A DNA stretch of 64,000 nucleotides. Source: Opitutia bacterium ISCC 52 (GTDB taxonomy: Bacteria > Verrucomicrobiota > Verrucomicrobiia > Opitutales > UBA2995). The position numbers and the translations under genes were made by a program. The notes beneath the pieces are model-generated. The model did not search any database. It saw only the letters and a program-made list of their open reading frames with translations, and had not been told where the DNA came from. The DNA lies in the NCBI GenBank assembly GCA_014529675.2, contig CP076040.1:3243894-3307893 (forward strand), in the 5' to 3' direction. Shown here piece after piece: positions 1-64,000 of the stretch (position 1 is its first letter; each line of letters begins with the position of its first letter).

Positions 1-454
1 AGTTCGGGCGCAGACGAAGTAAGGTCAAAGGAACTCCCAAGTGGTTATTGAAATTGGCAAAGGTCTTTAGGGTATCTTCACCGAGCAGCAAGGCCAACAT
101 CTCCTTGGTCGACGTCTTACCACAACTACCCGTAATACCTATAGCCGTTCCGGAAAATTCGATACGCTGTTGGATCGCCAAATCCTGTAATGCCTTCTCA
201 ACATCGGCAACAATGAGTTGAGGCAGATCGATATGCGCTTGGGCCTTCGAAACAAGCGCTGCTGACGCACCCCTTTCTTTGGCTTGTTCCACAAAATCGT
301 GACCGTCTCGAGCGTCTGATGTGATAGCCACAAACATCTGACCCGACTGGAGTTTCCGCGTATCGATCATGAGATCATCCACCGATTCTGGCGGAGTACC
401 TAGCCAATGACCTCCCGTCCAATCTGAAAAATGCTGCGTACTCAGGGGCGTCAC
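1..454 (-). CDS. murF: UDP-N-acetylmuramoyl-tripeptide--D-alanyl-D-alanine ligase (MurF), 5' part only
   Basis: MurF adds D-Ala-D-Ala to UDP-MurNAc-tripeptide in the cytoplasm, the last soluble step of peptidoglycan precursor synthesis. About 151 N-terminal codons are visible; the gene runs off the left edge. The reading frame opens with GTG at 454, overlapping the murE TGA stop as GTGA, which suggests translational coupling. Translation gives a Mur-ligase N-terminal domain (DTRKLQSGQMFVAI near residue 31) and the ATP-binding P-loop GITGSCGKTS at about residues 106-115, with NFNNHLGVPLTLL following, as in MurF. It is the last visible gene of the leftward mraZ-rsmH-ftsL-ftsI-murE-murF order. 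The identification rests on the motifs plus the canonical cluster order. Confidence 0.93.
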   Translation of the reverse strand, partial: MTPLSTQHFSDWTGGHWLGTPPESVDDLMIDTRKLQSGQMFVAITSDARDGHDFVEQAKERGASAALVSKAQAHIDLPQLIVADVEKALQDLAIQQRIEFSGTAIGITGSCGKTSTKEMLALLLGEDTLKTFANFNNHLGVPLTLLRLRPN

Positions 455-1950
455 TTTTTTCTGCCCTTAACCAGTTGTTTCATTTCAAGCAAATCGCGTG
501 CAACCACCCGATCATCGAACGGTACAATTCGATCTTTAAATTCCTGCATGGTCTCATGCCCTTTTCCTGCAATGAGCACGGTATCGCCGGGTTCAGCCAT
601 GTCCAAAGCTCGACTAATGGCCGAACGACGATCTGCAATATACTCTACTTCGTCCGGTTTGGTGACCCCTTCTCGCATGTCGGACAAAATAGACTCCACG
701 GATTCACCACGTGGATTATCAGAAGTTGCACACACAAAATCTGCGTGCTTTTGCGCCACTTCCATCATAGATTTCCGCTTGTCCCGGTCACGATTACCAC
801 CGCAACCAAAGGTTACGATCAGCCTACCTCGCGTAATTTCACGAAGCATGCCCAATGCTTTGTCTAAAGCATCATCGGTGTGAGCATAGTCGACGAACAC
901 ATCAAATCCTTCGGCACCTTCGATACGTTCCATTCGCCCCGGCACTCCGGCAAATTTTTTCAACGCAGGAAACACACTGTGCAAGTCCAAGCCAACTCCC
1001 TGGCAAACTGCCAATGCGGCCAGAATGTTACTTAAGTTATAATGACCAGCTAGTGGCGTTGAAAGGCTCTTGCTCTCCCCATTCCAATGAAGCGTGAACA
1101 TCGATCCTTCGTGATAACAGGTGTATTCCCCTAAGTAGATATCTGCATCCGAATTATTAAGCGAAAAGGTAATCACCTTCGTATCTTCGGGAAGATCAGT
1201 AACCAGTCGTCTGCCAAACTCATCGTCGAGGTTTACAACAGATACCTTCGGGATCTTTCCTACTTCGCCTGTAAAAAGCCGACGCTTGACCTGAAAGTAG
1301 GTCTCAAAATCCTTGTGATAGTCGAGGTGATCACGAGTTAGATTGAGAAAAACGGCGACGTCGAATTCAGCCCCAAAAATACGTTGTTGATCGATGCCAT
1401 GACTACTCACTTCCATCACACCTCGTTGACATCCCCCGTCAGCTATTTGCTTAAGCAAAGCAAACGTATCAATCGCTTCAGGTGTTGTTTTGAAGGAAGG
1501 GATGGTGCGCTCTCCAAGATCATATTGGACCGTACCGATCAATCCTGTCTTTTGGGTCTTGGAGGCGCTATTCAATAAACTCTGCACCAAATACGAAACC
1601 GTGGTCTTTCCATTCGTTCCAGTTATCCCAATCAGGTCCAATTTTTTATCGGGAGTGCCATAAAAGTGACGCGCAACGCGCGCAACTACTTCGCGTATAT
1701 TGTCAACCTGAATGGTTGTCGTCTGAGGATAAAGGCGATCACTTTCTGAAACAACAGCTACAGCCCCACGATCGATAGCTTCCTCTACGAAATAGGTTCC
1801 GCTGGTACGCAGACCTGGGATGGCAAAAAAAACAGCTCCAGGTATAACGCGACGGCTATCAGTCACCAGAGCCGATACAGGTCGATTCAAGTTTCCAACA
1901 TGCTTTACGCGCAGTGATTCTGGAAAGAGTTTCTGGAGGGTTGGTTGCAT
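451..1950 (-). CDS. murE: UDP-N-acetylmuramoyl-tripeptide synthetase, meso-DAP type (MurE)
   Basis: Adds the third stem-peptide residue to UDP-MurNAc-L-Ala-D-Glu in the cytoplasm. The P-loop GITGTNGKTT lies near residue 110, and the TSDNPRGE segment carries the DNPR motif that known MurE enzymes use to select meso-diaminopimelate, so a DAP-type wall is expected. The start is uncertain. ATG 1950 gives 499 residues, the usual family length, but has no clear Shine-Dalgarno. ATG 2055 gives 534 residues and is preceded by GAGGAG at good spacing, 7 bases after the ftsI stop, though GAGGAG also encodes the last two Glu residues of FtsI. I list the shorter start for length and keep the longer one open. 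The stop overlaps the murF start. Confidence 0.93.
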   Translation of the reverse strand: MQPTLQKLFPESLRVKHVGNLNRPVSALVTDSRRVIPGAVFFAIPGLRTSGTYFVEEAIDRGAVAVVSESDRLYPQTTTIQVDNIREVVARVARHFYGTPDKKLDLIGITGTNGKTTVSYLVQSLLNSASKTQKTGLIGTVQYDLGERTIPSFKTTPEAIDTFALLKQIADGGCQRGVMEVSSHGIDQQRIFGAEFDVAVFLNLTRDHLDYHKDFETYFQVKRRLFTGEVGKIPKVSVVNLDDEFGRRLVTDLPEDTKVITFSLNNSDADIYLGEYTCYHEGSMFTLHWNGESKSLSTPLAGHYNLSNILAALAVCQGVGLDLHSVFPALKKFAGVPGRMERIEGAEGFDVFVDYAHTDDALDKALGMLREITRGRLIVTFGCGGNRDRDKRKSMMEVAQKHADFVCATSDNPRGESVESILSDMREGVTKPDEVEYIADRRSAISRALDMAEPGDTVLIAGKGHETMQEFKDRIVPFDDRVVARDLLEMKQLVKGRKK

Positions 1951-2062
1951 TCGCTTTGGTTGAGACTGGGATCCGTGCTCGGCTGTTCCCCAGCGTCTGT
2001 GAGTCCGGTAAAAAGTACTGAATGTATGTGCTTCAAGATCCGCAAATCCTATCATAAATGGG

Positions 2063-3844
2063 TTACTCCTCTGGGGCGTCCATGGCTAAAAAACCACGGA
2101 TGGCTGCTTTGGGCGAAATGCCTTGTAAATGGATTAATTGTTCAGCAACCCGCTTGAAGACCGGACCAGCGAGCTGACCGCCGTAACGGATTCCTTCCTG
2201 TGGGTTATAAATGACTACTGTAATGACCAAGCGTGGGTCGCTGGCCGGAAAATATCCGATGAAAGAAACATCCACTTCGGTGTCAGAATATCCGCCCGTT
2301 TCTTTCAGTCTTTGTGCTGTACCTGTTTTACCGGCCACTTCCATTCCTGGGATCTGAGCCTGCGGTGCAGTGCCTTCTGGACTGACCGTCTTGACCAGCA
2401 TACGAGATAACGTTCGGGACGCTGATGCTGAAATAACACGCCGGATGGCTTTGGGTTCAAAGCTATCAATCAAGTTGCCGTCTGGATCCTCCACTCGACT
2501 AATAATCTGTGGCTTCATCAGCACACCGTCATTTGCCAATACCGACATGGCGAAATGCGCCTGAAGCGGAGTCACCGCAATCGCATGTCCCATGGGTAAA
2601 CGAGAGATGGTTAATCCATCCCAATTCTTTGGTTCATGCAAAATGCCGTCTCGCTCCGGGCCTAACAAGAACCCTGTATCTGTTCCAAACCCAAACGCTT
2701 TCGCATAATTGTAGAGTCGTTGCTCTCCAAGCATGATGCCCACCTGTGCCGCACCCCGGTTACTGGAATATGCAATAACATCTTCCACATTCAAGACTCC
2801 ATAATCTTTACCATGATCTCGCGGAAGTCTCACGATGCGGCCTCTGTAAGGAACTCGATCGAGTGAACAATTGAAAGTCATGGCCGGATTAATGATCTCT
2901 TCTGAGAGAGCGGCACCAATCGGTACGATTTTAAAAGTCGATCCCGGCTCGTAAATATCCGTCACAGCCAAATTGCGCTGGTAGGCTACTTGGTACTTTT
3001 CAGTGTTATTAAATTCGTTCGGGTCGTAAGTTGGCCAATTGGCCATACCTAGAATGTTCCCAGTAGAAGGATCGCTTACAATGATAGTAGCTCCATCGGG
3101 ATTCAACTTGGTGAGCTCTTTCAACTCCAACTCGATCACATGCTGCACCATCATATCGATGGTCAATGAGACATGGAATCCATCTTTGGCATCCACTTGC
3201 CGTTTGCGGAATTGAGCCATTTCCCTTCGACGGCCATCGTACTCGGTCTCCAGCCAACCCGTCTGACCTTCGAGGTAGAAATTCATTTCCTTTTCGATAC
3301 CAGTGACAGCCTTGTCTTCTTTATTTACATAACCAAGAACGTGAGCCGCGAGCGTGTTGTTGGGATAGACACGCTTGAAGTAGCGGTTTCCATAAACACC
3401 ATCAATCTCCAATTTTAAGATCTCACGGTAAGTTTTTTCCTCAACTGCATCCGCAAGCACCTTGAACCGAATCTTCCGAGCCTCGCCGTCAACCAGACGG
3501 GTTCCACTCTTCATCTTCTTATAAATATCCGTGTAACTGATATTTAGTAGCTTCGCTAGCTTGTGCCAATTCGCCTTGTCTTCGGGATCCAGAGATTCCG
3601 GATCAACCCCCACCTGTCGGACCGTTCGAGTAGTCGCCAATAAATTGTGATTGCGGTCATAGATATCACCACGACGCGCTTCTTGCTCTTCAATCCTTAT
3701 GCGAATGCGTTCGCTTTCCTCGACAAGCGCATCCGGATGTAAGACCTGGAGATCAACCAAGCGATAAAGAACGGCTGAAAAACCAAGGACAAACACCACA
3801 AAGACCCAAAGGAGTCGTGTTAATCGAATGCCACCTCGCGCCAT
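2063..3844 (-). CDS. ftsI: Septal peptidoglycan transpeptidase FtsI / PBP3-like
   Basis: Class B penicillin-binding protein that cross-links septal peptidoglycan in the periplasm. The 593 residues show a short cytoplasmic N-terminus, one membrane anchor at about 10-30, a PBP dimerisation domain with the RRGDIYDRN signature near 58, and a transpeptidase domain with all three catalytic boxes: STFK (Ser about 302), SSN (360-362) and KTG (506-508). The length matches FtsI/SpoVD enzymes; no PASTA domain is visible at the C-terminus. It sits between ftsL-like and murE in dcw order, 2 bases after the ftsL-like stop. The neighbourhood favours FtsI over the elongation protein PBP2. Confidence 0.94.
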   Translation of the reverse strand: MARGGIRLTRLLWVFVVFVLGFSAVLYRLVDLQVLHPDALVEESERIRIRIEEQEARRGDIYDRNHNLLATTRTVRQVGVDPESLDPEDKANWHKLAKLLNISYTDIYKKMKSGTRLVDGEARKIRFKVLADAVEEKTYREILKLEIDGVYGNRYFKRVYPNNTLAAHVLGYVNKEDKAVTGIEKEMNFYLEGQTGWLETEYDGRRREMAQFRKRQVDAKDGFHVSLTIDMMVQHVIELELKELTKLNPDGATIIVSDPSTGNILGMANWPTYDPNEFNNTEKYQVAYQRNLAVTDIYEPGSTFKIVPIGAALSEEIINPAMTFNCSLDRVPYRGRIVRLPRDHGKDYGVLNVEDVIAYSSNRGAAQVGIMLGEQRLYNYAKAFGFGTDTGFLLGPERDGILHEPKNWDGLTISRLPMGHAIAVTPLQAHFAMSVLANDGVLMKPQIISRVEDPDGNLIDSFEPKAIRRVISASASRTLSRMLVKTVSPEGTAPQAQIPGMEVAGKTGTAQRLKETGGYSDTEVDVSFIGYFPASDPRLVITVVIYNPQEGIRYGGQLAGPVFKRVAEQLIHLQGISPKAAIRGFLAMDAPEE

Positions 3845-3846
3845 GC

Positions 3847-4245
3847 CTATTCGCTTTCCCCTGGATGGTTATTGGCGATCTGAAATCGAGTTCTATAAAC
3901 CGGCGATTGACCAACTACTTCATTTCTTAGGGGCCGAGAGACCTCAGAGCTTGGGGGAGGCACTACGATAATTCGATCCTCCCGAGGTGGACCTAATTCA
4001 AGGCCAGACATTGAAACCAGTTGCTTAAGATAAACAGGATTCAAAGAACTCGCCAAGTCCGTATCCAGAATGTCCTGACGACGGCTAAGCTCCTCCAATA
4101 CGGTTTCACTTCTATTTATATCAACAGCCAATGCACGCAGAGTCCTCTTGGAATGCACCGTGAGCATACCTACAGCGAGTAGCCCCATGAGACAGAAAAA
4201 TGTCAGGGTCAGTAACCAACGAGTATAGACAAATCCGTATTTCAT
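3847..4245 (-). CDS. ftsL: FtsL-like division protein
   Basis: Short bitopic protein of 132 residues in the position normally held by ftsL between rsmH and ftsI. A hydrophobic segment at about residues 10-27 (LLTLTFFCLMGLLAVGML) is followed by a helical region (RALAVDINRSETVLEELSRRQ) that would form the periplasmic coiled coil used to pair with FtsB-type partners in the divisome. The C-terminal third is proline-rich and charged, which is unusual. Sequence conservation of FtsL is very low, so the call relies on topology, size and gene order; it lies 3 bases after the rsmH stop. Confidence 0.75.
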   Translation of the reverse strand: MKYGFVYTRWLLTLTFFCLMGLLAVGMLTVHSKRTLRALAVDINRSETVLEELSRRQDILDTDLASSLNPVYLKQLVSMSGLELGPPREDRIIVVPPPSSEVSRPLRNEVVGQSPVYRTRFQIANNHPGESE

Positions 4246-4248
4246 TCC

Positions 4249-5217
4249 TCAGGTGAGTCCTACAAGCTTACGGACGGCCCGCAGCTTGGCGGATCGCGAC
4301 CTGGGGTTTTGGGCCATCTCTTCCTGGGTCGCCGTAATGGGTTTACGTGTAAGCGCTTCCGCAACGACCGTTCGTAACTGCTGAGGCGTGGAATCTAATC
4401 GATCCACTGGCTGCCCACAGAGCTGACGAAAATAACGTTTTACTATCCGGTCTTCCAACGAGTGGAAGCTTATGGCAGCAAGGACCCCGTCCGGAGCAAG
4501 TAAATCAAAAGCCTTAGGTAATGCAGTCTCGATAACATCGAGTTCGCGGTTGACCGCGATCCGCACACCCTGGAAAGTTTTGGTAGCAGGATTCAATTTA
4601 CTGCGCCTCCGGACGGGAGCTGGGATTGTAGTGGAAATAAGTGAAGCAATGCTCTTCGTATTTTGAAGAACTTGGGTACCGCGAGCATTGAGAATAGCCT
4701 CTACGATGCGTCGCCAAGAAGGCTCCTCTCCATATACCTTGATGGCCTGGATGAGTTCATGGCGACTGGCGGTCTCTAAAAATTCGGCAGCGGTTTGACC
4801 TTCACGCGGGTTGAGCCGCATGTCCGCATCCGCATCTGCTTTGAAGGAAAATCCTCGATCAGCTTGATCAAAATGGAAGGAAGAAACGCCATAATCAAAC
4901 AGCACACCGTCAAAGGCTTCTTCTTCTACTCGATCCATTTGAGAGAAATTAAGATCGTAAAACCGAAATCGGCCGGGAAATGCATCACTGATGGCGCGAG
5001 CTCTCTCAGCGGCTTCTGGATCGCAGTCAATAGCTACGACAGAAACAGTTGAACCTGATTCCAGCAGTGCACGGGTATGCCCACCTCCACCAAAGGTGGC
5101 GTCCAAGTAGGTCTTATTTTCACCGGCTGCAAAAAGCCCAAGCACCTCCCGGAGTAATACCGGGAGGTGTCCTTTGCCAGTGTCCCCACTGACAGGGCTA
5201 TCCGATCCGCAAAACAT
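4249..5217 (-). CDS. rsmH: 16S rRNA (cytosine(1402)-N(4))-methyltransferase RsmH
   Basis: SAM-dependent enzyme that N4-methylates C1402 of 16S rRNA in the ribosomal P site; also known as MraW. The 322-residue protein has HLPVLLREVL near the start, the SAM-binding stretch YLDATFGGGGHTRALL at about residue 38, the family segment FDGVLFDYGVSSFHFD, and the C-terminal AISFHSLEDRIVKRYF signature. Length and motifs are all standard. It follows mraZ in the dcw cluster after a 222-base interval that may hold a small ORF. Start ATG 5217 places the conserved HLPVLL motif at about residue 17. Confidence 0.96.
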   Translation of the reverse strand: MFCGSDSPVSGDTGKGHLPVLLREVLGLFAAGENKTYLDATFGGGGHTRALLESGSTVSVVAIDCDPEAAERARAISDAFPGRFRFYDLNFSQMDRVEEEAFDGVLFDYGVSSFHFDQADRGFSFKADADADMRLNPREGQTAAEFLETASRHELIQAIKVYGEEPSWRRIVEAILNARGTQVLQNTKSIASLISTTIPAPVRRRSKLNPATKTFQGVRIAVNRELDVIETALPKAFDLLAPDGVLAAISFHSLEDRIVKRYFRQLCGQPVDRLDSTPQQLRTVVAEALTRKPITATQEEMAQNPRSRSAKLRAVRKLVGLT

Positions 5218-5416
5218 TTTTGAGTATCCTCCAGCGGGAGGGTTCTTCTTTCAGTGTAGTTTCTAAATGGGGGTCTCTTCGGATTTGTGCATTTCGCACC
5301 CAACGCGCAGCTGAACTATCTGTAGACCTGTAATCACCAATGTCCCATTCGTTGCAATGGAGGACCTTGCCGTTATTTAAAACGCCAGATGAATATAGTG
5401 ATTGTGATAGTCTCAT
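5198..5416 (-). CDS. possible small ORF between mraZ and rsmH, unknown
   Basis: An open frame of 72 codons from ATG 5416 fills the interval between mraZ and rsmH and overlaps the rsmH start by 20 bases. The frame is also open upstream into the mraZ 3' end. The product is basic and hydrophilic (ends RILKNVLRIG) and matches no family I recognise. There is only a weak AGAG-type ribosome site. The unusually long interval inside a tightly packed operon is the main reason to consider it real; it may equally be untranslated leader. Confidence 0.3.
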   Translation of the reverse strand: MRLSQSLYSSGVLNNGKVLHCNEWDIGDYRSTDSSAARWVRNAQIRRDPHLETTLKEEPSRWRILKNVLRIG

Positions 5417-5439
5417 TATTTTTGCTGCTCTTTTAGGGA

Positions 5440-5928
5440 TTACATTATTCCGGTTTTCCAAATCTTCTCCATAACGGCGAGGAGGCGACGGCCCTTGGCT
5501 CCAATATTTAAGGAGTATGGGTCTTCTCTAAATTGTGCATATCGCTCTGGGTTCCAAATGGCCCAGGAACCAAACATTCCGATAAGCTGGGCTTGCTTAT
5601 CCAAACCAGCATGCTCGATCAATTCCGGGGTCAAAACCACTCGACCGCTTTTGTCGCAGGTGACCATCTCGGACTTCTCCATGACATACATGATGAAGTT
5701 TTGGCCTTCTAAGTCTGAAGGGAGGATGGACTCCATGGTCTCCTCCAATTGCTCCACCTTATTAGGGGGACAGAGCCAAATATAGCCGACTGGCTGGGGG
5801 ATCGCGAGGTACGCAGAATCTCCATCGTCGCCGTCGAACCGCCACTTTTTTGGGACGGTTACACGATTTTTGGAGTCAAGGGAATGAAGATATCCCCCTG
5901 CAAATTTTCTGTGCTTAGAAGAGAGCAT
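5440..5928 (-). CDS. mraZ: MraZ transcriptional regulator of the division/cell-wall cluster
   Basis: MraZ is an AbrB-fold DNA-binding protein that autoregulates the dcw operon by binding short direct repeats at 10-bp spacing. The 162-residue product has two SpoVT/AbrB-like half domains: one at the N-terminus (GGYLHSLDSKNRVTVPKKWR, residues about 11-30) and one in the middle carrying CDKSGRVVLTPELIEHAGL. It is slightly longer than the usual 140-150 residues. It is the first gene of the leftward operon, and a matching periodic repeat lies 27-50 bases upstream of the ATG, consistent with self-repression. Confidence 0.95.
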   Translation of the reverse strand: MLSSKHRKFAGGYLHSLDSKNRVTVPKKWRFDGDDGDSAYLAIPQPVGYIWLCPPNKVEQLEETMESILPSDLEGQNFIMYVMEKSEMVTCDKSGRVVLTPELIEHAGLDKQAQLIGMFGSWAIWNPERYAQFREDPYSLNIGAKGRRLLAVMEKIWKTGIM

Positions 5929-5940
5929 TTACCGGTCTAC

Positions 5941-5986
5941 TCGCGGGATAAGATGACATTTCGCGACACTTTGCGACACATGTCAA
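5941..5986 (-). promoter_or_regulatory. candidate MraZ operator with promoter -35 element
   Basis: Read on the minus strand, TTGACA (5986-5981) is followed by three TGTC elements whose + strand GACA cores start at 5955, 5965 and 5975, exactly 10 bp apart; two are extended (TGTCGCAAAG, TGTCGCGAAA). A fourth, degenerate unit lies one period further on. Known MraZ operators consist of three or four direct repeats with 10-bp spacing in front of mraZ. The repeat unit here (TGTCG) differs from the TGGG core of Escherichia coli. No convincing -10 box was found at standard spacing from TTGACA. Confidence 0.7.
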
Positions 5987-6049
5987 GAATTCAGTCCCCT
6001 TTTTAGATTTTTTTTGCCCTTTAACTGGGGTTTTCCGTGACTAGCCGAC

Positions 6050-6802
6050 GTGGAGAATAAAAACTGGCGACTGGACGAGCTTTTAGTGGAGCGGGGCCTC
6101 TGTGATTCAAGATCACGAGCGAAGGCTCTCATTCTGGCTGGAAAAGTCCGTCGAGGGACCGAAATCCTGGATAAACCGGGAAAAACCTATGCGCCAGATA
6201 CCGAGATCTCCCTGATCCAGCCTCCCCGATTTGTAGGACGAGGTGGCGAGAAGCTCGAAGCTTACCTGGAGGCGTTTCCCACCAAGACAGCTGGATTAAG
6301 ATCTTTAGACGTTGGAGCTTCGACGGGTGGATTTACGGACTGTCTACTGCAGAGGGGAATTGAAACAGCCGTTTGCATCGACGTGGGGCGAGCACAACTC
6401 CACAACAAGTTAGGACAAGACCAGAGGGTTACTAATATCGAAAAACTGAACGCACGGTACCTTACTCCAGATCAATTACCCTACCCTGATTATGATTTGG
6501 TAGTCATGGACCTGTCTTTCATATCTCTTAAGAAGGTATTGCCCGCCATTTGGCCAATACTAAAATCCGGAGGTAAGCTCATTTCTCTGATTAAACCTCA
6601 GTTTGAGGCAGACAAACAACTGGTCGATAAAGGACGTGGCGTAATAAGAGATGATGCTGTCCGCCAAAAGATCTTAGACGATATTCTCTCCTGGTCTCTG
6701 GATGAGTTAGAGGCCGCTGAACTTGAAGGCACCATTGAGTCACCCATTTCCGGAGGGGATGGAAACCGTGAATACCTCATGGGGCTCATCAAACGCAGCT
6801 AA
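6050..6802 (+). CDS. tlyA: TlyA-family rRNA methyltransferase (S4 + FtsJ-like domains)
   Basis: Member of the TlyA family, which 2'-O-methylates cytidines in 16S and 23S rRNA. An N-terminal S4 RNA-binding domain ([20 protein letters not shown], residues about 8-27) is followed by an FtsJ-like Rossmann methyltransferase whose SAM motif is [16 protein letters not shown] near residue 85, then [15 protein letters not shown] and LIKPQFEA. At 250 residues it has normal length. GTG 6050 is the start that yields the complete S4 domain. It is divergent from mraZ and lies directly upstream of nadK. The older haemolysin annotation is not implied. Confidence 0.92.
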
Positions 6803-6875
6803 TAGTACCCTATATTTTGTTTCAGCGAAAAGCATCATTGCCAACAAGAGTGCTCCCTCTTCAAATATCGCCTTT

Positions 6876-7715
6876 ATGCAGCCTCTGAATTCAATCGTTT
6901 TCTTCATCAACGAAACTAAATCCGGTGCTCCGGAGTTGGCGGATGAACTTATCAAAATTGCAGAGCGCGAGTGCAAATCCCATAGAGTCACATCGAACTT
7001 CCCCATCGACCCAGACTTCTTGAAAGACGTAAGTGCTTGCTGCGTTATAGGCGGGGATGGAACTCTACTGGGAGTAGCCGAAGAATGCGCACGCCAGTCA
7101 GTACCAGTAATAGGAGTCAACCGGGGTGGACTGGGCTTCCTAACAACTTTTTCTGCAGAAGAAGCCGTAGACCTCTTTCCTAGAGTGCTAAAAGGAGAAT
7201 ACTGCGTAACAGAACGTAGCATGCTATTGGCGAAATCTTCTAAAGGCGATCAAGCGACTGCCTTGAACGATGCGGTAATAAAGGAACTAAAGTCTGGTGC
7301 AATTCTTAACCTGAATGTCGCCAACGCCAAAGGAACTATCACAGACTACCTTTGCGATGGTATCATTTTCACGACTCCAACAGGATCGACAGCCTACAAT
7401 TTGTCAGCCGGAGGACCACTGATTGGTCCAGACACAAAGGTGTTAGCAATGACCCCCATTTGCCCACACACCTTGAGCAACCGATCTATCATTTTTGATA
7501 GCAGTGAAAAGCTCACCGTCAAAGATGCCTCAAATTCAAAGAGGCTTCAGGTCATTCTGGACGGAGCCAACAGGCTGACTATCGAACCAGGAGAACAACT
7601 GGAGCTAGAACTTTCCCCCAAATCGCTATCCATCATACACCAAAGCGATTTCAATCACTTTGAAGTCGTGCGAACAAAGTTGAAGTGGAGCGGAAGCCAT
7701 AAGAATAACGGTTAG
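6876..7715 (+). CDS. nadK: NAD kinase
   Basis: Phosphorylates NAD+ to NADP+ in the cytoplasm. The diagnostic GGDGTLLGVA loop lies at about residue 55, and the second conserved segment FTTPTGSTAYNLSAGGP at about 165, followed by TPICPHTLSNRS. The frame is open back to 6723 inside tlyA, but ATG 6876 gives 279 residues and aligns with the family start (MQPLNSIVFFINETKSGAPE), so I chose it. The interval of 73 bases after tlyA suggests co-transcription. Confidence 0.94.
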   Translation: MQPLNSIVFFINETKSGAPELADELIKIAERECKSHRVTSNFPIDPDFLKDVSACCVIGGDGTLLGVAEECARQSVPVIGVNRGGLGFLTTFSAEEAVDLFPRVLKGEYCVTERSMLLAKSSKGDQATALNDAVIKELKSGAILNLNVANAKGTITDYLCDGIIFTTPTGSTAYNLSAGGPLIGPDTKVLAMTPICPHTLSNRSIIFDSSEKLTVKDASNSKRLQVILDGANRLTIEPGEQLELELSPKSLSIIHQSDFNHFEVVRTKLKWSGSHKNNG

Positions 7716-7907
7716 ATCTTCCTATCGAATTGGGATAATAGAGTAATTTCCCTAGAAAATCGACGGAAGAAAGGATCTAAAGCCCTCAGGGCTTGAATAG
7801 ATTGTAAAAAAATATTCCCGGGTTGTCGCAGAGCCCCTCGCCTCTTTTAAACTAGGCTCAAAACTCACTATCAACCCAAACAGCTCAAACAAAGCTATCT
7901 CACTATC
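7716..7907. other. intergenic region downstream of nadK
   Basis: No gene was found here. It contains one perfect short inverted repeat (AAGCCCTCAGGGCTT, 7780-7794) without a T tract, so it is not a convincing terminator, and no strong ribosome site precedes the small ORF at 7908. Confidence 0.4.
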
Positions 7908-8060
7908 ATGTCGGAATATTTCATTCGCTATCCTGACTCAGAGGAGGCCAAAGGCCCCTATAATTTAGAGCAATTGCAATCTCTCAGCGAGGCTAAGAGG
8001 GTAAAACCCGAAACAACGTATTCGTACGGTCGGCTGCTCTCTGCTACAGCTCGCTTTTAG
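7908..8060 (+). pseudogene. truncated GYF_2 (DUF4339)-type domain
   Basis: A 50-codon frame opening MSEYFIRYPDSEEAKGPYNL and continuing EQLQSLSEAKRVKPETTY resembles the N-terminal GYF_2 domain found at the start of many bacterial membrane proteins, where GPY-L-EQL is followed by a turn and a conserved Trp-containing strand. Here the similarity stops at about 8018 and the frame ends at TAG 8058. Overlapping it in another frame begins the transmembrane part of the YihY-like sequence. This looks like the 5' end of one gene joined by deletion or frameshift to the body of another. No good Shine-Dalgarno is seen. Confidence 0.5.
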
Positions 8061-9271
8061 CATTGGGCCCGCTCGCAGCCATACTATTACTCGCGGCAGG
8101 ATTCATTATAGAATCTGTAGATCAGGCAAAGGTCTTGGAGTTAATAAACAATTTCATCATCTTTCTGGCTCCGCCCCTGAAAGAGTATTTCGATGCCCAG
8201 GGCAATAACTCCCTAGTAAACGAAAACCTTCTGACAAGCCTCAATGGATTTATTGAGAGCGCGAAATCTGGAGCATTTGGAATCTTGGGAATACTGCTTT
8301 TAGCGTTCATCGCGATCCAACTATTCATGGCCGTTGAAAAAGCATTTAACGATATCTGGGGTGTTCGTCGCGGACGCAGTTGGTTACAGCGATTCAGCTC
8401 TTACTCCTTTTTTATCGTCATAGGTGGAGTTATCGCGGTAGCCATTTTGGCATTTTACTCCGCTGGTCAATACGTCCAAATAGTAGAGGGCCTGCCACTG
8501 GGAGAACATATTCTCGAGTTAGTTAGGTGGCTAGCTCCCCTACTCTCATTCTTTTTAATGATCGGCCTCTTGGCGTGGTTCTACCAATATATCCCCAACA
8601 CCCAAGTTTACTTTTATCCAGCGCTGAGCGGTGCCTTTACCGTATCCGTATTACTGTTACTCGATAAAAAACTCTCCGTCTTCTACGTAACCTATGTGGT
8701 GAACCAGCAAAGCCTTTACGGCTCTCTAGGCATCGTACCAATCATGATGCTGGCCCTCTATATATTTTGGGTATTCATTATTGTAGGTGGTCAAATCACC
8801 TACGCGATTCAGAATGCAAACTTCTTGGCCAACCAGAAAGCCTGGCAAAACACCAGTCATTCGACTCGCGAAATTCTCAGTTTAGCAGCGCTGATCCTCA
8901 TTGCCCGTCGCTTCAAAAACTGCCATCCAGCCTATTCGGCGACCGAGCTTAGCAGGCACCTTCGTGTGCCAGGACAGATTCTTAACGAATCACTTTCAAA
9001 ACTCATTGAGATGAGATTCATAACGCTCACTACAAGCGAATCTTAAAAATCTGGAGTAACAAAACGATTCCAGCCAGCGAAGCCGCTTGGCAACATTGAT
9101 TTGTTTCAATTCAAACAATCACTCGACAACTACGGGAACTCTGAGGGCAAAGAATTGTTACTTTCAGTGGATCCCTGGATAAGTGAATTCAGCCAAAAAG
9201 CGGAATCCAATTTCCAGAAAGATTGGCAGCATCATTCACTTGATAAATTACTGGAAACTGGTCAAAACTGA
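7997..9271 (+). pseudogene. YihY/BrkB-family membrane protein, decayed
   Basis: YihY/BrkB proteins are inner-membrane proteins with six helices and no settled function. The similarity starts upstream of any start codon: the frame reads RSAALCYSSLLALGPLAAIL from about 8027, matching the family's first helix, but between the in-frame stop TAA 7994 and TTG 8063 there is no ATG, GTG or TTG. The body (8063-9043) keeps the helices and the NQQSLYGSLGIVPIMMLALY signature. A TAA at 9044-9046 then interrupts it, yet the same frame continues to TGA 9269 as KRFQPAKPLGNIDLFQFKQS, which resembles the normal C-terminal tail. Two lesions make a pseudogene the best reading; a shortened protein from TTG 8063 remains possible. 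Confidence 0.7.
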
Positions 9272-9276
9272 GAATT

Positions 9277-9777
9277 GTGGAAATTCGTTCAGCTCAAGCA
9301 ATCGATGTCGATGGGATCAATGAGGTCGGCAACTATTACATTCAGCACACACCCGCTAATTTTAAGCTAGAAGTCCTCAACACTCAGGAGCGATTGGAGT
9401 GGATGAAAGGCTTTTCAGAAACCGGACGCCATCAACTGATCGTGGGGGTAGAAGGAGAAACAGTTCTGGGATACGCTTGCTCAACAGAATTTCACGAACG
9501 GTGCGCCTATCAAACCTCGGTTGCCACAACGATCTATTTACGGCCAGAAATACGCCAACAAGGCCTGGGATCACAACTATACAGCGAGCTTTTTAATCGG
9601 CTGAAGAAAGAAGACCTCAATCGCGCATTCGCAGGAATTACCCTTCCAAACGAAGGATCGGTCGCCATCCATAAAAAGTTTGGATTCACTGAAATTGGCA
9701 TCTTTTCCCAGGCTGGACAAAAATACGGAGAATACTGGGACGTTCTTTGGATGGAAAAAGCACTCCAATCCCAATAG
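9277..9777 (+). CDS. GNAT-family N-acetyltransferase, phosphinothricin acetyltransferase-like
   Basis: A single GNAT domain of 166 residues: the acetyl-CoA loop reads LRPEIRQQGLGSQLYSEL (residues about 88-105, Q/RxxGxG/A motif), and NEGSVAIHKKFGFTEIGIF is the motif-B/strand region typical of the Pat/YncA subgroup, which acetylates small amines such as phosphinothricin or methionine sulfoximine. The actual substrate cannot be read from sequence. GTG 9277 lies 5 bases after the end of the decayed yihY frame, so the two probably once formed an operon. Confidence 0.85.
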   Translation: MEIRSAQAIDVDGINEVGNYYIQHTPANFKLEVLNTQERLEWMKGFSETGRHQLIVGVEGETVLGYACSTEFHERCAYQTSVATTIYLRPEIRQQGLGSQLYSELFNRLKKEDLNRAFAGITLPNEGSVAIHKKFGFTEIGIFSQAGQKYGEYWDVLWMEKALQSQ

Positions 9778-9903
9778 GAGGACGGAGGGTCATTCCTTCC
9801 AAAATTTCGTAATTCAGGACGGTAAAAGAGAACCACAGAAGTCGTCTTTAGTCTATTGACAACGTATTCGCCTTATCTAGCGTGAGCGATTTCGTAAAAA
9901 CCT

Positions 9904-11592
9904 ATGTTCAACTGGATTCAGACCTCTTTAATTAAGCACTATAAATGGTTTATGGTGCTACTTCTTGGCGTAATGATCGTCGCTTTCGTCTTCACGATCG
10001 GGAATTTTAGTCCTTGGGGCAATAATGGCCCCACGGTTAGAAGCCAACCGTTCCTCAGCCATGACCTTTCCACCGCTCAGGGCAGCGAAGCAGTCTTCGG
10101 ACGCGGCCAGCTCAGCCTCACGCTGATTTACCCGTCTTTTTTCGGCCCCCCAAGCGAGTCCATGGTTGTGGATTATTCACTTTCAAGAGCGGGTTTCCTG
10201 CACATGGCAGATCAAATAGGCCTCCCCGGTCCTACCAAGGATCAGCTCAAGGAGCACATCCAAAGCCTGAATGGCTTTATGGATTTTAGCACTCAAGCCT
10301 TTGATCAAACACGGTTCTCCGCCTTTGTCTCTTCTTTAGAAACTACCGGACTAACAGAGGCTTATTTGACCAGTGTCTTGAAGGACGACTATCGAGTTCA
10401 GAAATTGCAGGAGCTACTGGGTGGCCCTGGCTACATACTTCCAGTTGAAGCAATACACGCCACTCAAGACGAAAACACTGAGTGGACTTTGGAAACAGCA
10501 AGGCTCGCCTACAACGAATTCCAGGTAGAGATCGAACCCACCCAGGAAGAGCTCGAAAGCTTCTACACCAACAACAGTTTCCGTTACGCGGTCGATACTC
10601 GAGCCAAGGCCAGCTACCTGAAATTCGATCCAGCCGACTATGTCGACAATGAGTATATCCCCGAAGCAGGTGAAAAGAGCATTCACTTTTTCACCAATAA
10701 AGCGCGCTATCAGGCAGCGATTCCGGCTCCAGCCCCAATTGAAAAGGAAGACGGAACCACAGAAACACCAAAAGCTCCTGAAGTTACTTTAACCGATGTA
10801 GAGGATCAGGTCATTGAAGAGATCCGAAATGACCGAGCTAATAAGAAAGCACAAGAAGTGGCCGAAGCGTTCGCTTATAAGCTATTCGACAGTGAGATTG
10901 AAAATGGTAGCGAAGCGTTCGATGCCGCAATCTCAGAAGCCAGCCTCGCGCTCAAGGAATTGGTACCCTACCCACAATCCGCTGTAATCATGCAGGACGG
11001 GTTAACCAATCAGACGCTAGGACAAGTATTCAATTTAAATGATAGCCGCTATTTCTCAGATCCCATTCAAAATGGGAATGAGTATGTAATCCTTATCTAC
11101 CAAGGTGAAGAACCTGCTTACACACCGGAACTTCCAGAGATCTTGGCGAAGGTAACCAGCGATTTTATCGAGGAACAAAAACGGGCAAAATTCACAGAAA
11201 ACGGAGCCACTATTAAAGAGGCTGTCCAAAAAGCCTTAGCAGATGGACAATCCTTTGCAGACGCAGCCAAAGCACAGAACTTGACACATCAGGCCTTTGA
11301 AGCGTTCAAGAAAAACGCCACTCCTCCAACTGGCTTTGGTGCAGACTTAGTTCCGCAACTGGAGAATCTGAATGAAAGTGATGTCTCCGATTGGGTTTCC
11401 ACCGCAACCGAAGGCGTCCTTGTATTTGCTGTCAAAAAGTCAGTTCAGGAACTTACATCTGAATCTGAAGAAGTGATAGCCTACCTGGAAAGACAGAAAG
11501 CGAGTACATCAAACGTGCAGTTTATCATGCAGGAGATGATGGCTGAGGCGCTTTCAGGCACTCAATTCGCACAAGAGAACGCCGAAATCTAA
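9904..11592 (+). CDS. SurA/PpiD-like membrane-anchored periplasmic chaperone
   Basis: A 562-residue protein with a short cytoplasmic N-terminus, one membrane anchor at about residues 15-33 (WFMVLLLGVMIVAFVFTIG) and a large periplasmic part, the PpiD layout. The N-terminal region (AGFLHMADQIGLPGPTKDQL) resembles the SurA_N helical domain, and the C-terminal part (ADGQSFADAAKAQNLT) has PpiD-like repeats. I do not see a complete parvulin (PPIC) active site, so it may act as a chaperone without isomerase activity. PpiD/SurA proteins assist outer-membrane protein folding. It stands alone and converges on miaA. Confidence 0.65.
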   Translation: MFNWIQTSLIKHYKWFMVLLLGVMIVAFVFTIGNFSPWGNNGPTVRSQPFLSHDLSTAQGSEAVFGRGQLSLTLIYPSFFGPPSESMVVDYSLSRAGFLHMADQIGLPGPTKDQLKEHIQSLNGFMDFSTQAFDQTRFSAFVSSLETTGLTEAYLTSVLKDDYRVQKLQELLGGPGYILPVEAIHATQDENTEWTLETARLAYNEFQVEIEPTQEELESFYTNNSFRYAVDTRAKASYLKFDPADYVDNEYIPEAGEKSIHFFTNKARYQAAIPAPAPIEKEDGTTETPKAPEVTLTDVEDQVIEEIRNDRANKKAQEVAEAFAYKLFDSEIENGSEAFDAAISEASLALKELVPYPQSAVIMQDGLTNQTLGQVFNLNDSRYFSDPIQNGNEYVILIYQGEEPAYTPELPEILAKVTSDFIEEQKRAKFTENGATIKEAVQKALADGQSFADAAKAQNLTHQAFEAFKKNATPPTGFGADLVPQLENLNESDVSDWVSTATEGVLVFAVKKSVQELTSESEEVIAYLERQKASTSNVQFIMQEMMAEALSGTQFAQENAEI

Positions 11593-11598
11593 GTGTCC

Positions 11599-12528
11599 TC
11601 AACGTGCACCGATTCGGTGCCAGTTAGTGGGGAGAGAATCGAGGGTCGAAACATCTTTCACAGCTTCCTGTGGTAGGAATTTCTTAAACCATGTCCGCTG
11701 CTTCTTGAGTAGCCGTCTGGTATTCTGAGCAATCGTCCCTGCAAGCTCTGCCTCGGGGAGTTCCCCTGCTAAATAGGCGATAGTTTCTCGATAGCCAATG
11801 GATCCGGCAGCACTTGGATTATTCCTGATCCCCTCATCCAGCAAGCCCTCAACTTCCTCCACTAATCCATCCGAAATCATTTGATCAATTCGCAGCTCTA
11901 CGCGCGCTTCAAGATCCTCCTTAGGACGGGACAGTACAATGAGCTCTCTATCAAAATGATCAAATTCTCCAGGTAGCTTTTTGAAATCTTGAAGGACCTC
12001 GGCCAAGGGTTTTCCTGCAGCAAGACAACGTAACCACGCTTTCAATACTCGACGTGGATTCTGAGTATCCAAATTCCCAAGACCGTTGGGGTTCAGCAAT
12101 TCGAGCGCTTTCACCGAGTCCTCAAGAGATTGACTGTTGAACCGGTCAACAATTTCAGCCTCCAGAGCTGGATCTAACTTTAAATGATCCACAACAGGAG
12201 CAAAATACGCATTAAGGTAAAACCCACTCCCTCCAACAACTAACACTCTTTTACCTCGAGCATGAATACCAGCCACAACGGCTTTCACAGCCCCCAAGTA
12301 TTCATGGATCGAATACTGGAGAGACGGCGATACAACATCTATCAGATGGTGAGGAACTTCTGCCATCTCTTCAGCCGACGGTTTCGCAGTTCCAACATCC
12401 ATGCCTCGATAAAAGAGCAGAGAATCACACGAAATAATCTCCGCGTTATGAGCCTTGGCCCAATCCAGCGACAATCGAGTTTTCCCGACAGCCGTGTATC
12501 CAGTTATGATGTAAAGCGTCGAATCCAC
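11599..12528 (-). CDS. miaA: tRNA dimethylallyltransferase MiaA
   Basis: Transfers a dimethylallyl group to N6 of A37 in tRNAs reading UNN codons. The P-loop is GYTAVGKT at residues 10-17 (usually GPTAVGKT), followed by ISCDSLLFYRGMDVGTAKP, where the usual DSMQVYRG has become DSLLFYRG, and VVGGSGFYLNA near residue 98. The C-terminal R-x5-K-x-Q-x-TWF region (NTRRLLKKQRTWFKKF) is intact. At 309 residues it has normal length. It converges with the SurA/PpiD-like gene with only 6 bases between stops. Confidence 0.93.
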   Translation of the reverse strand: MDSTLYIITGYTAVGKTRLSLDWAKAHNAEIISCDSLLFYRGMDVGTAKPSAEEMAEVPHHLIDVVSPSLQYSIHEYLGAVKAVVAGIHARGKRVLVVGGSGFYLNAYFAPVVDHLKLDPALEAEIVDRFNSQSLEDSVKALELLNPNGLGNLDTQNPRRVLKAWLRCLAAGKPLAEVLQDFKKLPGEFDHFDRELIVLSRPKEDLEARVELRIDQMISDGLVEEVEGLLDEGIRNNPSAAGSIGYRETIAYLAGELPEAELAGTIAQNTRRLLKKQRTWFKKFLPQEAVKDVSTLDSLPTNWHRIGAR

Positions 12529-12664
12529 GGTGAGGAATCCTTCCTAGCCCACCCCCGATCGTCAATCCTTCGACTCCTTAACCAAACATTTAGTAAAAAA
12601 CCCTTTGATATCGGGGAAGGTTACCCTATGTCTTGGGAGTCTTCTTTCTTTTCATCCTATCATC

Positions 12665-13801
12665 GTGAAAATCTGCCTGGTTACTGAAACCTTCCCGCCA
12701 GAGATAAATGGCGTCTCCATGACCTTAAACAGACTAGTCAATGGTCTGAGCAAAAAAGGTCATCAGGTTCACGTTATTCGCCCTCGACAATTTAAGGGCG
12801 ATGGTGACCAAACACCTGAAGGTTATACCGAATCACTAGTTACCGGAATCCCCATCCCCGGCTACGATATACTCAAAATGGGTGTGGCCGGCTTCAACTC
12901 GCTTAAGCGGCAGTGGAAAGCGTTCCAACCCGATGTGGTCCACATCGCAACGGAAGGGCCCCTGGGCTGGCAGGCTCTTTTTTCCGCAAGGCGCAACGGC
13001 ATCCCTATTATTTCCAGTTTCCACACCAATTTTCACTCCTACGGAAAACACTACCGCTTGGGTTGGCTTGCCAATATCGGTCTCGCTGGTCTCGGCTTTT
13101 TTCATAACAAAACACGACTGACGCTCGTACCCAGTGAAGACTTAGGCGGAGACCTCAAAAAGGCTGGATTTAAAAACCTCAAGATCATGGGACGCGGCGT
13201 TGATACGGAATTATTCAGCCCTGCTCGACGCGATCAGGAACTCCGCAAATCCTGGGGAGTGAATAATGATCAACCCGTTTTGATTTATGTAGGCCGTTTG
13301 GCTGGGGAAAAGAATATCCCTCTTGCCGTAAAGGCCTACGAAAGAGTTTTGCCTATTTGCCCGGATATGAAATTTGTCCTCGTGGGCGATGGTCCTGAAA
13401 GAGCAAAGATTGAGAAAGCCCACCCTGAGCTGATCTTTGCCGGAATGCAGCGCGGAGAGGACCTTGCCAGATATTACGCATCGGGAGACGCGTTCTTGTT
13501 CCCAAGTACAACTGAAACCTTTGGGAATGTCGTCACGGAAGCACTAGCCAGTGGCCTTGCTGTATTGGGCTACAACTACGCAGCACCCGGAAAATACATT
13601 TCTCACGGACAAAATGGCTGGCTGGCAAATTTTGACGACTCAGAAGCCTTTTTAGAGCAATCTGAGCTCATATTTTCCAATCGAGATCAGTGGCCAGAAG
13701 CCAGAAAAGAGGCCCGAAAAACAGCAGAAGGCCTTAGCTGGGACGCCATCCTGGAAAGCTACCTTGAAGACGTTGAAGAGGCAAAATCACGTTATGAATA
13801 A
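12665..13801 (+). CDS. GT4-family glycosyltransferase
   Basis: Retaining GT-B glycosyltransferase. The N-terminal Rossmann domain starts VKICLVTETFPPEINGVSMT, a start typical of the MgtA/SQD2-like subgroup of GT4 (mannosyl- and sulfoquinovosyl-transferases acting on lipids). The C-terminal domain carries YVGRLAGEKNIPLAVKAYE near residue 210 and the nucleotide-sugar-binding FPSTTETFGNVVTEALASG (E-x7-E motif) near 280. GTG 12665 is preferred because the family start begins there; a TTG at 12605 would add 20 residues without similarity. A clear terminator follows. With the phosphoesterase downstream it suggests envelope glycolipid synthesis, but the acceptor is unknown. Confidence 0.85.
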   Translation: MKICLVTETFPPEINGVSMTLNRLVNGLSKKGHQVHVIRPRQFKGDGDQTPEGYTESLVTGIPIPGYDILKMGVAGFNSLKRQWKAFQPDVVHIATEGPLGWQALFSARRNGIPIISSFHTNFHSYGKHYRLGWLANIGLAGLGFFHNKTRLTLVPSEDLGGDLKKAGFKNLKIMGRGVDTELFSPARRDQELRKSWGVNNDQPVLIYVGRLAGEKNIPLAVKAYERVLPICPDMKFVLVGDGPERAKIEKAHPELIFAGMQRGEDLARYYASGDAFLFPSTTETFGNVVTEALASGLAVLGYNYAAPGKYISHGQNGWLANFDDSEAFLEQSELIFSNRDQWPEARKEARKTAEGLSWDAILESYLEDVEEAKSRYE

Positions 13802-13820
13802 CTTCTTCTTGGCAAAGGCA

Positions 13821-13852
13821 AAAAGGACTGATACCGCACTCAGTTCTTTTTT
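13821..13852 (+). terminator. rho-independent terminator of the glycosyltransferase gene
   Basis: AGGACTGA (13824-13831) pairs with TCAGTTCT (13840-13847), an 8-bp stem with one G-U pair and an 8-base loop, extended by flanking A/T pairs and followed by a six-T run. It lies 20 bases after the glycosyltransferase stop. Confidence 0.8.
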
Positions 13853-14010
13853 CTACTCATTTTGGGAGTTTTATTCACAAGTCCTATTTCTGGTCCCAAA
13901 AAGCAGGAATTGTACTGTAAAGCCAGAGAGAATCCCTGATCTAAAAACTTCCACTTAGATCCCCTATTTGTAACAGAAATCCCCATACAGGGCGAAATCA
14001 GGGCCTCTTT

Positions 14011-14036
14011 TGTTACAGCGGCATTTCAAATGTTAC
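14011..14036 (+). promoter_or_regulatory. tandem TGTTAC motifs, candidate regulator site
   Basis: TGTTACAGCG and TGTTACGGAG begin at 14011 and 14031, exactly 20 bp (two helical turns) apart, and a third copy, TGTTACAAAT, lies on the opposite strand at 13966-13975. They sit about 100-160 bases upstream of the phosphoesterase ATG. The regulator is unknown. Confidence 0.35.
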
Positions 14037-14057
14037 GGAGAGGTTAAAAGGCCTTTT

Positions 14058-14073
14058 TCCAATGTACATTGGA
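14058..14073. promoter_or_regulatory. perfect 16-bp palindrome upstream of LpxH-like gene
   Basis: TCCAATGTACATTGGA is a perfect uninterrupted palindrome 60 bases before the phosphoesterase start. Such symmetry without spacer suits a dimeric regulator operator rather than a terminator, since no loop is possible without opening the centre. Confidence 0.45.
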
Positions 14074-14132
14074 GTTGATAAGCCGCATAAACACGCGCAA
14101 TTTAGGCTTGTTACCAAGTTATTCACAATGCC

Positions 14133-15014
14133 ATGTCAAAAATAGCGCTAGAGTATAAAACCATTATCCTTTCGGATATTCACCTAGGCATGAGAGACAG
14201 CAAAGCGAAGGAAGTTTCTCACTTCTTAAAGCATACCCACTGCAAAACTCTCATTTTAAATGGCGACATCATTGACGCCTGGAGTCTTAAACGCCGAAAA
14301 GGCACCTGGAACAAGCACTGTTCACGCTTCATCCGCATGGTTTTGAAGAAAATTGAGTATAAAAAGACCCAGGTCATCTACCTTCGCGGTAATCATGATG
14401 ATATCCTTCGAAAGTTCATGCCTATTCATTTCGAAGGATTTCAAATCGTAGAGGATCACGTTCTGAAAATGAACGGCCGAGAGTACCTGGTCGTTCATGG
14501 AGACGTTTTCGACACTATAACCTCCAATTACGCCATCATCGCCCATCTGGGAGATATCGGCTACAATCTGCTCCTGGCAGTTAATCGATTCTACAACCGC
14601 TACCGAACCTGGAGGGGTAAAGAATACTATTCTATCAGTAAGCAGGTGAAGGCTCGGGTTAAGAAAGCCGTGAACTTCATCTCAAAGTTTGAAACCGCAC
14701 TGGTCCGATTAGCCCGCCACTATCAATGCGACGGGGTCATCTGCGGCCATATTCACACTGCGGAAGACAAGATGCTCGACGACATTCATTACTTGAATTC
14801 CGGAGATTGGGTGGAATCGATGACCGCGATTGTCGAAACCAAGGAGGGGGAATTGAAACTCATTGACTACCCGACATTCCTCAAAGAGCTGGAAGAAGCA
14901 GCGAAGGAAAACTCTGAATCTATAATCCTTCCTCTTGAGGAAGATCCAGAATTCAAAAAAATGGAGCTACCAGAAACGCTTCTTACAGAAGAACGCCTGC
15001 TGAAAGTTCCTTAA
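14133..15014 (+). CDS. LpxH-like calcineurin-type metallophosphoesterase
   Basis: Binuclear-metal phosphoesterase with all family boxes: LSDIHLGMRDS near residue 13, NGDIIDAW near 43, LRGNHDDILRKF near 85, VVHGDVFD near 119 and CGHIHTAEDK near 204. This resembles UDP-2,3-diacylglucosamine pyrophosphatase LpxH and its paralogues; at 293 residues it is longer than the roughly 240-residue LpxH, and such longer proteins often accompany GT4 glycosyltransferases, as here. The natural substrate could be a lipid or sugar diphosphate. Its 3' end overlaps the convergent trpA 3' end by 32 bases. The upstream region carries palindromic and repeated motifs. Confidence 0.75.
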   Translation: MSKIALEYKTIILSDIHLGMRDSKAKEVSHFLKHTHCKTLILNGDIIDAWSLKRRKGTWNKHCSRFIRMVLKKIEYKKTQVIYLRGNHDDILRKFMPIHFEGFQIVEDHVLKMNGREYLVVHGDVFDTITSNYAIIAHLGDIGYNLLLAVNRFYNRYRTWRGKEYYSISKQVKARVKKAVNFISKFETALVRLARHYQCDGVICGHIHTAEDKMLDDIHYLNSGDWVESMTAIVETKEGELKLIDYPTFLKELEEAAKENSESIILPLEEDPEFKKMELPETLLTEERLLKVP

Positions 15015-15786
15015 CGAAATTCTTCAGCCCCGATAACATTGCTTCCTCGTCATCCAAATGGTCAGCGATTACGTTGACGATGGCACTCCCGACAACCACT
15101 CCATCGGCGATCTCAGCAACTTCACGCACTTGAGATTGTTTGGAAATACCGAAACCAACAACCACTGGTTTATCAGTCCCTCCCTTGATGATTTCCAATT
15201 TCCTCGGGAGACTGGCATCGAGTGAGTCTCGAACACCCGTTACTCCTTCTCGAGAAACATAATAAACAAACCCAGTGGAGGCTCCTGCAATCTCGTCTAT
15301 CCGATTTTCGGGAGTTGTTGGTGCAATGATGAACACCGTCTTCATTCCTACTCCGTCACAAATAGCAAGATACTGATCTGCTTCCGAAGGAGGCAGATCC
15401 AAAGTAAGCATGGCATCTACTCCGGCATCCAATGCTTCTTGCAGGTAATTTTCAACTCCTTGAGAAAAAATCTGATTGTAGTAAACGTAGAAGACGATCG
15501 GGACCGTATCGTTTACCTTCCGGATCTCACGCACCAAATTAAACAAATCCTTCTTACTAAACTCGTTATCCAAAGCCCGTTTGGCGGCACATTGATTAGT
15601 CCAACCATCCGCAAGAGGATCCGAAAACGGAACACCCAATTCAAGGATGTGGACACCGGAATCCAAGAGTGTCTTGCAGGCTTCTATTGACGTGCTCAAG
15701 TTCGGATCTCCAGCACATACATAGGCAATGAAGCTTTTACGATTTTCGGCCTTAGCCGTTTCAAATTCTGCTGCGATACGGTCCAT
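14983..15786 (-). CDS. trpA: Tryptophan synthase alpha chain
   Basis: Cleaves indole-3-glycerol phosphate to indole and glyceraldehyde 3-phosphate and passes indole to TrpB. The TIM barrel of 267 residues shows the catalytic Glu in HILELGVPFSDPLADG (about residue 49) and the catalytic Asp in DPLADG (about 60), plus YYVSREGVTG and VGFGISKQSQV, which bind the phosphate. The segment after DPLADG reads WTNQCAAKRAL instead of the usual PTIQxAxxRAL, an odd change next to the active site. No other trp gene is in the window, so it is separated from trpB here. Confidence 0.93.
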   Translation of the reverse strand: MDRIAAEFETAKAENRKSFIAYVCAGDPNLSTSIEACKTLLDSGVHILELGVPFSDPLADGWTNQCAAKRALDNEFSKKDLFNLVREIRKVNDTVPIVFYVYYNQIFSQGVENYLQEALDAGVDAMLTLDLPPSEADQYLAICDGVGMKTVFIIAPTTPENRIDEIAGASTGFVYYVSREGVTGVRDSLDASLPRKLEIIKGGTDKPVVVGFGISKQSQVREVAEIADGVVVGSAIVNVIADHLDDEEAMLSGLKNFVKELSAGVLL

Positions 15787-15846
15787 GGATTTCTTAGAAA
15801 GCTAACAAACTGACTTTCCCAGCTTGCTCGTCAATGGGAAAGCAAA

Positions 15847-15874
15847 AGGGCGGAACCTCTCCAAGCCCCGCCCT
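15847..15874 (-). terminator. hairpin terminator downstream of the TonB receptor gene
   Basis: On the minus strand AGGGCGG pairs with CCGCCCT (7 bp, 14-base loop), followed by TTTGCTTT, an imperfect T tract. It lies about 30 bases beyond the receptor stop at 15902 and before trpA. Confidence 0.55.
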
Positions 15875-15901
15875 CTTACATCCGTATAAACTAAATGGCT
15901 T

Positions 15902-18145
15902 CTAGAAGGTCCAATCAACTCCGAAAGAACTTTGTCTCGGAGCACCTGGCCGAGGCCCATGTGGAATGCGCGACGCCAACCATGATTCATCAAATGCGTT
16001 CTGCATGCTGACGAAGAATGAGGTGGTCTCGGACAATTCGTAACGATAATTCAAATCAATCAGAAAATAGGAGTCCACGTTTCCGAAACGTGCATCAGCA
16101 CTACCTCCGGTATTTTGCTCTAAGCCAAAATTAGTAGCATCTCCATGACTCCCATCCACGTATGAGGCACCCACATGAAAGCTCCATTTCTCAGTTTCCA
16201 CCCCAGTGGTTACATTCCATTGCACCTCCGGAATATAGGGAAGTTCATTATCAGGAATCGCACCGGCAAAGATCGTCGAATCTGCATTGCCACCGGCCGT
16301 TCCATCCCGGAATTCAGCATCCGTATAGGTAAATGCCAGGGTGAGTGGAATCCTATAATCGACTTCCTCGTGGAGTGTGGTGGACAGCAGAAGCTCTAGG
16401 CCTTGTGAGGAAATTTCGCCAATATTCTTATCTCCACCAACCGGATTACCACCCCCGTCACTTTCACGAGCAATCAAGTTCTTAAACTTGGTATTGAAGT
16501 AAACGGCCTCGCCATACCAGTGACCTGCCTGGGCCTTGACTCCGGTTTCGAAGCTATCGGTTTCCTCAGGTTCAAGACCGCTTCTTGCAGAGCCCGGACT
16601 CACAAGCGATATTCCGCGATTCAAGCCAGCGAATAGACGAGTCTTTTCATCCAAACTATACTCAGCGGTAATTCCAGGTGCAAATACATCGTAACTTCCA
16701 GTGTCATCATTGGGCACCTCACGGCCATCTGCGCGAAAGTACTCCCAATCAATGTCCTCGTAACGCACACCAGGTGTAATCGCAAAGGAGCCGGATGAGA
16801 TCCGATCTGAGATATAAAGCGAAGTACTATCCACACGCTGACGACGGTTTCCCGCTGATCCTCCAGGCTCGGACTTTCCATAGAGGATAAACTCGTCCAC
16901 ACCTCCCTGGTCATTCATATTGTAGATATCTTCCCATTGAAAGCGACGGATCTGATCACGGTGTAAACGCAATCCAGCTGTAATTTCATGGAGCACTTCA
17001 CCTGCATAAAAAGCTCCATTGAACTCCGACTGAATTCCACCCAGGAAGTAATTCCGATTGTTGGCCTTCACCCGAAGTTCACCCGCTCGTGTTCCGGTTA
17101 AAACTTCATAGAGTTCAGTCCCATTAAATAAGGCTGTAGCCAGATCCTGCCCATCAACCTTATTCAACTTATACCAGTTCCTGTGAAAGTCATTGTAAGA
17201 CGCCGTGGTTGAGAGCGTATTGCCATTGTCCCATCGCGTTTGGTGCCGGAGATAGGTGCGTGTGTGGTGGGTATTGATTTCATCAAAACGTGACGCCGCA
17301 TAACGTCTATAATGATCACCCCGAAAGTCCTGGGTCGATAACCCTAAGTATGTTTCATCGGCATGGAAATCTGTGTAACCCAACTTAAACTCAAAGGAAT
17401 GAAACTGGTTTGTGTCTGGTTGCCATCCAAACTTCACCATCGTGTCCGTTTTATCGAATCCCGTGTCGTCGGATCCCTCATAAGCAGCGGTACTGTGGAT
17501 GGTCTTAAAACCGCCAGCAGTCCGCGCGTAGACTTCGGCCAGATATCCAAAGGTCCCGGCATCAGACTCCTGCTTCCCCCCTGCCCACACATGAATCCTC
17601 GCATCCTCATTCTCACCGTATTGTAATTTCACATACGACGACTTCTCATGCGGAATCGGGGTGGATATGTAATTGATAACTCCTCCGGTTGTGTGTGGCC
17701 CATACTGAAGTTGGCTCGATCCTTTCAGGACCTCAAGTGAAGACATACGCCCCGCTGTTGGCGAATAGTAAGCCGAAGGAGCAGCATAAGGTGCAGGCGC
17801 GGTCAGGACACCGTCCTCCATCATGGTAACCTTGCCACTCCGATTGGAATCCACTCCACGAAGGCTGATGTTGGGAAACAATCCGTAGCCATCTTCTCCC
17901 CGAAAATAGACACCAGGAACTTGCCGAAGAATCTGGTCAATGTTGGCGTACTGGAAGTTGTTTATCTCTTCCTTAAAGAGATAGAATCCAGAACCTGGAA
18001 TCTCGAAGACAGATTCCTTGGATCCGATGACTTCAAACTCCTCCATATCTATGAAAGAACCCTCAACATTTTGGGCTGATGCACTGTTGGCGATTCCCAA
18101 GGTAGTGATCAGGGAGAGAAATCGTTTTAACTTCAAAAATTTCAT
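15902..18145 (-). CDS. TonB-dependent outer-membrane receptor, FecA-like
   Basis: Outer-membrane beta barrel of 747 residues that imports a ligand using TonB energy. A signal peptide (about 1-24, ending ANSASAQ) is followed by a TonB-box-like EFEVIG segment, a plug domain with NIDQILRQVPGVYFRGEDG and ISLRGVDSNRSGKVTMMEDG, then the barrel, ending in SFGVDWTF with the terminal aromatic residue needed for barrel insertion. The plug resembles FecA-type Fe-citrate or siderophore receptors. The upstream region shared with hemH has three AGTCTCA motifs, so iron control is plausible but not shown. The ligand is unknown. Confidence 0.85.
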   Translation of the reverse strand: MKFLKLKRFLSLITTLGIANSASAQNVEGSFIDMEEFEVIGSKESVFEIPGSGFYLFKEEINNFQYANIDQILRQVPGVYFRGEDGYGLFPNISLRGVDSNRSGKVTMMEDGVLTAPAPYAAPSAYYSPTAGRMSSLEVLKGSSQLQYGPHTTGGVINYISTPIPHEKSSYVKLQYGENEDARIHVWAGGKQESDAGTFGYLAEVYARTAGGFKTIHSTAAYEGSDDTGFDKTDTMVKFGWQPDTNQFHSFEFKLGYTDFHADETYLGLSTQDFRGDHYRRYAASRFDEINTHHTRTYLRHQTRWDNGNTLSTTASYNDFHRNWYKLNKVDGQDLATALFNGTELYEVLTGTRAGELRVKANNRNYFLGGIQSEFNGAFYAGEVLHEITAGLRLHRDQIRRFQWEDIYNMNDQGGVDEFILYGKSEPGGSAGNRRQRVDSTSLYISDRISSGSFAITPGVRYEDIDWEYFRADGREVPNDDTGSYDVFAPGITAEYSLDEKTRLFAGLNRGISLVSPGSARSGLEPEETDSFETGVKAQAGHWYGEAVYFNTKFKNLIARESDGGGNPVGGDKNIGEISSQGLELLLSTTLHEEVDYRIPLTLAFTYTDAEFRDGTAGGNADSTIFAGAIPDNELPYIPEVQWNVTTGVETEKWSFHVGASYVDGSHGDATNFGLEQNTGGSADARFGNVDSYFLIDLNYRYELSETTSFFVSMQNAFDESWLASRIPHGPRPGAPRQSSFGVDWTF

Positions 18146-18181
18146 TAGCAGCTATGGTATTAAAAGAATGGCTAATGAAAC

Positions 18182-18266
18182 TGAGTCTCAACTAAGCCGC
18201 GTCAACTCTTTTATTGATATCGAGTCTCATTTTCTTTAGAATTAGAATGATTCAAAATTGAGACTG
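18182..18266. promoter_or_regulatory. repeated AGTCTCA motifs in the receptor/hemH divergent promoter region
   Basis: TGAGTCTCA (18182-18190, itself a 9-bp palindrome), CGAGTCTCA (18221-18229) and, on the other strand, CAGTCTCAA (18266-18258) share AGTCTCA. They sit between the divergent TonB receptor and hemH genes, where an iron- or haem-responsive regulator would be expected. They do not match the classical Fur consensus closely. Confidence 0.35.
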
Positions 18267-18333
18267 CCCAAGGAATCTTCGCATTTCTAACACCAGAGAT
18301 TGACAGGTTGCCTGCATTACCAAGCTTATACGC

Positions 18334-19359
18334 ATGGCTCGTAAAGCTGTTCTAATCTTAAATCTGGGTTCTCCCGACTCCACTTCCACTGCTGACGTAC
18401 GCAAGTATCTGAAGGAATTCCTCCTGGATGAGCGGGTGATTGACGCAAACCCCGTAGCAAGGAATCTGCTCGTCCGTGGCATTATCCTCCCTACTCGCCC
18501 GAAAAAAACTGCGGCGGCCTATAAGAAAGTTTGGACTGAAGACGGAAGTCCCTTGGTTCTCACTAGCAAGAATGTCCAAGAAAAGGTTCAAGAGCAGGTC
18601 GATATGCCCGTAGAACTGGCCATGCGCTATGGCTCCCCTTCCATACCCGAGGCTATTGCCAGGTTGAAGGCCCAGAATATTGAAAAGCTTTTCATTATGC
18701 CCATGTATCCGCACTACGCCATGTCGAGTTATGAGACGGTACTCGTGCGTGTGCAGGAAGAGCTTAAGATACAAGCACCTGAGGTGACTTGGACCGTGCT
18801 TCAACCTTTCTATAAAGATAAGGATTATATCAATGCTCTGGTCGAAAGCGCCCGACCTTACATCACAGACGACCTGGATAAGATTCTTTTCAGCTACCAC
18901 GGAGTGCCTGAGCGCCACATGCGCAAGGCAGACACATCCAACGCCCACTGCATGATCACCCCAGATTGTTGCAGTGTTTGCCATCCGGCTCAAAGCACGT
19001 GCTATCGGCACCAATGTTTTGAAACCACGAAGGCTATGATCCATAAACTCGGCCTGCCTCTGGGCAAACATGCTGTTTCCTTTCAATCACGGCTCACCAA
19101 AGAGCCATGGCTAAGGCCTTTTACCGATCACGTCTTGGAAGCATTCCCAGAACAAGGCGTCAAACGCATTGCTGTTATCTGCCCCTCTTTTGTGACCGAT
19201 TGCCTGGAAACACTCGAAGAGATCGAGATGGAAGGTCGTGAAGAGTTTCTTGCAGCAGGAGGAGAGTCCTTCAAAATGATCCCTTGCTTAAACGAACATC
19301 CAGCCTGGATAACGATGCTAAGCAATCGCATTCGGGACTGGGACACATCCGAAGATTAA
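18334..19359 (+). CDS. hemH: Ferrochelatase
   Basis: Inserts Fe2+ into protoporphyrin IX, the last step of haem b synthesis. The 341-residue protein has LNLGSPDS at the N-terminus, MPMYPHYAMSSYETVL with the conserved His near 130, LFSYHGVPERHM with the metal-binding His near 190, and SFQSRLTKEPWLRP near 250. Residues about 207-230 are Cys-rich (CMITPDCCSVCHPAQSTC and two more Cys close by) at the usual site of a much less Cys-rich loop. It heads a rightward hemH-hemX-hemA cluster. Confidence 0.94.
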   Translation: MARKAVLILNLGSPDSTSTADVRKYLKEFLLDERVIDANPVARNLLVRGIILPTRPKKTAAAYKKVWTEDGSPLVLTSKNVQEKVQEQVDMPVELAMRYGSPSIPEAIARLKAQNIEKLFIMPMYPHYAMSSYETVLVRVQEELKIQAPEVTWTVLQPFYKDKDYINALVESARPYITDDLDKILFSYHGVPERHMRKADTSNAHCMITPDCCSVCHPAQSTCYRHQCFETTKAMIHKLGLPLGKHAVSFQSRLTKEPWLRPFTDHVLEAFPEQGVKRIAVICPSFVTDCLETLEEIEMEGREEFLAAGGESFKMIPCLNEHPAWITMLSNRIRDWDTSED

Positions 19360-19374
19360 TCTACCTCTACTGAC

Positions 19375-20226
19375 ATGGGCTCGAGTGCTGACATACTTTG
19401 GATCGGCCTTGGCAATCTGCTCTACACACTGGGCTTTGTCACCGCGATCTTCTACCTGATACGGGCTAAACATCATCCGCGATGGCTGCTCTATATGATC
19501 ATTGCCGGTGGTTATGCCATTCACAGCTATGGTCTATATCTGCGAGGAATGGAAGTCCGCGGGTGCCCGATTGGGAATACCTTTGAGATCGTTCAGTTTG
19601 TCATCTGGTCGCTCACCTTTTGCTTTCTGGTTCTTGGACCCGCGTTTCGCCTCAGCCTGTTTGGATTCTTCACTGCAGGCATAGCAGTAATGCTATCCAT
19701 CCTTAGCTTCATTTTCAAAAACTGGGACACAAGCTACCCACTGAACATCGATAAAATAAGTCCGGCCATCGAGTTCCATGCTTCGCTTGCGGTATTCTCC
19801 TATGGCATTTTCGGCCTACTGGCCGTTAGTTCTATTCTATATATTCTTCAGAACTTCTCACTGAAGCATCATCGCTGGAAAGGCATGTATGAGTTCCTTC
19901 CATCCCTGGTAGATTCAGAAACTATGACCCTTCGCATGCTGGCCGCAGGATCCGGAGTACTCACCGTTTCCCTGCTCGTTGGCTATTCCTACTTTATTCA
20001 AAACACAGCCGAGATAGATACCGCAAAATTAGCTGCGACCGTTGCCGTATGGCTTGCCTATCTGGTGGTCCTCTTCCTCCGCCTGACCAATCGGCTCTAT
20101 GGCAAGAAGCTAGCCTGGACCAGCATCGTTCTTTTTCTATTCGCGCTCCTCTCCATCTGGCCGGTCGATGCGAGTCGCCAGACTAAGACCGTCTCCAACG
20201 CCTCCATAGAATTACCGACTGAATGA
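19375..20226 (+). CDS. HemX/CcsA-like cytochrome c assembly membrane protein
   Basis: Integral membrane protein of 283 residues with about eight hydrophobic helices and the layout of the CcsA/ResC/HemX superfamily (LGNLLYTLGFVTAIFYLIRA at the start; IEFHASLAVFSYGIFGLLAV in the middle). The Trp-rich WGxxWxWD haem-handling motif of true CcsA is not visible. Position directly before hemA, overlapping it by 4 bases (ATGA), matches HemX of Bacillus, which modulates HemA levels. I favour HemX-like over a cytochrome c maturation factor, but cannot exclude the latter. Confidence 0.75.
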   Translation: MGSSADILWIGLGNLLYTLGFVTAIFYLIRAKHHPRWLLYMIIAGGYAIHSYGLYLRGMEVRGCPIGNTFEIVQFVIWSLTFCFLVLGPAFRLSLFGFFTAGIAVMLSILSFIFKNWDTSYPLNIDKISPAIEFHASLAVFSYGIFGLLAVSSILYILQNFSLKHHRWKGMYEFLPSLVDSETMTLRMLAAGSGVLTVSLLVGYSYFIQNTAEIDTAKLAATVAVWLAYLVVLFLRLTNRLYGKKLAWTSIVLFLFALLSIWPVDASRQTKTVSNASIELPTE

Positions 20227-21290
20227 GCCAAGATTCGCGTACATTCTTTTGCTGGGGTGTCAGCCATCACACGGCCCCCATTGAGTATCGGGAACAAATA
20301 AGTCCTGATCCGTCGCAATTAGATTCAATTTACGAACTGTTGAACGCCGAAGAGTGGATCAGCGAGCTCACGGTACTAAGCACCTGTAATCGACTCGAAA
20401 TCTATGGAGCCGGGTATGAGGCCCATTCCCAGAAAATTGCTTCCGTGGTCTCCAAAGTCATCGAGGTAGACCAAGGTGAGCTGAACGAGAAATCCGGGTT
20501 ATGGAAAGACAAGGAGGCCATGATGCATCTTTTCTCCGTAACAGCCAGTTTGGATTCTCAAATAGTGGGAGAAGTTGAAATCACAGGCCAGGTAAAGCAG
20601 GCATTCCTCGCTGCAGGGAACCAACGCACGGTAGGCAAAATATTGAATAAAGCCTTTCAGAAGAGCTTTCAGACCACCAAGTGGATTCGCTCCAATACAA
20701 ACATTGGAAAAGGACAAATTAACGTCGCCACCGTTGCCGTAGACTTGGCTCAAAAAGTATTTGGAAATCTACGAAACTGCAAAACGCTGATTATAGGCGC
20801 AGGCGATATTGCCGAGAAAACCATAGCCGCTTTGAAAAGTAGAGGAGCTAACAATTTTGCTATTTCCAACCGTACGTTTGAGAAAGCGAAGGATCTCGCA
20901 GAATCTACGGGCGGCCTCGCCCTACCCTTCGAAAGTTTAGATAGTTTTCTAGCCAAAGCGGACGTAGTCATTTGCTCCACCTCTTCAAAAGATTTCATAC
21001 TGACCGAACCTCGCATGAATCACTTTCTGAAGAAGCGGGCTATTCGCCCTCTGTGCTTGCTTGATCTGGCTCTACCCCGAGACATCGACCCTGGCATCGA
21101 CCGATCTCAGAATGTCTTCTTGTATAACTTGGATGATTTAGCGGAAATCGCCGAAACGAATCTTCAGGCACGAAAAGAAGAGTTAGGAAAGTGTCACGCT
21201 TACATCGAAAAGAAGATCCAACACATTCTTCACGGGAATACCTCAAGTCACTCACAAGAAAGAGAGTCGCGAGGCATTCAACCTACCTAA
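20223..21290 (+). CDS. hemA: Glutamyl-tRNA reductase
   Basis: Reduces Glu-tRNA to glutamate-1-semialdehyde, the first committed step of C5-pathway haem synthesis. N-terminal catalytic domain: GVSHHTAPIEYREQI near residue 12 and STCNRLEIYG with catalytic Cys55; an NADPH-binding Rossmann domain follows (LIIGAGDIAEKTIAALKSRG, about 182-201) with LLDLALPRDIDP. At 355 residues it lacks most of the C-terminal dimerisation domain found in 400-plus-residue enzymes, so it is a short form. It is translationally coupled to the HemX-like gene. Confidence 0.93.
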   Translation: MSQDSRTFFCWGVSHHTAPIEYREQISPDPSQLDSIYELLNAEEWISELTVLSTCNRLEIYGAGYEAHSQKIASVVSKVIEVDQGELNEKSGLWKDKEAMMHLFSVTASLDSQIVGEVEITGQVKQAFLAAGNQRTVGKILNKAFQKSFQTTKWIRSNTNIGKGQINVATVAVDLAQKVFGNLRNCKTLIIGAGDIAEKTIAALKSRGANNFAISNRTFEKAKDLAESTGGLALPFESLDSFLAKADVVICSTSSKDFILTEPRMNHFLKKRAIRPLCLLDLALPRDIDPGIDRSQNVFLYNLDDLAEIAETNLQARKEELGKCHAYIEKKIQHILHGNTSSHSQERESRGIQPT

Positions 21291-21311
21291 GGGATAAAGA
21301 AGCTAGTATTT

Positions 21312-22484
21312 TTAGAGATAGCGAATCAGCCAGTTCCAAGGCGTCTCATCGTTCTCTTGCTTCAAGCGCTGGTGTAATTCTTTGCAATCGTCTTGGGTCT
21401 GCTGAATGACTTCCTGATCAGTAAGGCATCGATCTATCTCTTTGGCCAAGACAGACGGCTTAGCATCCCCTTGAATATATTCCGGATAGTAAGGTTTTTC
21501 CAAAAGCAGGTTCGCAATGCCAATATAGGGAATACTCACAAGCATCCGCCCCAGGACGTAGGATAATCCCTGAATGCGGTGAACAATACGTCCCGGGATA
21601 CCAGCCAACCCACAGCGTAGGGACATCGTCCCGGAAGTCGTTAGGACAGCACCTGCTTCGATTCGCCCTTCATTTCTAACCAGGCTGATTCGCTCCTTCG
21701 CTTTTGGAAACGACTCAAGCACTTGCTCAATCTCACTCAGGATAGTTTCACTGGGGTAAACGAGAGTCGCATCCCTTCCTTCGTAGTTTGCAAGAAACCG
21801 CTCATAAGCCTCCAGTAGCACTGGAAGCACGCGCCTCACATTACTGACTCGGCTACCAGCCAGCAGCAGTAAATTACCCTCCGCATTATAAACCAAATCA
21901 CAGTCCTGCTTACTCTGGAGAAACGGATGTCCCACAAAGGTCGTTTCCAACTGGGTGTCGGCATAACACTCGACCTCAAAAGGAAAGATCACGGACAATC
22001 CATCCAAGAGCCGGTCCATCTCAAAACGACGCTTGGCCTTCCAAGCCCAAATCTGGGGACCGATGTAATATAATAGCTTGGTGTCTCCACCCGCCTTGGC
22101 AGCAATACCCTTCTCAAAAAGCGCCTTTGCCAGACGCAAATTGAATCCAGGATAGTCGACAAAAAGAACGGCACGTGGCCGGTTTTGATCCACCCAATCA
22201 ATCACTTTGCCAAATAGCTGTTTGAAATACTTGTAATGCTTGAGGACTTCAAAAAATCCTACGACCGAAAGATGGGTCAGGTCAAATAGCAGTTGCGCCC
22301 CGGCATCCTTCATGAGCTCACCGCCTACAGCCGCAATTTTTAAGTCAGGCTGTTCCTGCAAAAGCTTATGGATGACTACCGCTGCATGCTCATCCCCAGA
22401 GTGTTCCCCTGCTATGACCAGAATATCAACCGTCCCTTGAGCCGGTGAGGCCAGCTCATCGGGCAATACAGGGACATAACTCAT
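21312..22484 (-). CDS. lpxB: Lipid-A-disaccharide synthase
   Basis: GT19 glycosyltransferase joining lipid X and UDP-2,3-diacylglucosamine to form the lipid A disaccharide on the inner membrane. The N-terminus has VIAGEHSGDEHAAVVIHKLL (family SGDxxAA motif) near residue 25; YYIGPQIWAWKAKR is the diagnostic central segment; LLAGSRVSNVRRVLPVLL corresponds to the usual LLPGSR with Pro replaced by Ala; TTSGTMSLRCGLAGIPG is near the end. At 390 residues it is full length. Its ATG overlaps the stop of the upstream dehydrogenase gene (ATGA). Confidence 0.93.
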   Translation of the reverse strand: MSYVPVLPDELASPAQGTVDILVIAGEHSGDEHAAVVIHKLLQEQPDLKIAAVGGELMKDAGAQLLFDLTHLSVVGFFEVLKHYKYFKQLFGKVIDWVDQNRPRAVLFVDYPGFNLRLAKALFEKGIAAKAGGDTKLLYYIGPQIWAWKAKRRFEMDRLLDGLSVIFPFEVECYADTQLETTFVGHPFLQSKQDCDLVYNAEGNLLLLAGSRVSNVRRVLPVLLEAYERFLANYEGRDATLVYPSETILSEIEQVLESFPKAKERISLVRNEGRIEAGAVLTTSGTMSLRCGLAGIPGRIVHRIQGLSYVLGRMLVSIPYIGIANLLLEKPYYPEYIQGDAKPSVLAKEIDRCLTDQEVIQQTQDDCKELHQRLKQENDETPWNWLIRYL

Positions 22485-23416
22485 TGAGCCGTTTTTTGGT
22501 GGATCTGCTCTGTAATCCTAAGCGCCAATTCCAAAGCCTGTTTACCTAAGGTCGCATCCACTTTCGGGTTCGACATATTAGTAACACAATCGAGAAAGGA
22601 AGCTAACTCGATTTTCAAAGGCTCACCCTTTTCAATCGGGATTTCCTCTTTCTGAAGTTCGAAGCCCTCCCGTTTCACGAAATGCCCCTCCTGCTTCATG
22701 AAGTCTAAAGACAGGTAGGCGTTATTTTGAAAAACCCGAATCTCACGCACCTTTTTCTCACTCACGCGACTGGTGTTCACATTCGCTACGGCACCATTCG
22801 CAAAGGTGATCCGGCAATTGGCAATGTCTTCTGTCGGTGAAAGGACGTTTACACCCACCGATTCAACTTTCTCAACCGGCGCTCCAACGAGTTGCAAGAT
22901 CACACCCAAATCATGAATCATCAGGTCCAATACGACTCCCACCTCAGTTCCTCTAGGTGTAAATGGAGCCAGACGATCTGCAGTGATAAATAAAGGCTGA
23001 TCCACTACCTGCTCCAAGTAACTGGTTACGGGATTGTATTGCTCAATGTGCCCCACCTGAATCAAGCAGTTTTTTCGTTTAGCGGCTTCCAATATTATTT
23101 CTGCCTCCGCACTGCTTACACAGAGAGGCTTCTCAATGAGCAAGTGGCAGCCCTTATCGAGCAACGGCACTGCAACCTGACAATGCTTGTCTGTAGGAAC
23201 CACCACACTGATCGCATCGCAGGCTTCGGCCAAAGCATCCAGATCAGTAAATACAGGACAGTTAAATTTATCACCGATCTCCTTACCACGCTCAGGATCG
23301 ACTTCAAAAATGCCTACTAGCTCACACTGTTCGAGTTCAGAATAGATTCGCGCGTGGTGCTGACCTAAATATCCAACACCTACCACACCACATCGAATGG
23401 GCTTCTCAGGATTCAT
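22481..23416 (-). CDS. Gfo/Idh/MocA-family oxidoreductase linked to lpxB
   Basis: NAD(P)-dependent sugar dehydrogenase fold of 311 residues: Rossmann motif GVVGVGYLGQHHARIYSE near residue 10, the catalytic-Lys motif LIEKPLCVS near 92, then the C-terminal beta-sheet domain. It overlaps lpxB by 4 bases and the ABC ATPase gene by 11, so all three are probably co-translated, pointing to an envelope or lipid A role. GnnA, which oxidises UDP-GlcNAc for amide-linked lipid A, belongs to the same family, but no aminotransferase partner (GnnB) is next to it, so that role is only a possibility. Confidence 0.8.
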   Translation of the reverse strand: MNPEKPIRCGVVGVGYLGQHHARIYSELEQCELVGIFEVDPERGKEIGDKFNCPVFTDLDALAEACDAISVVVPTDKHCQVAVPLLDKGCHLLIEKPLCVSSAEAEIILEAAKRKNCLIQVGHIEQYNPVTSYLEQVVDQPLFITADRLAPFTPRGTEVGVVLDLMIHDLGVILQLVGAPVEKVESVGVNVLSPTEDIANCRITFANGAVANVNTSRVSEKKVREIRVFQNNAYLSLDFMKQEGHFVKREGFELQKEEIPIEKGEPLKIELASFLDCVTNMSNPKVDATLGKQALELALRITEQIHQKTAQ

Positions 23417-24113
23417 CTTCTACAATTTCAAGTTTTCCAAAATGAAGCCGATAGCGAACATCTGTTTTCTTCGCATGGGCTGAGTTGTGAGTGACCAGAA
23501 TCAGGCTAGTGCCCGCTTCCCGAGCAACTTCCAGCAACAGTTCGATTACAGAGTCACCCGTTTCTTCATCTAAATTTCCTGTCGGCTCATCGGCCAAAAT
23601 TAATTTTGGCCTATTCAGCAATGCACGAGCAATAGCTACCCGTTGGCGCTCTCCCCCTGACAACTTTTCCACAGAGTAATGCAAACGATCTTCCAATCCC
23701 ACGCGCACCAGCAAATCATGTGCACGATCTTGATCATCCTGGGTAGCTTTCCCCATCAACCGAGCTGCAAGTATCACATTATCCAATACATTGAGTTCTG
23801 GCAACAAATAGTAAGCCTGAAACACCATACCAACTTGCTCTGCTCGCAGCGCAGCCAAAGTAGCTCCCGACTGGCCATGGATACGGATACCGTTCCAATA
23901 TAGTTCTCCCGTGTCTAAGGCTTCGAGTCCGGAAATAATATTTAGCAAGGTTGTTTTCCCACTGCCAGATGCCCCTTGGATAGCAACCGTCTCTCCCCTG
24001 CGCAGCTGCAAGTTTACTCCCTTTAGAACTTCTACTTTTTCAGTCCCATTAGGAAAAGACTTCTGAATCTCGCTCGCTTCCAAAGCGAACTGCACATTTT
24101 CTATAATTTCCAC
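23406..24113 (-). CDS. LolD-like ABC transporter ATP-binding protein
   Basis: A 235-residue ABC ATPase with Walker A GASGSGKTTLLNIISGLE near residue 43, Q-loop GMVFQAYYLLPELNVLDN, signature LSGGERQRVAIARAL, Walker B LILADEPTGNLDE and switch His in LVTHNSAHAKK. This belongs to the MacB/LolD (FtsE-like) subfamily; linkage to lpxB suggests lipoprotein release (LolCDE). The permease is not in the window, so the identity of the complex is inferred. It is the first gene of the lolD-like/Gfo-Idh/lpxB unit. Confidence 0.82.
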   Translation of the reverse strand: MEIIENVQFALEASEIQKSFPNGTEKVEVLKGVNLQLRRGETVAIQGASGSGKTTLLNIISGLEALDTGELYWNGIRIHGQSGATLAALRAEQVGMVFQAYYLLPELNVLDNVILAARLMGKATQDDQDRAHDLLVRVGLEDRLHYSVEKLSGGERQRVAIARALLNRPKLILADEPTGNLDEETGDSVIELLLEVAREAGTSLILVTHNSAHAKKTDVRYRLHFGKLEIVEDES

Positions 24114-24273
24114 GGTCTACATTACTGAGGATTCGCCTCACTGGTTGGCAAGCTGTAACTAAGCAAATCCAACCCTTCACCAGTCATTCAATTGCATGCT
24201 CTGCGAGTCTTGACCTCAACAAAGACCATAAGTTTCTACCAGGGCTGATTCATTTGAAACAATTGCGAATACC

Positions 24274-25380
24274 TCACACTTTGTCCAAAATCCTGCGAAT
24301 CATAGACTCGCGGGCCTCAATACTTTCACACAACTTCATCTGCACCCGTGCACGATTGAGGTTATGCGATTCATAATCGGTTTTGAAATATACATCTCCG
24401 GCCAGATAATCGCTGAAGAATCGAATCACCAATTCAAAGGTCAGTAACCGTATGGAATCATACATGTAGTGCTGATCTGCATCCGTAAGAAATTCCCCAG
24501 CCTGCTTTTGGTAGCCTTTCATCAAGGCTTCAAACGAATCCAAATCGATAAATACTTTACTCAGGTCTTTCTCTTCTTCTCCAGCAGGATTGCAGGACGA
24601 ACGCACACTGTCGCCTATATCGTAGTGAATCAATCCTGGCTTCACCGTATCCAGATCAATAATCGCCGTTCCCTTCCCCGTAATATCGTCGATCATGATA
24701 TTGGTAATCTTGGGATCACCATGAATCGCTCGGACCTTCAACTCACCTCGTTCACGAGCATCTTCCAAAACAGAAGCGAATTCGCGTCTCTCCTGAATGT
24801 AAGCCTCTACACGTCGGGCTTCAGATGATCCCTTTAATCGATCCTGAGCATACTCGGTTTGAACAACCTCGTCATGGTAGGCCAGGTAGCTGGGCGTTAT
24901 GTGGAACCCAGGTAAGGTATCGCCCAGTTCATCCACCGGAAAATCGGCAATGGTCTTCTGAAAATGTCCAAGCACATAGCCTGCCTCATGCGCATGTTCC
25001 ACATTAAGCACTTGTTCGTGGGATGTTGCTGAAGAAATCATCGACAAAGCACGCCAATAATTCCCCTCAGCATCGACAAAGAAGTCCTTTCCATCCTTGG
25101 TCTTCATCACGAGAGGCAATTGCCAAATTCGATTAGACTTACTGGCCTGCTCGTCCAATCGCTTATGCGCATAATCAGTAATGGCACGCATATTCGACAT
25201 CACCAGGTCGGGCTTTGGAAACACATGGTGATTAATACGCTGGAGAACAAATTGTGTCTCAGAGAAACTCGTTCTAGTGATGACTCGATACGTGTCGTTG
25301 ACATTTCCAGTGTCAATATTGAGCACAGTCACTACCTGTCCGTGCACATCAAATTCTGCAGCAATAGATTCGGGGGTCAT
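24274..25380 (-). CDS. NahK-like anomeric sugar 1-kinase (APH fold)
   Basis: A 368-residue protein with the aminoglycoside-phosphotransferase fold. The whole length resembles bifidobacterial N-acetylhexosamine 1-kinase NahK: NVNDTYRV and FVLQRINHHVFP at the N-terminus, WRALSMI, the catalytic loop IHGDPKITNIMID (usually HxDxxxxN), metal-binding AIIDLDTVKPGLIHYDIGDS, EEKDLSKV, and FSDYLAGDVYFKTDYESHNL near the end. NahK phosphorylates GlcNAc/GalNAc at C1 for a salvage pathway. Substrate specificity here is unproven. It is divergent from the rightward carbohydrate cluster at 25553. Confidence 0.75.
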   Translation of the reverse strand: MTPESIAAEFDVHGQVVTVLNIDTGNVNDTYRVITRTSFSETQFVLQRINHHVFPKPDLVMSNMRAITDYAHKRLDEQASKSNRIWQLPLVMKTKDGKDFFVDAEGNYWRALSMISSATSHEQVLNVEHAHEAGYVLGHFQKTIADFPVDELGDTLPGFHITPSYLAYHDEVVQTEYAQDRLKGSSEARRVEAYIQERREFASVLEDARERGELKVRAIHGDPKITNIMIDDITGKGTAIIDLDTVKPGLIHYDIGDSVRSSCNPAGEEEKDLSKVFIDLDSFEALMKGYQKQAGEFLTDADQHYMYDSIRLLTFELVIRFFSDYLAGDVYFKTDYESHNLNRARVQMKLCESIEARESMIRRILDKV

Positions 25381-25552
25381 TTTTGAATATTAAGGAAAAC
25401 TTAAGCCTAGGTGTCTCCCACGATGCCTGTCTACTTCATTCCTCTAATACATCGGGCAAACGATGAAGGATTTCATTACCATATCACTTTATACCACAAC
25501 CGTTCTTTAACTCCTTGATTCATCCATTGACTCTGAAATCATTCAGAGACTC

Positions 25553-26596
25553 ATGGAAAGCACACCTTTACGCACTTCGGTAATCGGCAGCTACCCATTC
25601 CCAGGATGGTTAGAATTTGCCTCACAGAACCTCACTCAGTTTGGAGAAAACGACATCAAGGAAATGCAAGACGATGCTGTCATTGCAGCTATCCACGACC
25701 AGACCACAGCTGGGCTCGATGTAATTACCGATGGCGAACAAACGCGTTTCGATTTTAATCTATCCTTCTATGGTTACCTGGAAGGGATCGAATTAGAGAG
25801 CGCCTCTCCACGCATCTACGGTCCTCCTGCTCACGACCAGCGAGGTAAGCACGCCATATCGGGTGAGTTGGCAGCTCCCAATGGTCTGGGTGCGGTAGAA
25901 GAATTTGAACGGCTCAAACGATTGGCACCTGAGGGGCAGGCATTAAAAGCAAGTATACCAGGCCCTTTTACACTCAGCGGTCGCCTACTCCCTAACGATC
26001 AGTACACCAATCGTTACGAGATCACCGAAGCTTTGCTTCCCATCGTCCAAAAAGAAATCGAGGCATTGGTTGAAGCTGGGTGTGAAGAGATCTGCGTCGA
26101 TGAACCTTCCATGAGCTGCTATGCTTACAAAGCGGATCCTGAGGTGTTCGTAGATTTGTTCAATCGCACGGTGGAACCGGCTGCAGGAAAAATTCGCGTA
26201 TGCTCCCATCTCTGTTTCGGGAATTACAAAGCACGTGGAGTAGGAAAACGGACACCACGAGCTATGTTTCCGGCCTTCCTCGATATGCATGTGGACGAGA
26301 TGCACATCGAAACCTGCACCACCAATTTTGTCTTCCTCGATTTGATCGAAGCCATCAGCAAGAAGATCGATGCCGCGGTCGGCATTATTGATGTAAAGAG
26401 TTACTACATCGAAACTCCTGAAGACGTAGCAGCCATCATTAAACGCTGCCTAGAATTCGCTCCACCCGAGCGCCTCGTATTTGCACCGGATTGTGGGCTT
26501 TCTCAAACCGCCCGCTGGGCAGCCAAACAAAAGCTACAAAACATGGCAGCAGGTGCTAAGTTAGTTCGCAAAGAATTGGGCCTACCCAACGCTTGA
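25553..26596 (+). CDS. stand-alone MetE-like (cobalamin-independent methionine synthase C-terminal domain) protein
   Basis: A TIM barrel of 347 residues matching only the catalytic C-terminal half of MetE. All likely zinc ligands are present: His and Cys in RVCSHLCFGN (HxC), Glu in MHIETCTTN and Cys in APDCGLSQT. The N-terminus TSVIGSYPFP is the usual start of this short family (YxjG/YxjH-like), whose members transfer methyl groups to homocysteine or other thiols. It is the first gene of a rightward run with a lactonase-like hydrolase, SIS protein and two sugar dehydrogenases, an odd setting for methionine synthesis, so another substrate is possible. Confidence 0.8.
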   Translation: MESTPLRTSVIGSYPFPGWLEFASQNLTQFGENDIKEMQDDAVIAAIHDQTTAGLDVITDGEQTRFDFNLSFYGYLEGIELESASPRIYGPPAHDQRGKHAISGELAAPNGLGAVEEFERLKRLAPEGQALKASIPGPFTLSGRLLPNDQYTNRYEITEALLPIVQKEIEALVEAGCEEICVDEPSMSCYAYKADPEVFVDLFNRTVEPAAGKIRVCSHLCFGNYKARGVGKRTPRAMFPAFLDMHVDEMHIETCTTNFVFLDLIEAISKKIDAAVGIIDVKSYYIETPEDVAAIIKRCLEFAPPERLVFAPDCGLSQTARWAAKQKLQNMAAGAKLVRKELGLPNA

Positions 26597-27441
26597 TGAA
26601 ACCAGCTTTTCAAAAAGACGAAGCGCTGCTTGAGGACATTGATGCGGCGCGTAAAGACAATTCCGATACACTCTACACCTGGTGGCTTGGGCAAAGCGGT
26701 TTCCTTGTCATGTGCGGTGGCAAAACCGTGCTTTTCGATCCCTACCTATCCGACTCACTTACCAGAAAGTATGCCGAGGCTGATAAGCCTCACACACGCA
26801 TCACCGAACTCGTAGTTGATCCTTTCCAACTAAGAGGAATCGATTTTATCACCTCGAGCCACAACCATACTGATCATCTCGACCAAGAAACACTGGCCGC
26901 TTTATTTGAGGCAAATCCTGACACTCAGTTTATCATCCCGGAAGCCAATCGCGATTTTGTTGCGACCCGAATGGGATGCGATCCCGATTGGCCGATAGGC
27001 ATGAACGATGGCATCTCCATGGAGATAGATGACGTATCATTCCATGGTCTGGCTTCAGCTCATGACGAACTAAAAACCAACGACAAAGGTGAACACCACT
27101 TCATGGCGTTTGTAATTCAACTCGGCCCTTGGACGATTTATCATAGCGGAGATACACGACTCTATGAAGGACTCGTAGACCGCTTAAACCAACACAGCAT
27201 CGATCTAGCCTTCCTCCCCATTAACGGTTACAAACCTGAACGTCGAGTGGCCGGCAACCTGAACTCCGAAGAGGCCGCTCAATTAGCCGCAGACTGTAAT
27301 ATACGAACCAGCATCCCCCACCACTACGACCTGTTCGAATTTAACACTGCCGACCCCATCGACTTCGGCACAGCCTGCGCTCAGCATAACGTCACCTGCC
27401 AAATTCTCCGCAACGGCGAACGCGCCACCCTCATTAAATAA
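26596..27441 (+). CDS. UlaG-like metallo-beta-lactamase-fold hydrolase
   Basis: MBL-fold metalloenzyme of 281 residues with the metal-binding box SHNHTDHLD (HxHxDH) near residue 92, a later His in YHSGDTRLY and a C-terminal IPHHYDLF. It resembles UlaG, the L-ascorbate-6-phosphate lactonase, which opens a sugar lactone. ATG 26596 overlaps the previous TGA (TGATG), which decides the start over a TTG one codon earlier. With two Gfo/Idh dehydrogenases downstream, opening of a sugar-derived lactone is a reasonable guess. Confidence 0.75.
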   Translation: MKPAFQKDEALLEDIDAARKDNSDTLYTWWLGQSGFLVMCGGKTVLFDPYLSDSLTRKYAEADKPHTRITELVVDPFQLRGIDFITSSHNHTDHLDQETLAALFEANPDTQFIIPEANRDFVATRMGCDPDWPIGMNDGISMEIDDVSFHGLASAHDELKTNDKGEHHFMAFVIQLGPWTIYHSGDTRLYEGLVDRLNQHSIDLAFLPINGYKPERRVAGNLNSEEAAQLAADCNIRTSIPHHYDLFEFNTADPIDFGTACAQHNVTCQILRNGERATLIK

Positions 27442-27519
27442 ATTCAGCCTTCATCCTTCCACCTTCAGCCTTTCAACAAACCACTCGTCCCCCGCCCCTC
27501 GCCACACGTCCCGTTCACC

Positions 27520-28299
27520 ATGACTCCAACTCAAGACTACTTAGAAAAATCCCGCGGCCTCATTGACACCATTGCCGCCCAGGAAGACGCCATCGGCACA
27601 GCAGCTGATTGGTTTGCCGAAACCATCTTGGCCGGTCGCATGGTCCATCTCTTTGGCTCCGGTCACAGCCGCATCATGCCCGAAGAAATGTGGCCGCGAT
27701 ACGGTTCGTTCCCTGGGTTCAATCCCATCGTCGAATTGTCCCTCACATTCCACAACCTGGTGGTCGGTGCTAATGGACAACGCCAGGCCATGTATCTGGA
27801 AAACGTCTCCGGGCTGGCGGAACAGATCCTGCGCAATTTCGATCTGAGTGAACATGACAGCGCACTCGTCGTATCCTCGAGTGGCTGCAATCGCGTACCG
27901 ATTGAAATAGCCGAAGGCTTTCAAAAAGCCGGTATCAAAGTAGTCGCCATCCTCAGCAAGCAACATTCAGCCGCTTCCTCCACAAAGGACGACCGCGGTA
28001 AAAAGCTGTCTGACTTCGCTGATCTAGTCCTCGACTCGGGCGTACCCGTCGGTGATGCCATGGTCAAGATTGACGGACTAGACACACCCGTTTCTCCCGG
28101 TTCAACGGTCGCCGGTTGTCTGCTGGTCAACTCGATCAAAGCAGAAGTCGCCAAGCGCCTCACGGATGCCGGACACCCGCCCAAAGTCCTCACCGCGGGA
28201 GCCGTTATCGGATCGGAGCGCGCCAACGAATTATTCCAGTCCGCTTACGATGAGCATGGACGTTTGATCGCCCAGTACTATTCTGAATTAGGAAAGTAA
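27520..28299 (+). CDS. SIS-domain protein, UPF0309-like
   Basis: A 259-residue sugar-isomerase (SIS) domain protein of the UPF0309 type: MVHLFGSGHSRIMPEEMWPR near residue 47 and the phosphosugar-binding Ser-rich loop SALVVSSSGCNRVPIEIAEG near 115 are the family markers. SIS domains bind phosphosugars and act as isomerases, etherases or sensors. It lies 78 bases after the MBL hydrolase and 3 bases before a Gfo/Idh gene, so it belongs to the same transcript. A role on an amino-sugar phosphate would fit the NahK-like kinase next door, but this is inference. Confidence 0.78.
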   Translation: MTPTQDYLEKSRGLIDTIAAQEDAIGTAADWFAETILAGRMVHLFGSGHSRIMPEEMWPRYGSFPGFNPIVELSLTFHNLVVGANGQRQAMYLENVSGLAEQILRNFDLSEHDSALVVSSSGCNRVPIEIAEGFQKAGIKVVAILSKQHSAASSTKDDRGKKLSDFADLVLDSGVPVGDAMVKIDGLDTPVSPGSTVAGCLLVNSIKAEVAKRLTDAGHPPKVLTAGAVIGSERANELFQSAYDEHGRLIAQYYSELGK

Positions 28300-28302
28300 G
28301 AT

Positions 28303-29370
28303 ATGAGCAAGCATTGGAAAATCACCGGAATTAATTTTGACCACTTTCACATCGGGGATCTGCTTCGGCAGACCTTCGACCATCCCAACGCCGAAATTGT
28401 CGGCGTCTGCGACGATGATCCGCCTCGCATGGAAGAAGCCATTGAAAATTTCTCTATCCCATCCGAGCGAGTCTTCACGGATATCGACGAGTGCATGAAA
28501 GCAGCGGACCCAGATCTCGTCATTATCTGTGCCTCCACGGCAAGGCACGCTGAGTATGTCGAGAAGCTGGCTCCGTATAGGAAACATCTTTTTGTCGAAA
28601 AACCCTTCGCCGATAGTCTAGAGAATGCGGACCGCATGCTCGCTGCCATTCAGGAGGGACAGCAGCTCATAATCAATTGGCCACTTCGTTGGTATACATC
28701 GCACGCAACCGCCTTCCGTTTGGTGAACGAGGGGGAAATCGGAACCGTGCGAGAAGTTCATTTCTACGATGGCAACCGCGGTCCTCTGGCTCACGGGGCC
28801 GATAAAACTGAGCTCGAAGTTACTGCCGAACGAAAAGCTGAAAGCTGGTTCTATAAGAAAAGCGAAGGCGGTGGATCCCTACTCGACTACCTAGGCTATG
28901 GGACGACGCTTGCAGCTTGGTACAACGGTGGAATGGTGCCCAACGAAGTCACAACCATCACAGGCGGAGATCCCAGCCTGGAAGTCGACGAACACAGCAT
29001 CACCATTTGCCGCTACGCAGATGGCACCCTTTCCAAATTCGAAACCAAATGGGGCACCTTCTCGGATCCCTGGACCCACCAGCCACAACCGAAGTGCGGG
29101 TTCAATATCGTTGGCTCCGAAGGCACCATCGCTTCCTATGACATGGAACCAACCATCCGGATTCAGACACGGGACAAACCTGAAGGAGAAGAAATTCCCA
29201 CCGACGATCTTCAACATCCATTCCACGCCCCCATCCCCTATGTCCTCCACTGCCTGGAAAATAATCTTCCCATCGACGGCCCACTCAGCCCCGAAACCTC
29301 CCGTATTGGACAACTGGTCGTCGATGCCGCCTTCAAAAGCGCTGAGACAAAATCAACGGTGAAATTATAA
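28303..29370 (+). CDS. Gfo/Idh/MocA-family oxidoreductase
   Basis: Sugar dehydrogenase fold of 355 residues. The N-terminus WKITGINFDHFHIGDLLRQT replaces the canonical GxGxxG dinucleotide loop with a His-containing GINFDHFHIGD, which is unusual and may weaken NAD(P) binding in the standard way. The catalytic-Lys motif FVEKPFADS is present near 107, and the C-terminal domain carries EGGGSLLDYLGYG where family members place the catalytic His region. It follows the SIS gene by 3 bases. Substrate unknown. Confidence 0.8.
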   Translation: MSKHWKITGINFDHFHIGDLLRQTFDHPNAEIVGVCDDDPPRMEEAIENFSIPSERVFTDIDECMKAADPDLVIICASTARHAEYVEKLAPYRKHLFVEKPFADSLENADRMLAAIQEGQQLIINWPLRWYTSHATAFRLVNEGEIGTVREVHFYDGNRGPLAHGADKTELEVTAERKAESWFYKKSEGGGSLLDYLGYGTTLAAWYNGGMVPNEVTTITGGDPSLEVDEHSITICRYADGTLSKFETKWGTFSDPWTHQPQPKCGFNIVGSEGTIASYDMEPTIRIQTRDKPEGEEIPTDDLQHPFHAPIPYVLHCLENNLPIDGPLSPETSRIGQLVVDAAFKSAETKSTVKL

Positions 29371-29382
29371 ATCTTGCAAAAT

Positions 29383-29466
29383 GGTAGGGCTCGATCGCCG
29401 AGCGAGCCGTTCTGAAATCGGCGGTTTCGGCGTCCCGAGTGCAGCGACAATAACAATCGCCCTACC
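29383..29466. repeat. REP-like palindromic element with GGTAGGGC/GCCCTACC ends
   Basis: An 84-base intergenic element bounded by the perfect inverted repeat GGTAGGGC (29383-29390) and GCCCTACC (29459-29466). Inside, GGCTCG pairs with CGAGCC to form a hairpin. GC-rich palindromes of this type resemble REP/BIME elements dispersed by RAYT transposases. The terminal octamer recurs at 59257-59264 next to another hairpin. No transposase is in the window. Confidence 0.6.
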
Positions 29467-29496
29467 GCTAAAAAAGTATCCTTCAACTTCTAAAAA

Positions 29497-30624
29497 ATGT
29501 CAGACGACACCAACTACGGCCTAGAGGCAGAGGTCTCTACAAAAAAACTCCCCGCCCCCAACCTCGAATACAAACCACGCTTCCCCGAAAACTACAGCCC
29601 GGGAATCGGACTGATTGGCTGCGGCGGTATCACTGTCAATCACCTCACCGCTTACAAAGAAGACGGATTTAATGTCATCGGCTTGTGTGACCTCAACGAA
29701 GAGGCAACCGAGGAACGACGCAAAGATTTTTACCCAGAGGCCACCTGCTACACCGATTACAACGAACTCTTAGCCGATGAGAATATCGAAGTAGTGGATA
29801 TTGCACTACACCCGGCACCACGGGCAGATGCCATCGAAGCTGCGTTGAACGCTGGCAAACATGTGCTGAGTCAAAAGCCTTTTGCCCTTGATATCGATGT
29901 GGCAACCCGACTGGCTGACCTGGCTGACGAAAAAGACCTCAAGCTGGCAGTAAATCAGAACGGCCGTTGGGCACCTTACGTGCGATACATTCAACAAGCC
30001 ATTAACGAAGGACTCATCGGTGATGTTCACACGATCAATATGTTTGTCAACTGGGACCACACCTGGATTAAAGGAACTGCATTCGAATCCATCCACCATA
30101 TCATCCTCTACGACTTCGCGGTCCACTGGATCGATATGGCAGTGAATTATTTCCAAGGCCAGGAACCTGAACTGGCCACCGCTTCTGTTCGTAAGGCAGC
30201 CGAGCAAGCTATAACCCCACCGATGATGGGTGGTGCCACCATCCAGTTTACCAACGGTTTTGCGAACCTGGGATTCGATGGCCACAGCAAGCAGGGCTCC
30301 CTCGAACGTTTTACCATTACAGGATCGAAGGGTGTCCTCAACGCCATAGGCCCTCTCCTCAAAGGTACCGAAGTGACGCTCGAAACCAAAGAAGGCGTTG
30401 CAACCGCCCAACTTGAAGGCGAGTGGTTCAATGATGGATTCCGGGGGACCATGGGCGAGTTACTCTGCGCTATTGACGAGGACCGCGATCCTTTCAATTC
30501 GGCCCGAAACAATCTCAAGACACTTGAAACCGTTTTCGCTATCATCAAATCAGCTGACACCGGCCAATCCGTAAAACCAGGTGATCACCGACAGCTCGAC
30601 GATCGTTGTCAGCCAAAGCACTGA
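29497..30624 (+). CDS. Gfo/Idh/MocA-family oxidoreductase
   Basis: Second dehydrogenase of the cluster, 375 residues, with the Rossmann motif IGLIGCGGITVNHLTAYKE near residue 37 after an N-terminal extension of about 35 residues, and the catalytic motif written LSQKPFALD (Gln in place of the usual Glu of EKP). The C-terminal substrate domain has HIILYDFAVHWIDMA with candidate catalytic His residues. Its stop abuts the stop of the convergent GntR-type regulator without spacing. It is separated from the first dehydrogenase by the REP-like element. Substrate unknown. Confidence 0.8.
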   Translation: MSDDTNYGLEAEVSTKKLPAPNLEYKPRFPENYSPGIGLIGCGGITVNHLTAYKEDGFNVIGLCDLNEEATEERRKDFYPEATCYTDYNELLADENIEVVDIALHPAPRADAIEAALNAGKHVLSQKPFALDIDVATRLADLADEKDLKLAVNQNGRWAPYVRYIQQAINEGLIGDVHTINMFVNWDHTWIKGTAFESIHHIILYDFAVHWIDMAVNYFQGQEPELATASVRKAAEQAITPPMMGGATIQFTNGFANLGFDGHSKQGSLERFTITGSKGVLNAIGPLLKGTEVTLETKEGVATAQLEGEWFNDGFRGTMGELLCAIDEDRDPFNSARNNLKTLETVFAIIKSADTGQSVKPGDHRQLDDRCQPKH

Positions 30625-31617
30625 CTACAACGTCGCCCTGAGAACAGGCCTGGGTGCCAAAATCCGGGTGATTGCAGTCGAGGTATCTCCACTCATGCGT
30701 TTCTGCACCACCTCGACCACATTGTCCGCAATCTCCTGCCAAGGCATGGCAATCGTGGTCAAATTCATCTGCTCAGCGATCGGCGCATCATCAAACCCAA
30801 TTACTCGGGGTGGTGATACCCATTCCCTTTTCACCGTATCGAGTAACGCCTGAGCCAATCGGTCATTCGCACAAAATACAACTTGAGGCTTTTTCTCCAA
30901 AATGGACTCCACAGCTTTGATGCCATCCTCATAGAACCAACTGTCAGCAAACACCGCTTTGGATTCCGGAACCACTTCCTGAAAACCCCTCACACGATCG
31001 ACACAGCGTTGATCACTTTGAGGACCACCCAAGATCACAATCTGTTTGGCTCGAGTCCTCGCTTTTACCAATTCTCCGGCTGCAACGCCTCCAGAATGAT
31101 CATCTACGCTTACTGCATCCACAAAGGCCGCAGATAGTCCCTTGGGAGGCGTTTTATTGATCAACATACAGTAACGACCTTCATCCAACAAAACCTGCGG
31201 CAATTGATCACACTCCCAAAAGACAGGGAGGCTTCCCACACTGAACCGAAGCGAAGGACTATCCCAACGCGTTCGCACGGCAATTCCCACTTTGGAAAAT
31301 TCCTCCAACAATCGATCCCGAAGCAACGCGCCGAAGCTGCCTTTCCGCTTGGCTCGTTCGTTGAGCACTAAATCTACACCTTGCCATTGGGGTGCTTCTC
31401 CACGCAAAAAAGTTCCACTGCCCGGCTTCCGAAACAAGTAACCTTCAGCGACCAGTTCACGAAGCAAGGTATCGGCGGTTTGGTAGCTAATTTCAAAGCG
31501 CTGACCCAAGGCTCGGTTCGATAGAAACCGGCTACCTGGCTGATAGTAGCCATGCTCAATTCGGCGTATGAGCTTTTCTTTAAGCTCTAAAACTTTTTGT
31601 GAACGGGGACGCGCCAT
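30625..31617 (-). CDS. GntR-type regulator with LacI-like sugar-binding domain
   Basis: A hybrid regulator of 330 residues: an N-terminal GntR winged helix (LKEKLIRRIEHGYYQPGSRF and RALGQRFEISYQTADTLLRE, residues about 12-60, RKPGSGTFL wing) fused to a periplasmic-binding-protein-like effector domain of the LacI type, including RVIGFDDAPIAEQMNLTTIA near 275. Such AraR-like proteins repress sugar operons until they bind a sugar ligand. It converges on the dehydrogenase gene and is divergent from the SDR gene, so the 75-base divergent region probably carries its operator, and it likely controls this cluster. Confidence 0.85.
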   Translation of the reverse strand: MARPRSQKVLELKEKLIRRIEHGYYQPGSRFLSNRALGQRFEISYQTADTLLRELVAEGYLFRKPGSGTFLRGEAPQWQGVDLVLNERAKRKGSFGALLRDRLLEEFSKVGIAVRTRWDSPSLRFSVGSLPVFWECDQLPQVLLDEGRYCMLINKTPPKGLSAAFVDAVSVDDHSGGVAAGELVKARTRAKQIVILGGPQSDQRCVDRVRGFQEVVPESKAVFADSWFYEDGIKAVESILEKKPQVVFCANDRLAQALLDTVKREWVSPPRVIGFDDAPIAEQMNLTTIAMPWQEIADNVVEVVQKRMSGDTSTAITRILAPRPVLRATL

Positions 31618-31692
31618 AAAGCCACCGTTAACATATCAGTTTGTCTGTCAACCGTTCCCTTAACTCTTGCTTTGCTCACGAGGTCTTTCACC

Positions 31693-32484
31693 ATGATGGC
31701 TATCGAACTTAAAGGAAAAGTCATCGTTATCATTGGCGGAACTACCGGTATAGGTGGGAGCGCAGCCGAAGCTTGCGTGAAGGCGGGCGCCAAGGTCATC
31801 GTAGTGGGCCGTTCGCAGGAAAGTTGTGACCTGATCACAGAAAAATTAGGAACGAGTGGTAAGGCCCTGGCCGCGGACGCCACACATATTGATACCGCCG
31901 ACCAAGCCATCGACCTTGCATTAGAATCCTTTGGCGGTTTCCACGGACTCTACCACGTCGCTGGAGGCAGCGGTCGCAAATTTGGCGATGGACCGCTCCA
32001 CGAAATCACCGACGAGGGTTGGGAAAAGACGCTGAACTGGAACCTCACTTCTCTATTCCAATCCAATCGCGCCGCAGCCAAGCGCTTTCTTGAACTGGGT
32101 CATGGCGGCAGTGTGCTCAACCTCGGCTCCGTGCTCGGCTATTCCCCTTCCCCGAAATATTTCTCCACCCACGCCTACGCCACCACCAAAGCAGCCATCA
32201 TCGGCTTCACAAAGTCCGTGGCCGCTTACTACGCGGAAAAAAATATCCGTTTCAATGTCCTCGCCCCAGCGCTGGTTGAAACTCCCATGGCTCAGCGAGC
32301 CGCAGAAGACGACACCATCCAGAACTTCATCAAAACCAAACAACCGCTCGACGGCGGCCGCATCAGCATCCCTTCCGATCTTGATCAAGCGGCCCTCTAC
32401 TTTCTCGGCGACGGCTCCAAATTCACTACCGGTCAAGTGCTCACTGTCGATGGAGGATGGACAGTAAGCGAGGGACAGTATTGA
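31693..32484 (+). CDS. Short-chain dehydrogenase/reductase (SDR)
   Basis: Classical SDR of 263 residues: cofactor motif GGTTGIGGSAAE (TGxxxGIG type, residues about 13-24), NLGSVLGYS with the catalytic Ser, and YATTKAAIIGFTKS with the YxxxK pair. The C-terminus (TGQVLTVDGGWTVSEGQY) is canonical for FabG-like SDRs oxidising sugars or polyols. ATG 31693 is chosen over TTG 31672 because GAGG lies at proper distance. It is divergent from the GntR/LacI regulator, which suggests shared control with the carbohydrate cluster. Confidence 0.87.
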   Translation: MMAIELKGKVIVIIGGTTGIGGSAAEACVKAGAKVIVVGRSQESCDLITEKLGTSGKALAADATHIDTADQAIDLALESFGGFHGLYHVAGGSGRKFGDGPLHEITDEGWEKTLNWNLTSLFQSNRAAAKRFLELGHGGSVLNLGSVLGYSPSPKYFSTHAYATTKAAIIGFTKSVAAYYAEKNIRFNVLAPALVETPMAQRAAEDDTIQNFIKTKQPLDGGRISIPSDLDQAALYFLGDGSKFTTGQVLTVDGGWTVSEGQY

Positions 32485-32489
32485 TCGCC

Positions 32490-32516
32490 TGGGAACGCTG
32501 AGCCCCAGCTCGGCAA
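32490..32516. repeat. REP-like hairpin after the SDR gene
   Basis: GCTGAGC (32497-32503) pairs with GCTCGGC (32508-32514) around the loop CCCA, preceded by GGGAAC. It resembles short GC-rich dispersed hairpins. It has no T tract, so it is not an obvious terminator. Confidence 0.35.
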
Positions 32517-32519
32517 GTA

Positions 32520-32714
32520 CTAACTCTTCTTTCGCTTAATACCGAATTCAGGTCTTCGTGATTTGTGGCGAACGACTTGAACCCGAACACGATCTGGGAG
32601 ATTCTCGAATAGTATATTAAAGGGATAAATCTTAAGGTTACACCTCCTTAAACCCAACTCCATTGCCTCATTGATATCCCTATGAACCGCATGATGAAAA
32701 CGGAGAGGTTTCAC
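32520..32714 (-). pseudogene. ParE/RelE-family toxin with internal deletion
   Basis: The 64-residue frame begins PLRFHHAVHRDINEAMEL, the normal start of a ParE/RelE toxin, and then jumps to GLRRCNLKIYPFNILFENL, the second half (strand FPxxILF, then VRVQVVRHKSRRPEFG). About 30-35 residues of helix that usually lie between are missing while the frame stays open, pointing to an in-frame deletion. The toxin is probably inactive. It follows the antitoxin gene directly. The same family is often annotated as plasmid stabilisation protein. Confidence 0.65.
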
Positions 32715-32715
32715 A

Positions 32716-32925
32716 CTACTTGCGATATTTTAAACCAGATTTAAGATTATCCAATGAGATATCCTCAATAGTACCGGACCTCGTTTCCTCAACTCTTTGA
32801 ACAACCCCATCATCACTAACGTCGTAATTTGACCGGCCTAAATCATCCAATACCCCAGATATCAGCTCGAATTTATCGGTTGCTGTTAACTTGTGAGCCT
32901 CTTCACGTAACTGCTGCACATTCAT
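32716..32925 (-). CDS. Addiction-module antitoxin (TIGR02574-like)
   Basis: A 69-residue acidic protein starting MNVQQLREEAHKLTATDKFE, followed by LISGVLDDLG and ending VEETRSGTIEDISLDNLKSG, which matches the pattern of the putative addiction-module component family (leucine-rich N-terminus, then an R-x-SG acidic segment), partners of ParE-like toxins. It lies immediately upstream of the deleted toxin, so it survives as an orphan or relic. Such antitoxins neutralise the toxin through their C-terminal tail. Confidence 0.65.
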   Translation of the reverse strand: MNVQQLREEAHKLTATDKFELISGVLDDLGRSNYDVSDDGVVQRVEETRSGTIEDISLDNLKSGLKYRK

Positions 32926-33074
32926 GAAGGCAATTCTTCACAAAGGTAAAATATCCCGCAAGGACTATTCATCCTTAAGGAAACACCGGCCCGCGCATTG
33001 CCCATCAAACAAGATGGACAGAAACGAGTGCCTGGCATTAAATTCTAACATCAATAACATTTACCCATTTCACC

Positions 33075-34322
33075 ATGAACACCCTACCCCAAGGTCAAAC
33101 CTTAGATTCCAAAACGCGTCGCACATTTCTAAAGACGATGCTCGCTGCAGGAGCCGCTCCAATCGTGTTACCATCGATGACATCCGCAGCCCATCACGGT
33201 AAGAAAATCAAACTCGGCATCATCGGCACAGGCGGTCGCGGCCAATGGATCGCCAAACTGTTTGCTAAGCACGGCGGGTACGAGGTCGTTGCCGGAGCGG
33301 ATTACTTCCAAGACAAACTGGATGCGTTTTCGGCCACGCTCAATGTGGCAAAGGATAAATGCTTTTCCGGATTAAATGGATATAAGAAGCTGATCGAAAG
33401 TGGTGGTGTCGATGCGGTCGCCATAATCACGCCCCCCTACTTTCATCCGGAACAGGCGGAAGCTGCGGTCAAAGCTGGCAAACATGTTTATCTGGCAAAA
33501 CCGATTGCAGTCGATGTGCCCGGAACCTTATCCATTGAGGAGAACGGAGCCCTGGCAACCAAGAAGGGACTGACCTATCTGGTGGATTTCCAGACCCGGG
33601 CCAATGAATTTTTCAAAGAAGCTGTTAAACGCGTTCACGATGGCGCACTCGGAACTCTCAGTTTTGGTGAGTCTTCCTATCATGCGAATGATCCTTTCAA
33701 GGCCGCTGCGGATGTCTTGGGACCAGATCCAAGTAACCCGGAGGCACGCCTGCGTGTATGGGGCGTGGATCGCGTTCTCTCTGGCGACATCATTACCGAG
33801 CAAAACATCCATACCTTGGACGTGATGAGTTGGATCATGAACAAAGATCCGATCAAAGCCACCGGTACGTTTAACCAAAAGGTTCGCCCTTGGGGAAACT
33901 GCAGCGATCACTTCTCAGTGATTTACGATTACGGGAATGGAGTAGACGTCAGTTTCACTTCACGACAGTTTGCGGCTCACGGCACTAAACCCGATGGCAT
34001 TCGTAACCGCATGTTCGGAGAAAACGGAACCCTCGAAACACAATACTCCGGTCCTGTGCTTCTACGCGGCATCAAAGGTAGCTTCTACCGAGGTGGCGAC
34101 TCATCCGGTCTCTACGAAAGTGGAGCCGTGAACAACATAGTCGATTTCCACAAGGCTATCAAAGCAGGCGATGCCAACAACGACACCGTGGCCCCCAGCG
34201 TGCAAAGCAATCTAGTCACCATTCTAGGACGTGAAGCTGCCTACTCAGGTAAGACGGTGACTTGGAAGAAACTTCTCAAGTCAAAGAAGTCCATGAAACT
34301 CGATCTGGAGTTGACCGCATGA
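33075..34322 (+). CDS. Tat-exported Gfo/Idh/MocA-family oxidoreductase
   Basis: A 415-residue protein with a twin-arginine leader (KTRRTFLKTMLAAGAAP at about 14-30, AxA-type cleavage near SAA) in front of a Gfo/Idh fold: Rossmann motif LGIIGTGGRGQWIAKLF near 48 and catalytic-Lys motif written VYLAKPIAVD (AKP rather than EKP). Tat export of a folded, cofactor-loaded protein to the periplasm is typical for this subfamily, some of which hydrolyse glycosides through an NAD-assisted mechanism (GH109-like). The stop overlaps the next gene's start (ATGA), implying coupled action. Confidence 0.85.
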   Translation: MNTLPQGQTLDSKTRRTFLKTMLAAGAAPIVLPSMTSAAHHGKKIKLGIIGTGGRGQWIAKLFAKHGGYEVVAGADYFQDKLDAFSATLNVAKDKCFSGLNGYKKLIESGGVDAVAIITPPYFHPEQAEAAVKAGKHVYLAKPIAVDVPGTLSIEENGALATKKGLTYLVDFQTRANEFFKEAVKRVHDGALGTLSFGESSYHANDPFKAAADVLGPDPSNPEARLRVWGVDRVLSGDIITEQNIHTLDVMSWIMNKDPIKATGTFNQKVRPWGNCSDHFSVIYDYGNGVDVSFTSRQFAAHGTKPDGIRNRMFGENGTLETQYSGPVLLRGIKGSFYRGGDSSGLYESGAVNNIVDFHKAIKAGDANNDTVAPSVQSNLVTILGREAAYSGKTVTWKKLLKSKKSMKLDLELTA

Positions 34323-35221
34323 ACCGACGCGAAGCCATCAAGACTGGCGCACTATTATCTGCCGGCACACTCGCATCACCCAGACTCTTTTCCGATAACC
34401 ACCAACACAGTTTTAAAATTGGAGCCTGCGATTGGTCGATCAAACGCATGCTTGAGCCGGAAGCATTTCGCTTAGGTAAAGAAATTGGGCTGGATGGTAT
34501 CCAATACTCCTTCGACGCCCGTGGTCGTGGCTGGGACCTTCGAACGAAAGAAAATCGCGAGGACATTCGAAAGATTGTCAAAGAAACTGGAGTTGGTATC
34601 TCCTCCTTGGCAATCGGTCTTCTCAACAGGGTCTCGTTTGCCCAGACCGAGGAAGGCGAACAGCTGGTTCATCAGTGTATCCAAACCATGGCTACATTAA
34701 AAAAGGAAGCTGCCCAGCTCGACGACCAGAATCTAGCGCAAAAGGTTGCGCCCAATCTGGTCCTTCTGGCCTTCTTTGGACAAGGTGACATCGATGGACA
34801 TCAGCACCTACTTGATGCCACCGTCGAAAAATTGAAACGGGTCGCGCCCAAAGCCGAGAAGCACGGCATTACGCTCGGACTCGAAACCTGGCTCAACGAA
34901 GCAGACCACCGCTACATTCTGGATAAGGCCGACTCCCCGGCCGTGAAAGTTTACTACGACACAGCCAACGCCAACAAGATGGGCTACGATATCTACAAAG
35001 AAATCAAAAGCCTGGGCAGTGAGAACATCTGTGAGATTCACTGCAAAGAAAACGGCTTTCTACTCGGACGTGGCCGCATCGCATTCGAACGCGTGCGAGG
35101 CATTCTGAAGCAGATCGAATACAAAGGCTGGCTCGTCATCGAATCCGCTGTGCCCAAGGGCATGGAAGTGAGGAGAGCCTACCAGAATAACGCCGATTAC
35201 CTAAGATCCGTTTTTAAGTAA
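34319..35221 (+). CDS. Tat-exported xylose-isomerase-like TIM-barrel protein
   Basis: A 300-residue sugar phosphate isomerase/epimerase-like protein. After a twin-arginine leader (MNRREAIKTGALLSAGTLAS), the AP-endonuclease-2 type barrel shows LGLETWLN and a metal-binding pattern with VKVYYDTANANKMGYD and ICEIHCKENG. ATG 34319 overlaps the previous stop; an in-frame TTG at 34262 would place 19 residues in front of the Tat motif and is unlikely. Coupled to the exported Gfo/Idh, it probably acts on the same sugar in the periplasm. Activity unknown. Confidence 0.82.
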   Translation: MNRREAIKTGALLSAGTLASPRLFSDNHQHSFKIGACDWSIKRMLEPEAFRLGKEIGLDGIQYSFDARGRGWDLRTKENREDIRKIVKETGVGISSLAIGLLNRVSFAQTEEGEQLVHQCIQTMATLKKEAAQLDDQNLAQKVAPNLVLLAFFGQGDIDGHQHLLDATVEKLKRVAPKAEKHGITLGLETWLNEADHRYILDKADSPAVKVYYDTANANKMGYDIYKEIKSLGSENICEIHCKENGFLLGRGRIAFERVRGILKQIEYKGWLVIESAVPKGMEVRRAYQNNADYLRSVFK

Positions 35222-35419
35222 GAATTCCTTATCGAAGTCTCCCATTCTTTATCCATACGCTACCTGTCATTCATGAGGCAACTTTCATATAAAAACACCG
35301 GGCGAGGTGGCGAGATAGCGAATTTCAATCTCGTCCAAGCCATGCACTGAACTGCATATTTCTGCACCGTTTTTGGCAGGAATCGGGGATACCTCGGTTA
35401 CTCTTCGAGCACTTATAAA

Positions 35420-35923
35420 TCAAGGCCGGTGTTCCAAGCGCCCGAGATACTCATACTCATCAAACGCATCCGCGCCACCGATGATTCGCGGATCCTCGTA
35501 TTTCTCCAGTTCGTAAAAAAGTTTTTCTTTCAAGCGCTTCAAGGTATCTACATATTCGGTACGGTCGGCGACATTATGCATCTGATAAGGATCCAGACGA
35601 AGGTCGTAAAGTTCATCCGCCGGTCGAAGTCCAAAGGATAGCTGCCAATAGATTTCCATATCCGGCTCGTCCTTATGCTCAAGGATGTAACTCTTCGTGG
35701 GGGCCTCGTTGACTTCCGAATAAGCCGGCCCATAAATACTTCCGTCGGGGTGACCGGCCGGCCATCTTTCAGGATTGAAACTGTGGATATATAAAAAACT
35801 ATCGGTGCGAATAGCGCGCATGGGAGTCCCCCCCATATGATCTATTTGAGCCACAGTATGGCGTTCTTTGCCAGTCAGCACGTATTCACGATCCGGTGAC
35901 ACTGGATGATCATGCGGGGAATT
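35420..35923 (-). pseudogene. C-terminal fragment of an S1-type sulfatase
   Basis: The fragment (about 167 codons) encodes only the C-terminal third of a sulfatase of the heparan N-sulfatase-like type: REYVLTGKERHTVAQIDHMG, then MRAIRTDSFLYIHSFNPERW, and the C-terminal YDLRLDPYQMHNVAD, which is the usual end of the subdomain (DLxxDPxExxN). The catalytic N-terminal domain with the CxPxR formylglycine site is absent; an in-frame TAG lies just upstream at about 35924. The truncated LacI regulator ends 70 bases away on the same strand, suggesting one deletion removed the regulator's 3' end and the sulfatase's 5' two-thirds. Confidence 0.75.
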
Positions 35924-35992
35924 CTAGAAATTGTAGAAGAATAATAAACGGGCAGGCTGACTTTGATAACAAGGTAAGTAGGAGAACAGGGA

Positions 35993-36844
35993 TCAAACGC
36001 TACTAAGTATTAGAGTAGATCCTATCAAAGAAGAAAGACCTGCCTTCATTACAATCAATGCTGGTCGGCTGATCACGACTTGAGGTCGGTGTTCTCTTAA
36101 CCAACTACGGATGGTTCCATGATCATTTTCTCCCTCCACTCGCAAAACAGGTATATGGTCTTCCGGGCTAACCCGTTGAGTTTGCGAAAAAATATGTGCG
36201 CCGTCCCATTGGTAACTCCATCGCACATCCAACTCGTTTTGAACCACCAGGCCAACACGGCTGTATCCACGTTCCATTAGTTTGTCCCAACAAAGCATCA
36301 TATCCATGTAATGATTCTGCACAACATGATGAAACAGAGTGTAGTTGGAGGGCCGGCTAATCGTCACTGCGGAGAATTGCTTCCAGTCCAGATCGAGCAA
36401 GTCATCGTTGTTCTCAAAAGGGGCAAGTATCAAACCTCGTATCCCCCTCGATTGGAGAATGTGACTGAATCGCTTTGGACTCACGCCTTCATCCTGCGCC
36501 CAAAATTCCTGGAGTGAATACCCAAGCCTCAGGGCTCTTTCCTTGGCACCCTGGATAACTTCTTTTTGAAGCGGATTCCCTGAACAGGCATTCCGAGTGC
36601 TCCAATTGGTCACCAGGCCTATGACTGAAAACTGATTTTGGACACGAAGCTTGCTTCGATAAGCCGACAAAGCAGAGAGAGCCGGATCCGGACTGTAGCC
36701 CAACTCATCGGCAATACGCTTCACGCGTTCCACTGTGGCTCGAGCGATGGTGGGATCATTTTTCATGGCCATCGAAACCGCGGAAACACTCAAATGGGCT
36801 TTCTCAGCAATGTCTTTTAAACGAACTCGGGGATGGAAGGACAT
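35993..36844 (-). CDS. LacI-family transcriptional regulator, C-terminally truncated
   Basis: The 283-residue product has an intact LacI helix-turn-helix (VRLKDIAEKAHLSVSAVSMAM, residues about 7-27) and the hinge (ADELGYSPDPALSALSAYRS), followed by most of the periplasmic-binding-like domain. It ends abruptly after VVISRPALIVMKAGLSS, where LacI proteins normally have another 50-60 residues. DNA binding should remain possible, but effector binding and dimerisation may be altered. A palindrome lies 47 bases upstream of its start and recurs at two more places in the island (see the operator entries). The gene is divergent from the NRAMP-like transporter. Confidence 0.8.
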   Translation of the reverse strand: MSFHPRVRLKDIAEKAHLSVSAVSMAMKNDPTIARATVERVKRIADELGYSPDPALSALSAYRSKLRVQNQFSVIGLVTNWSTRNACSGNPLQKEVIQGAKERALRLGYSLQEFWAQDEGVSPKRFSHILQSRGIRGLILAPFENNDDLLDLDWKQFSAVTISRPSNYTLFHHVVQNHYMDMMLCWDKLMERGYSRVGLVVQNELDVRWSYQWDGAHIFSQTQRVSPEDHIPVLRVEGENDHGTIRSWLREHRPQVVISRPALIVMKAGLSSLIGSTLILSSV

Positions 36845-36890
36845 GAAGCAGGGGAAACACGGGATTAAAAGGGTGGTTTATGAACCGTTT

Positions 36891-36906
36891 TTTGAACTGT
36901 TTCAAA
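36891..36906. promoter_or_regulatory. candidate LacI-family operator, copy 1
   Basis: TTTGAACTGTTTCAAA, an imperfect palindrome, lies between the divergent LacI-type regulator and the NRAMP-like transporter gene. Its reverse complement TTTGAAACAGTTCAAA agrees in 14 of 16 positions or more with copy 2 at 40428 and matches copy 3 at 42347 closely. LacI operators are palindromes of this size. Confidence 0.6.
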
Positions 36907-37075
36907 TAATATTCCGTCGCGTCTTACAACTGATAGAAAAAAATAGAACATATATACTCTTTAATCCCGCTATTATTGAGGTATATCCCATATTTTAATT
37001 GAGTTCTTTCCCGTTTTAATCGTTTCGTTTCGCTCAGACCAAATACCTCGCAAAGCGCCAGTTATCCCAAAATCT

Positions 37076-38515
37076 ATGTCTTCCATCAAATATCCCGAAC
37101 CTCCCGAGCAATTGAAGGGCAAGGGTTGGTGGAAATCGATCGGTTTTCTAGGACCCGGAATTATCATTGCCTCGATCTCCATTGGCACCGGTGAGACGAT
37201 TTTTGCCTCACGAGGGGGAGCGATTTTTGGTTACGCCATACTTTGGTGTTTCACGATTGGACTGATTCTGAAGGCGATCCAGATCTACGCCTCTTCGCGC
37301 TATATGATGATATCGGGTGAGCATCCCATGCAAAGCTGGATCATGCTACCGGGGCCCCGTGGCTGGATGCCGATTGCGCTGCTCCTGATGACTGGCGTTT
37401 GCCTTCCCTTTCTGCTCGCCGCCCTATCGATATCAGTGGGATCTATCATCTCCTGGGCACTCGGTTCAGGAGAAATGTCGGACTTGTCTGTAAGACTCTG
37501 GGCCACCGGATTGGTGATCGCAGCAGCGGTGGTAAGCTGGGGCCAGACCTACAAACGCCTGGAGACCACACAAATGTTCGTCGTGGGCATCCTACTGGCA
37601 TGTATCCTGGTGGCCGCTATTGCCTGTCAACCTGACCTGGGAGCACTCATAAAAGGGATGCTGGTTCCAGCCATTCCAAGCTACAAAGAATGGATTCACC
37701 AATCGTATCCGAACATCGCAAAACAAGCTGAATGGATCGAGCTGGTCACTTACATGGGAATCATTGGAGGAGGACTCCCCGCCTATATTGGCTACTTTGG
37801 TTTCTTGAGAGATAAACAATGGGGTCTGTTCGCAAAACAAGAGATCTATAATCACTCGACTGCAGAAGGTTTCCCGGAAATCGATGCTTCCGATGACAAT
37901 AAGCGGAACTGCCGCAATTGGCTGAGAGCCATCAAAATCGATGTAGGTGGATCATTCCTGGCCATCTTTATCTTTTCTTCTGCTTTCATGGTTTTGGGGG
38001 CCGTCATTCTTCACCAAGCACAGCTAATCCCTGACAAATTCGAACTGCTCACTCACCAGGAAAAATTCCTCACCGCTCTGAGCCGTTCCCTCCTTATCCT
38101 CTACCGCATAGGTATTATCGCGGCCATCGGTGGAACCTTGTTTGCTTCCTTCGATGTGTGGACCAAAAGCATCTACGAAGGCATTCTACCATTTCAGAAA
38201 AAGGAAAACCCAATCTCCAACGCCCAGTTAAAAAAATGGATTATTCTTAGTACCTCCATTATCGGCATCAGTGTAATCTGGTTAGGCCTGATCTCTGAAA
38301 CTTTATCCAACCCAATCACCATTGTAGCAGTTCCGGCACTCCTTGGAGGCACGACCGGGTGTGGAGTCTGGTGCCTGGGAGTCGCGTGGGCAGACCGTAG
38401 AAATTTGCCTCATTCCTATCGGATGAAACCCCTCCTCTTTTTCCCACTCATACTATCTGGCTGCTTCCTTCTCTTTGCCGGACTGCTGGGATTCTATTTC
38501 AAGTTCATCGGCTAA
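37076..38515 (+). CDS. NRAMP-superfamily transporter lacking the DPGN motif (type 1)
   Basis: Integral membrane protein of 479 residues with about 11 helices and NRAMP (SLC11) topology. The first helix reads LGPGIIIASISIGTGETI, where metal-transporting NRAMPs have DPGN in place of GTGE; helix 6 (YMGIIGGGLPAYIGYFGFL) lacks the MPH metal-binding motif. It therefore probably does not carry Mn2+/Fe2+ in the usual way. It is divergent from a LacI-type regulator and sits among sulfatase and sugar enzyme genes, so a sugar or organic-acid substrate is plausible, as inference. A second relative is at 61239. Confidence 0.75.
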   Translation: MSSIKYPEPPEQLKGKGWWKSIGFLGPGIIIASISIGTGETIFASRGGAIFGYAILWCFTIGLILKAIQIYASSRYMMISGEHPMQSWIMLPGPRGWMPIALLLMTGVCLPFLLAALSISVGSIISWALGSGEMSDLSVRLWATGLVIAAAVVSWGQTYKRLETTQMFVVGILLACILVAAIACQPDLGALIKGMLVPAIPSYKEWIHQSYPNIAKQAEWIELVTYMGIIGGGLPAYIGYFGFLRDKQWGLFAKQEIYNHSTAEGFPEIDASDDNKRNCRNWLRAIKIDVGGSFLAIFIFSSAFMVLGAVILHQAQLIPDKFELLTHQEKFLTALSRSLLILYRIGIIAAIGGTLFASFDVWTKSIYEGILPFQKKENPISNAQLKKWIILSTSIIGISVIWLGLISETLSNPITIVAVPALLGGTTGCGVWCLGVAWADRRNLPHSYRMKPLLFFPLILSGCFLLFAGLLGFYFKFIG

Positions 38516-38681
38516 TACATGAAACATGTCACTCACAGTGTAGGAACTGCTTTAGCTGCAAGGCACACTCCAAATTCGATGAATTTAACAGAAGCCAACG
38601 AAGAAAACGAAGACGGAACCCAAGAATCTTTGTTTCCTTGGTTACCTTCTGTTCCAAAATTTATAATTTAGTTCTCTAACC

Positions 38682-40052
38682 ATGCTAGGAATCACCATTT
38701 TTCCCGAATACATCCAAAGTGAAGGCCCCGAAGCCTTGTTGGATCGTTTGCTTGAGAAGCTACCACTCACAGCCGTTTCTACTTCTCCCTATGTTATGGA
38801 GGAATGTCCCCCTGAAAAAGGAGGCGAACGAGAGCCACCAGCCGATGGTGACAAAGGTCTAGCACGACTTCTCGAAAGACCACTCTGGGGAAAAAATGAA
38901 GTTTGGGTCAGTGCCACACCAAGCTTCGAGCCCAATTTGGACCTGTATCAAGGACTTCGATACCAACCACAGGAGACCACTGACCTGACCCAACGAGAAG
39001 GCCCAGTCATTGATCGATTCATTGAGGCGTGTCGCGAGCGCAATATTGGGGTTTACCTTCAAGTCCAGTCAGCCATACCTCCAGGTTACCGGGTACAATT
39101 TGGGGGACCGATTGAGGAAGATATGCCTCGTCTGCCAGACGGATCGATTACCACCCGAAAGCTTGATAAAAACGGATCCCTCGCCAGCGAAGAAATCCTG
39201 GGTTACGGCGAAGCACTCATTAAAGACCTTACTGCCCGCTACCCGACCATTGATGGCATTCGGATCGATTGGCCGGAATACCCACCCTACTTTCTGGAAA
39301 CGGTCTTTCTCGATTTTGGAGAGCCTGCGCGTAGTTTCGCAGAAGGTTTGGGAATAGATTTTGAAAACATGCGACGAAAGGTATTGGCCCTTTACAGGCA
39401 CCTTACCGAAGAGTTAACGAATCAGGATCTCCAAGAATACCTGGATTCTCCGGAATCATTTTTTGACAGATGGTCAGGTTGCTCGGAGTGGCTCGATTTC
39501 AAAAGCACCCTCGTATCCAACCTTCTTAGACGCTACAAATCCGCTATTGGAGATAACCATAAGCTATTCCCCAGTTCCTTTCCACCCCCATGGAATCGAC
39601 TGAGTGGATTTAACTTCAGCCAGGCGAGCGAGATCGTGGATGCCATCAGTTGCAAATACTACACCATGCATTGGCCGATGATGCTACGCAACTACGCCGA
39701 CTCTCTTACCGAGAAGAACCAGCCACTCAACAAAGCCCTATTGGCTGAATGTCTGGCTAAAGGGTTCGATGCCTATTCGCCGATCCCCACCTCCTCGGAC
39801 GCTATTGATTATCCACAACCGGAGGAAAACCATCCTGTCGACTTGGATTCACTGGCCAGCAAACAACAGTGGGTCGATAGCCAGGTCGGGGATACGCCGG
39901 TCTGGGCATTAGGTCATGCGTATGGTCCCATTGAAGATGTTGAGAAGAGAGCTAGAGCGGTATTTAAGGCCTCCAACGAACACCTTTGGATCAATCGCTA
40001 CGCTTACATGAGCGATGAAAAGCTGGATGGTTTAGCGGCTGCTTTCAAGTAG
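38682..40052 (+). CDS. unrecognised protein, probable TIM-barrel glycosidase-like
   Basis: A 456-residue soluble protein without a signal peptide (starts MLGITIFPEYI). Features compatible with a barrel hydrolase are LYQGLRYQPQETTD and RNIGVYLQVQSAIPPGYRV near 118-140, IDGIRIDWPEYPPYF near 190 (a DW-E pattern where barrel glycosidases often place acid residues) and a C-terminal DTPVWALGHAYGP segment. I do not assign a family. It follows the NRAMP-like gene by 166 bases in the same direction and precedes a strong terminator, so it may be co-regulated with the transporter and process the imported compound. Confidence 0.6.
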   Translation: MLGITIFPEYIQSEGPEALLDRLLEKLPLTAVSTSPYVMEECPPEKGGEREPPADGDKGLARLLERPLWGKNEVWVSATPSFEPNLDLYQGLRYQPQETTDLTQREGPVIDRFIEACRERNIGVYLQVQSAIPPGYRVQFGGPIEEDMPRLPDGSITTRKLDKNGSLASEEILGYGEALIKDLTARYPTIDGIRIDWPEYPPYFLETVFLDFGEPARSFAEGLGIDFENMRRKVLALYRHLTEELTNQDLQEYLDSPESFFDRWSGCSEWLDFKSTLVSNLLRRYKSAIGDNHKLFPSSFPPPWNRLSGFNFSQASEIVDAISCKYYTMHWPMMLRNYADSLTEKNQPLNKALLAECLAKGFDAYSPIPTSSDAIDYPQPEENHPVDLDSLASKQQWVDSQVGDTPVWALGHAYGPIEDVEKRARAVFKASNEHLWINRYAYMSDEKLDGLAAAFK

Positions 40053-40088
40053 TCCCATTTCCATAGAGTGACGTGAATCACTCAAACA

Positions 40089-40124
40089 AAAAGGGCACCC
40101 ACGACTACTTGCGGGTGCCCTTTT
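40089..40124. terminator. strong bidirectional rho-independent terminator
   Basis: AAAAGGGCACCC (40089-40100) and GGGTGCCCTTTT (40113-40124) form a perfect 12-bp stem around a 12-base loop with A/T tails on both sides. It serves the rightward hydrolase-like gene and the leftward TonB-leader minigene. Confidence 0.9.
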
Positions 40125-40145
40125 AACTTATAGAACTACAAACGT

Positions 40146-40310
40146 TTAAAAACTAAAGGTGGTGGTAGCTTGGTAACCAATGGTCTCTTCCTCAGAGATC
40201 GTAAATGGACTGAGGTCGTAGACGGGTTCTTCATCCTTCTGCTGCGCAAACAGAGGCGGGATCAACAATCCAAGGGATAATAGAATAAGATAGGTTCTTA
40301 ATGATTTCAT
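40146..40310 (-). CDS. 54-residue secreted peptide with a TonB-receptor leader motif
   Basis: The ORF encodes a clear signal peptide (MKSLRTYLILLSLGLLIPPL, cleavage after FAQQ) followed by DEEPVYDLSPFTISEEETIG and YQATTTFSF, then stops. The LSPF-x-I/V-S...GYxATTT stretch is what I know from the start of mature TonB-dependent receptors in Verrucomicrobiota, just before the plug, and the final Phe resembles the end of a barrel. It is most likely a receptor gene from which plug and barrel were deleted, but a functional short exported peptide cannot be excluded. A strong terminator follows within 22 bases and an operator-like palindrome lies 118 bases upstream. Confidence 0.6.
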   Translation of the reverse strand: MKSLRTYLILLSLGLLIPPLFAQQKDEEPVYDLSPFTISEEETIGYQATTTFSF

Positions 40311-40427
40311 TGTTCTTTTGTTGAGTATAAACCGGCAATGCCGGATTAGGAGTTTGTTCTATTCTCAGGGGAGAACGTAGTCGTAACCCATAGTGCCAAA
40401 TCACCTTTCTTTAAAAAGGCAAAATCA

Positions 40428-40443
40428 TCTGAAACAGTTCAAA
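40428..40443. promoter_or_regulatory. candidate LacI-family operator, copy 2
   Basis: TCTGAAACAGTTCAAA. Its last 14 bases are identical to the reverse complement of the first 14 bases of copy 1 (36891-36904). It lies 118 bases upstream of the TonB-leader minigene and 100 bases downstream of the sulfatase stop. Confidence 0.55.
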
Positions 40444-40544
40444 TCCAGGTTACAAAACGGCTGCTTCAATGCCATTTCAACTCATTCGAAACTTAGAACA
40501 CGCCTATAATCACATGTTATCTTAGCGTGTACCCTGAGAAAACC

Positions 40545-42263
40545 TCAGTAGTGCTCAGCCACCAAGAACTGCACGGTCTTTGATTCCAGTCCCTTTTTCA
40601 GCCAAGCCTCAAGTCGCCCATCTCCCTTAGGTAAGTTCACCGACTCAAAGACACAGCTCGTGGATCCAGCCGAAATCGGTTGAGACACTTGCACGGTCCC
40701 GAAACGCACATAGGCGGTACAGTCTTCAGTGACGCGATTGAATTTTAGCGTAAAGCGATAGGTTCCAGCCTGCGTGACCCGTGCACTCCAAAATGGGAGT
40801 CGGGTCATTTTTTGAAGGTCGAAAGTGCTGAGCTGAGCAGGGTTTTCTTCGGGTGCGCCCAGATAGATTCGTTGCGGATCCCAATAGTCCAGCTCGGCCG
40901 TTACATCGCGATACCAGTTCTCATAAGCCCCCATCATAGACTCGACTAGCTCCGGGTGAACATTGGCTATGTTGGTAATTTCGCTCGGATCATTTTCGAT
41001 GTCGTACAGCTCCAAGCTCTTAAGCTGCGCATTGATATCATACTCACCGATGTCCAAGACGGTGTCGCGTGGATTGGGTAGCGGTTGAACGATTTTGTAG
41101 CGCTGTGACCGTGCAGCAAAATGGCTATACATAAGAGGCTCATGATTCGCGTTGTGCTGAAAAAAGAGCATGCGATCAGGCCAATCGTTTTTAGGATTGG
41201 TAAGAAGAGGGATCAGACTTTGTCCATCAATGGCTCGGTCTTCATCGGAAATCAATGCTCCGCAAGCATCCAACAAGGTCGGCAGCAAATCGATGTGCGC
41301 TGCTATCTCGGGGAGCTTTGCACCCGCTTTAATTTTGTTGGGCCAACGAATAAGGAAAGGAACGCGGATCCCGCCTTCATACATACTCGACTTCGTCCCG
41401 CGCAGACCTGCGTTATAGCGATCGGGATAAAGGTCGTTCTTTTGACGCGATGTCCGGGGACCATTGTCAGAAAGAAAAATCACGATGGTGTCATCTTCCA
41501 ACTCGAGCTCCTTCAACCGCTTCATGACGTAGCCTACGTTCTCGTCGATATTGGCGATCATACCGTAGGTCTTCGCATTGATCTCATTGACTCCGTATTT
41601 GCGGTACGGCTTCACATACTTCTCATCCACCTGAAGTGGTAAGTGCGGAAGGTTAGTCGCTAGAAAGATAAAGAACGGCTCGTCCTTATGGCTCTCCGCA
41701 TAATCCATCGCCTCCTGAAAAAAGATGTCGTTGCAGTAGCCTTCGTATTTCTTGGGCACGTTGTTGTGTTGCAGGATGGGATCGAAGTAGGTGTTTCCTG
41801 GGGGATCGCCCGCCTGACCGACCCCACCCGCCGTGTGATGAAGGCATTCTTCAAAACCCATGTCAGATGGACGCACCGGATAATTATCTCCCAAATGCCA
41901 CTTCCCAAAAATCCCTGTTCGGTATCCTGCGGCCTTGAGCTCCTCAGCAATCGTTACTTCCTCCTCACGAATGATACTCCGACCGAAGTTTACCTCTACC
42001 GCACCCGTTCTTTCAGGATATCGTCCCGTCAACAATGCCGCCCGGGTGGGTGTGCAAAGCGGCTGCACGTAGAAATTGGTGAGCTCCGTGCTTTCCTCGG
42101 CTAGCTGATCTAGGTACGGCGTATGCAGTTCCGAATTCCCATGAAACCCTACATCTCCAAATCCCTGATCATCAGTCAGGATCAGAATCACATTGGGCCG
42201 ATCCGCAGCGGAGGCTATTAAAGGAAGAAGAAAGAAGATTATGAATAGGGATATACGGGTCAT
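40545..42263 (-). CDS. Sulfatase (arylsulfatase-like) with C-terminal beta domain
   Basis: Exported formylglycine sulfatase of 572 residues. After a signal peptide (MTRISLFIIFFLLPLIASA), the alkaline-phosphatase-like fold has VILILTDDQGFGDVGFHG with metal-binding Asp residues, the formylglycine site LCTPTRAALLTGR (CxPxR), GKWHLGD and IFLSDNGPRT. The last 90 residues (FWSARVTQAGTYRFTLKFNR) form a beta-rich module typical of some marine sulfatases. I chose ATG 42263 over 42308 because it starts the signal peptide directly. It removes sulfate from a polysaccharide or oligosaccharide; the exact linkage is unknown. An operator-like palindrome lies upstream. Confidence 0.9.
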   Translation of the reverse strand: MTRISLFIIFFLLPLIASAADRPNVILILTDDQGFGDVGFHGNSELHTPYLDQLAEESTELTNFYVQPLCTPTRAALLTGRYPERTGAVEVNFGRSIIREEEVTIAEELKAAGYRTGIFGKWHLGDNYPVRPSDMGFEECLHHTAGGVGQAGDPPGNTYFDPILQHNNVPKKYEGYCNDIFFQEAMDYAESHKDEPFFIFLATNLPHLPLQVDEKYVKPYRKYGVNEINAKTYGMIANIDENVGYVMKRLKELELEDDTIVIFLSDNGPRTSRQKNDLYPDRYNAGLRGTKSSMYEGGIRVPFLIRWPNKIKAGAKLPEIAAHIDLLPTLLDACGALISDEDRAIDGQSLIPLLTNPKNDWPDRMLFFQHNANHEPLMYSHFAARSQRYKIVQPLPNPRDTVLDIGEYDINAQLKSLELYDIENDPSEITNIANVHPELVESMMGAYENWYRDVTAELDYWDPQRIYLGAPEENPAQLSTFDLQKMTRLPFWSARVTQAGTYRFTLKFNRVTEDCTAYVRFGTVQVSQPISAGSTSCVFESVNLPKGDGRLEAWLKKGLESKTVQFLVAEHY

Positions 42264-42346
42264 CGGTAAATGGGTCCTTAAATTTGAGGTGGTTTCTATT
42301 CTTCTCACACCTCGAACACTGCGCGAGCACTTTCATCAAGGTATTC

Positions 42347-42362
42347 CTTGAAACAATTCAAG
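42347..42362. promoter_or_regulatory. candidate LacI-family operator, copy 3
   Basis: CTTGAAACAATTCAAG, a palindrome with 6-bp perfect arms (CTTGAA/TTCAAG) and ACAA centre, lies 84 bases upstream of the sulfatase ATG. It differs from the reverse complement of copy 1 (TTTGAAACAGTTCAAA) at three of 16 positions, all outside the TGAAACA half. Confidence 0.5.
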
Positions 42363-42403
42363 AATCACACTTGATGCCGAAAATCTCCGAAATCCGAAGA
42401 GAT

Positions 42404-43423
42404 TTAAGACAAGGTCTTATAATTCTCCACTGCCTTATCGGTATGGATACCCACTACTTTTTTCACGATCGCTTTTTTATCCGCTGCGGAGAGAGATTTG
42501 AATCGATTGCAGATAGCGAGGTTTTCCTTCAACTGATCCAGATTGTCTGTTCCGCTCACCCAGGATGTAATGGGTTGAGAGAGGACAAAATGGAAGTTTT
42601 CCTCCAAGGAGATCCGATCCTGAATGGTCAGTTTTTTAGGAATGGGTCGGTTGCCTGACATCGTTCCACCAACTAATCCACCGCCACCCAAAGTCTTCAT
42701 GGCAATGTGTGAATGACCCCGCTCTACATTAATTGGGAGCACTTGGCGGGTAAAACTGTTTTCGGGGTCGGAAGCATCCACCGCATTGATAGGTGATTGC
42801 ATACAGCAAACGAAATCATCGTCTTTGGTCAGCTCAAGAAAGTGCAAAGCCGCCTTCACATTGGTATGACAGGAAACTCCGAGATGGCGGACCTTTCCTT
42901 CGGCCTGGAATCGTCGAACCACATCGAATACACCATTTTGATGACGGGTATCAACATCCTCGATATCGGCAACCATATGAACGTACAGCAGGTCGATATA
43001 ATCCGTATTCAGACGCTTCAACGAAGTGGTAATCTGATCTGTGGCCTCCTCCGCAGTTTTTCCATTGGTCTTGGTCATTACGAAGACATCTTCGCGGTAT
43101 TTCGGGCACAGGTATTTACCATAATACGCTTCCGCTTTTCCCCGAGAGTATATGTAGGCGTTATCGAAAAATCGAACGCCCTGTTCGAGGGCATACTCAA
43201 TCTGCCGTTGAGCAGCGGCATCCTCCATCCGTCCAATGTGAGCACCTCCAATTCCAAAAATGGTGAGCTGCTCACCGGTTTTGCCCAGTGGACGCATCGG
43301 AAGCAAGGGACCTAATCGGTCGGACTTGCCGATCAAAATGGGAGCTGCTTTGGCCAGGTTATCAAGTAAAGTTGAAGCAGTAAGTGCTAACGCCGTGGAT
43401 TTGATAAATGCTCTTCGGTTCAT
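42404..43423 (-). CDS. Tat-exported aldo/keto reductase
   Basis: An aldo/keto reductase of 339 residues with a twin-arginine leader (MNRRAFIKSTALALTASTLL). The catalytic tetrad is visible: Asp and Tyr in VRFFDNAYIYSRGKAE, Lys in VFVMTKTNGKT and His in LLYVHMVADIED; LKRLNTDYIDLLYV is the standard AKR signature. Tat export fits a protein folding around NADP(H) before export. It lies between a sulfatase and an enolase-superfamily gene on the same strand. A role in oxidising or reducing a periplasmic sugar or aldehyde is likely; the substrate is unknown. Confidence 0.85.
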   Translation of the reverse strand: MNRRAFIKSTALALTASTLLDNLAKAAPILIGKSDRLGPLLPMRPLGKTGEQLTIFGIGGAHIGRMEDAAAQRQIEYALEQGVRFFDNAYIYSRGKAEAYYGKYLCPKYREDVFVMTKTNGKTAEEATDQITTSLKRLNTDYIDLLYVHMVADIEDVDTRHQNGVFDVVRRFQAEGKVRHLGVSCHTNVKAALHFLELTKDDDFVCCMQSPINAVDASDPENSFTRQVLPINVERGHSHIAMKTLGGGGLVGGTMSGNRPIPKKLTIQDRISLEENFHFVLSQPITSWVSGTDNLDQLKENLAICNRFKSLSAADKKAIVKKVVGIHTDKAVENYKTLS

Positions 43424-43485
43424 GACTTAAGGTGGAACACATACAGTATAATCAAGTGAAGAAACTCTGCAAGCTCTCGGGCTCA

Positions 43486-44754
43486 CTACACATTTTCAAC
43501 CAGGTGATATTTCTTCACCCAATCCGGATCTATATCCACACCGATACCCGGTCCCGTCGGCACTTCGATTTTCCCATTTTCCAAGCGCAAGGATGAAGTA
43601 CTACATTCAATCGGTATATTCTCGTACCCCTTAAACTCAATATGGGGTCCAGCGTTGGGCATGGCGGAAACCAGATGCAGCATGTAGAGGTAACCAAGAC
43701 CTCCAGACAAATGAGGAATACAGGTTTTGCCCATGGCTGCTCCCATATGCGCTGCTTTGAGCGATCGAATCAATCCACCGAAATAATAATGATCGGGTTG
43801 GACCACATCCAGGCCACCGTTGGCCAGTAACCAACGGAACGCGTACATACTGTGCTGCTGCTCACCGCCTGCGATCGGGATAGATAGCGCATCCGCAACC
43901 TGCTTGGTGCCTTCCAACCAATCGAAGAATACCGGTTCTTCAAAATAACTGTAGTTGTACTTCTGTAGCAGCTTTCCAACCCGAATCGCCTCCCCAACAT
44001 CCTTATAGTATCCATTGGCATCCGAGTAGAGCGCCATATCAGGGCCAAAGGTTTCTCGGATGAGTGGGATGATTTCTTCAGTGCGACCCACTGGACCTCG
44101 TGCATCCACATCCTTGGTCATAAACATCAAGGCACCGACTTTGATCTTCACCGCCTGGGCCTTGCTCTTTTCGACCGCTGCTTTGATCAAAGCTACAGAT
44201 TCCTTCACCGGCTTTTCTCTCCACTCGGTTGCCTGATAGACAGGGATGTGAGTGTTGTGAATGTCGCCAATTAATTGCCCAACGGGTTTTCCAGCTATCC
44301 GGCCCATCATATCCAATATCGCGAACTCAACCGTCGCAAGAGGGATACCTATACCTAATCCGCCAAAGCGGTAGTTGAATGCAAACTCAAGCGCCTTATC
44401 CAGCAACTCATCTAAACGACGTGCATCTTGGCCGATAAATACGGGCTGCACCCGGTTCACGAAAATAGGATACAACAAATTCATTGTGTTGTGAGACACC
44501 GAATGGCCGACGGCCCCGTCTTTCGATTGCACACGGCAGATAAATTTGCGCTCATACTTCAAGAGCTCAACCGATTCAATGATCACCGGATCGGAAAAGA
44601 GCTCACTTTTGAAAAGCGGTTTGGCCAATACCTCATCCAGCTTTGCATAGTTTGCATCCACGCTATCGGACTGCCCAGTAAGAGCACTTGGTATACCCAC
44701 CGCTGCGCCTCCAATAGCAGTGGAAGACAGAAATTGACGTCGGTTGATCTTCAT
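43486..44754 (-). CDS. Tat-exported mandelate racemase/enolase-superfamily protein
   Basis: A 422-residue member of the mandelate racemase/muconate-lactonizing subgroup with a Tat leader (INRRQFLSSTAIGGAAVGI). The barrel has the catalytic KIK motif in QAVKIKVGALMF (about residue 203), metal ligands Asp in LYSDANGYYKD, Glu in YFEEPVFFDW and Glu in IAGGEQQHS, and QPDHYYFGGL with an Asp near the end. Family relatives dehydrate sugar acids such as galactonate, galactarate or fuconate. Export to the periplasm is unusual for a dehydratase. It precedes an aldo/keto reductase, on the same strand, 62 bases upstream. Confidence 0.87.
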   Translation of the reverse strand: MKINRRQFLSSTAIGGAAVGIPSALTGQSDSVDANYAKLDEVLAKPLFKSELFSDPVIIESVELLKYERKFICRVQSKDGAVGHSVSHNTMNLLYPIFVNRVQPVFIGQDARRLDELLDKALEFAFNYRFGGLGIGIPLATVEFAILDMMGRIAGKPVGQLIGDIHNTHIPVYQATEWREKPVKESVALIKAAVEKSKAQAVKIKVGALMFMTKDVDARGPVGRTEEIIPLIRETFGPDMALYSDANGYYKDVGEAIRVGKLLQKYNYSYFEEPVFFDWLEGTKQVADALSIPIAGGEQQHSMYAFRWLLANGGLDVVQPDHYYFGGLIRSLKAAHMGAAMGKTCIPHLSGGLGYLYMLHLVSAMPNAGPHIEFKGYENIPIECSTSSLRLENGKIEVPTGPGIGVDIDPDWVKKYHLVENV

Positions 44755-44905
44755 ATGGATAAGGTAGCAAAGCGTTCATGTGTCTGGCAATCTTTCCAAG
44801 CAACCAGAGGGAGTAACAACCCATCCGGCGTACAAGGAAAAGGTTGCCAACAACAGTTTACACCTGAAAATAAGAGGAGTAAACTCAGGTATTACCCCAT
44901 TCACT

Positions 44906-46447
44906 ATGACTGATCTAAGCAACGCCGACCAACTCGACGAACGTACAAAAAAGAAAATCTTCTGGGCCTGTTTTATCGCCCTGGTAGCCACCTCCTTTGT
45001 TTTTGGAGTGCGCGCCAATGTGATAGGCGACCTGGCTGTGAAGTTTGATTTATCCGAAGCTCAAAAAGGAACCATTCTCGGTGTCGGTCTCTGGCCCTTC
45101 GCCATCAGTATTGTTCTCTTTAGCCTGATCATCGATAAGATCGGTTATAAAACCGCGGCCGTCATTGCCATCGTTTGTCATGTCGCATCCCTGCTGCTGA
45201 CCATTTTTTCCACGGGTTATACCAGTCTTTATTGGGCCACCTTCCTCGTAGCGATCGCCAATGGCATCGTGGAAGCCTTTATCAACCCGGTGGTCGCCAC
45301 TATTTACCGCGACGAGAAAGCCAAATGGCTAAACATCCTGCACGCCGGTTGGCCAGCAGGGTTGGCCTTGGGCGCACTCTTCACCATCTTCCTGGGTGGT
45401 CTCGATTGGCAGGTAAAATACGGCATGTGCTTAATTCCAGTGGTTATCTACACTGTGTTGGTAATGCCCTGTAAGTTCCCACCCAATGAACGGGTGGAAG
45501 CCGGTGTATCCTATCGGGAGATGCTGGGAGAAGTGGGAGCGGTCGGTTTCTTTATAATTGGTTGGCTCATGACTATGGGTGTAGCTCAAATCGCCGGCGT
45601 TCAATTGTCAGCTATGGTTCCTTTAGGAATCGCCGCTGTGGTTGGAGTCCTTGCCTTTGTTTATACAAGAGGCTTCGGCAGTTGGATGTTCCTACTCATC
45701 TTGCTGACCATGGGGCCTCTGGCCACAACCGAGCTGGGAACTGATTCCTGGATGCCAGATCTTCTTGGAGCTGAACTTTCTGCAACGGGTGCAACCTGGG
45801 TATTCATTTATGTTTCCACCATTATGACCATCCTGCGGTTCTACGCAGGACCGATTGTTCATAAGTTCTCACCGATTGGTCTTCTGGTCATCAGTGCCAT
45901 TGTCGCGATCGTTGGACTTCTATTCCTATCCAAAGCAACCGCCTTTGTGGTGGTGATAGCTGCAACGGTGTATGCCTTTGGCAAAACCTTCCTTTGGTCC
46001 ACGACCCTTGGCTTGGTTTCCGAACAATTCCCTAAGGGAGGCGCGCTAACCTTGAATGGTGTATCCGCTGTCGGGGTACTTGGAATGGGAATTATCGGCA
46101 CTCCATTCATGGGCGTTCTGCAGGACCGCGAGGTAGATGCGCAGCTAGCAGCCAGTAACCAGGCCATCCACGAACAGATCAGTGGAGAACCTCGTTCAAC
46201 CATTTTCGGAGAAGTTCCCAGCGTGAACATGGAAGCCATCGCTGCCCTGCCGCCAGCAGCCCAGGAAGAATTATCCGGCATTCAAAAAGCCAGCAAGAAA
46301 GGAAGCTTCGCCAAAGTCGCTATTCTTCCAAGTTTCATGCTAGCTTGTTACTTGATACTGTTTTTCTACTTCAAGTCCAAGGGAGGCTATAAGCCGGTCG
46401 ACTTACACGGACAGGAAAAGGCCGAAGAAGCGGAACCCGGGTTTTGA
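44906..46447 (+). CDS. MFS transporter
   Basis: Major facilitator superfamily protein of 513 residues with about 12 helices (first: IFWACFIALVATSFVFGVRA; helix pair with loop IDKIGYKTA between helices 2 and 3, the D-x2-G-x-K/R motif). A long C-terminal loop of about 70 residues after LQDREVDAQLAASNQ precedes the last helix. ATG 44906 starts the MTDLSNADQLDERTK leader; an in-frame GTG at 44780 would add 42 residues with no similarity. It ends inside the start of the PhyH-type gene (TTGA overlap). It is divergent from the enolase-superfamily gene, so it probably imports the sugar acid or sugar used there. Confidence 0.83.
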   Translation: MTDLSNADQLDERTKKKIFWACFIALVATSFVFGVRANVIGDLAVKFDLSEAQKGTILGVGLWPFAISIVLFSLIIDKIGYKTAAVIAIVCHVASLLLTIFSTGYTSLYWATFLVAIANGIVEAFINPVVATIYRDEKAKWLNILHAGWPAGLALGALFTIFLGGLDWQVKYGMCLIPVVIYTVLVMPCKFPPNERVEAGVSYREMLGEVGAVGFFIIGWLMTMGVAQIAGVQLSAMVPLGIAAVVGVLAFVYTRGFGSWMFLLILLTMGPLATTELGTDSWMPDLLGAELSATGATWVFIYVSTIMTILRFYAGPIVHKFSPIGLLVISAIVAIVGLLFLSKATAFVVVIAATVYAFGKTFLWSTTLGLVSEQFPKGGALTLNGVSAVGVLGMGIIGTPFMGVLQDREVDAQLAASNQAIHEQISGEPRSTIFGEVPSVNMEAIAALPPAAQEELSGIQKASKKGSFAKVAILPSFMLACYLILFFYFKSKGGYKPVDLHGQEKAEEAEPGF

Positions 46448-47202
46448 TCAAAATTGACAATACACTTCTCTCCGATTCTGAGAGGCAATCACTGGATAGA
46501 GACGGCTTTGTTTCTCTAGGGAAACTCCTCGAAGATGAAGAGCTGGAGCATATTCGATCTCGCGTAGATTGCATACTTGAGGCGGAAGGTGAACAAGCAG
46601 GCAGTGAGCTCTTCAATACAAAGCATATCAAGCATCCGAAGGAAGAAGGGGTGGATCGTTTAGCCAACCTTCCGAACAAGGGTGAAGCATTCGATACACT
46701 GTACACACATTCGAAACTCCTTGCAGCTGTCACTCACGTACTAGGATCTGAGATACAATTATCATCACTCAACTACCGGGCAGCCAAACCTGGGAGTGGT
46801 TTGCAGAAATTGCACGTTGACTGGAAAGAGCCCGTAAATCCTGGCGAATTTAAAGTCTCTAATTCCATATGGCTACTCGACGATTTCTCAGAGGCCAACG
46901 GAGCCACTCGAGTAGTCCCAGGCAGTCATTTATGTGGTCGCATTCCTGAAGACGACATGGAAGATACAGAATCACCTCACCCAGACCAGGTTCTGATTGA
47001 AGCATCGGCCGGTACGGTCGTGGTTTTCAACTCACACATCTGGCATGGAGGAACGATCAATCGAACCACATTGCCAAGAAGAGCTATCCATAGTTACTTC
47101 TGTCAACGCGGCCAGCCTCAGCAAACCGACCAGAAGAAATGGATTACTCAAGAGACACTCGGGCGAATCAGTTCAGAAGCGCGATGGCTGTTGGATGTTT
47201 GA
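46444..47202 (+). CDS. PhyH-family Fe(II)/2-oxoglutarate dioxygenase
   Basis: Phytanoyl-CoA-dioxygenase-type protein of 252 residues: DRDGFVSLGKLL at the N-terminus, the iron-binding HxD in LHVDWKEPVN (about residue 121) with distal His in NSHIWHGGTINRT, and RRAIHSYFCQRG carrying the 2-oxoglutarate-binding Arg. The start TTG 46444 overlaps the MFS stop, so the two are coupled. Bacterial PhyH proteins hydroxylate or demethylate small molecules such as sugar acids and phosphonates. The substrate may be what the MFS protein imports. Confidence 0.83.
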   Translation: MIKIDNTLLSDSERQSLDRDGFVSLGKLLEDEELEHIRSRVDCILEAEGEQAGSELFNTKHIKHPKEEGVDRLANLPNKGEAFDTLYTHSKLLAAVTHVLGSEIQLSSLNYRAAKPGSGLQKLHVDWKEPVNPGEFKVSNSIWLLDDFSEANGATRVVPGSHLCGRIPEDDMEDTESPHPDQVLIEASAGTVVVFNSHIWHGGTINRTTLPRRAIHSYFCQRGQPQQTDQKKWITQETLGRISSEARWLLDV

Positions 47203-47261
47203 GAATTTACATCATCAATTTAATAACTTGATTTCTTACCTAATGCCAATATTAGTAAGGA

Positions 47262-47522
47262 ATGAATACTGTAAGAGCGAAAGTCACGACCAAGGGACAA
47301 GTGACACTTCCCAAGCCGCTGCGAGATACACTTGATTTGCACGAAGGTGATCACGTGGAATTTGCTCTAAACTCGGATCAGCAGATAAGTCTGGTTAAAC
47401 TTAGAAAACCAGGATCCAGCGCCGGGATACTGAAGCATCTTGGCAAAAAGAAGACAGTCACCGTCAAAGAAATGGACCAAGCGATTGCCAAAGAGATGGC
47501 TAAAAAGCACGGCCGAACCTAA
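47262..47522 (+). CDS. AbrB-type antitoxin (VapB-like)
   Basis: An 86-residue protein with an N-terminal swapped-hairpin AbrB domain (RAKVTTKGQVTLPKPLRDTL, residues about 5-24), followed by a linker and a basic C-terminus (IAKEMAKKHGRT) that would bind the toxin. It lies 9 bases upstream of a PIN-domain toxin gene and is preceded by AAGGA. It forms an intact VapBC pair, unlike the damaged module at 32520. Confidence 0.87.
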   Translation: MNTVRAKVTTKGQVTLPKPLRDTLDLHEGDHVEFALNSDQQISLVKLRKPGSSAGILKHLGKKKTVTVKEMDQAIAKEMAKKHGRT

Positions 47523-47531
47523 ACCGTAACC

Positions 47532-47909
47532 ATGGTTGCCTTCGACACCAATTATCTAGTTCGTCATCTGGTCCAGGATGACAGCAAACAGTCAAAGGTT
47601 GTCGCAAAAATCGTTGAAGAGGAAATCAGCCAAGGAAGAGCAATTTTAATTCTAGACCTCGTACTATGCGAAACCATTTGGGTTCTAAAAAGCGCCTACA
47701 CTGCCAACCGAAACGATATTGTTAGTGTACTTGATGGGTTGCTACAAGAGCCATGCTTTGAATTTGAGGACCAGAAAATTATAAAGTCAGCGGTTTTGAG
47801 ATTCAAAAAAGGAAAAGCAGATTTCTCTGACTATATACTCGCAGAAAAATGCATCTCCAAGAATAGAAGCCTTCTTACATTCGACAAAGCCCTTCAAAGA
47901 GAACTTTGA
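47532..47909 (+). CDS. PIN-domain toxin (VapC-like)
   Basis: A 125-residue PIN ribonuclease. Acidic active-site residues are visible in order: Asp5 (VAFDTNYLVRH), Glu (LCETIWVLKS), Asp (KGKADFSDYILAEK) and Asp (LLTFDKALQ). The length is normal for VapC toxins, which cut tRNA or rRNA. It converges on the formate dehydrogenase alpha gene with 10 bases between stops. The pair sits in the middle of a catabolic island and may stabilise it. Confidence 0.88.
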   Translation: MVAFDTNYLVRHLVQDDSKQSKVVAKIVEEEISQGRAILILDLVLCETIWVLKSAYTANRNDIVSVLDGLLQEPCFEFEDQKIIKSAVLRFKKGKADFSDYILAEKCISKNRSLLTFDKALQREL

Positions 47910-47919
47910 AGTAGTGCAG

Positions 47920-50664
47920 CTAGCTTTGCTCCTGAGAGGCTGTTTTGGCTCGCAACTCAACCTTACGAGCCTTCCGAAAACGAATACTGACCACTTTGTA
48001 TTCGGGACACAGGGCTTCCGTATCCGTCACACTCGAAGTCAGATCGTTCACAAGGACTTCCGGGAAATGGAAGGTAGTGCTAAGCACTCCTTTTTTAATG
48101 CCATCCCACACCTTGCTCTTGATGTCGACTTTGCCTCGCTCAGATTCCACACACACCATATCGCCATCCACAATCCCCTGTTCCTTGGCGTCCTCCGGGT
48201 GAATCAGAATCACATCCTCAGTAACCAATTCGACGTTGGCCGTCCGGCGGGTTTGGGCACCACAGTTGTAGTGCTCAAGATTTCGATTGGTTGTCAGTAT
48301 GTAAGGAAACTCTTTGGCATTTGCGACCAATTCCTGCGATTCCTTAAACGGATTGAATTCGAATAATCCGAGTCCGCGTTTAAATGAGTCCGCATGTAAG
48401 ATTGGCGTATCCTGGCCATCGGGAGTCACCGGCCATTGTTTGCCGTTATCACCAAGTTCATCCCACTTGACGCCCGCGAAGAAAGGAACAATACCTGAAA
48501 TCTCCTGAATCATAAGTGAAGGATCGTATTCAGGATGTTGGAAGCCCATGCGATTCATCAGATCGATCACAATCTGTCCATCTGGCTTGGTTCCTTCAAG
48601 AGGTTCAACGACTTGGTTCACGCGTTGGATGCGGCGTTCTCCATTGGTAAAGGTACCGCTCTTCTCAAGGAAGGAAGCTCCCGGAAGAACGACGTCGGCC
48701 AATTCCGCGGTCTTGGTCATAAAGATCTCCTGGACGACGAAAATATCGAGATTCCCCAACGCTTTGTGCACGTGGATACTATTGGGATCGGTTTGAGCCA
48801 TGTCTTCCCCGATGACCCAGATACCTTTCAGCTTTCCTTCGAGGGCTTTCTCATACATCTGGGGGATTTTCCATCCGACTTCAGTCGGCATATCGACCCC
48901 GTAAAATTCCGTGTAACGCTTGATAACATCAGGATCCGTCACATCAAAATAACCGGCACCCTGGTGAGGTTGCGTCCCCATGTCAGCCATCCCCTGGACA
49001 TTGTTCTGTCCGCGTAGTGGATTAACCCCTACTCCACGTCGGCCAATATTTCCGGTGATCAAAGCGAGATCAGCAATTTGCATAACCGTGAACGTCCCCT
49101 GCGAATGCTCAGTCACACCCAAGCCATGGAAACTCATCGCTTTGTCAGCACTTGCGTAGGCAATTCCCGCCTGGCGCACTTCTTCACGAGGCACACCGCT
49201 GACCGCTTCCATCTCATCGAGATCGATGTTCAACAACTCGTCACAGAAATCTTCATAACCTTCCGTACGCTTTTCGATAAAGTCTTTATCAGCCAGTCCT
49301 TCTTTCACGATGTAATACAACATCATATTCAGTACCGCCACATTGGTGCCGGGCCGAAGCTGAAGGTGATGGGTCGAGTAACGAGCGAGCTCAGTCCGAC
49401 GAGGATCGATCACAATCGTAGTCTTCCCACTAAAGGCATGCTGCTTCAGCTTTGCTCCGGTAACGGGGTGCCCTTCGGTAGGATTGGCTCCGATCACCAT
49501 GATGGCATCGGTGAACTTTAAATCTTCAATTGAATTGGTAGCTGCACCGGTTCCAAAAGTTCTCTGCATGCCGAGCGCAGTCGGCGAGTGGCACACGCGG
49601 GCACAACCATCAATGTTGTTCGTTCCCACAACCACACGGAAGAACTTCTGCATGAGATAGTTTTCCTCATTGGTACAACGAGAAGAGGAAATCCCGGCGA
49701 GGGAATCGGGACCATGTTCGTCCTTAAGCGCCTGGAACTTATCAGCGATAAAATCGTAAGCCTCATCCCAGGTCGCTTCTTCAAATTCACCGTTTCTTTT
49801 AATAAGCGGTGTTTGGATACGATCCGGGTGATTGTAGAATTTGAAAGCGTAACGACCTTTCAGGCAAGTGTGCCCTTGGTTCACCTCAGCATCGTAAGGT
49901 GCTTGAATCCCCATGATCTGGTCGCCCATCGTGGCAACTTCAAGATTACACCCTACCCCACAATAATTACATACCGTGCGAGTTTTCTGGGTGTTGGCGA
50001 TGGACTTGGATTGGAAAACATCGGAGATCGCCGCGGTCGGACACGCTTGAGAACAGGCACCGCAACTCACGCAAGGGCTGTCGTCGAAACTCTCGTCCAT
50101 ACCCTTAATGATACGGCTATCAAATCCACGTCCAGCCATGCTTAGCACGAACTGCCCTTGCACTTCATCACAAGCCCGGACACAGCGGTAGCAGTTGATA
50201 CATTTGCTCAAGTCCGAAGTCATGTAAGGGTGACTCAGATCCTTTTCGCGATCGAGGTGAGTATCTCCTTCCGGATAGCGGACATCGGTAATTCCGACGC
50301 GGGCCGCAACTGTCTGCAGCTCACAGTTACCATTCACTTCGCAGGTCAAACAATCGAGCGGATGGTCGGTGAGAACCAGTTCGATGATGTTTTTGCGAAG
50401 CCTTTGGACATTGGCTGAATCGGTATAAATGTATTGTCCGGCGGCTACTGGTGTATGGCAGGAGGCAAACACTTTGGTAGGGCCGTTTTTCTCTAAGGCC
50501 ACATCCACGCTACATACGCGGCAGGATCCAAAAGGATCGAGATTGGGGGCGTCACAGAGAGTGGGAATGGATTCCGCTCCTAAGGATCGACGGGCGAAGG
50601 AGATGATGGTTTCACCTGCTTCAATTTCATAGGGGCGGTTGTTCAAGTATGCGATATTAGACAT
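47920..50664 (-). CDS. fdhA: Formate dehydrogenase alpha subunit, molybdenum/tungsten type
   Basis: A 914-residue cytoplasmic enzyme that oxidises formate to CO2. An N-terminal [2Fe-2S] domain (ETIISFARRSLGAESIPTLC and CRVCSV), a His-Cys cluster segment (LTCEVNGNCELQTV), a two-[4Fe-4S] ferredoxin region (CINCYRCVRACDEVQ; CVSCGACSQACPTAAI) and the molybdopterin core with CNYCGVGCNLEV follow in order. The active-site motif ARVCHSPTALG has Cys, not selenocysteine, next to the conserved His. ATG 50664 is preceded by AAGGAGG and gives the family start; the frame is open to 50757. It overlaps the beta subunit by 8 bases and forms an NAD-linked complex with it. Confidence 0.93.
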   Translation of the reverse strand: MSNIAYLNNRPYEIEAGETIISFARRSLGAESIPTLCDAPNLDPFGSCRVCSVDVALEKNGPTKVFASCHTPVAAGQYIYTDSANVQRLRKNIIELVLTDHPLDCLTCEVNGNCELQTVAARVGITDVRYPEGDTHLDREKDLSHPYMTSDLSKCINCYRCVRACDEVQGQFVLSMAGRGFDSRIIKGMDESFDDSPCVSCGACSQACPTAAISDVFQSKSIANTQKTRTVCNYCGVGCNLEVATMGDQIMGIQAPYDAEVNQGHTCLKGRYAFKFYNHPDRIQTPLIKRNGEFEEATWDEAYDFIADKFQALKDEHGPDSLAGISSSRCTNEENYLMQKFFRVVVGTNNIDGCARVCHSPTALGMQRTFGTGAATNSIEDLKFTDAIMVIGANPTEGHPVTGAKLKQHAFSGKTTIVIDPRRTELARYSTHHLQLRPGTNVAVLNMMLYYIVKEGLADKDFIEKRTEGYEDFCDELLNIDLDEMEAVSGVPREEVRQAGIAYASADKAMSFHGLGVTEHSQGTFTVMQIADLALITGNIGRRGVGVNPLRGQNNVQGMADMGTQPHQGAGYFDVTDPDVIKRYTEFYGVDMPTEVGWKIPQMYEKALEGKLKGIWVIGEDMAQTDPNSIHVHKALGNLDIFVVQEIFMTKTAELADVVLPGASFLEKSGTFTNGERRIQRVNQVVEPLEGTKPDGQIVIDLMNRMGFQHPEYDPSLMIQEISGIVPFFAGVKWDELGDNGKQWPVTPDGQDTPILHADSFKRGLGLFEFNPFKESQELVANAKEFPYILTTNRNLEHYNCGAQTRRTANVELVTEDVILIHPEDAKEQGIVDGDMVCVESERGKVDIKSKVWDGIKKGVLSTTFHFPEVLVNDLTSSVTDTEALCPEYKVVSIRFRKARKVELRAKTASQEQS

Positions 50665-52327
50665 GGCTGACCTCCTTGCTGAAATAGGGCTCCAGTTCTT
50701 CTTCAAAGTATTCCAAGGCATTCCTAACCGGTAGCGGGATACCCCCTCCGTGTGCACAGAGCGAACCTTCTGTTAAAGTATGTAATAAATCATCGAACAG
50801 ATCCGTATCGATTCTGTAACTACTGGTGTTCGCTTTCTCCAACATTTCGTGAGCGCGTTTCGTACCGAGACGACAGGGGAAACATTTCCCACAACTTTCG
50901 ACCGCGGCAAAGTCCATCAGCTCGACCAGATAAGTCATAATCGGGAAACTCTCTGGCACACACACCACGGAAGCATGCCCCAATAAGAATCCACCTTGAG
51001 CAAACGATTCGAAATCGATCGTCAGGTCATCGATCTTACCCACGGGCACAAGGCCTCCCAACGGGCCTCCGATGTGAAGTGCTTTGACAGGCTCTTTGAA
51101 CCCACCTCCAAGATCATTCACGACGGTGGCCAAAGGTGTGCCCATCTCTACTTCGTAGATACCGGGCTTATTGAAAAAGCTATCCAGGCTGACCAATTTG
51201 GTGCCATTGGATTTGTCCGTGCCCAATGCAGCGTAAGCCGCACCGCCATTTTTTATGATAAACGGAACGGTAGCCAGCGTCTCCACATTGTTCACGATGG
51301 TTGGTTTATTAAACAAACCCTTCTGAGCCGGAAATGGTGGACGCACTCTTACTTCAGGTCGTTGACCCTCAATGCTACTGATCAGCGCGGTTTCCTCACC
51401 GCAGATGTAGGATCCTTGGCCTGGCACGATCTTGAAATCAAAATTGAATCCGCTTCCCAGGATATTCTTTCCAAGCAGGCCAGAGCTAAGAAAGTCTTCG
51501 ATAGCCGATTCAACAATCGGGAACGATTCAGGATACTCAGTGCGAATATAAAGAACGCCCCACTCCGCTCCCATGCAGTAACCGGCAATGATCATGCCAA
51601 ACAATACCGCATGCGGCTGTTTCTCTAAAAGGTACCGATCCGAGTATGCACCAGGGTCACCTTCGTCGGCGTTACAGATAATAAATTTCAGATCACTCTC
51701 CGCATTACGGCAAAACTCCCACTTTACACCCATGGGAAAACCAGCTCCGCCACGACCACGTACTCCGGACGCCTTCACATCCTCGAGCACTTCTGCAGAG
51801 TCTTTTTCCAGAGCCGACTTCAACAAATCGCCATAAGCAGCGATCCCTTCAAATGGAGCCGTCAACACAGCCTGGCCAAGAGCAGCGGTGCCATAGGAGT
51901 CGTCATTGTCACCATTCCCTTCGAAAATGGTGTCAAATCCGTCAGCATCCTGGGCGCTGTAGTTTTTGCCGTCATACTGGAAAGCTCCATTTTCATGACA
52001 GCGGCCGAGACAGGTCATGTGGCCAATCTCCTCGTCCTTAAACTTCCCCTTCAAATCCGAAATAAGTTTATCCTGGGTTCCAGCGCAGAGACAGGCCGAG
52101 CCATTACAGACGTAGACTTTCTTTCCCTGGTTTTCTGGTTTCAGGAAGTCATAGAAGCTGGCGCTTCCATAGACATTCGCCTTTCCGATGAGAAACTCGT
52201 CGGCCAAGCGTTTCAGTTCTTCGGCGGAGGGTGTTCCATCTCCACTGGTGGCAGCTTCACCGAGCTTGTTGAAGAGGTTTTCTTCAATTCCTTTGCGGCC
52301 GGTCAGGTCACTTAGATTCTTGGGCAT
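50657..52327 (-). CDS. fdhB: NAD-binding formate dehydrogenase subunit (NuoE-NuoF fusion)
   Basis: A 556-residue protein combining an N-terminal thioredoxin-like [2Fe-2S] domain (VYVCNGSACLCAGTQ and CLGRCHENGAF, residues about 71-115) with a NuoF-like FMN and NAD-binding part (GRGGAGFPMGVKWEF near 192; CNADEGDPGAYSDR near 216) and a [4Fe-4S] segment (ESCGKCFPCRLGTKR). It transfers electrons from FdhA to NAD+. The fused N-terminal domain, usually a separate gamma subunit, is notable. It starts the leftward fdhB-fdhA operon. Formate could arise from demethylation or one-carbon release during polysaccharide breakdown, but this is inference. Confidence 0.92.
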   Translation of the reverse strand: MPKNLSDLTGRKGIEENLFNKLGEAATSGDGTPSAEELKRLADEFLIGKANVYGSASFYDFLKPENQGKKVYVCNGSACLCAGTQDKLISDLKGKFKDEEIGHMTCLGRCHENGAFQYDGKNYSAQDADGFDTIFEGNGDNDDSYGTAALGQAVLTAPFEGIAAYGDLLKSALEKDSAEVLEDVKASGVRGRGGAGFPMGVKWEFCRNAESDLKFIICNADEGDPGAYSDRYLLEKQPHAVLFGMIIAGYCMGAEWGVLYIRTEYPESFPIVESAIEDFLSSGLLGKNILGSGFNFDFKIVPGQGSYICGEETALISSIEGQRPEVRVRPPFPAQKGLFNKPTIVNNVETLATVPFIIKNGGAAYAALGTDKSNGTKLVSLDSFFNKPGIYEVEMGTPLATVVNDLGGGFKEPVKALHIGGPLGGLVPVGKIDDLTIDFESFAQGGFLLGHASVVCVPESFPIMTYLVELMDFAAVESCGKCFPCRLGTKRAHEMLEKANTSSYRIDTDLFDDLLHTLTEGSLCAHGGGIPLPVRNALEYFEEELEPYFSKEVSHV

Positions 52328-52508
52328 GCGTAACTAAAAAATTGGGAGGACTGATGTGAGAACCTATCTCACAAAAAAAGGCACGTCCATCTATGCATAC
52401 GCTTCGGTGCAAAACGAGCCAAATCGACCTGCAGAAATCCTGATTCTATGACCAAATATTGGACGATTTTGGTATTTTGACAGGAATTCCTGATGCGGTG
52501 GTGGAGAC

Positions 52509-53927
52509 CTAGCCCTTAAGCGGATCTGCCATTCGTCCCTGGACCCATATAAATTCGGCAATCATACGTTCCAGGCGCCCCTTATATTTCGGGTCATCGG
52601 CGAGGTCGTTCATCTCCATAGGATCTGCGTCCAAGTTATAGAGCCGGTATTTCTCAATAGTGGGATAAAAGATCATTTTAAAACCCTGGCTGATCAGCGC
52701 TCGCTGACTACCCGGCTCATAGGCACCATAGATATAATCGTATTGCTTATCTTTCTTTCCTTCGACCAACGGCATCAGGCTTTGGAACTCCACGTATTCA
52801 GGCTTTGCGATTCCTGCAAGTTCCAAGGATGTCGGCATCACATCCTGCAAGTAGACCCGAGCATCGATTTTTTTCCCCTTGGGGATATCGGGGCCTACAA
52901 CCAGTAGGGGTGGACGAAGACTGTGTTCATACATGTTTTGCTTTCCAATGAAACCGTGGTGTCCCACCGATAGTCCATGATCAGCCGTGAAAAAGATGTA
53001 GGTATTGTCTACCTGTCCGGTTTCTTCGAGCTTGTCCAAAATGCGCCCGATCTGATCGTCCATATGTGTAATGATAGCGTAATATTCGCGACGATGTACT
53101 TTCACTGCGTATTCAGTTCTCGGGGACGGAGCCAGAACCTCATCCCGGACGGTCGCAATATTGCCTGCTTCCATATAAGGATAGGTTTCCGCATAATTCT
53201 CGGGGACTTTGATTCGATCCAATGGGTAGCGATCCAAATATTCCTGGGGAGCTTGCCGAGGATCATGAGGCGCATTGAACGCCAGATACATAAAAAAGGG
53301 TTTGTCGGGTGACTCCGCTGCAATATCGAGAAAGCGTTCGGAGTTATCAGCCACCACTTCACTCCAGTGCGTACCACCAGCCCAAAAACCAGCAAACTTA
53401 GGATCCGTCGCATCCCAGGGATCGGGCTCACCTTCAACAGGACGACTATAAGCCTCCGGATAATAAACAGGACCTGGCATACCAGGACGTACATGGGAAA
53501 CATGATCGAAGATGGCTCCCGTGTCCGCATTCACATGCCACTTACCTGTGAAAAAAGTTTCGTAACCGCCATTACGCAGAACTTGTGACCACATGCGCTC
53601 ATTGCTGATTTCCGGTCTTAGGTTCTTATCCAACTCGCGTGCACGCCAAACGAAACGCCCGGTATTGATCATGGTCCGACTAGCCACGCAAACGGCTCCA
53701 TGCCAACCACCCATATTGTAGGTGTTGGTAAATACGGTGCCGCCGTTTGCCAGTCGATCGAGATTGGGTGTATCGATATCGGTGTGACCTAACGCAGCTA
53801 TGGTCTCATAGCATTGGTCATCGGCGAAGATGAAGAGGATGTTTGGCTTTTCGGCTTTTAAGGAAGCTACAAGCCCCAAGCTGAAAGAAAGAAATACGAT
53901 GAATCGAAAAGAAGACATGAGAACCAT
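52509..53927 (-). CDS. Sulfatase (choline/iduronate sulfatase-like)
   Basis: Exported S1 sulfatase of 472 residues with signal peptide (SFRFIVFLSFSLGLVASLKA). ILFIFADDQCYETIAALGH carries metal-binding Asp residues; the formylglycine site is AVCVASRTMINTGR (CxASR type); HWSEVVAD, FFTADHGLSVGHHGFIGK and RLYNLDADPMEMNDLADD follow. Likely periplasmic. It lies between the formate dehydrogenase operon and a GH50-like gene on the same strand, and the two may act together on a sulfated galactan, though the substrate is not readable from sequence. Confidence 0.9.
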   Translation of the reverse strand: MVLMSSFRFIVFLSFSLGLVASLKAEKPNILFIFADDQCYETIAALGHTDIDTPNLDRLANGGTVFTNTYNMGGWHGAVCVASRTMINTGRFVWRARELDKNLRPEISNERMWSQVLRNGGYETFFTGKWHVNADTGAIFDHVSHVRPGMPGPVYYPEAYSRPVEGEPDPWDATDPKFAGFWAGGTHWSEVVADNSERFLDIAAESPDKPFFMYLAFNAPHDPRQAPQEYLDRYPLDRIKVPENYAETYPYMEAGNIATVRDEVLAPSPRTEYAVKVHRREYYAIITHMDDQIGRILDKLEETGQVDNTYIFFTADHGLSVGHHGFIGKQNMYEHSLRPPLLVVGPDIPKGKKIDARVYLQDVMPTSLELAGIAKPEYVEFQSLMPLVEGKKDKQYDYIYGAYEPGSQRALISQGFKMIFYPTIEKYRLYNLDADPMEMNDLADDPKYKGRLERMIAEFIWVQGRMADPLKG

Positions 53928-53976
53928 AGAATATGGATTTAGCCTCAGGTCGACCAGATATTTTGCCTGAGTTCAA

Positions 53977-55398
53977 TCAAGCTCGAGCAATGTCATACAT
54001 CTCGCTGGAACAGGTTTTCAGCACCTTCACCAAGTTCGGATACGCATTCCCAAGACCATCCAACAATCCAGAGTGCTGCCGGTCCTGCTTTCGAGTTACC
54101 AACTGCGATGCGTCAATCAAACCGCAGTAGTGCCATCCTACAAATTCGGGTCGCGCAAAAGCCTTGCGGAAAAATTCTTCTGTCCATTCTGCCCGCTGCT
54201 CCAAGTTGTCAGCCACCGGACCGTAGGGTCGCGGCATAGTATCGGTGACCATGGTAAATGCGGAGTCACCGTTAATAAACGGTTTATCCACCTGCTTAGA
54301 CCAGCGATCGAGACCAGGCTCCTGCACTTCGTAGCGAGCATACATCTGATACATGACTACATCGGTGTACTTCGCAGTGATCGGTAGAACCGTATCGATG
54401 GAGTCTGTGTTCGCATGGAGCTTATCACCAAAAAACATGTGGTTAGCATCGTAACGACGAATCGAATCACGGGTCACTTGGTAATAACGATCGACCACTC
54501 GATGAAGGAACTGGGTGTTGTCTCGTGTTTCATTTACATTCCAAAGCTCGGACTGTGGACGCCAGTCAACAGCTGAAGCCAAGGCATCAAAAGAACGAAA
54601 GGTCGTGCCATACGTTGTATTGAATGCACCGATACTTCCTCGGTATACATCCTTCATCGTTTGGACATACACTTGTTTTCCTGGAGCAGAGGCACTTAAG
54701 TTCCTCAAACGTCTGGGCCAACCAATGCGAGACGGGCGCCTGGCACCACCGATGGTGTCTGTTCGCTCACGAAGATCCTCTTCCGTAAACAGTGGACAGT
54801 CCGTCATGGAATAGCCCAGCAAGTAAGGATCATCCTTCACCGGGAGAGCCAATTCCTTAGCCATTCCATCACAGTGGGACTCAAAGGCCGGAGCGAAGAC
54901 GTCCAGGAAATTCTCATCCGGAATCTCTCCTCTCCAATGAGGTATATTCACGAAATGGATCGGCTGCATGTAGGGCACCTTCGGAGAGGGTGAATTGACT
55001 ATCTGTAGTGCGTTGTGAACGCCCACCGTATTAAAACCAAACTGCTCACAGGTTTCCAGAAACCAACCCTTCAAGGCCGCATTGAAAGCATCCCCTTGTT
55101 TCATCTCCTTCAGTCCGAGTTTCTTTCGCCAGGCTTCCTTATTGTAATCCTGCATCCACAGATCGGGATAGAGGTGATTGATACCCCAGCTTAGAAACGC
55201 GTTCCCTTCCGGCGTCACCAGCCACCAGCGATCGTCTTTTTCTGTCCGAAAGTATCCAGTCGCCTGAAAGCGTTTCCCCTTCCAACCGCCATAACGATCG
55301 AAACCAGCAGGCGTTTGCCCAGAGAGAGAGGAAGGCCCAAGAGCTGCGTGACCGACTCCCGCGGCAGCAGATATACGAAGAAAGTTACGGCGATTCAT
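53977..55398 (-). CDS. Tat-exported glycoside hydrolase-like protein, possibly GH50 (beta-agarase family)
   Basis: A 473-residue protein with a twin-arginine leader (MNRRNFLRISAAAGVGHAAL). The N-terminal part (ATGYFRTEKDDRWWLVTPEG, then FLSWGINHLYPDLW) has the pattern of GH50-type agarases and related clan GH-A barrels (LVxPxGxxFxSxGxxH). Later segments YLLGYSMTDCPLFTEEDL, NTTYGTTFRSFDALASAV and FINGDSAFTMV are compatible with a barrel with C-terminal acid residues. The family call is by memory of motifs and is not firm; if right, it cleaves agar or related galactans. It is followed by a sulfatase 49 bases downstream on the same strand. Confidence 0.55.
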   Translation of the reverse strand: MNRRNFLRISAAAGVGHAALGPSSLSGQTPAGFDRYGGWKGKRFQATGYFRTEKDDRWWLVTPEGNAFLSWGINHLYPDLWMQDYNKEAWRKKLGLKEMKQGDAFNAALKGWFLETCEQFGFNTVGVHNALQIVNSPSPKVPYMQPIHFVNIPHWRGEIPDENFLDVFAPAFESHCDGMAKELALPVKDDPYLLGYSMTDCPLFTEEDLRERTDTIGGARRPSRIGWPRRLRNLSASAPGKQVYVQTMKDVYRGSIGAFNTTYGTTFRSFDALASAVDWRPQSELWNVNETRDNTQFLHRVVDRYYQVTRDSIRRYDANHMFFGDKLHANTDSIDTVLPITAKYTDVVMYQMYARYEVQEPGLDRWSKQVDKPFINGDSAFTMVTDTMPRPYGPVADNLEQRAEWTEEFFRKAFARPEFVGWHYCGLIDASQLVTRKQDRQHSGLLDGLGNAYPNLVKVLKTCSSEMYDIARA

Positions 55399-55643
55399 GC
55401 GATCTACCTACGAATATACAAGCTAAGCAGTCAACAACCTTGCCAGTTATTCCCTCTGCGTAGGAGCGGCTTGATGGATTTCTAACTCGTAATTATTTAT
55501 GAGTGATATTTGTTTATTGGAAAGCTGTAGCGATCAGATCGAACAGCTTCAAAGCAATCGCGGGATTACCGAGGAACATCGTGACGACACCTCAACAAGC
55601 GAAGCGCAGAAAAACAACCCGCTCCTACAGCTCAAATTCACCA

Positions 55644-55856
55644 ATGACCGACATCCAAATCCGCAAAGAACCCATCGAACTATTAAAGTTACTTAAATTT
55701 GCCGGGGTCGTAGGAACTGGTGGCGAGGCCAAGATCGTCATCTCCGAAGGCATGGTCAAAGTGAATGGAGAAGTAGAAACCCGGAAACGGAAACAAATCG
55801 CATCCGGAGATGAAGTAGAGTATCAAGGGGAGACTTTTAAAGTATCCCTTACCTGA
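55644..55856 (+). CDS. S4-domain RNA-binding protein, YbcJ-like
   Basis: A 70-residue protein consisting almost entirely of an S4 domain: IRKEPIELLKLLKFAGVVGT, then EAKIVISEGMVKVNGEVETR and KRKQIASGDEVEY. Small S4 proteins of the YbcJ type bind RNA or ribosomal particles. ATG 55644 begins the conserved part; upstream frames add no similarity. Its 3' end overlaps the convergent VCBS gene by 8 bases. Confidence 0.8.
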   Translation: MTDIQIRKEPIELLKLLKFAGVVGTGGEAKIVISEGMVKVNGEVETRKRKQIASGDEVEYQGETFKVSLT

Positions 55857-57465
55857 TCGTCTTGTTATCCAAAACCAGCACGGGTGGACCCTCTTTTACC
55901 CATTTCTCGTATTTCTCTTCATGATTCTCCCGCATGCCTACGGGAGAATAAGCAGCACCCAAGATGAGGTCTTTGTCCCCATCCGCATCGATGTCGCCGG
56001 AGTCCATTGATAACCAACGCCCATTATAGGTGGCTGGATGAGTCTTCGGCATAAAGTTCAGATCTGAGGATTGCTGCAACAGAACAAAGCTCTCGGGGTT
56101 TTCAGGATGAAAGTCAGGAAAGAAAGCTATGGCAGCGATATCCAGATCACCATCCAAGTCGAAATCTTGGATCTCTGCTTTATAAACGCCATACATGGGA
56201 TAGAAGTAGGCCTCCTTGAATTGCAGGTCACCTTCATTCAAGTAGATCCGAATACCTTGGTCTCGCTTGAGTGAGTTATACGGATCCGAATCACCGTTAT
56301 CACCATTGAGCGTCATAATATCCATGAGCCCATCTTCATTAAAATCGCGAAGTTCCAATCCCGTGTACCCATAGGATGGATGCGCTTCGACAATTATATT
56401 TCTAGTAAAGACCCCTTCTCCCTCGTTTATGAAGATACTTAAATTTTCACGAGCAGCACTCATCAACACCGCTATGTCAGGACGCCCGTCACCATTGAAG
56501 TCATGCACTTCACTTTTAACAATCCCTGGCTCGGAACTCAGTATTTGAGGTTCCGGTGAAATCACACCCGTCGTTGGATCCTTTTTGTACATCGACAAGT
56601 TCCCCGTATAGTCCCCGAAATTGCTTATGATAACTTCCTCAGCACCATCTCCATCCATATCGGCCATACAGAAATCAGCCGGACGATGAAGGTCCTCTAA
56701 TTGGATCCGCATATTGTAGTAGGTTCCCGCACGAAACGAAGCCTGCTGAATTTCACCGAAAGATTTACCGATCTCAGAGGCAAACAGATCTCCAATATTT
56801 AAAAGAAACAGCTCGTCCCCTCGTGATTCAGCTTCAATGAGAAATACACTCGGGGCCATATGAGCATCAGAAAAATAAAGATCCTCATCTAAAACAGTCA
56901 GCTTCTCAGCTCCACTATCATGGATCAGCACCATGGAGTTTATTTCATCAATGTGAACCATGGAGGTAATTGCATTGTTCGCTCGATACTGAGACCGCTT
57001 AACCGAAAACCATTCACTGTCCTCTACCAAGGCTGGTTTCTCGATTTGAGGGAGCGCTTCCTCGGGTGCATTTGTAAAGTAATAGAATCTCAATTTATGC
57101 CAATCGTACGGTGAAATGATAGGCTCTTCGGGCAGAAGATTTGCAGCCCTGACAAATTCTTCCCGGGCCTCGATAATCTCCATGGCATTCTCAGAGCTAT
57201 CTTTGAGATATCGATATTCGGTGACTCCTAGAAACATACCCATATAGGTCAGCAAAAATTCCCAACTCTTTTTGGGCAGCAATTCAGGTTCGGTAAAATC
57301 GTGACAGGTAGTACAATGCTTCTGAGCAAGTTGATGACCTTCCATTAACACCTGCTCGTCACTCGGTTGGCCGTAACTATTGATAGGCAACAACAGAAAA
57401 CAACTCCCCCACAACAACAGGGAAGAAAAGGTCAGCATTTGTTTAACGGATTTACCACTATTCAT
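55849..57465 (-). CDS. c-type haem and FG-GAP/VCBS-repeat exported protein
   Basis: A 538-residue exported protein. After a signal segment (QMLTFSSLLLWGSCFLLLP) it has a single c-haem site HCTTCHDFTEPELLP (CxxCH near residue 50), then a beta-propeller of FG-GAP/VCBS repeats with the calcium-type DxDGDGxxD motifs: MADMDGDGAEEVIIS, DFNGDGRPDIAVL, DFNEDGLMDIMTL, DFDLDGDLDIAAI and DIDADGDKDLILG, five or more blades. ATG 57465 is used; the frame is open to 57558. It is divergent from a PQQ-like propeller gene. It may take part in periplasmic electron transfer or glycan binding; the exact role is unknown. Confidence 0.78.
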   Translation of the reverse strand: MNSGKSVKQMLTFSSLLLWGSCFLLLPINSYGQPSDEQVLMEGHQLAQKHCTTCHDFTEPELLPKKSWEFLLTYMGMFLGVTEYRYLKDSSENAMEIIEAREEFVRAANLLPEEPIISPYDWHKLRFYYFTNAPEEALPQIEKPALVEDSEWFSVKRSQYRANNAITSMVHIDEINSMVLIHDSGAEKLTVLDEDLYFSDAHMAPSVFLIEAESRGDELFLLNIGDLFASEIGKSFGEIQQASFRAGTYYNMRIQLEDLHRPADFCMADMDGDGAEEVIISNFGDYTGNLSMYKKDPTTGVISPEPQILSSEPGIVKSEVHDFNGDGRPDIAVLMSAARENLSIFINEGEGVFTRNIIVEAHPSYGYTGLELRDFNEDGLMDIMTLNGDNGDSDPYNSLKRDQGIRIYLNEGDLQFKEAYFYPMYGVYKAEIQDFDLDGDLDIAAIAFFPDFHPENPESFVLLQQSSDLNFMPKTHPATYNGRWLSMDSGDIDADGDKDLILGAAYSPVGMRENHEEKYEKWVKEGPPVLVLDNKTIR

Positions 57466-57607
57466 AGAGATCCAATTGAATAAAGATGGGTATTTGGAAG
57501 GATTGTTCCTCGATTGCAACCCCTGAGCTTCCAGATGCCTTCCAAAAAGAGAAAACACCTGGAAAAATTCATTTGCCGCACTTTACTGCAAAAACAGAGA
57601 CTAAGGC

Positions 57608-59194
57608 GTGAATCAGATACTCCCCACCCTAATTGTATTTTTCCTGTTTTCCTCACTATTACAAGCGGCCTCCCCCATCCAACAGGCAGATGGTCAGTGT
57701 CCCATGGCGTCCGGTCCTTACGGGACCTGGACTACGATTAGCGACCAAGCCGTCCCCACCGAATGGAGTGTCAGCACCGATGAACACATCCTTTGGAAAA
57801 CCGAATTACCCGAAGGCGGTCAGAGCGGGATTGCGGTTTGGAATGATCGCTTGTTTCTGACGATCAATCGTCCCCTTCCTCAAGGCACCCCGCTCGAAAA
57901 AGCTGAAGGCAGCGATATCATTGGTTATTGCCTGAATTCTAATTCCGGAGAAGTACTCTGGACCCGAGAGATCCCCAGTCCAAAGACCATGCCCTACTCG
58001 GGATTATTCTCCGACAATACCAGCGCCACGCCCATCACGGATGGCAAACATGTCTGGTTCATCAACCATGGCGGACTCATGATCTGTTTCGATATGGAAG
58101 GGAACGAAGTATGGAAACGGTCCTTCGAATCGCGCAGCCGCCACAATGCTAAACAAGCTGAACCCATCTTGGTCGATAACCAACTGCTCTTTGTGATGAT
58201 GCGGGCACCAGACGATCCACTTCGACGTCCTATGCTGGCCAAGCCCCGTCAACGCAACACCCCTCCCGAACACTGGCCCAAGATGCACATCCGCAGTTTC
58301 GATGCACTTTCCGGCAACCCGCTCTGGACCGAACCGAGCGGCACCTCCGTCCACAACACACCACGCATCGGCTACCTTGATGGTGAAGCCTACATATTTC
58401 ACGCACGCGGCGGTGGCCATCAACCGCCAGAGATGCCTTATGGTTATACATTATCCAAAATCGGAGGCAAAGATCTCTGGAGCTACGAAGTGAAAGATGC
58501 CGCTGCATACACGGTATCTCACTTCGATGAAAAGTATGCTTACGGATGGGATTCAGGAAAACTCATCCGGTTGAATTCAAGGACAGGCAAAGTTCTCAAA
58601 AGCATTCCTGCTTTCGAGAAAGCTGACATCCGTCTCTGGAATACAGACAAGGAAAGCCATGAACTACACAAGAACGCCCCCTTCACTATCGTCGCTGAGA
58701 ACTTCAGAACCTACCCCACCAATCAGACTCCCATCCTGGTGGACAAATACTACCTCTTCCTCTCGCACTCAGGACACTGTATTGGCCGTATCGATACCGA
58801 GACTGGAAAGACTGAATTTCTCCAAGTCCCTATCCAGGTGGTTAGAAAACCTGGCTCCCCAGATCAAATCCGTTGGGACTCCCACATCCCTAGCCAAGGC
58901 CGCAACTCCCGTGGCATGAAAACCGCTAACGACAAACGCTCTGAACGAGATGGCTGGGGTCATGTCACAGCTGGCAGCCCCATCGCGGTCAATCAATACG
59001 TCTTTTTCTCCACAATGATTGGGATGACCTATGTAATTGATTCACAGGCACCCGTTCTTGACGAAACAGCCCTGATATCCATCAACGACCTCGGCCCCGC
59101 TGGGGACACTTGGAGTCTGAGTACGGTTAGTTACGCCAACGGTCGAATCTACCACCGCGGACTGAAGCAAGTTGTGTGTATCGGTGAGCAATAA
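57608..59194 (+). CDS. Exported PQQ-like beta-propeller protein
   Basis: A 528-residue protein with a signal peptide (LPTLIVFFLFSSLLQAAS) and repeats of the quinoprotein (PQQ-binding-like) type: PTEWSVSTDEHILWKTELPE, GEVLWTREI, GNEVWKRSF and GKDLWSYEV show the recurring VLWxxxL/I blade edge. GTG 57608 gives the signal peptide. The specific PQQ/lanthanide ligands of alcohol dehydrogenases are not evident, so the role is structural or in polymer binding. It is divergent from the c-haem VCBS protein by 142 bases. Confidence 0.8.
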   Translation: MNQILPTLIVFFLFSSLLQAASPIQQADGQCPMASGPYGTWTTISDQAVPTEWSVSTDEHILWKTELPEGGQSGIAVWNDRLFLTINRPLPQGTPLEKAEGSDIIGYCLNSNSGEVLWTREIPSPKTMPYSGLFSDNTSATPITDGKHVWFINHGGLMICFDMEGNEVWKRSFESRSRHNAKQAEPILVDNQLLFVMMRAPDDPLRRPMLAKPRQRNTPPEHWPKMHIRSFDALSGNPLWTEPSGTSVHNTPRIGYLDGEAYIFHARGGGHQPPEMPYGYTLSKIGGKDLWSYEVKDAAAYTVSHFDEKYAYGWDSGKLIRLNSRTGKVLKSIPAFEKADIRLWNTDKESHELHKNAPFTIVAENFRTYPTNQTPILVDKYYLFLSHSGHCIGRIDTETGKTEFLQVPIQVVRKPGSPDQIRWDSHIPSQGRNSRGMKTANDKRSERDGWGHVTAGSPIAVNQYVFFSTMIGMTYVIDSQAPVLDETALISINDLGPAGDTWSLSTVSYANGRIYHRGLKQVVCIGEQ

Positions 59195-59403
59195 CAGCAA
59201 GGACTAACAAATTCTGCATTTATCTTTGCTCTGAACGGCGGAGCAAGGATGCTCCTGCCCTACCGATTTCACCAAGAAAGGCAGGGCTACTGCGCGTGCC
59301 TTGCCACAGCCTTCTCGCGACGGCTGGTCCCCGCAGTGCCGTTATACTCCTTTATTTTTTTGAAGGCCTGAGTCTCAAATCCGACTTAAGTTTCGTATGG
59401 ACA
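59195..59403. other. intergenic region with REP-like sequence
   Basis: No gene was found between the propeller and LRR genes. It contains the REP-like hairpin listed at 59240-59264 and a GC-rich tail ending near 59340. It separates two convergent transcription units. Confidence 0.4.
59240..59264. repeat. REP-like hairpin carrying GCCCTACC
   Basis: GGAGCA (59240-59245) pairs with TGCTCC (59250-59255) around AGGA, followed one base later by GCCCTACC (59257-59264), the same octamer that ends the element at 29383-29466. It appears to be half of such an element. Confidence 0.5.
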
Positions 59404-60255
59404 CTACAGTTCCAATCGCCAGAAAACGGGTCCATCAGAGGAAACAACGGTAAAAGGCGACTGGGCACTCCCAATATCAGTCCAAATATTCAAATCCGTC
59501 GATGTCTGTAATTCACCGACATCCCATTGAAGTTGAAACTGCTGATTACCTGCATCCCAATCTACGCTCAGAAGCGGTGCATTAGGATCGGGTGCTTCGA
59601 CCAAAATATTCGCTCCGGTGCTTGCTACGATATTCTCCAGAACCGTGGATTGACTTGATCCTTCTGAAAGATCAACAGGGTTATCAAATATGGAAACTTT
59701 CTCCAGGTTTGGCAATTGAGCTAGTGGAGTCAGATCCACGACACTATTGCCACTGAGGTCTAACTCTTCGAGCGCAGGCAGTGAGTTTAAGACATCCAGA
59801 TCACTGATGTTATTGTTGGCGAATTTCAAAATCTCTAAAGATTCGATGCCATTTAAATAACCCAATACTCCTGTGGATTCTAGCAGAGAGAAACTCGCCA
59901 TTTGGACCTGTCCTGAGTCGGCCGATTGGGATGGTCCATCACTGAGTAAATTTCCACTGAGATCCAAACTCACCAGCTTGGTCAGGCTTGATAGATAGCT
60001 AATATCTTCAATCTGGTTATCGCTCAGATCAAGAATGCGCAGTTCACGCATATCACCTACCTGCCAAAGGTCAGCTATGGCATTGTTCGAGAGATCGAGC
60101 TCACGCATATTGATCGACTCTTCAAAACCGTTTGTTTCAACTATTCCGAGTCCAGAGGCATCCATCTTTAAGATGCGTTGGAGATCGAGTCTCAAAATCG
60201 GGCCACTTGCTTTTCCCAAGGTAGTTCTGAACGCATTTTCTAATGCGGGCTCATA
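59404..60255 (-). pseudogene. leucine-rich-repeat protein lacking its 5' end
   Basis: About six leucine-rich repeats are visible (MRELDLSNNAIADLWQVGDM, LRILDLSDNQIEDISYLS, LVSLDLSGNLLSD, LEELDLSGNSVVDLTPLAQL), followed by a C-terminal VDWDAGNQQFQLQWDVGELQ segment. The usual first segment of such proteins, ALENAFRTTLGKASGPILRL, starts at about 60249, right after an in-frame TGA at 60258-60256, so the signal peptide and start codon are missing. A TTG at 60219 inside the domain is the only nearby start. It is probably a 5'-truncated copy of an exported LRR protein. Confidence 0.6.
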
Positions 60256-60404
60256 TCATGCGGTTTAATTTCAATATTAAACCAATGGGAGGCATCGAGT
60301 TCGGGTTGAGACATGGAAAGATTAACTAATCAACATAGGATTGCCAAAGATCATGTAATCCAAAGGCATTCTCAATCAAGATCGGAATAAATTAAATATT
60401 TGAG

Positions 60405-61235
60405 TCACAAATCACTCAGAATAAACGCCACCGCCTCCGGAATCCACCCAGTGTCCCAGGCATGCTTGCGATGCGGCTCCATTACATAGCTGTGAGGAAT
60501 TTCGTATTCTACCAACAGGCGATGTATTTCCACTCCGCCGATCGCACGTTTTCCTTCAGTGCTGTAATAAAACAAGCGTGATTCATCTCCGAGGTCCTTG
60601 CCTCTCGTTTTAACGAGGTTGGAAATCCTGTTGGCTTCAAAGTTCTCAACCGTTCCCCACTCTCGAGCTATGCGCTCGGCTCGTTCATCCTCTTCAATCG
60701 GTCCTGTATCCACACGGATGCCAATATCCCAACCTGCGGCCTTGTGAAAGAGCTCGGGATTACGAAGCAAAAGTGCAATGGCTCCCCAACCAGACTTGCT
60801 GAAGCCAATTAAGAGTCGTCCGTCAGAGCTTGCCTGCGTCGGGTAATTGGCATCCACAAAGGGAATCACCGTTTTTATGAGATGACTCTCCTCCCGTTTT
60901 TGCGGATTTAAATCGTGATCGGCAAACCAGGGCTGCGCAGTAAACGACGGAGAGACACAAATCACTTGGTGCTCATTGTGCACATTCAGCTTCTTCATCT
61001 CGATTAACCCATCTCCATGCCGAAACTCGCCATCTTCGTGGACCGGTAAAACGTATAGTACAGGGTAAGAGTTCCCCGGTTCGATTTGATCCGGCATCAA
61101 TACGCGCAACGACGTATCCTTCGCTTGATAGGGAGAGTCAATTCGATGAAGAAGAAAACCGTTATCGTCAGTTTCGGCTGCGTTGAGCCAAAGGCATGAA
61201 CAAAGGAGGATAACAAATGGTATAATTACTTTCAT
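60405..61235 (-). CDS. Exported alpha/beta-hydrolase, esterase D/feruloyl-esterase-like
   Basis: A 276-residue hydrolase with signal peptide (MKVIIPFVILLCSCLWLNAA). The PVLYVLPVHEDG strand, the nucleophile elbow LIGFSKSGWGAIALLL (GxSxxG, Ser about 146) and a C-terminal His region (HRKHAWDTGW) give the catalytic triad. It resembles the esterase D/Fes family (putative esterases, including feruloyl and acetyl-xylan esterases). The gene follows the NRAMP-like transporter gene by 3 bases, so they form an operon. It may deacylate the imported or extracellular saccharide. Confidence 0.75.
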   Translation of the reverse strand: MKVIIPFVILLCSCLWLNAAETDDNGFLLHRIDSPYQAKDTSLRVLMPDQIEPGNSYPVLYVLPVHEDGEFRHGDGLIEMKKLNVHNEHQVICVSPSFTAQPWFADHDLNPQKREESHLIKTVIPFVDANYPTQASSDGRLLIGFSKSGWGAIALLLRNPELFHKAAGWDIGIRVDTGPIEEDERAERIAREWGTVENFEANRISNLVKTRGKDLGDESRLFYYSTEGKRAIGGVEIHRLLVEYEIPHSYVMEPHRKHAWDTGWIPEAVAFILSDL

Positions 61236-61238
61236 GGA

Positions 61239-62600
61239 TCAAGATCCGCCCCCTAGTTTTGCGATCAAACCATACAGGGCTATGACGGTAATGGTAATTC
61301 CTGAGACCCAAAGAAAGATGTCGAACACCTTGGTCGGTCGCAGCTCAGGGGTGTATTTCTTGTAACGCAGATACAACGCGCCGAACGAGATCGCGATTAA
61401 ACTGGCTGCCTGAAATGTACCAGCAATCACTACCATCCACAGGGGTTGCTTGAATACCAGAAAGAGCGTTAGATGGAAAAAGGGAAGGATGGTCACCAGG
61501 CGTTTAATCGACCGTTGTTTGTCTACTTCATTTCTGACCTCTAACCACCCAACTAGTTTAAAGCAGTCGGTAAACATTCGGGAATGAGTGGCGGTACTGA
61601 CAAAGATGGTCGAATAGAGAGCCACAAAGGCACCGATTAGAAAGACGATGCGGGAACCTTCACCCAAGGTCTCCGTGTAAATGAGGGACAGGTTTTTAAT
61701 CATGTCCATGCCCTCGGGAGCCAATCCACGCGCATGCAGGACGGCTGCTCCAAGCAGGTAAAACGCAACCGTCAATCCTGTGTAGATGACCAATGACAGC
61801 ATGGCGTCCAATTTCATGACACGCATCCAACCCTTGGCTCGTTTTAACCAGGCCTCGGTGCGTTCAAAGGGACCGGTCGCTTTGGCATAACCTTTTTCCA
61901 GACAAAAAGTCGGATAGTAAATAAGCTCACCGGCGCCCACTCCCGTTATGCCAAACATGGCCAGAGCCACCGCCAATCCGCCAATAGGAAGATCAAACTG
62001 CAAACCGGAACTTACCTGATCCCACGTAAGTGCATAATCCGTTCCTTGGATTAAAAGCACACAAATCAGCGTCGTGATCGTGAATGCCAGAACCATCCCT
62101 GCTGAAACATTTTGCAGCAGCTTGTATTTCCCGAATCGATGTACGCAAATGGTAAAGACCATCATGAACACAGCCCATCCCCAGACGGGAATCGCCGGCA
62201 CCAAAATATTCAGAACCATTGCCACACCTCCCAGCATAGCCCCCTGTTGCAACATAATCATGCAAAGGACCAGCATCCACCACCAGATAAACCAAGACGC
62301 CTTATGTCGCGGTCCCGGAAGATCGTTGAATGCCTCTAAGGTGGTTTTGCCGGAATAGATAGCGTATCGTCCCAGCATCAGCTGAACGGCAACCTTAATC
62401 ACACAGCTCACCAGGATCAGCCAAAGAGCAACGAAGCCCGCCTTGGCTCCCAAGCCTGTCGTAGCAATAAGCTCTCCCGATCCAACTACTCCGGCGGTCA
62501 TGATCAGCCCTGGCCCCCAATAGCGCAACATGCACCCTAGTTTGGTTGGAGGATCTTGTATACCGGTGCTTTCGTTGGGTGGCGTTGAGTCTGGAGGCAT
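61239..62600 (-). CDS. NRAMP-superfamily transporter lacking the DPGN motif (type 2)
   Basis: A membrane protein of 453 residues with about 11 helices and NRAMP fold. The first helix reads WGPGLIMTAGVVGSGELI and then ATTGLGAKAGFVALW; metal-transporting NRAMPs carry DPGN where this has GSGE. Helix 6 reads GITGVGAGELIYYPTFCLEKG, again with GxGE instead of the MPH motif. The same GxGE pattern at helix 1 occurs in the relative at 37076. Metal transport is therefore doubtful. It is upstream of the esterase gene on the same strand and divergent from the sulfatase at 62735. Confidence 0.78.
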   Translation of the reverse strand: MPPDSTPPNESTGIQDPPTKLGCMLRYWGPGLIMTAGVVGSGELIATTGLGAKAGFVALWLILVSCVIKVAVQLMLGRYAIYSGKTTLEAFNDLPGPRHKASWFIWWWMLVLCMIMLQQGAMLGGVAMVLNILVPAIPVWGWAVFMMVFTICVHRFGKYKLLQNVSAGMVLAFTITTLICVLLIQGTDYALTWDQVSSGLQFDLPIGGLAVALAMFGITGVGAGELIYYPTFCLEKGYAKATGPFERTEAWLKRAKGWMRVMKLDAMLSLVIYTGLTVAFYLLGAAVLHARGLAPEGMDMIKNLSLIYTETLGEGSRIVFLIGAFVALYSTIFVSTATHSRMFTDCFKLVGWLEVRNEVDKQRSIKRLVTILPFFHLTLFLVFKQPLWMVVIAGTFQAASLIAISFGALYLRYKKYTPELRPTKVFDIFLWVSGITITVIALYGLIAKLGGGS

Positions 62601-62734
62601 TCTAATGGGGCTGACGGTTGGAGAAACTTCGAGTTATTTCATGGCGATGAGATTGAAGACCGTCAAAGTAAATTCATTAACTCCACATATCGTATTGTAG
62701 TTAACGCCCTAAACCAGCTATGTAACACTAATCC

Positions 62735-64000
62735 ATGAATGCCACTGCTTCTAAACCAAACGTCCTCCTCATTGTGGCAGACGATATGGGGTATGGAGAT
62801 TTCGGAACCTTCAACCCGGCCGTTCAAACCCCGAACCTGAATTCTCTGATAACTCAAGGCACCTGCTTCCGACAGCACTACTCCGCATCACCTATCTGTT
62901 CACCTGCACGTGCCTCGCTTCTCACCGGGCGTGTGCCTCATCGCACCGGAGCGATTACCCAACACGAACTGCATGGACTTGACCGGATTGCACTAAGAGA
63001 AGTAACCATCGCGGACATGTTTCAGAATTCTGGATACACGACCGGCCTCGTGGGGAAGTGGCACAATGGAGCTCTCGATGCACGCTTTGAACCGAATGCC
63101 CGTGGATTCGAGGAGTTTGTCGGATTCTGTGGCGGTTGGTCGGACTACTACGATTACACCTTGCGGGTAAATGAATCCTACCAGAAGTCTGATGGATCGT
63201 ACCTGACGGATGTTTTTACCAATGAGGCACTATCTTTTATTGAGCGACATGAGAATGAGTCTTTCTTTATTCAGCTCGCCTACACCGCACCGCACGCACC
63301 CTTCCAAGCTCCCCAAGAAGTCATCAATAAGTATAAGGCCAAGGGATACGATCGTATCACTGCTACTACCTACGCCATGATCGAAATCATGGACCAGGGA
63401 ATCGGTCGCATTCTTCAACACCTGGAAGATACGCAGCTGGACGAGAATACCATTGTCCTATTCACCAGCGATAACGGGCCGGCGTTTTTCAATCCTTCCC
63501 GGCAACTCGAGCCAGGGGAAAAGAATTTCAACGAGCGGTTCAATTGCGGCATGCGTGGCAGCAAAGGCTGGATTTACGAAGGCGGCATCCGCGTTCCCAT
63601 GATTGTGCGTTATCCGGAACGTATTGCAGCCGGACAGCTGAACAACGATCTCGTTCATTTCACGGACTGGCTGCCAACGCTCATTGGGCTTTGCGGTATC
63701 GATCGACTCGAGGGCCCGGCCTTTGACGGCCACGATCTGTCCCCCATGCTCCTCGGAGGTAGTATCGATCTCGAACCGCGAAGGTTTTGGCAATGGAATT
63801 TCTATGTCCCGAACATCGGTACCAACGCCGCGATGCGTGATGGCGACTGGAAGCTGGTTCGTCCGATGATTTCAGGTACACGCTACTTTAGTAAGGAGCT
63901 CTATGTGAGCGAAGAAGACGAACTTCGAACCAAGGCTTTCAGCAAAGCCGACTCACAGCACAAACAGGATCCTCAATCCATCTCTGAGCTACTCCCTATA
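62735..64000 (+). CDS. Sulfatase, 3' end beyond the window
   Basis: At least 422 codons of an S1-family sulfatase starting at ATG 62735 and running off the right edge without a stop. It has NVLLIVADDMGYGDFGTF at the N-terminus with metal-binding Asp residues, the formylglycine site ICSPARASLLTGR (CxPxR), GLVGKWHNG, FFIQLAYTAPHAPF, VLFTSDNGPAF and GGIRVPMIVRYPERI. No signal peptide is visible (starts MNATASKPN), unlike the two other sulfatases here, suggesting a cytoplasmic enzyme that desulfates imported sugars. It is divergent from the NRAMP-like transporter gene by 134 bases. Confidence 0.92.
   Translation, partial: MNATASKPNVLLIVADDMGYGDFGTFNPAVQTPNLNSLITQGTCFRQHYSASPICSPARASLLTGRVPHRTGAITQHELHGLDRIALREVTIADMFQNSGYTTGLVGKWHNGALDARFEPNARGFEEFVGFCGGWSDYYDYTLRVNESYQKSDGSYLTDVFTNEALSFIERHENESFFIQLAYTAPHAPFQAPQEVINKYKAKGYDRITATTYAMIEIMDQGIGRILQHLEDTQLDENTIVLFTSDNGPAFFNPSRQLEPGEKNFNERFNCGMRGSKGWIYEGGIRVPMIVRYPERIAAGQLNNDLVHFTDWLPTLIGLCGIDRLEGPAFDGHDLSPMLLGGSIDLEPRRFWQWNFYVPNIGTNAAMRDGDWKLVRPMISGTRYFSKELYVSEEDELRTKAFSKADSQHKQDPQSISELLPI

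Follow-up and report, generated by a model that had tools for sequence, protein, structure and literature searches.

The region analysed is a 64,000-nt window from Opitutia bacterium ISCC 52 (CP076040.1 of assembly GCA_014529675.2, positions 3,243,894–3,307,893 of the forward strand; coordinates below are window positions). It contains a complete, uninterrupted reading frame of 479 codons (37076–38515, + strand) that encodes a 479-amino-acid Nramp-related transporter. The gene directly downstream encodes a partner protein of 456 amino acids, here called C2 (38682–40052, +), which is a probable enzyme conserved in this position. A likely intrinsic terminator (GGGCACCC...GGGTGCCCTTTT; 40068–40129, +) follows, recognized from its sequence and coinciding with a sub-threshold Rfam match to a hairpin sRNA family. 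A LacI-family regulator gene (35993–36844, −) diverges from the transporter gene, and the intergenic region between them holds an operator, TTTGAACTGTTTCA (36891–36904, +), with the palindrome TGAA-ACAG-TTCA. The same pattern search located a second copy (40430–40443, −) upstream of a 54-codon remnant of a TonB-dependent receptor gene (40146–40310, −). The island also encodes an enolase-superfamily (MR/MLE) protein with a TAT-like signal that resembles sugar-acid dehydratases (43486–44754, −) and an MFS transporter (44780–46447, +), for which the nearest NCBIfam model is a weak match to the aromatic acid/H+ symport family. The initial annotation described the surroundings as a sugar/sulfatase island with an adjacent LacI regulator. 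Sulfatases, Gfo/Idh/MocA enzymes and the divergent LacI gene are indeed present, but the LacI gene is truncated and the sulfatase-like frame at 35420–35902 (−) is a 160-amino-acid fragment resembling a sulfatase C terminus (a weak SGSH_C match, below cut-off); in a related genome (G089), a full sulfatase gene adjoins the LacI gene.

The transporter exceeds the thresholds of both Pfam Nramp PF01566 (E = 2.7e-10; 40.3 bits against a gathering score of 29.8) and NCBIfam NF037982 (85.6 bits; cut-off, 50). NRAMP proteins hold metal with the Asp and Asn of DPGN in helix 1 and the Met of MPH in helix 6, and the canonical acidic motif in transmembrane helix (TM) 3 provides a proton pathway. The TM1 of the transporter (FLGPGIIIASISIGTGETIFASRGGAIFG) has GTGE in the DPGN column, as the initial annotation had proposed, and three kinds of alignment give this register: a MAFFT alignment that included 18 canonical Nramps from the phylum (exact), a profile–profile alignment with same-phylum canonical Nramps (probability 98, E = 1.6e-13) and a PDB profile search against solved NRAMP structures (EleNRMT 7qia, E = 1e-10; human NRAMP2, E = 3e-8; DraNramp, E = 4e-6). 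Alignment of the orthologues likewise places G[TN]GE, and not DPGN, in TM1. The further claim that helix 6 is without MPH also held: where canonical proteins have GATVMPHxxY, helix 6 (MGIIGGGLPAYIGY) reads GGLPAY, within a stretch (GIIGGGLPAYIGY) that includes GGLPAYIGY. The TM3 acidic motif (T-D-x-A-E region) is absent as well, with FLLAALSIS where canonical proteins have ATDMAEFIG (MAFFT). Homology to the NRAMP structures implies a presumptive LeuT fold; an AF2 model from four sequences (pLDDT 38) was too poor to use.

G[TN]GE and GGLPAY are kept together in nine sequences, including the query, that share 65–100% identity, and dN/dS of the transporter against its nearest orthologue (genome G064) is 0.03, so the motif change reflects neither chance nor a local error. 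C2 gives a dN/dS of 0.05 against the same genome, and both genes are under purifying selection. Fourteen GxGE relatives share invariant G37, G39, E40, G231–G233, Y237 and Y240. Within the order, relatives occur in 16 of 273 genomes (E ≤ 1e-15) and the close GGLPAY group in nine, one of which (G211) belongs to another family. A relative was detected in just 4 of 387 genomes sampled across the phylum (E ≤ 1e-20), and the GxGE clade is thus sparse; more distant members (38% identity, TM1 with GSGE) are carried by two plasmids of Haladaptatus. In a phylogenetic tree, the query falls within a GxGE clade of 20 sequences from Opitutales and the two Haladaptatus plasmids (SH-aLRT 99), whereas the 18 DPGN proteins sampled from the phylum all group in a separate clade (SH-aLRT 100).

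The window genome (G000) encodes eight Nramp-family proteins (GPGS, GGGD, GAGD, GGGS, GTGE and three GSGE), none of which is a canonical DPGN protein. Besides the GTGE gene, a second of these lies within the window (61239–62600, −), has GSGE in TM1 and GAGEL in TM6, and adjoins sulfatase genes. Another, of GPGS type, belongs to an overlapping gene set elsewhere in the genome (locus L017, 8847–12608; about 3955846–3959607) together with genes for a xylose-isomerase-like TIM barrel, a glucosamine-6-phosphate-isomerase-family protein and a NagA-like protein (assigned by eye); the set adjoins PIG-L and Gfo/Idh genes, which suggests an amino-sugar carrier with an Nramp fold. In genome G030, a single cluster that includes DapA, MR/MLE and Gfo/Idh genes contains two different Nramp-related genes, of GSGE and GGGT type (L060, 6933–14539). 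On a Haloferax lucentense plasmid, a GPGT-type Nramp-related gene overlaps a hydantoinase/oxoprolinase gene pair (L074, 7917–12753); in the tree, the query and the Haloferax protein encoded beside oxoprolinase-type genes lie on distant branches.

The LacI gene of the window, identified by its LacI helix–turn–helix domain and by tblastn with intact orthologues, encodes 283 amino acids and matches residues 1–260 of a 345-amino-acid orthologue, with the last ~85 codons gone; the divergent gene is intact in G064, G048 and G089. Compared with G089, the truncated LacI gene and the neighbouring sulfatase-like fragment (35420–36844, −) resemble the outcome of a deletion at the LacI/sulfatase boundary. 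The operator core (TTGAACTGTTTCA) is perfectly kept between the LacI and transporter genes in the window genome, G064, G048 and G089, and also stands upstream of the transporter gene in G211. In six whole related genomes, the 13-mer occurs seven times, each time at the transporter locus, and the reversed pattern, used as a control, has no occurrence. It is absent from G032, in which the transporter is present and the close LacI orthologue is only a stop-riddled stretch. The second operator copy precedes a TonB-receptor gene in two genomes, that of the window (40430) and G048. In G048 it lies between an intact TonB-receptor gene and a divergent MFS gene, which is an orthologue of the window MFS gene (86% identical) and starts beside the operator. 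The G048 receptor at the corresponding place has 1,120 amino acids; the window remnant (found as a reading frame) joins approximately its first 51 codons (signal peptide and start of the plug) to a C-terminal ...FSF, so that about 1,000 internal codons have been deleted in frame. The gene set is fuller in the other genomes. With its regulator cut after residue 260 and its receptor reduced to 54 codons, the system of the window genome may have lost repression, or a paralogous regulator and a different receptor may serve it. TonB-receptor, sulfatase and sodium:solute-symporter-like genes surround both an intact LacI paralogue of the window genome, where a fucosidase-like gene is also present, and the LacI relative that comes closest in G211 (all named by eye).

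The order of transporter and C2 genes is the same in G064 (4-bp gap), G048, G099, G032 and the more distant G211, and in G089 the two genes stand at the ends of two contigs; among the 273 genomes of the order, nine have the GGLPAY transporter, eight have C2 and seven have both. No relatives of C2 were found in Pfam or by PDB profile search, a plasmid search gave no match, and an AF2 model from two sequences was again too poor to use (pLDDT 35). In G447, from another lineage of the phylum, the gene of a C2 homologue is followed immediately by TctC–TctB and TctA genes, indicating that a carboxylate carrier serves the C2-type protein in that genome. The genes of C2 homologues in G468 and G004 have no adjoining carrier gene; the G468 homologue (L075, 9299–10735) has a TAT-like signal and is apparently exported. 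In G007, which has no C2, a mannonate/galactonate-dehydratase-like gene follows the transporter gene after a 24-bp gap, and its product scores 368 bits against the ManD model, under the cut-off of 550.

Neighbouring genes of the GxGE clade (n = 83) include 6 MR/MLE, 5 Gfo/Idh, 3 LacI and 8 sulfatase matches, whereas those of canonical Nramps in the same phylum (n = 98) include 3 MntR-type repressors, 2 FeoA and at most 1 match to MR/MLE or LacI. The MR/MLE count is well above background, considering that the 4.8-Mb window genome has 24 such matches, although the genomes compared differ; sulfatases and Gfo/Idh enzymes abound in such genomes, and their presence carries little weight on its own. 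In G030, the relative has MR/MLE and DapA genes nearby, and in G047 an NAD-dependent epimerase-family gene; the Haladaptatus relatives adjoin genes of UxaA, LUD, mandelate-racemase and FAH type. The phylogeny and genomic context of GxGE relatives, which the initial annotation had put forward as a check, reveal a separate clade with sugar-acid dehydratase-like genes in its neighbourhoods. Consistent linkage to metal genes in other genomes, named there as evidence against an organic substrate, was not seen around GxGE genes, and no family of metal regulators recurs among their neighbours, unlike those of canonical Nramps with MntR and FeoA nearby. No oxoprolinase family is among their listed neighbour matches. 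Rfam searches of 11 relative loci gave no riboswitch match at gathering score, and no M-box was found in the window stretch.

Nramp-related proteins without DPGN and MPH are recognized as a paraphyletic set, and the majority of its groups are described as entirely uncharacterized (PMC12873925); a literature search for Nramp with Planctomycetes, Verrucomicrobia/fucose or mandelate racemase found nothing relevant. The query shares with canonical Nramp/SLC11 proteins (MntH, DraNramp and NRAMP1/2) homology over approximately the first 200 residues and a matching TM1 register, but has none of their DPGN, MPH, TM3 acidic motif or metal-gene linkage. The Mg transporter EleNRMT, its closest solved structure by profile, is also without a full DPGN, but keeps the Asp (DAGG) where the query has Gly. 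M-box riboswitches control some NRMT members, and the query locus has no Mg riboswitch. PxpT/YcsG (MntG) is likewise an NRAMP-family protein whose gene adjoins catabolic genes and, in Corynebacterium glutamicum, is accompanied by a divergent regulator (PMC13274462); the query differs in having no oxoprolinase genes, another partner protein and a LacI-type rather than GntR-type regulator. MumT of Acinetobacter, compared by description, is a divergent NRAMP protein of a catabolic operon (urea carboxylase; PMC5050338), but is LysR-controlled and has a reported Mn phenotype. TctABC occupies the place of the transporter beside the C2 homologue in G447, but is unrelated to it in family and mechanism. 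By eye, the early Gly-x-Gly of TM1 recalls the APC amino-acid permeases; homology to their GSG motif had no profile support (hhalign probability 1.7).

From the genes, operator, linkages and loss of metal ligands observed here, we consider that the transporter probably imports a small sugar-derived carboxylic acid and not a metal, as a LeuT-fold, Nramp-related secondary carrier devoid of the metal site. Import of a small organic acid is the most likely function because the metal-binding residues are lost, the switch is of sugar type and the associated genes serve carbohydrate breakdown. In the proposed scheme, a TonB receptor (encoded in sister genomes and collapsed here) would take saccharide fragments into the periplasm, and the GxGE carrier would move an acid, such as an aldonate, uronate or similar hydroxy acid, inward across the inner membrane. 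Co-transcribed C2, or the mannonate/galactonate-dehydratase-like enzyme in G007, would then process the acid, and binding of a LacI repressor to the TGAACTGTTTCA operator would switch the gene set. In APC amino-acid carriers, the substrate carboxylate is bound by the unwound Gly-x-Gly of TM1 (the GSG motif); by analogy, the corresponding segment of the GxGE carrier may hold the carboxylate of its substrate. The initial annotation had also suggested an organic substrate, from location. The operator beside LacI, the pairing of C2 with TctCB–TctA elsewhere and the sugar-acid clusters agree with this suggestion, but MumT and YcsG/MntG, for which there is genetic evidence for Mn (PMC5050338, PMC10448178), show that a place in an organic-metabolism operon is compatible with a link to metal. 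Its view that no organic substrate had been described for the superfamily is outdated: PxpT of C. glutamicum, an NRAMP-family protein, was found in 2026 to be needed for growth on 5-oxoproline (PMC13274462), so an organic substrate is not unprecedented, and YcsG had earlier been annotated likewise.

That the protein is still an importer of divalent metal, with a site rebuilt from E40 of GTGE and other residues, and supplies Mn or Mg to the island's sulfatases and metal-dependent dehydratases seems doubtful to us. Mg-transporting EleNRMT is the nearest solved relative, the window genome has eight Nramp-family genes and no DPGN among them, and divergent NRAMP proteins from organic-metabolism operons have Mn phenotypes: MumT (PMC5050338) and YcsG/MntG, the proposed substrate of YcsG having been first 5-oxoproline and later Mn (PMC10448178). 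In a 2026 companion preprint, Nramp-related proteins that align are likewise judged likely to transport metals (PMC13060092). Against such a function, neither the Asp, the Met nor the TM3 motif has been retained, neither an M-box nor another riboswitch accompanies the gene or the 11 relative loci, recurrent metal regulators are missing from the neighbourhoods, the locus is marked by a LacI-linked operator and C2 is elsewhere paired with a tricarboxylate-type carrier.

The LacI regulator and TonB receptor would also suit sugars. That the substrate is organic but not a sugar acid, for instance a neutral mono- or disaccharide, an amino acid, or a lactam such as 5-oxoproline, we regard as unlikely, even with the requirement for PxpT in 5-oxoproline use (PMC13274462), the hydantoinase/oxoprolinase overlap of the Haloferax gene from another group, one relative near D-serine-dehydratase-domain and Cys/Met enzymes and the window-genome paralogue set with a glucosamine-6-phosphate-isomerase-family gene: several neighbour enzymes of the GxGE clade (MR/MLE, DapA and UxaA families) act on acids, and the alternative carrier beside C2 is of TctA type. 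The truncated LacI, 54-codon TonB receptor and fragmentary sulfatase of the window could also mark a locus being lost, with the protein itself in decay or, perhaps as a receptor-like sensor, no longer transporting. This is highly improbable, as the transporter and C2 reading frames are complete here and in the orthologues and the low dN/dS values against G064 indicate constraint on both.

Organic-acid import remains the leading, though unproven, role for the GxGE carrier, a real and conserved variant among known Nramp-related carriers with features that hint at its function. Automatic annotation labels GxGE proteins divalent metal transporters, and current structural work takes metal as the probable substrate of aligned Nramp-related proteins (PMC13060092). 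In our judgement, the chances are evenly balanced that this label is wrong for the whole clade, and that a branch of the Nramp fold extending from polysaccharide-degrading Opitutales to haloarchaea imports sugar acids under sugar-type regulation. The operator, the partner protein and the interchangeable carboxylate carrier make this contrary view directly testable. If correct, it would provide a candidate route of sugar-acid uptake in polysaccharide-degrading bacteria, and would bear on whether metal transport by Nramp proteins arose from a carrier of organic substrates.
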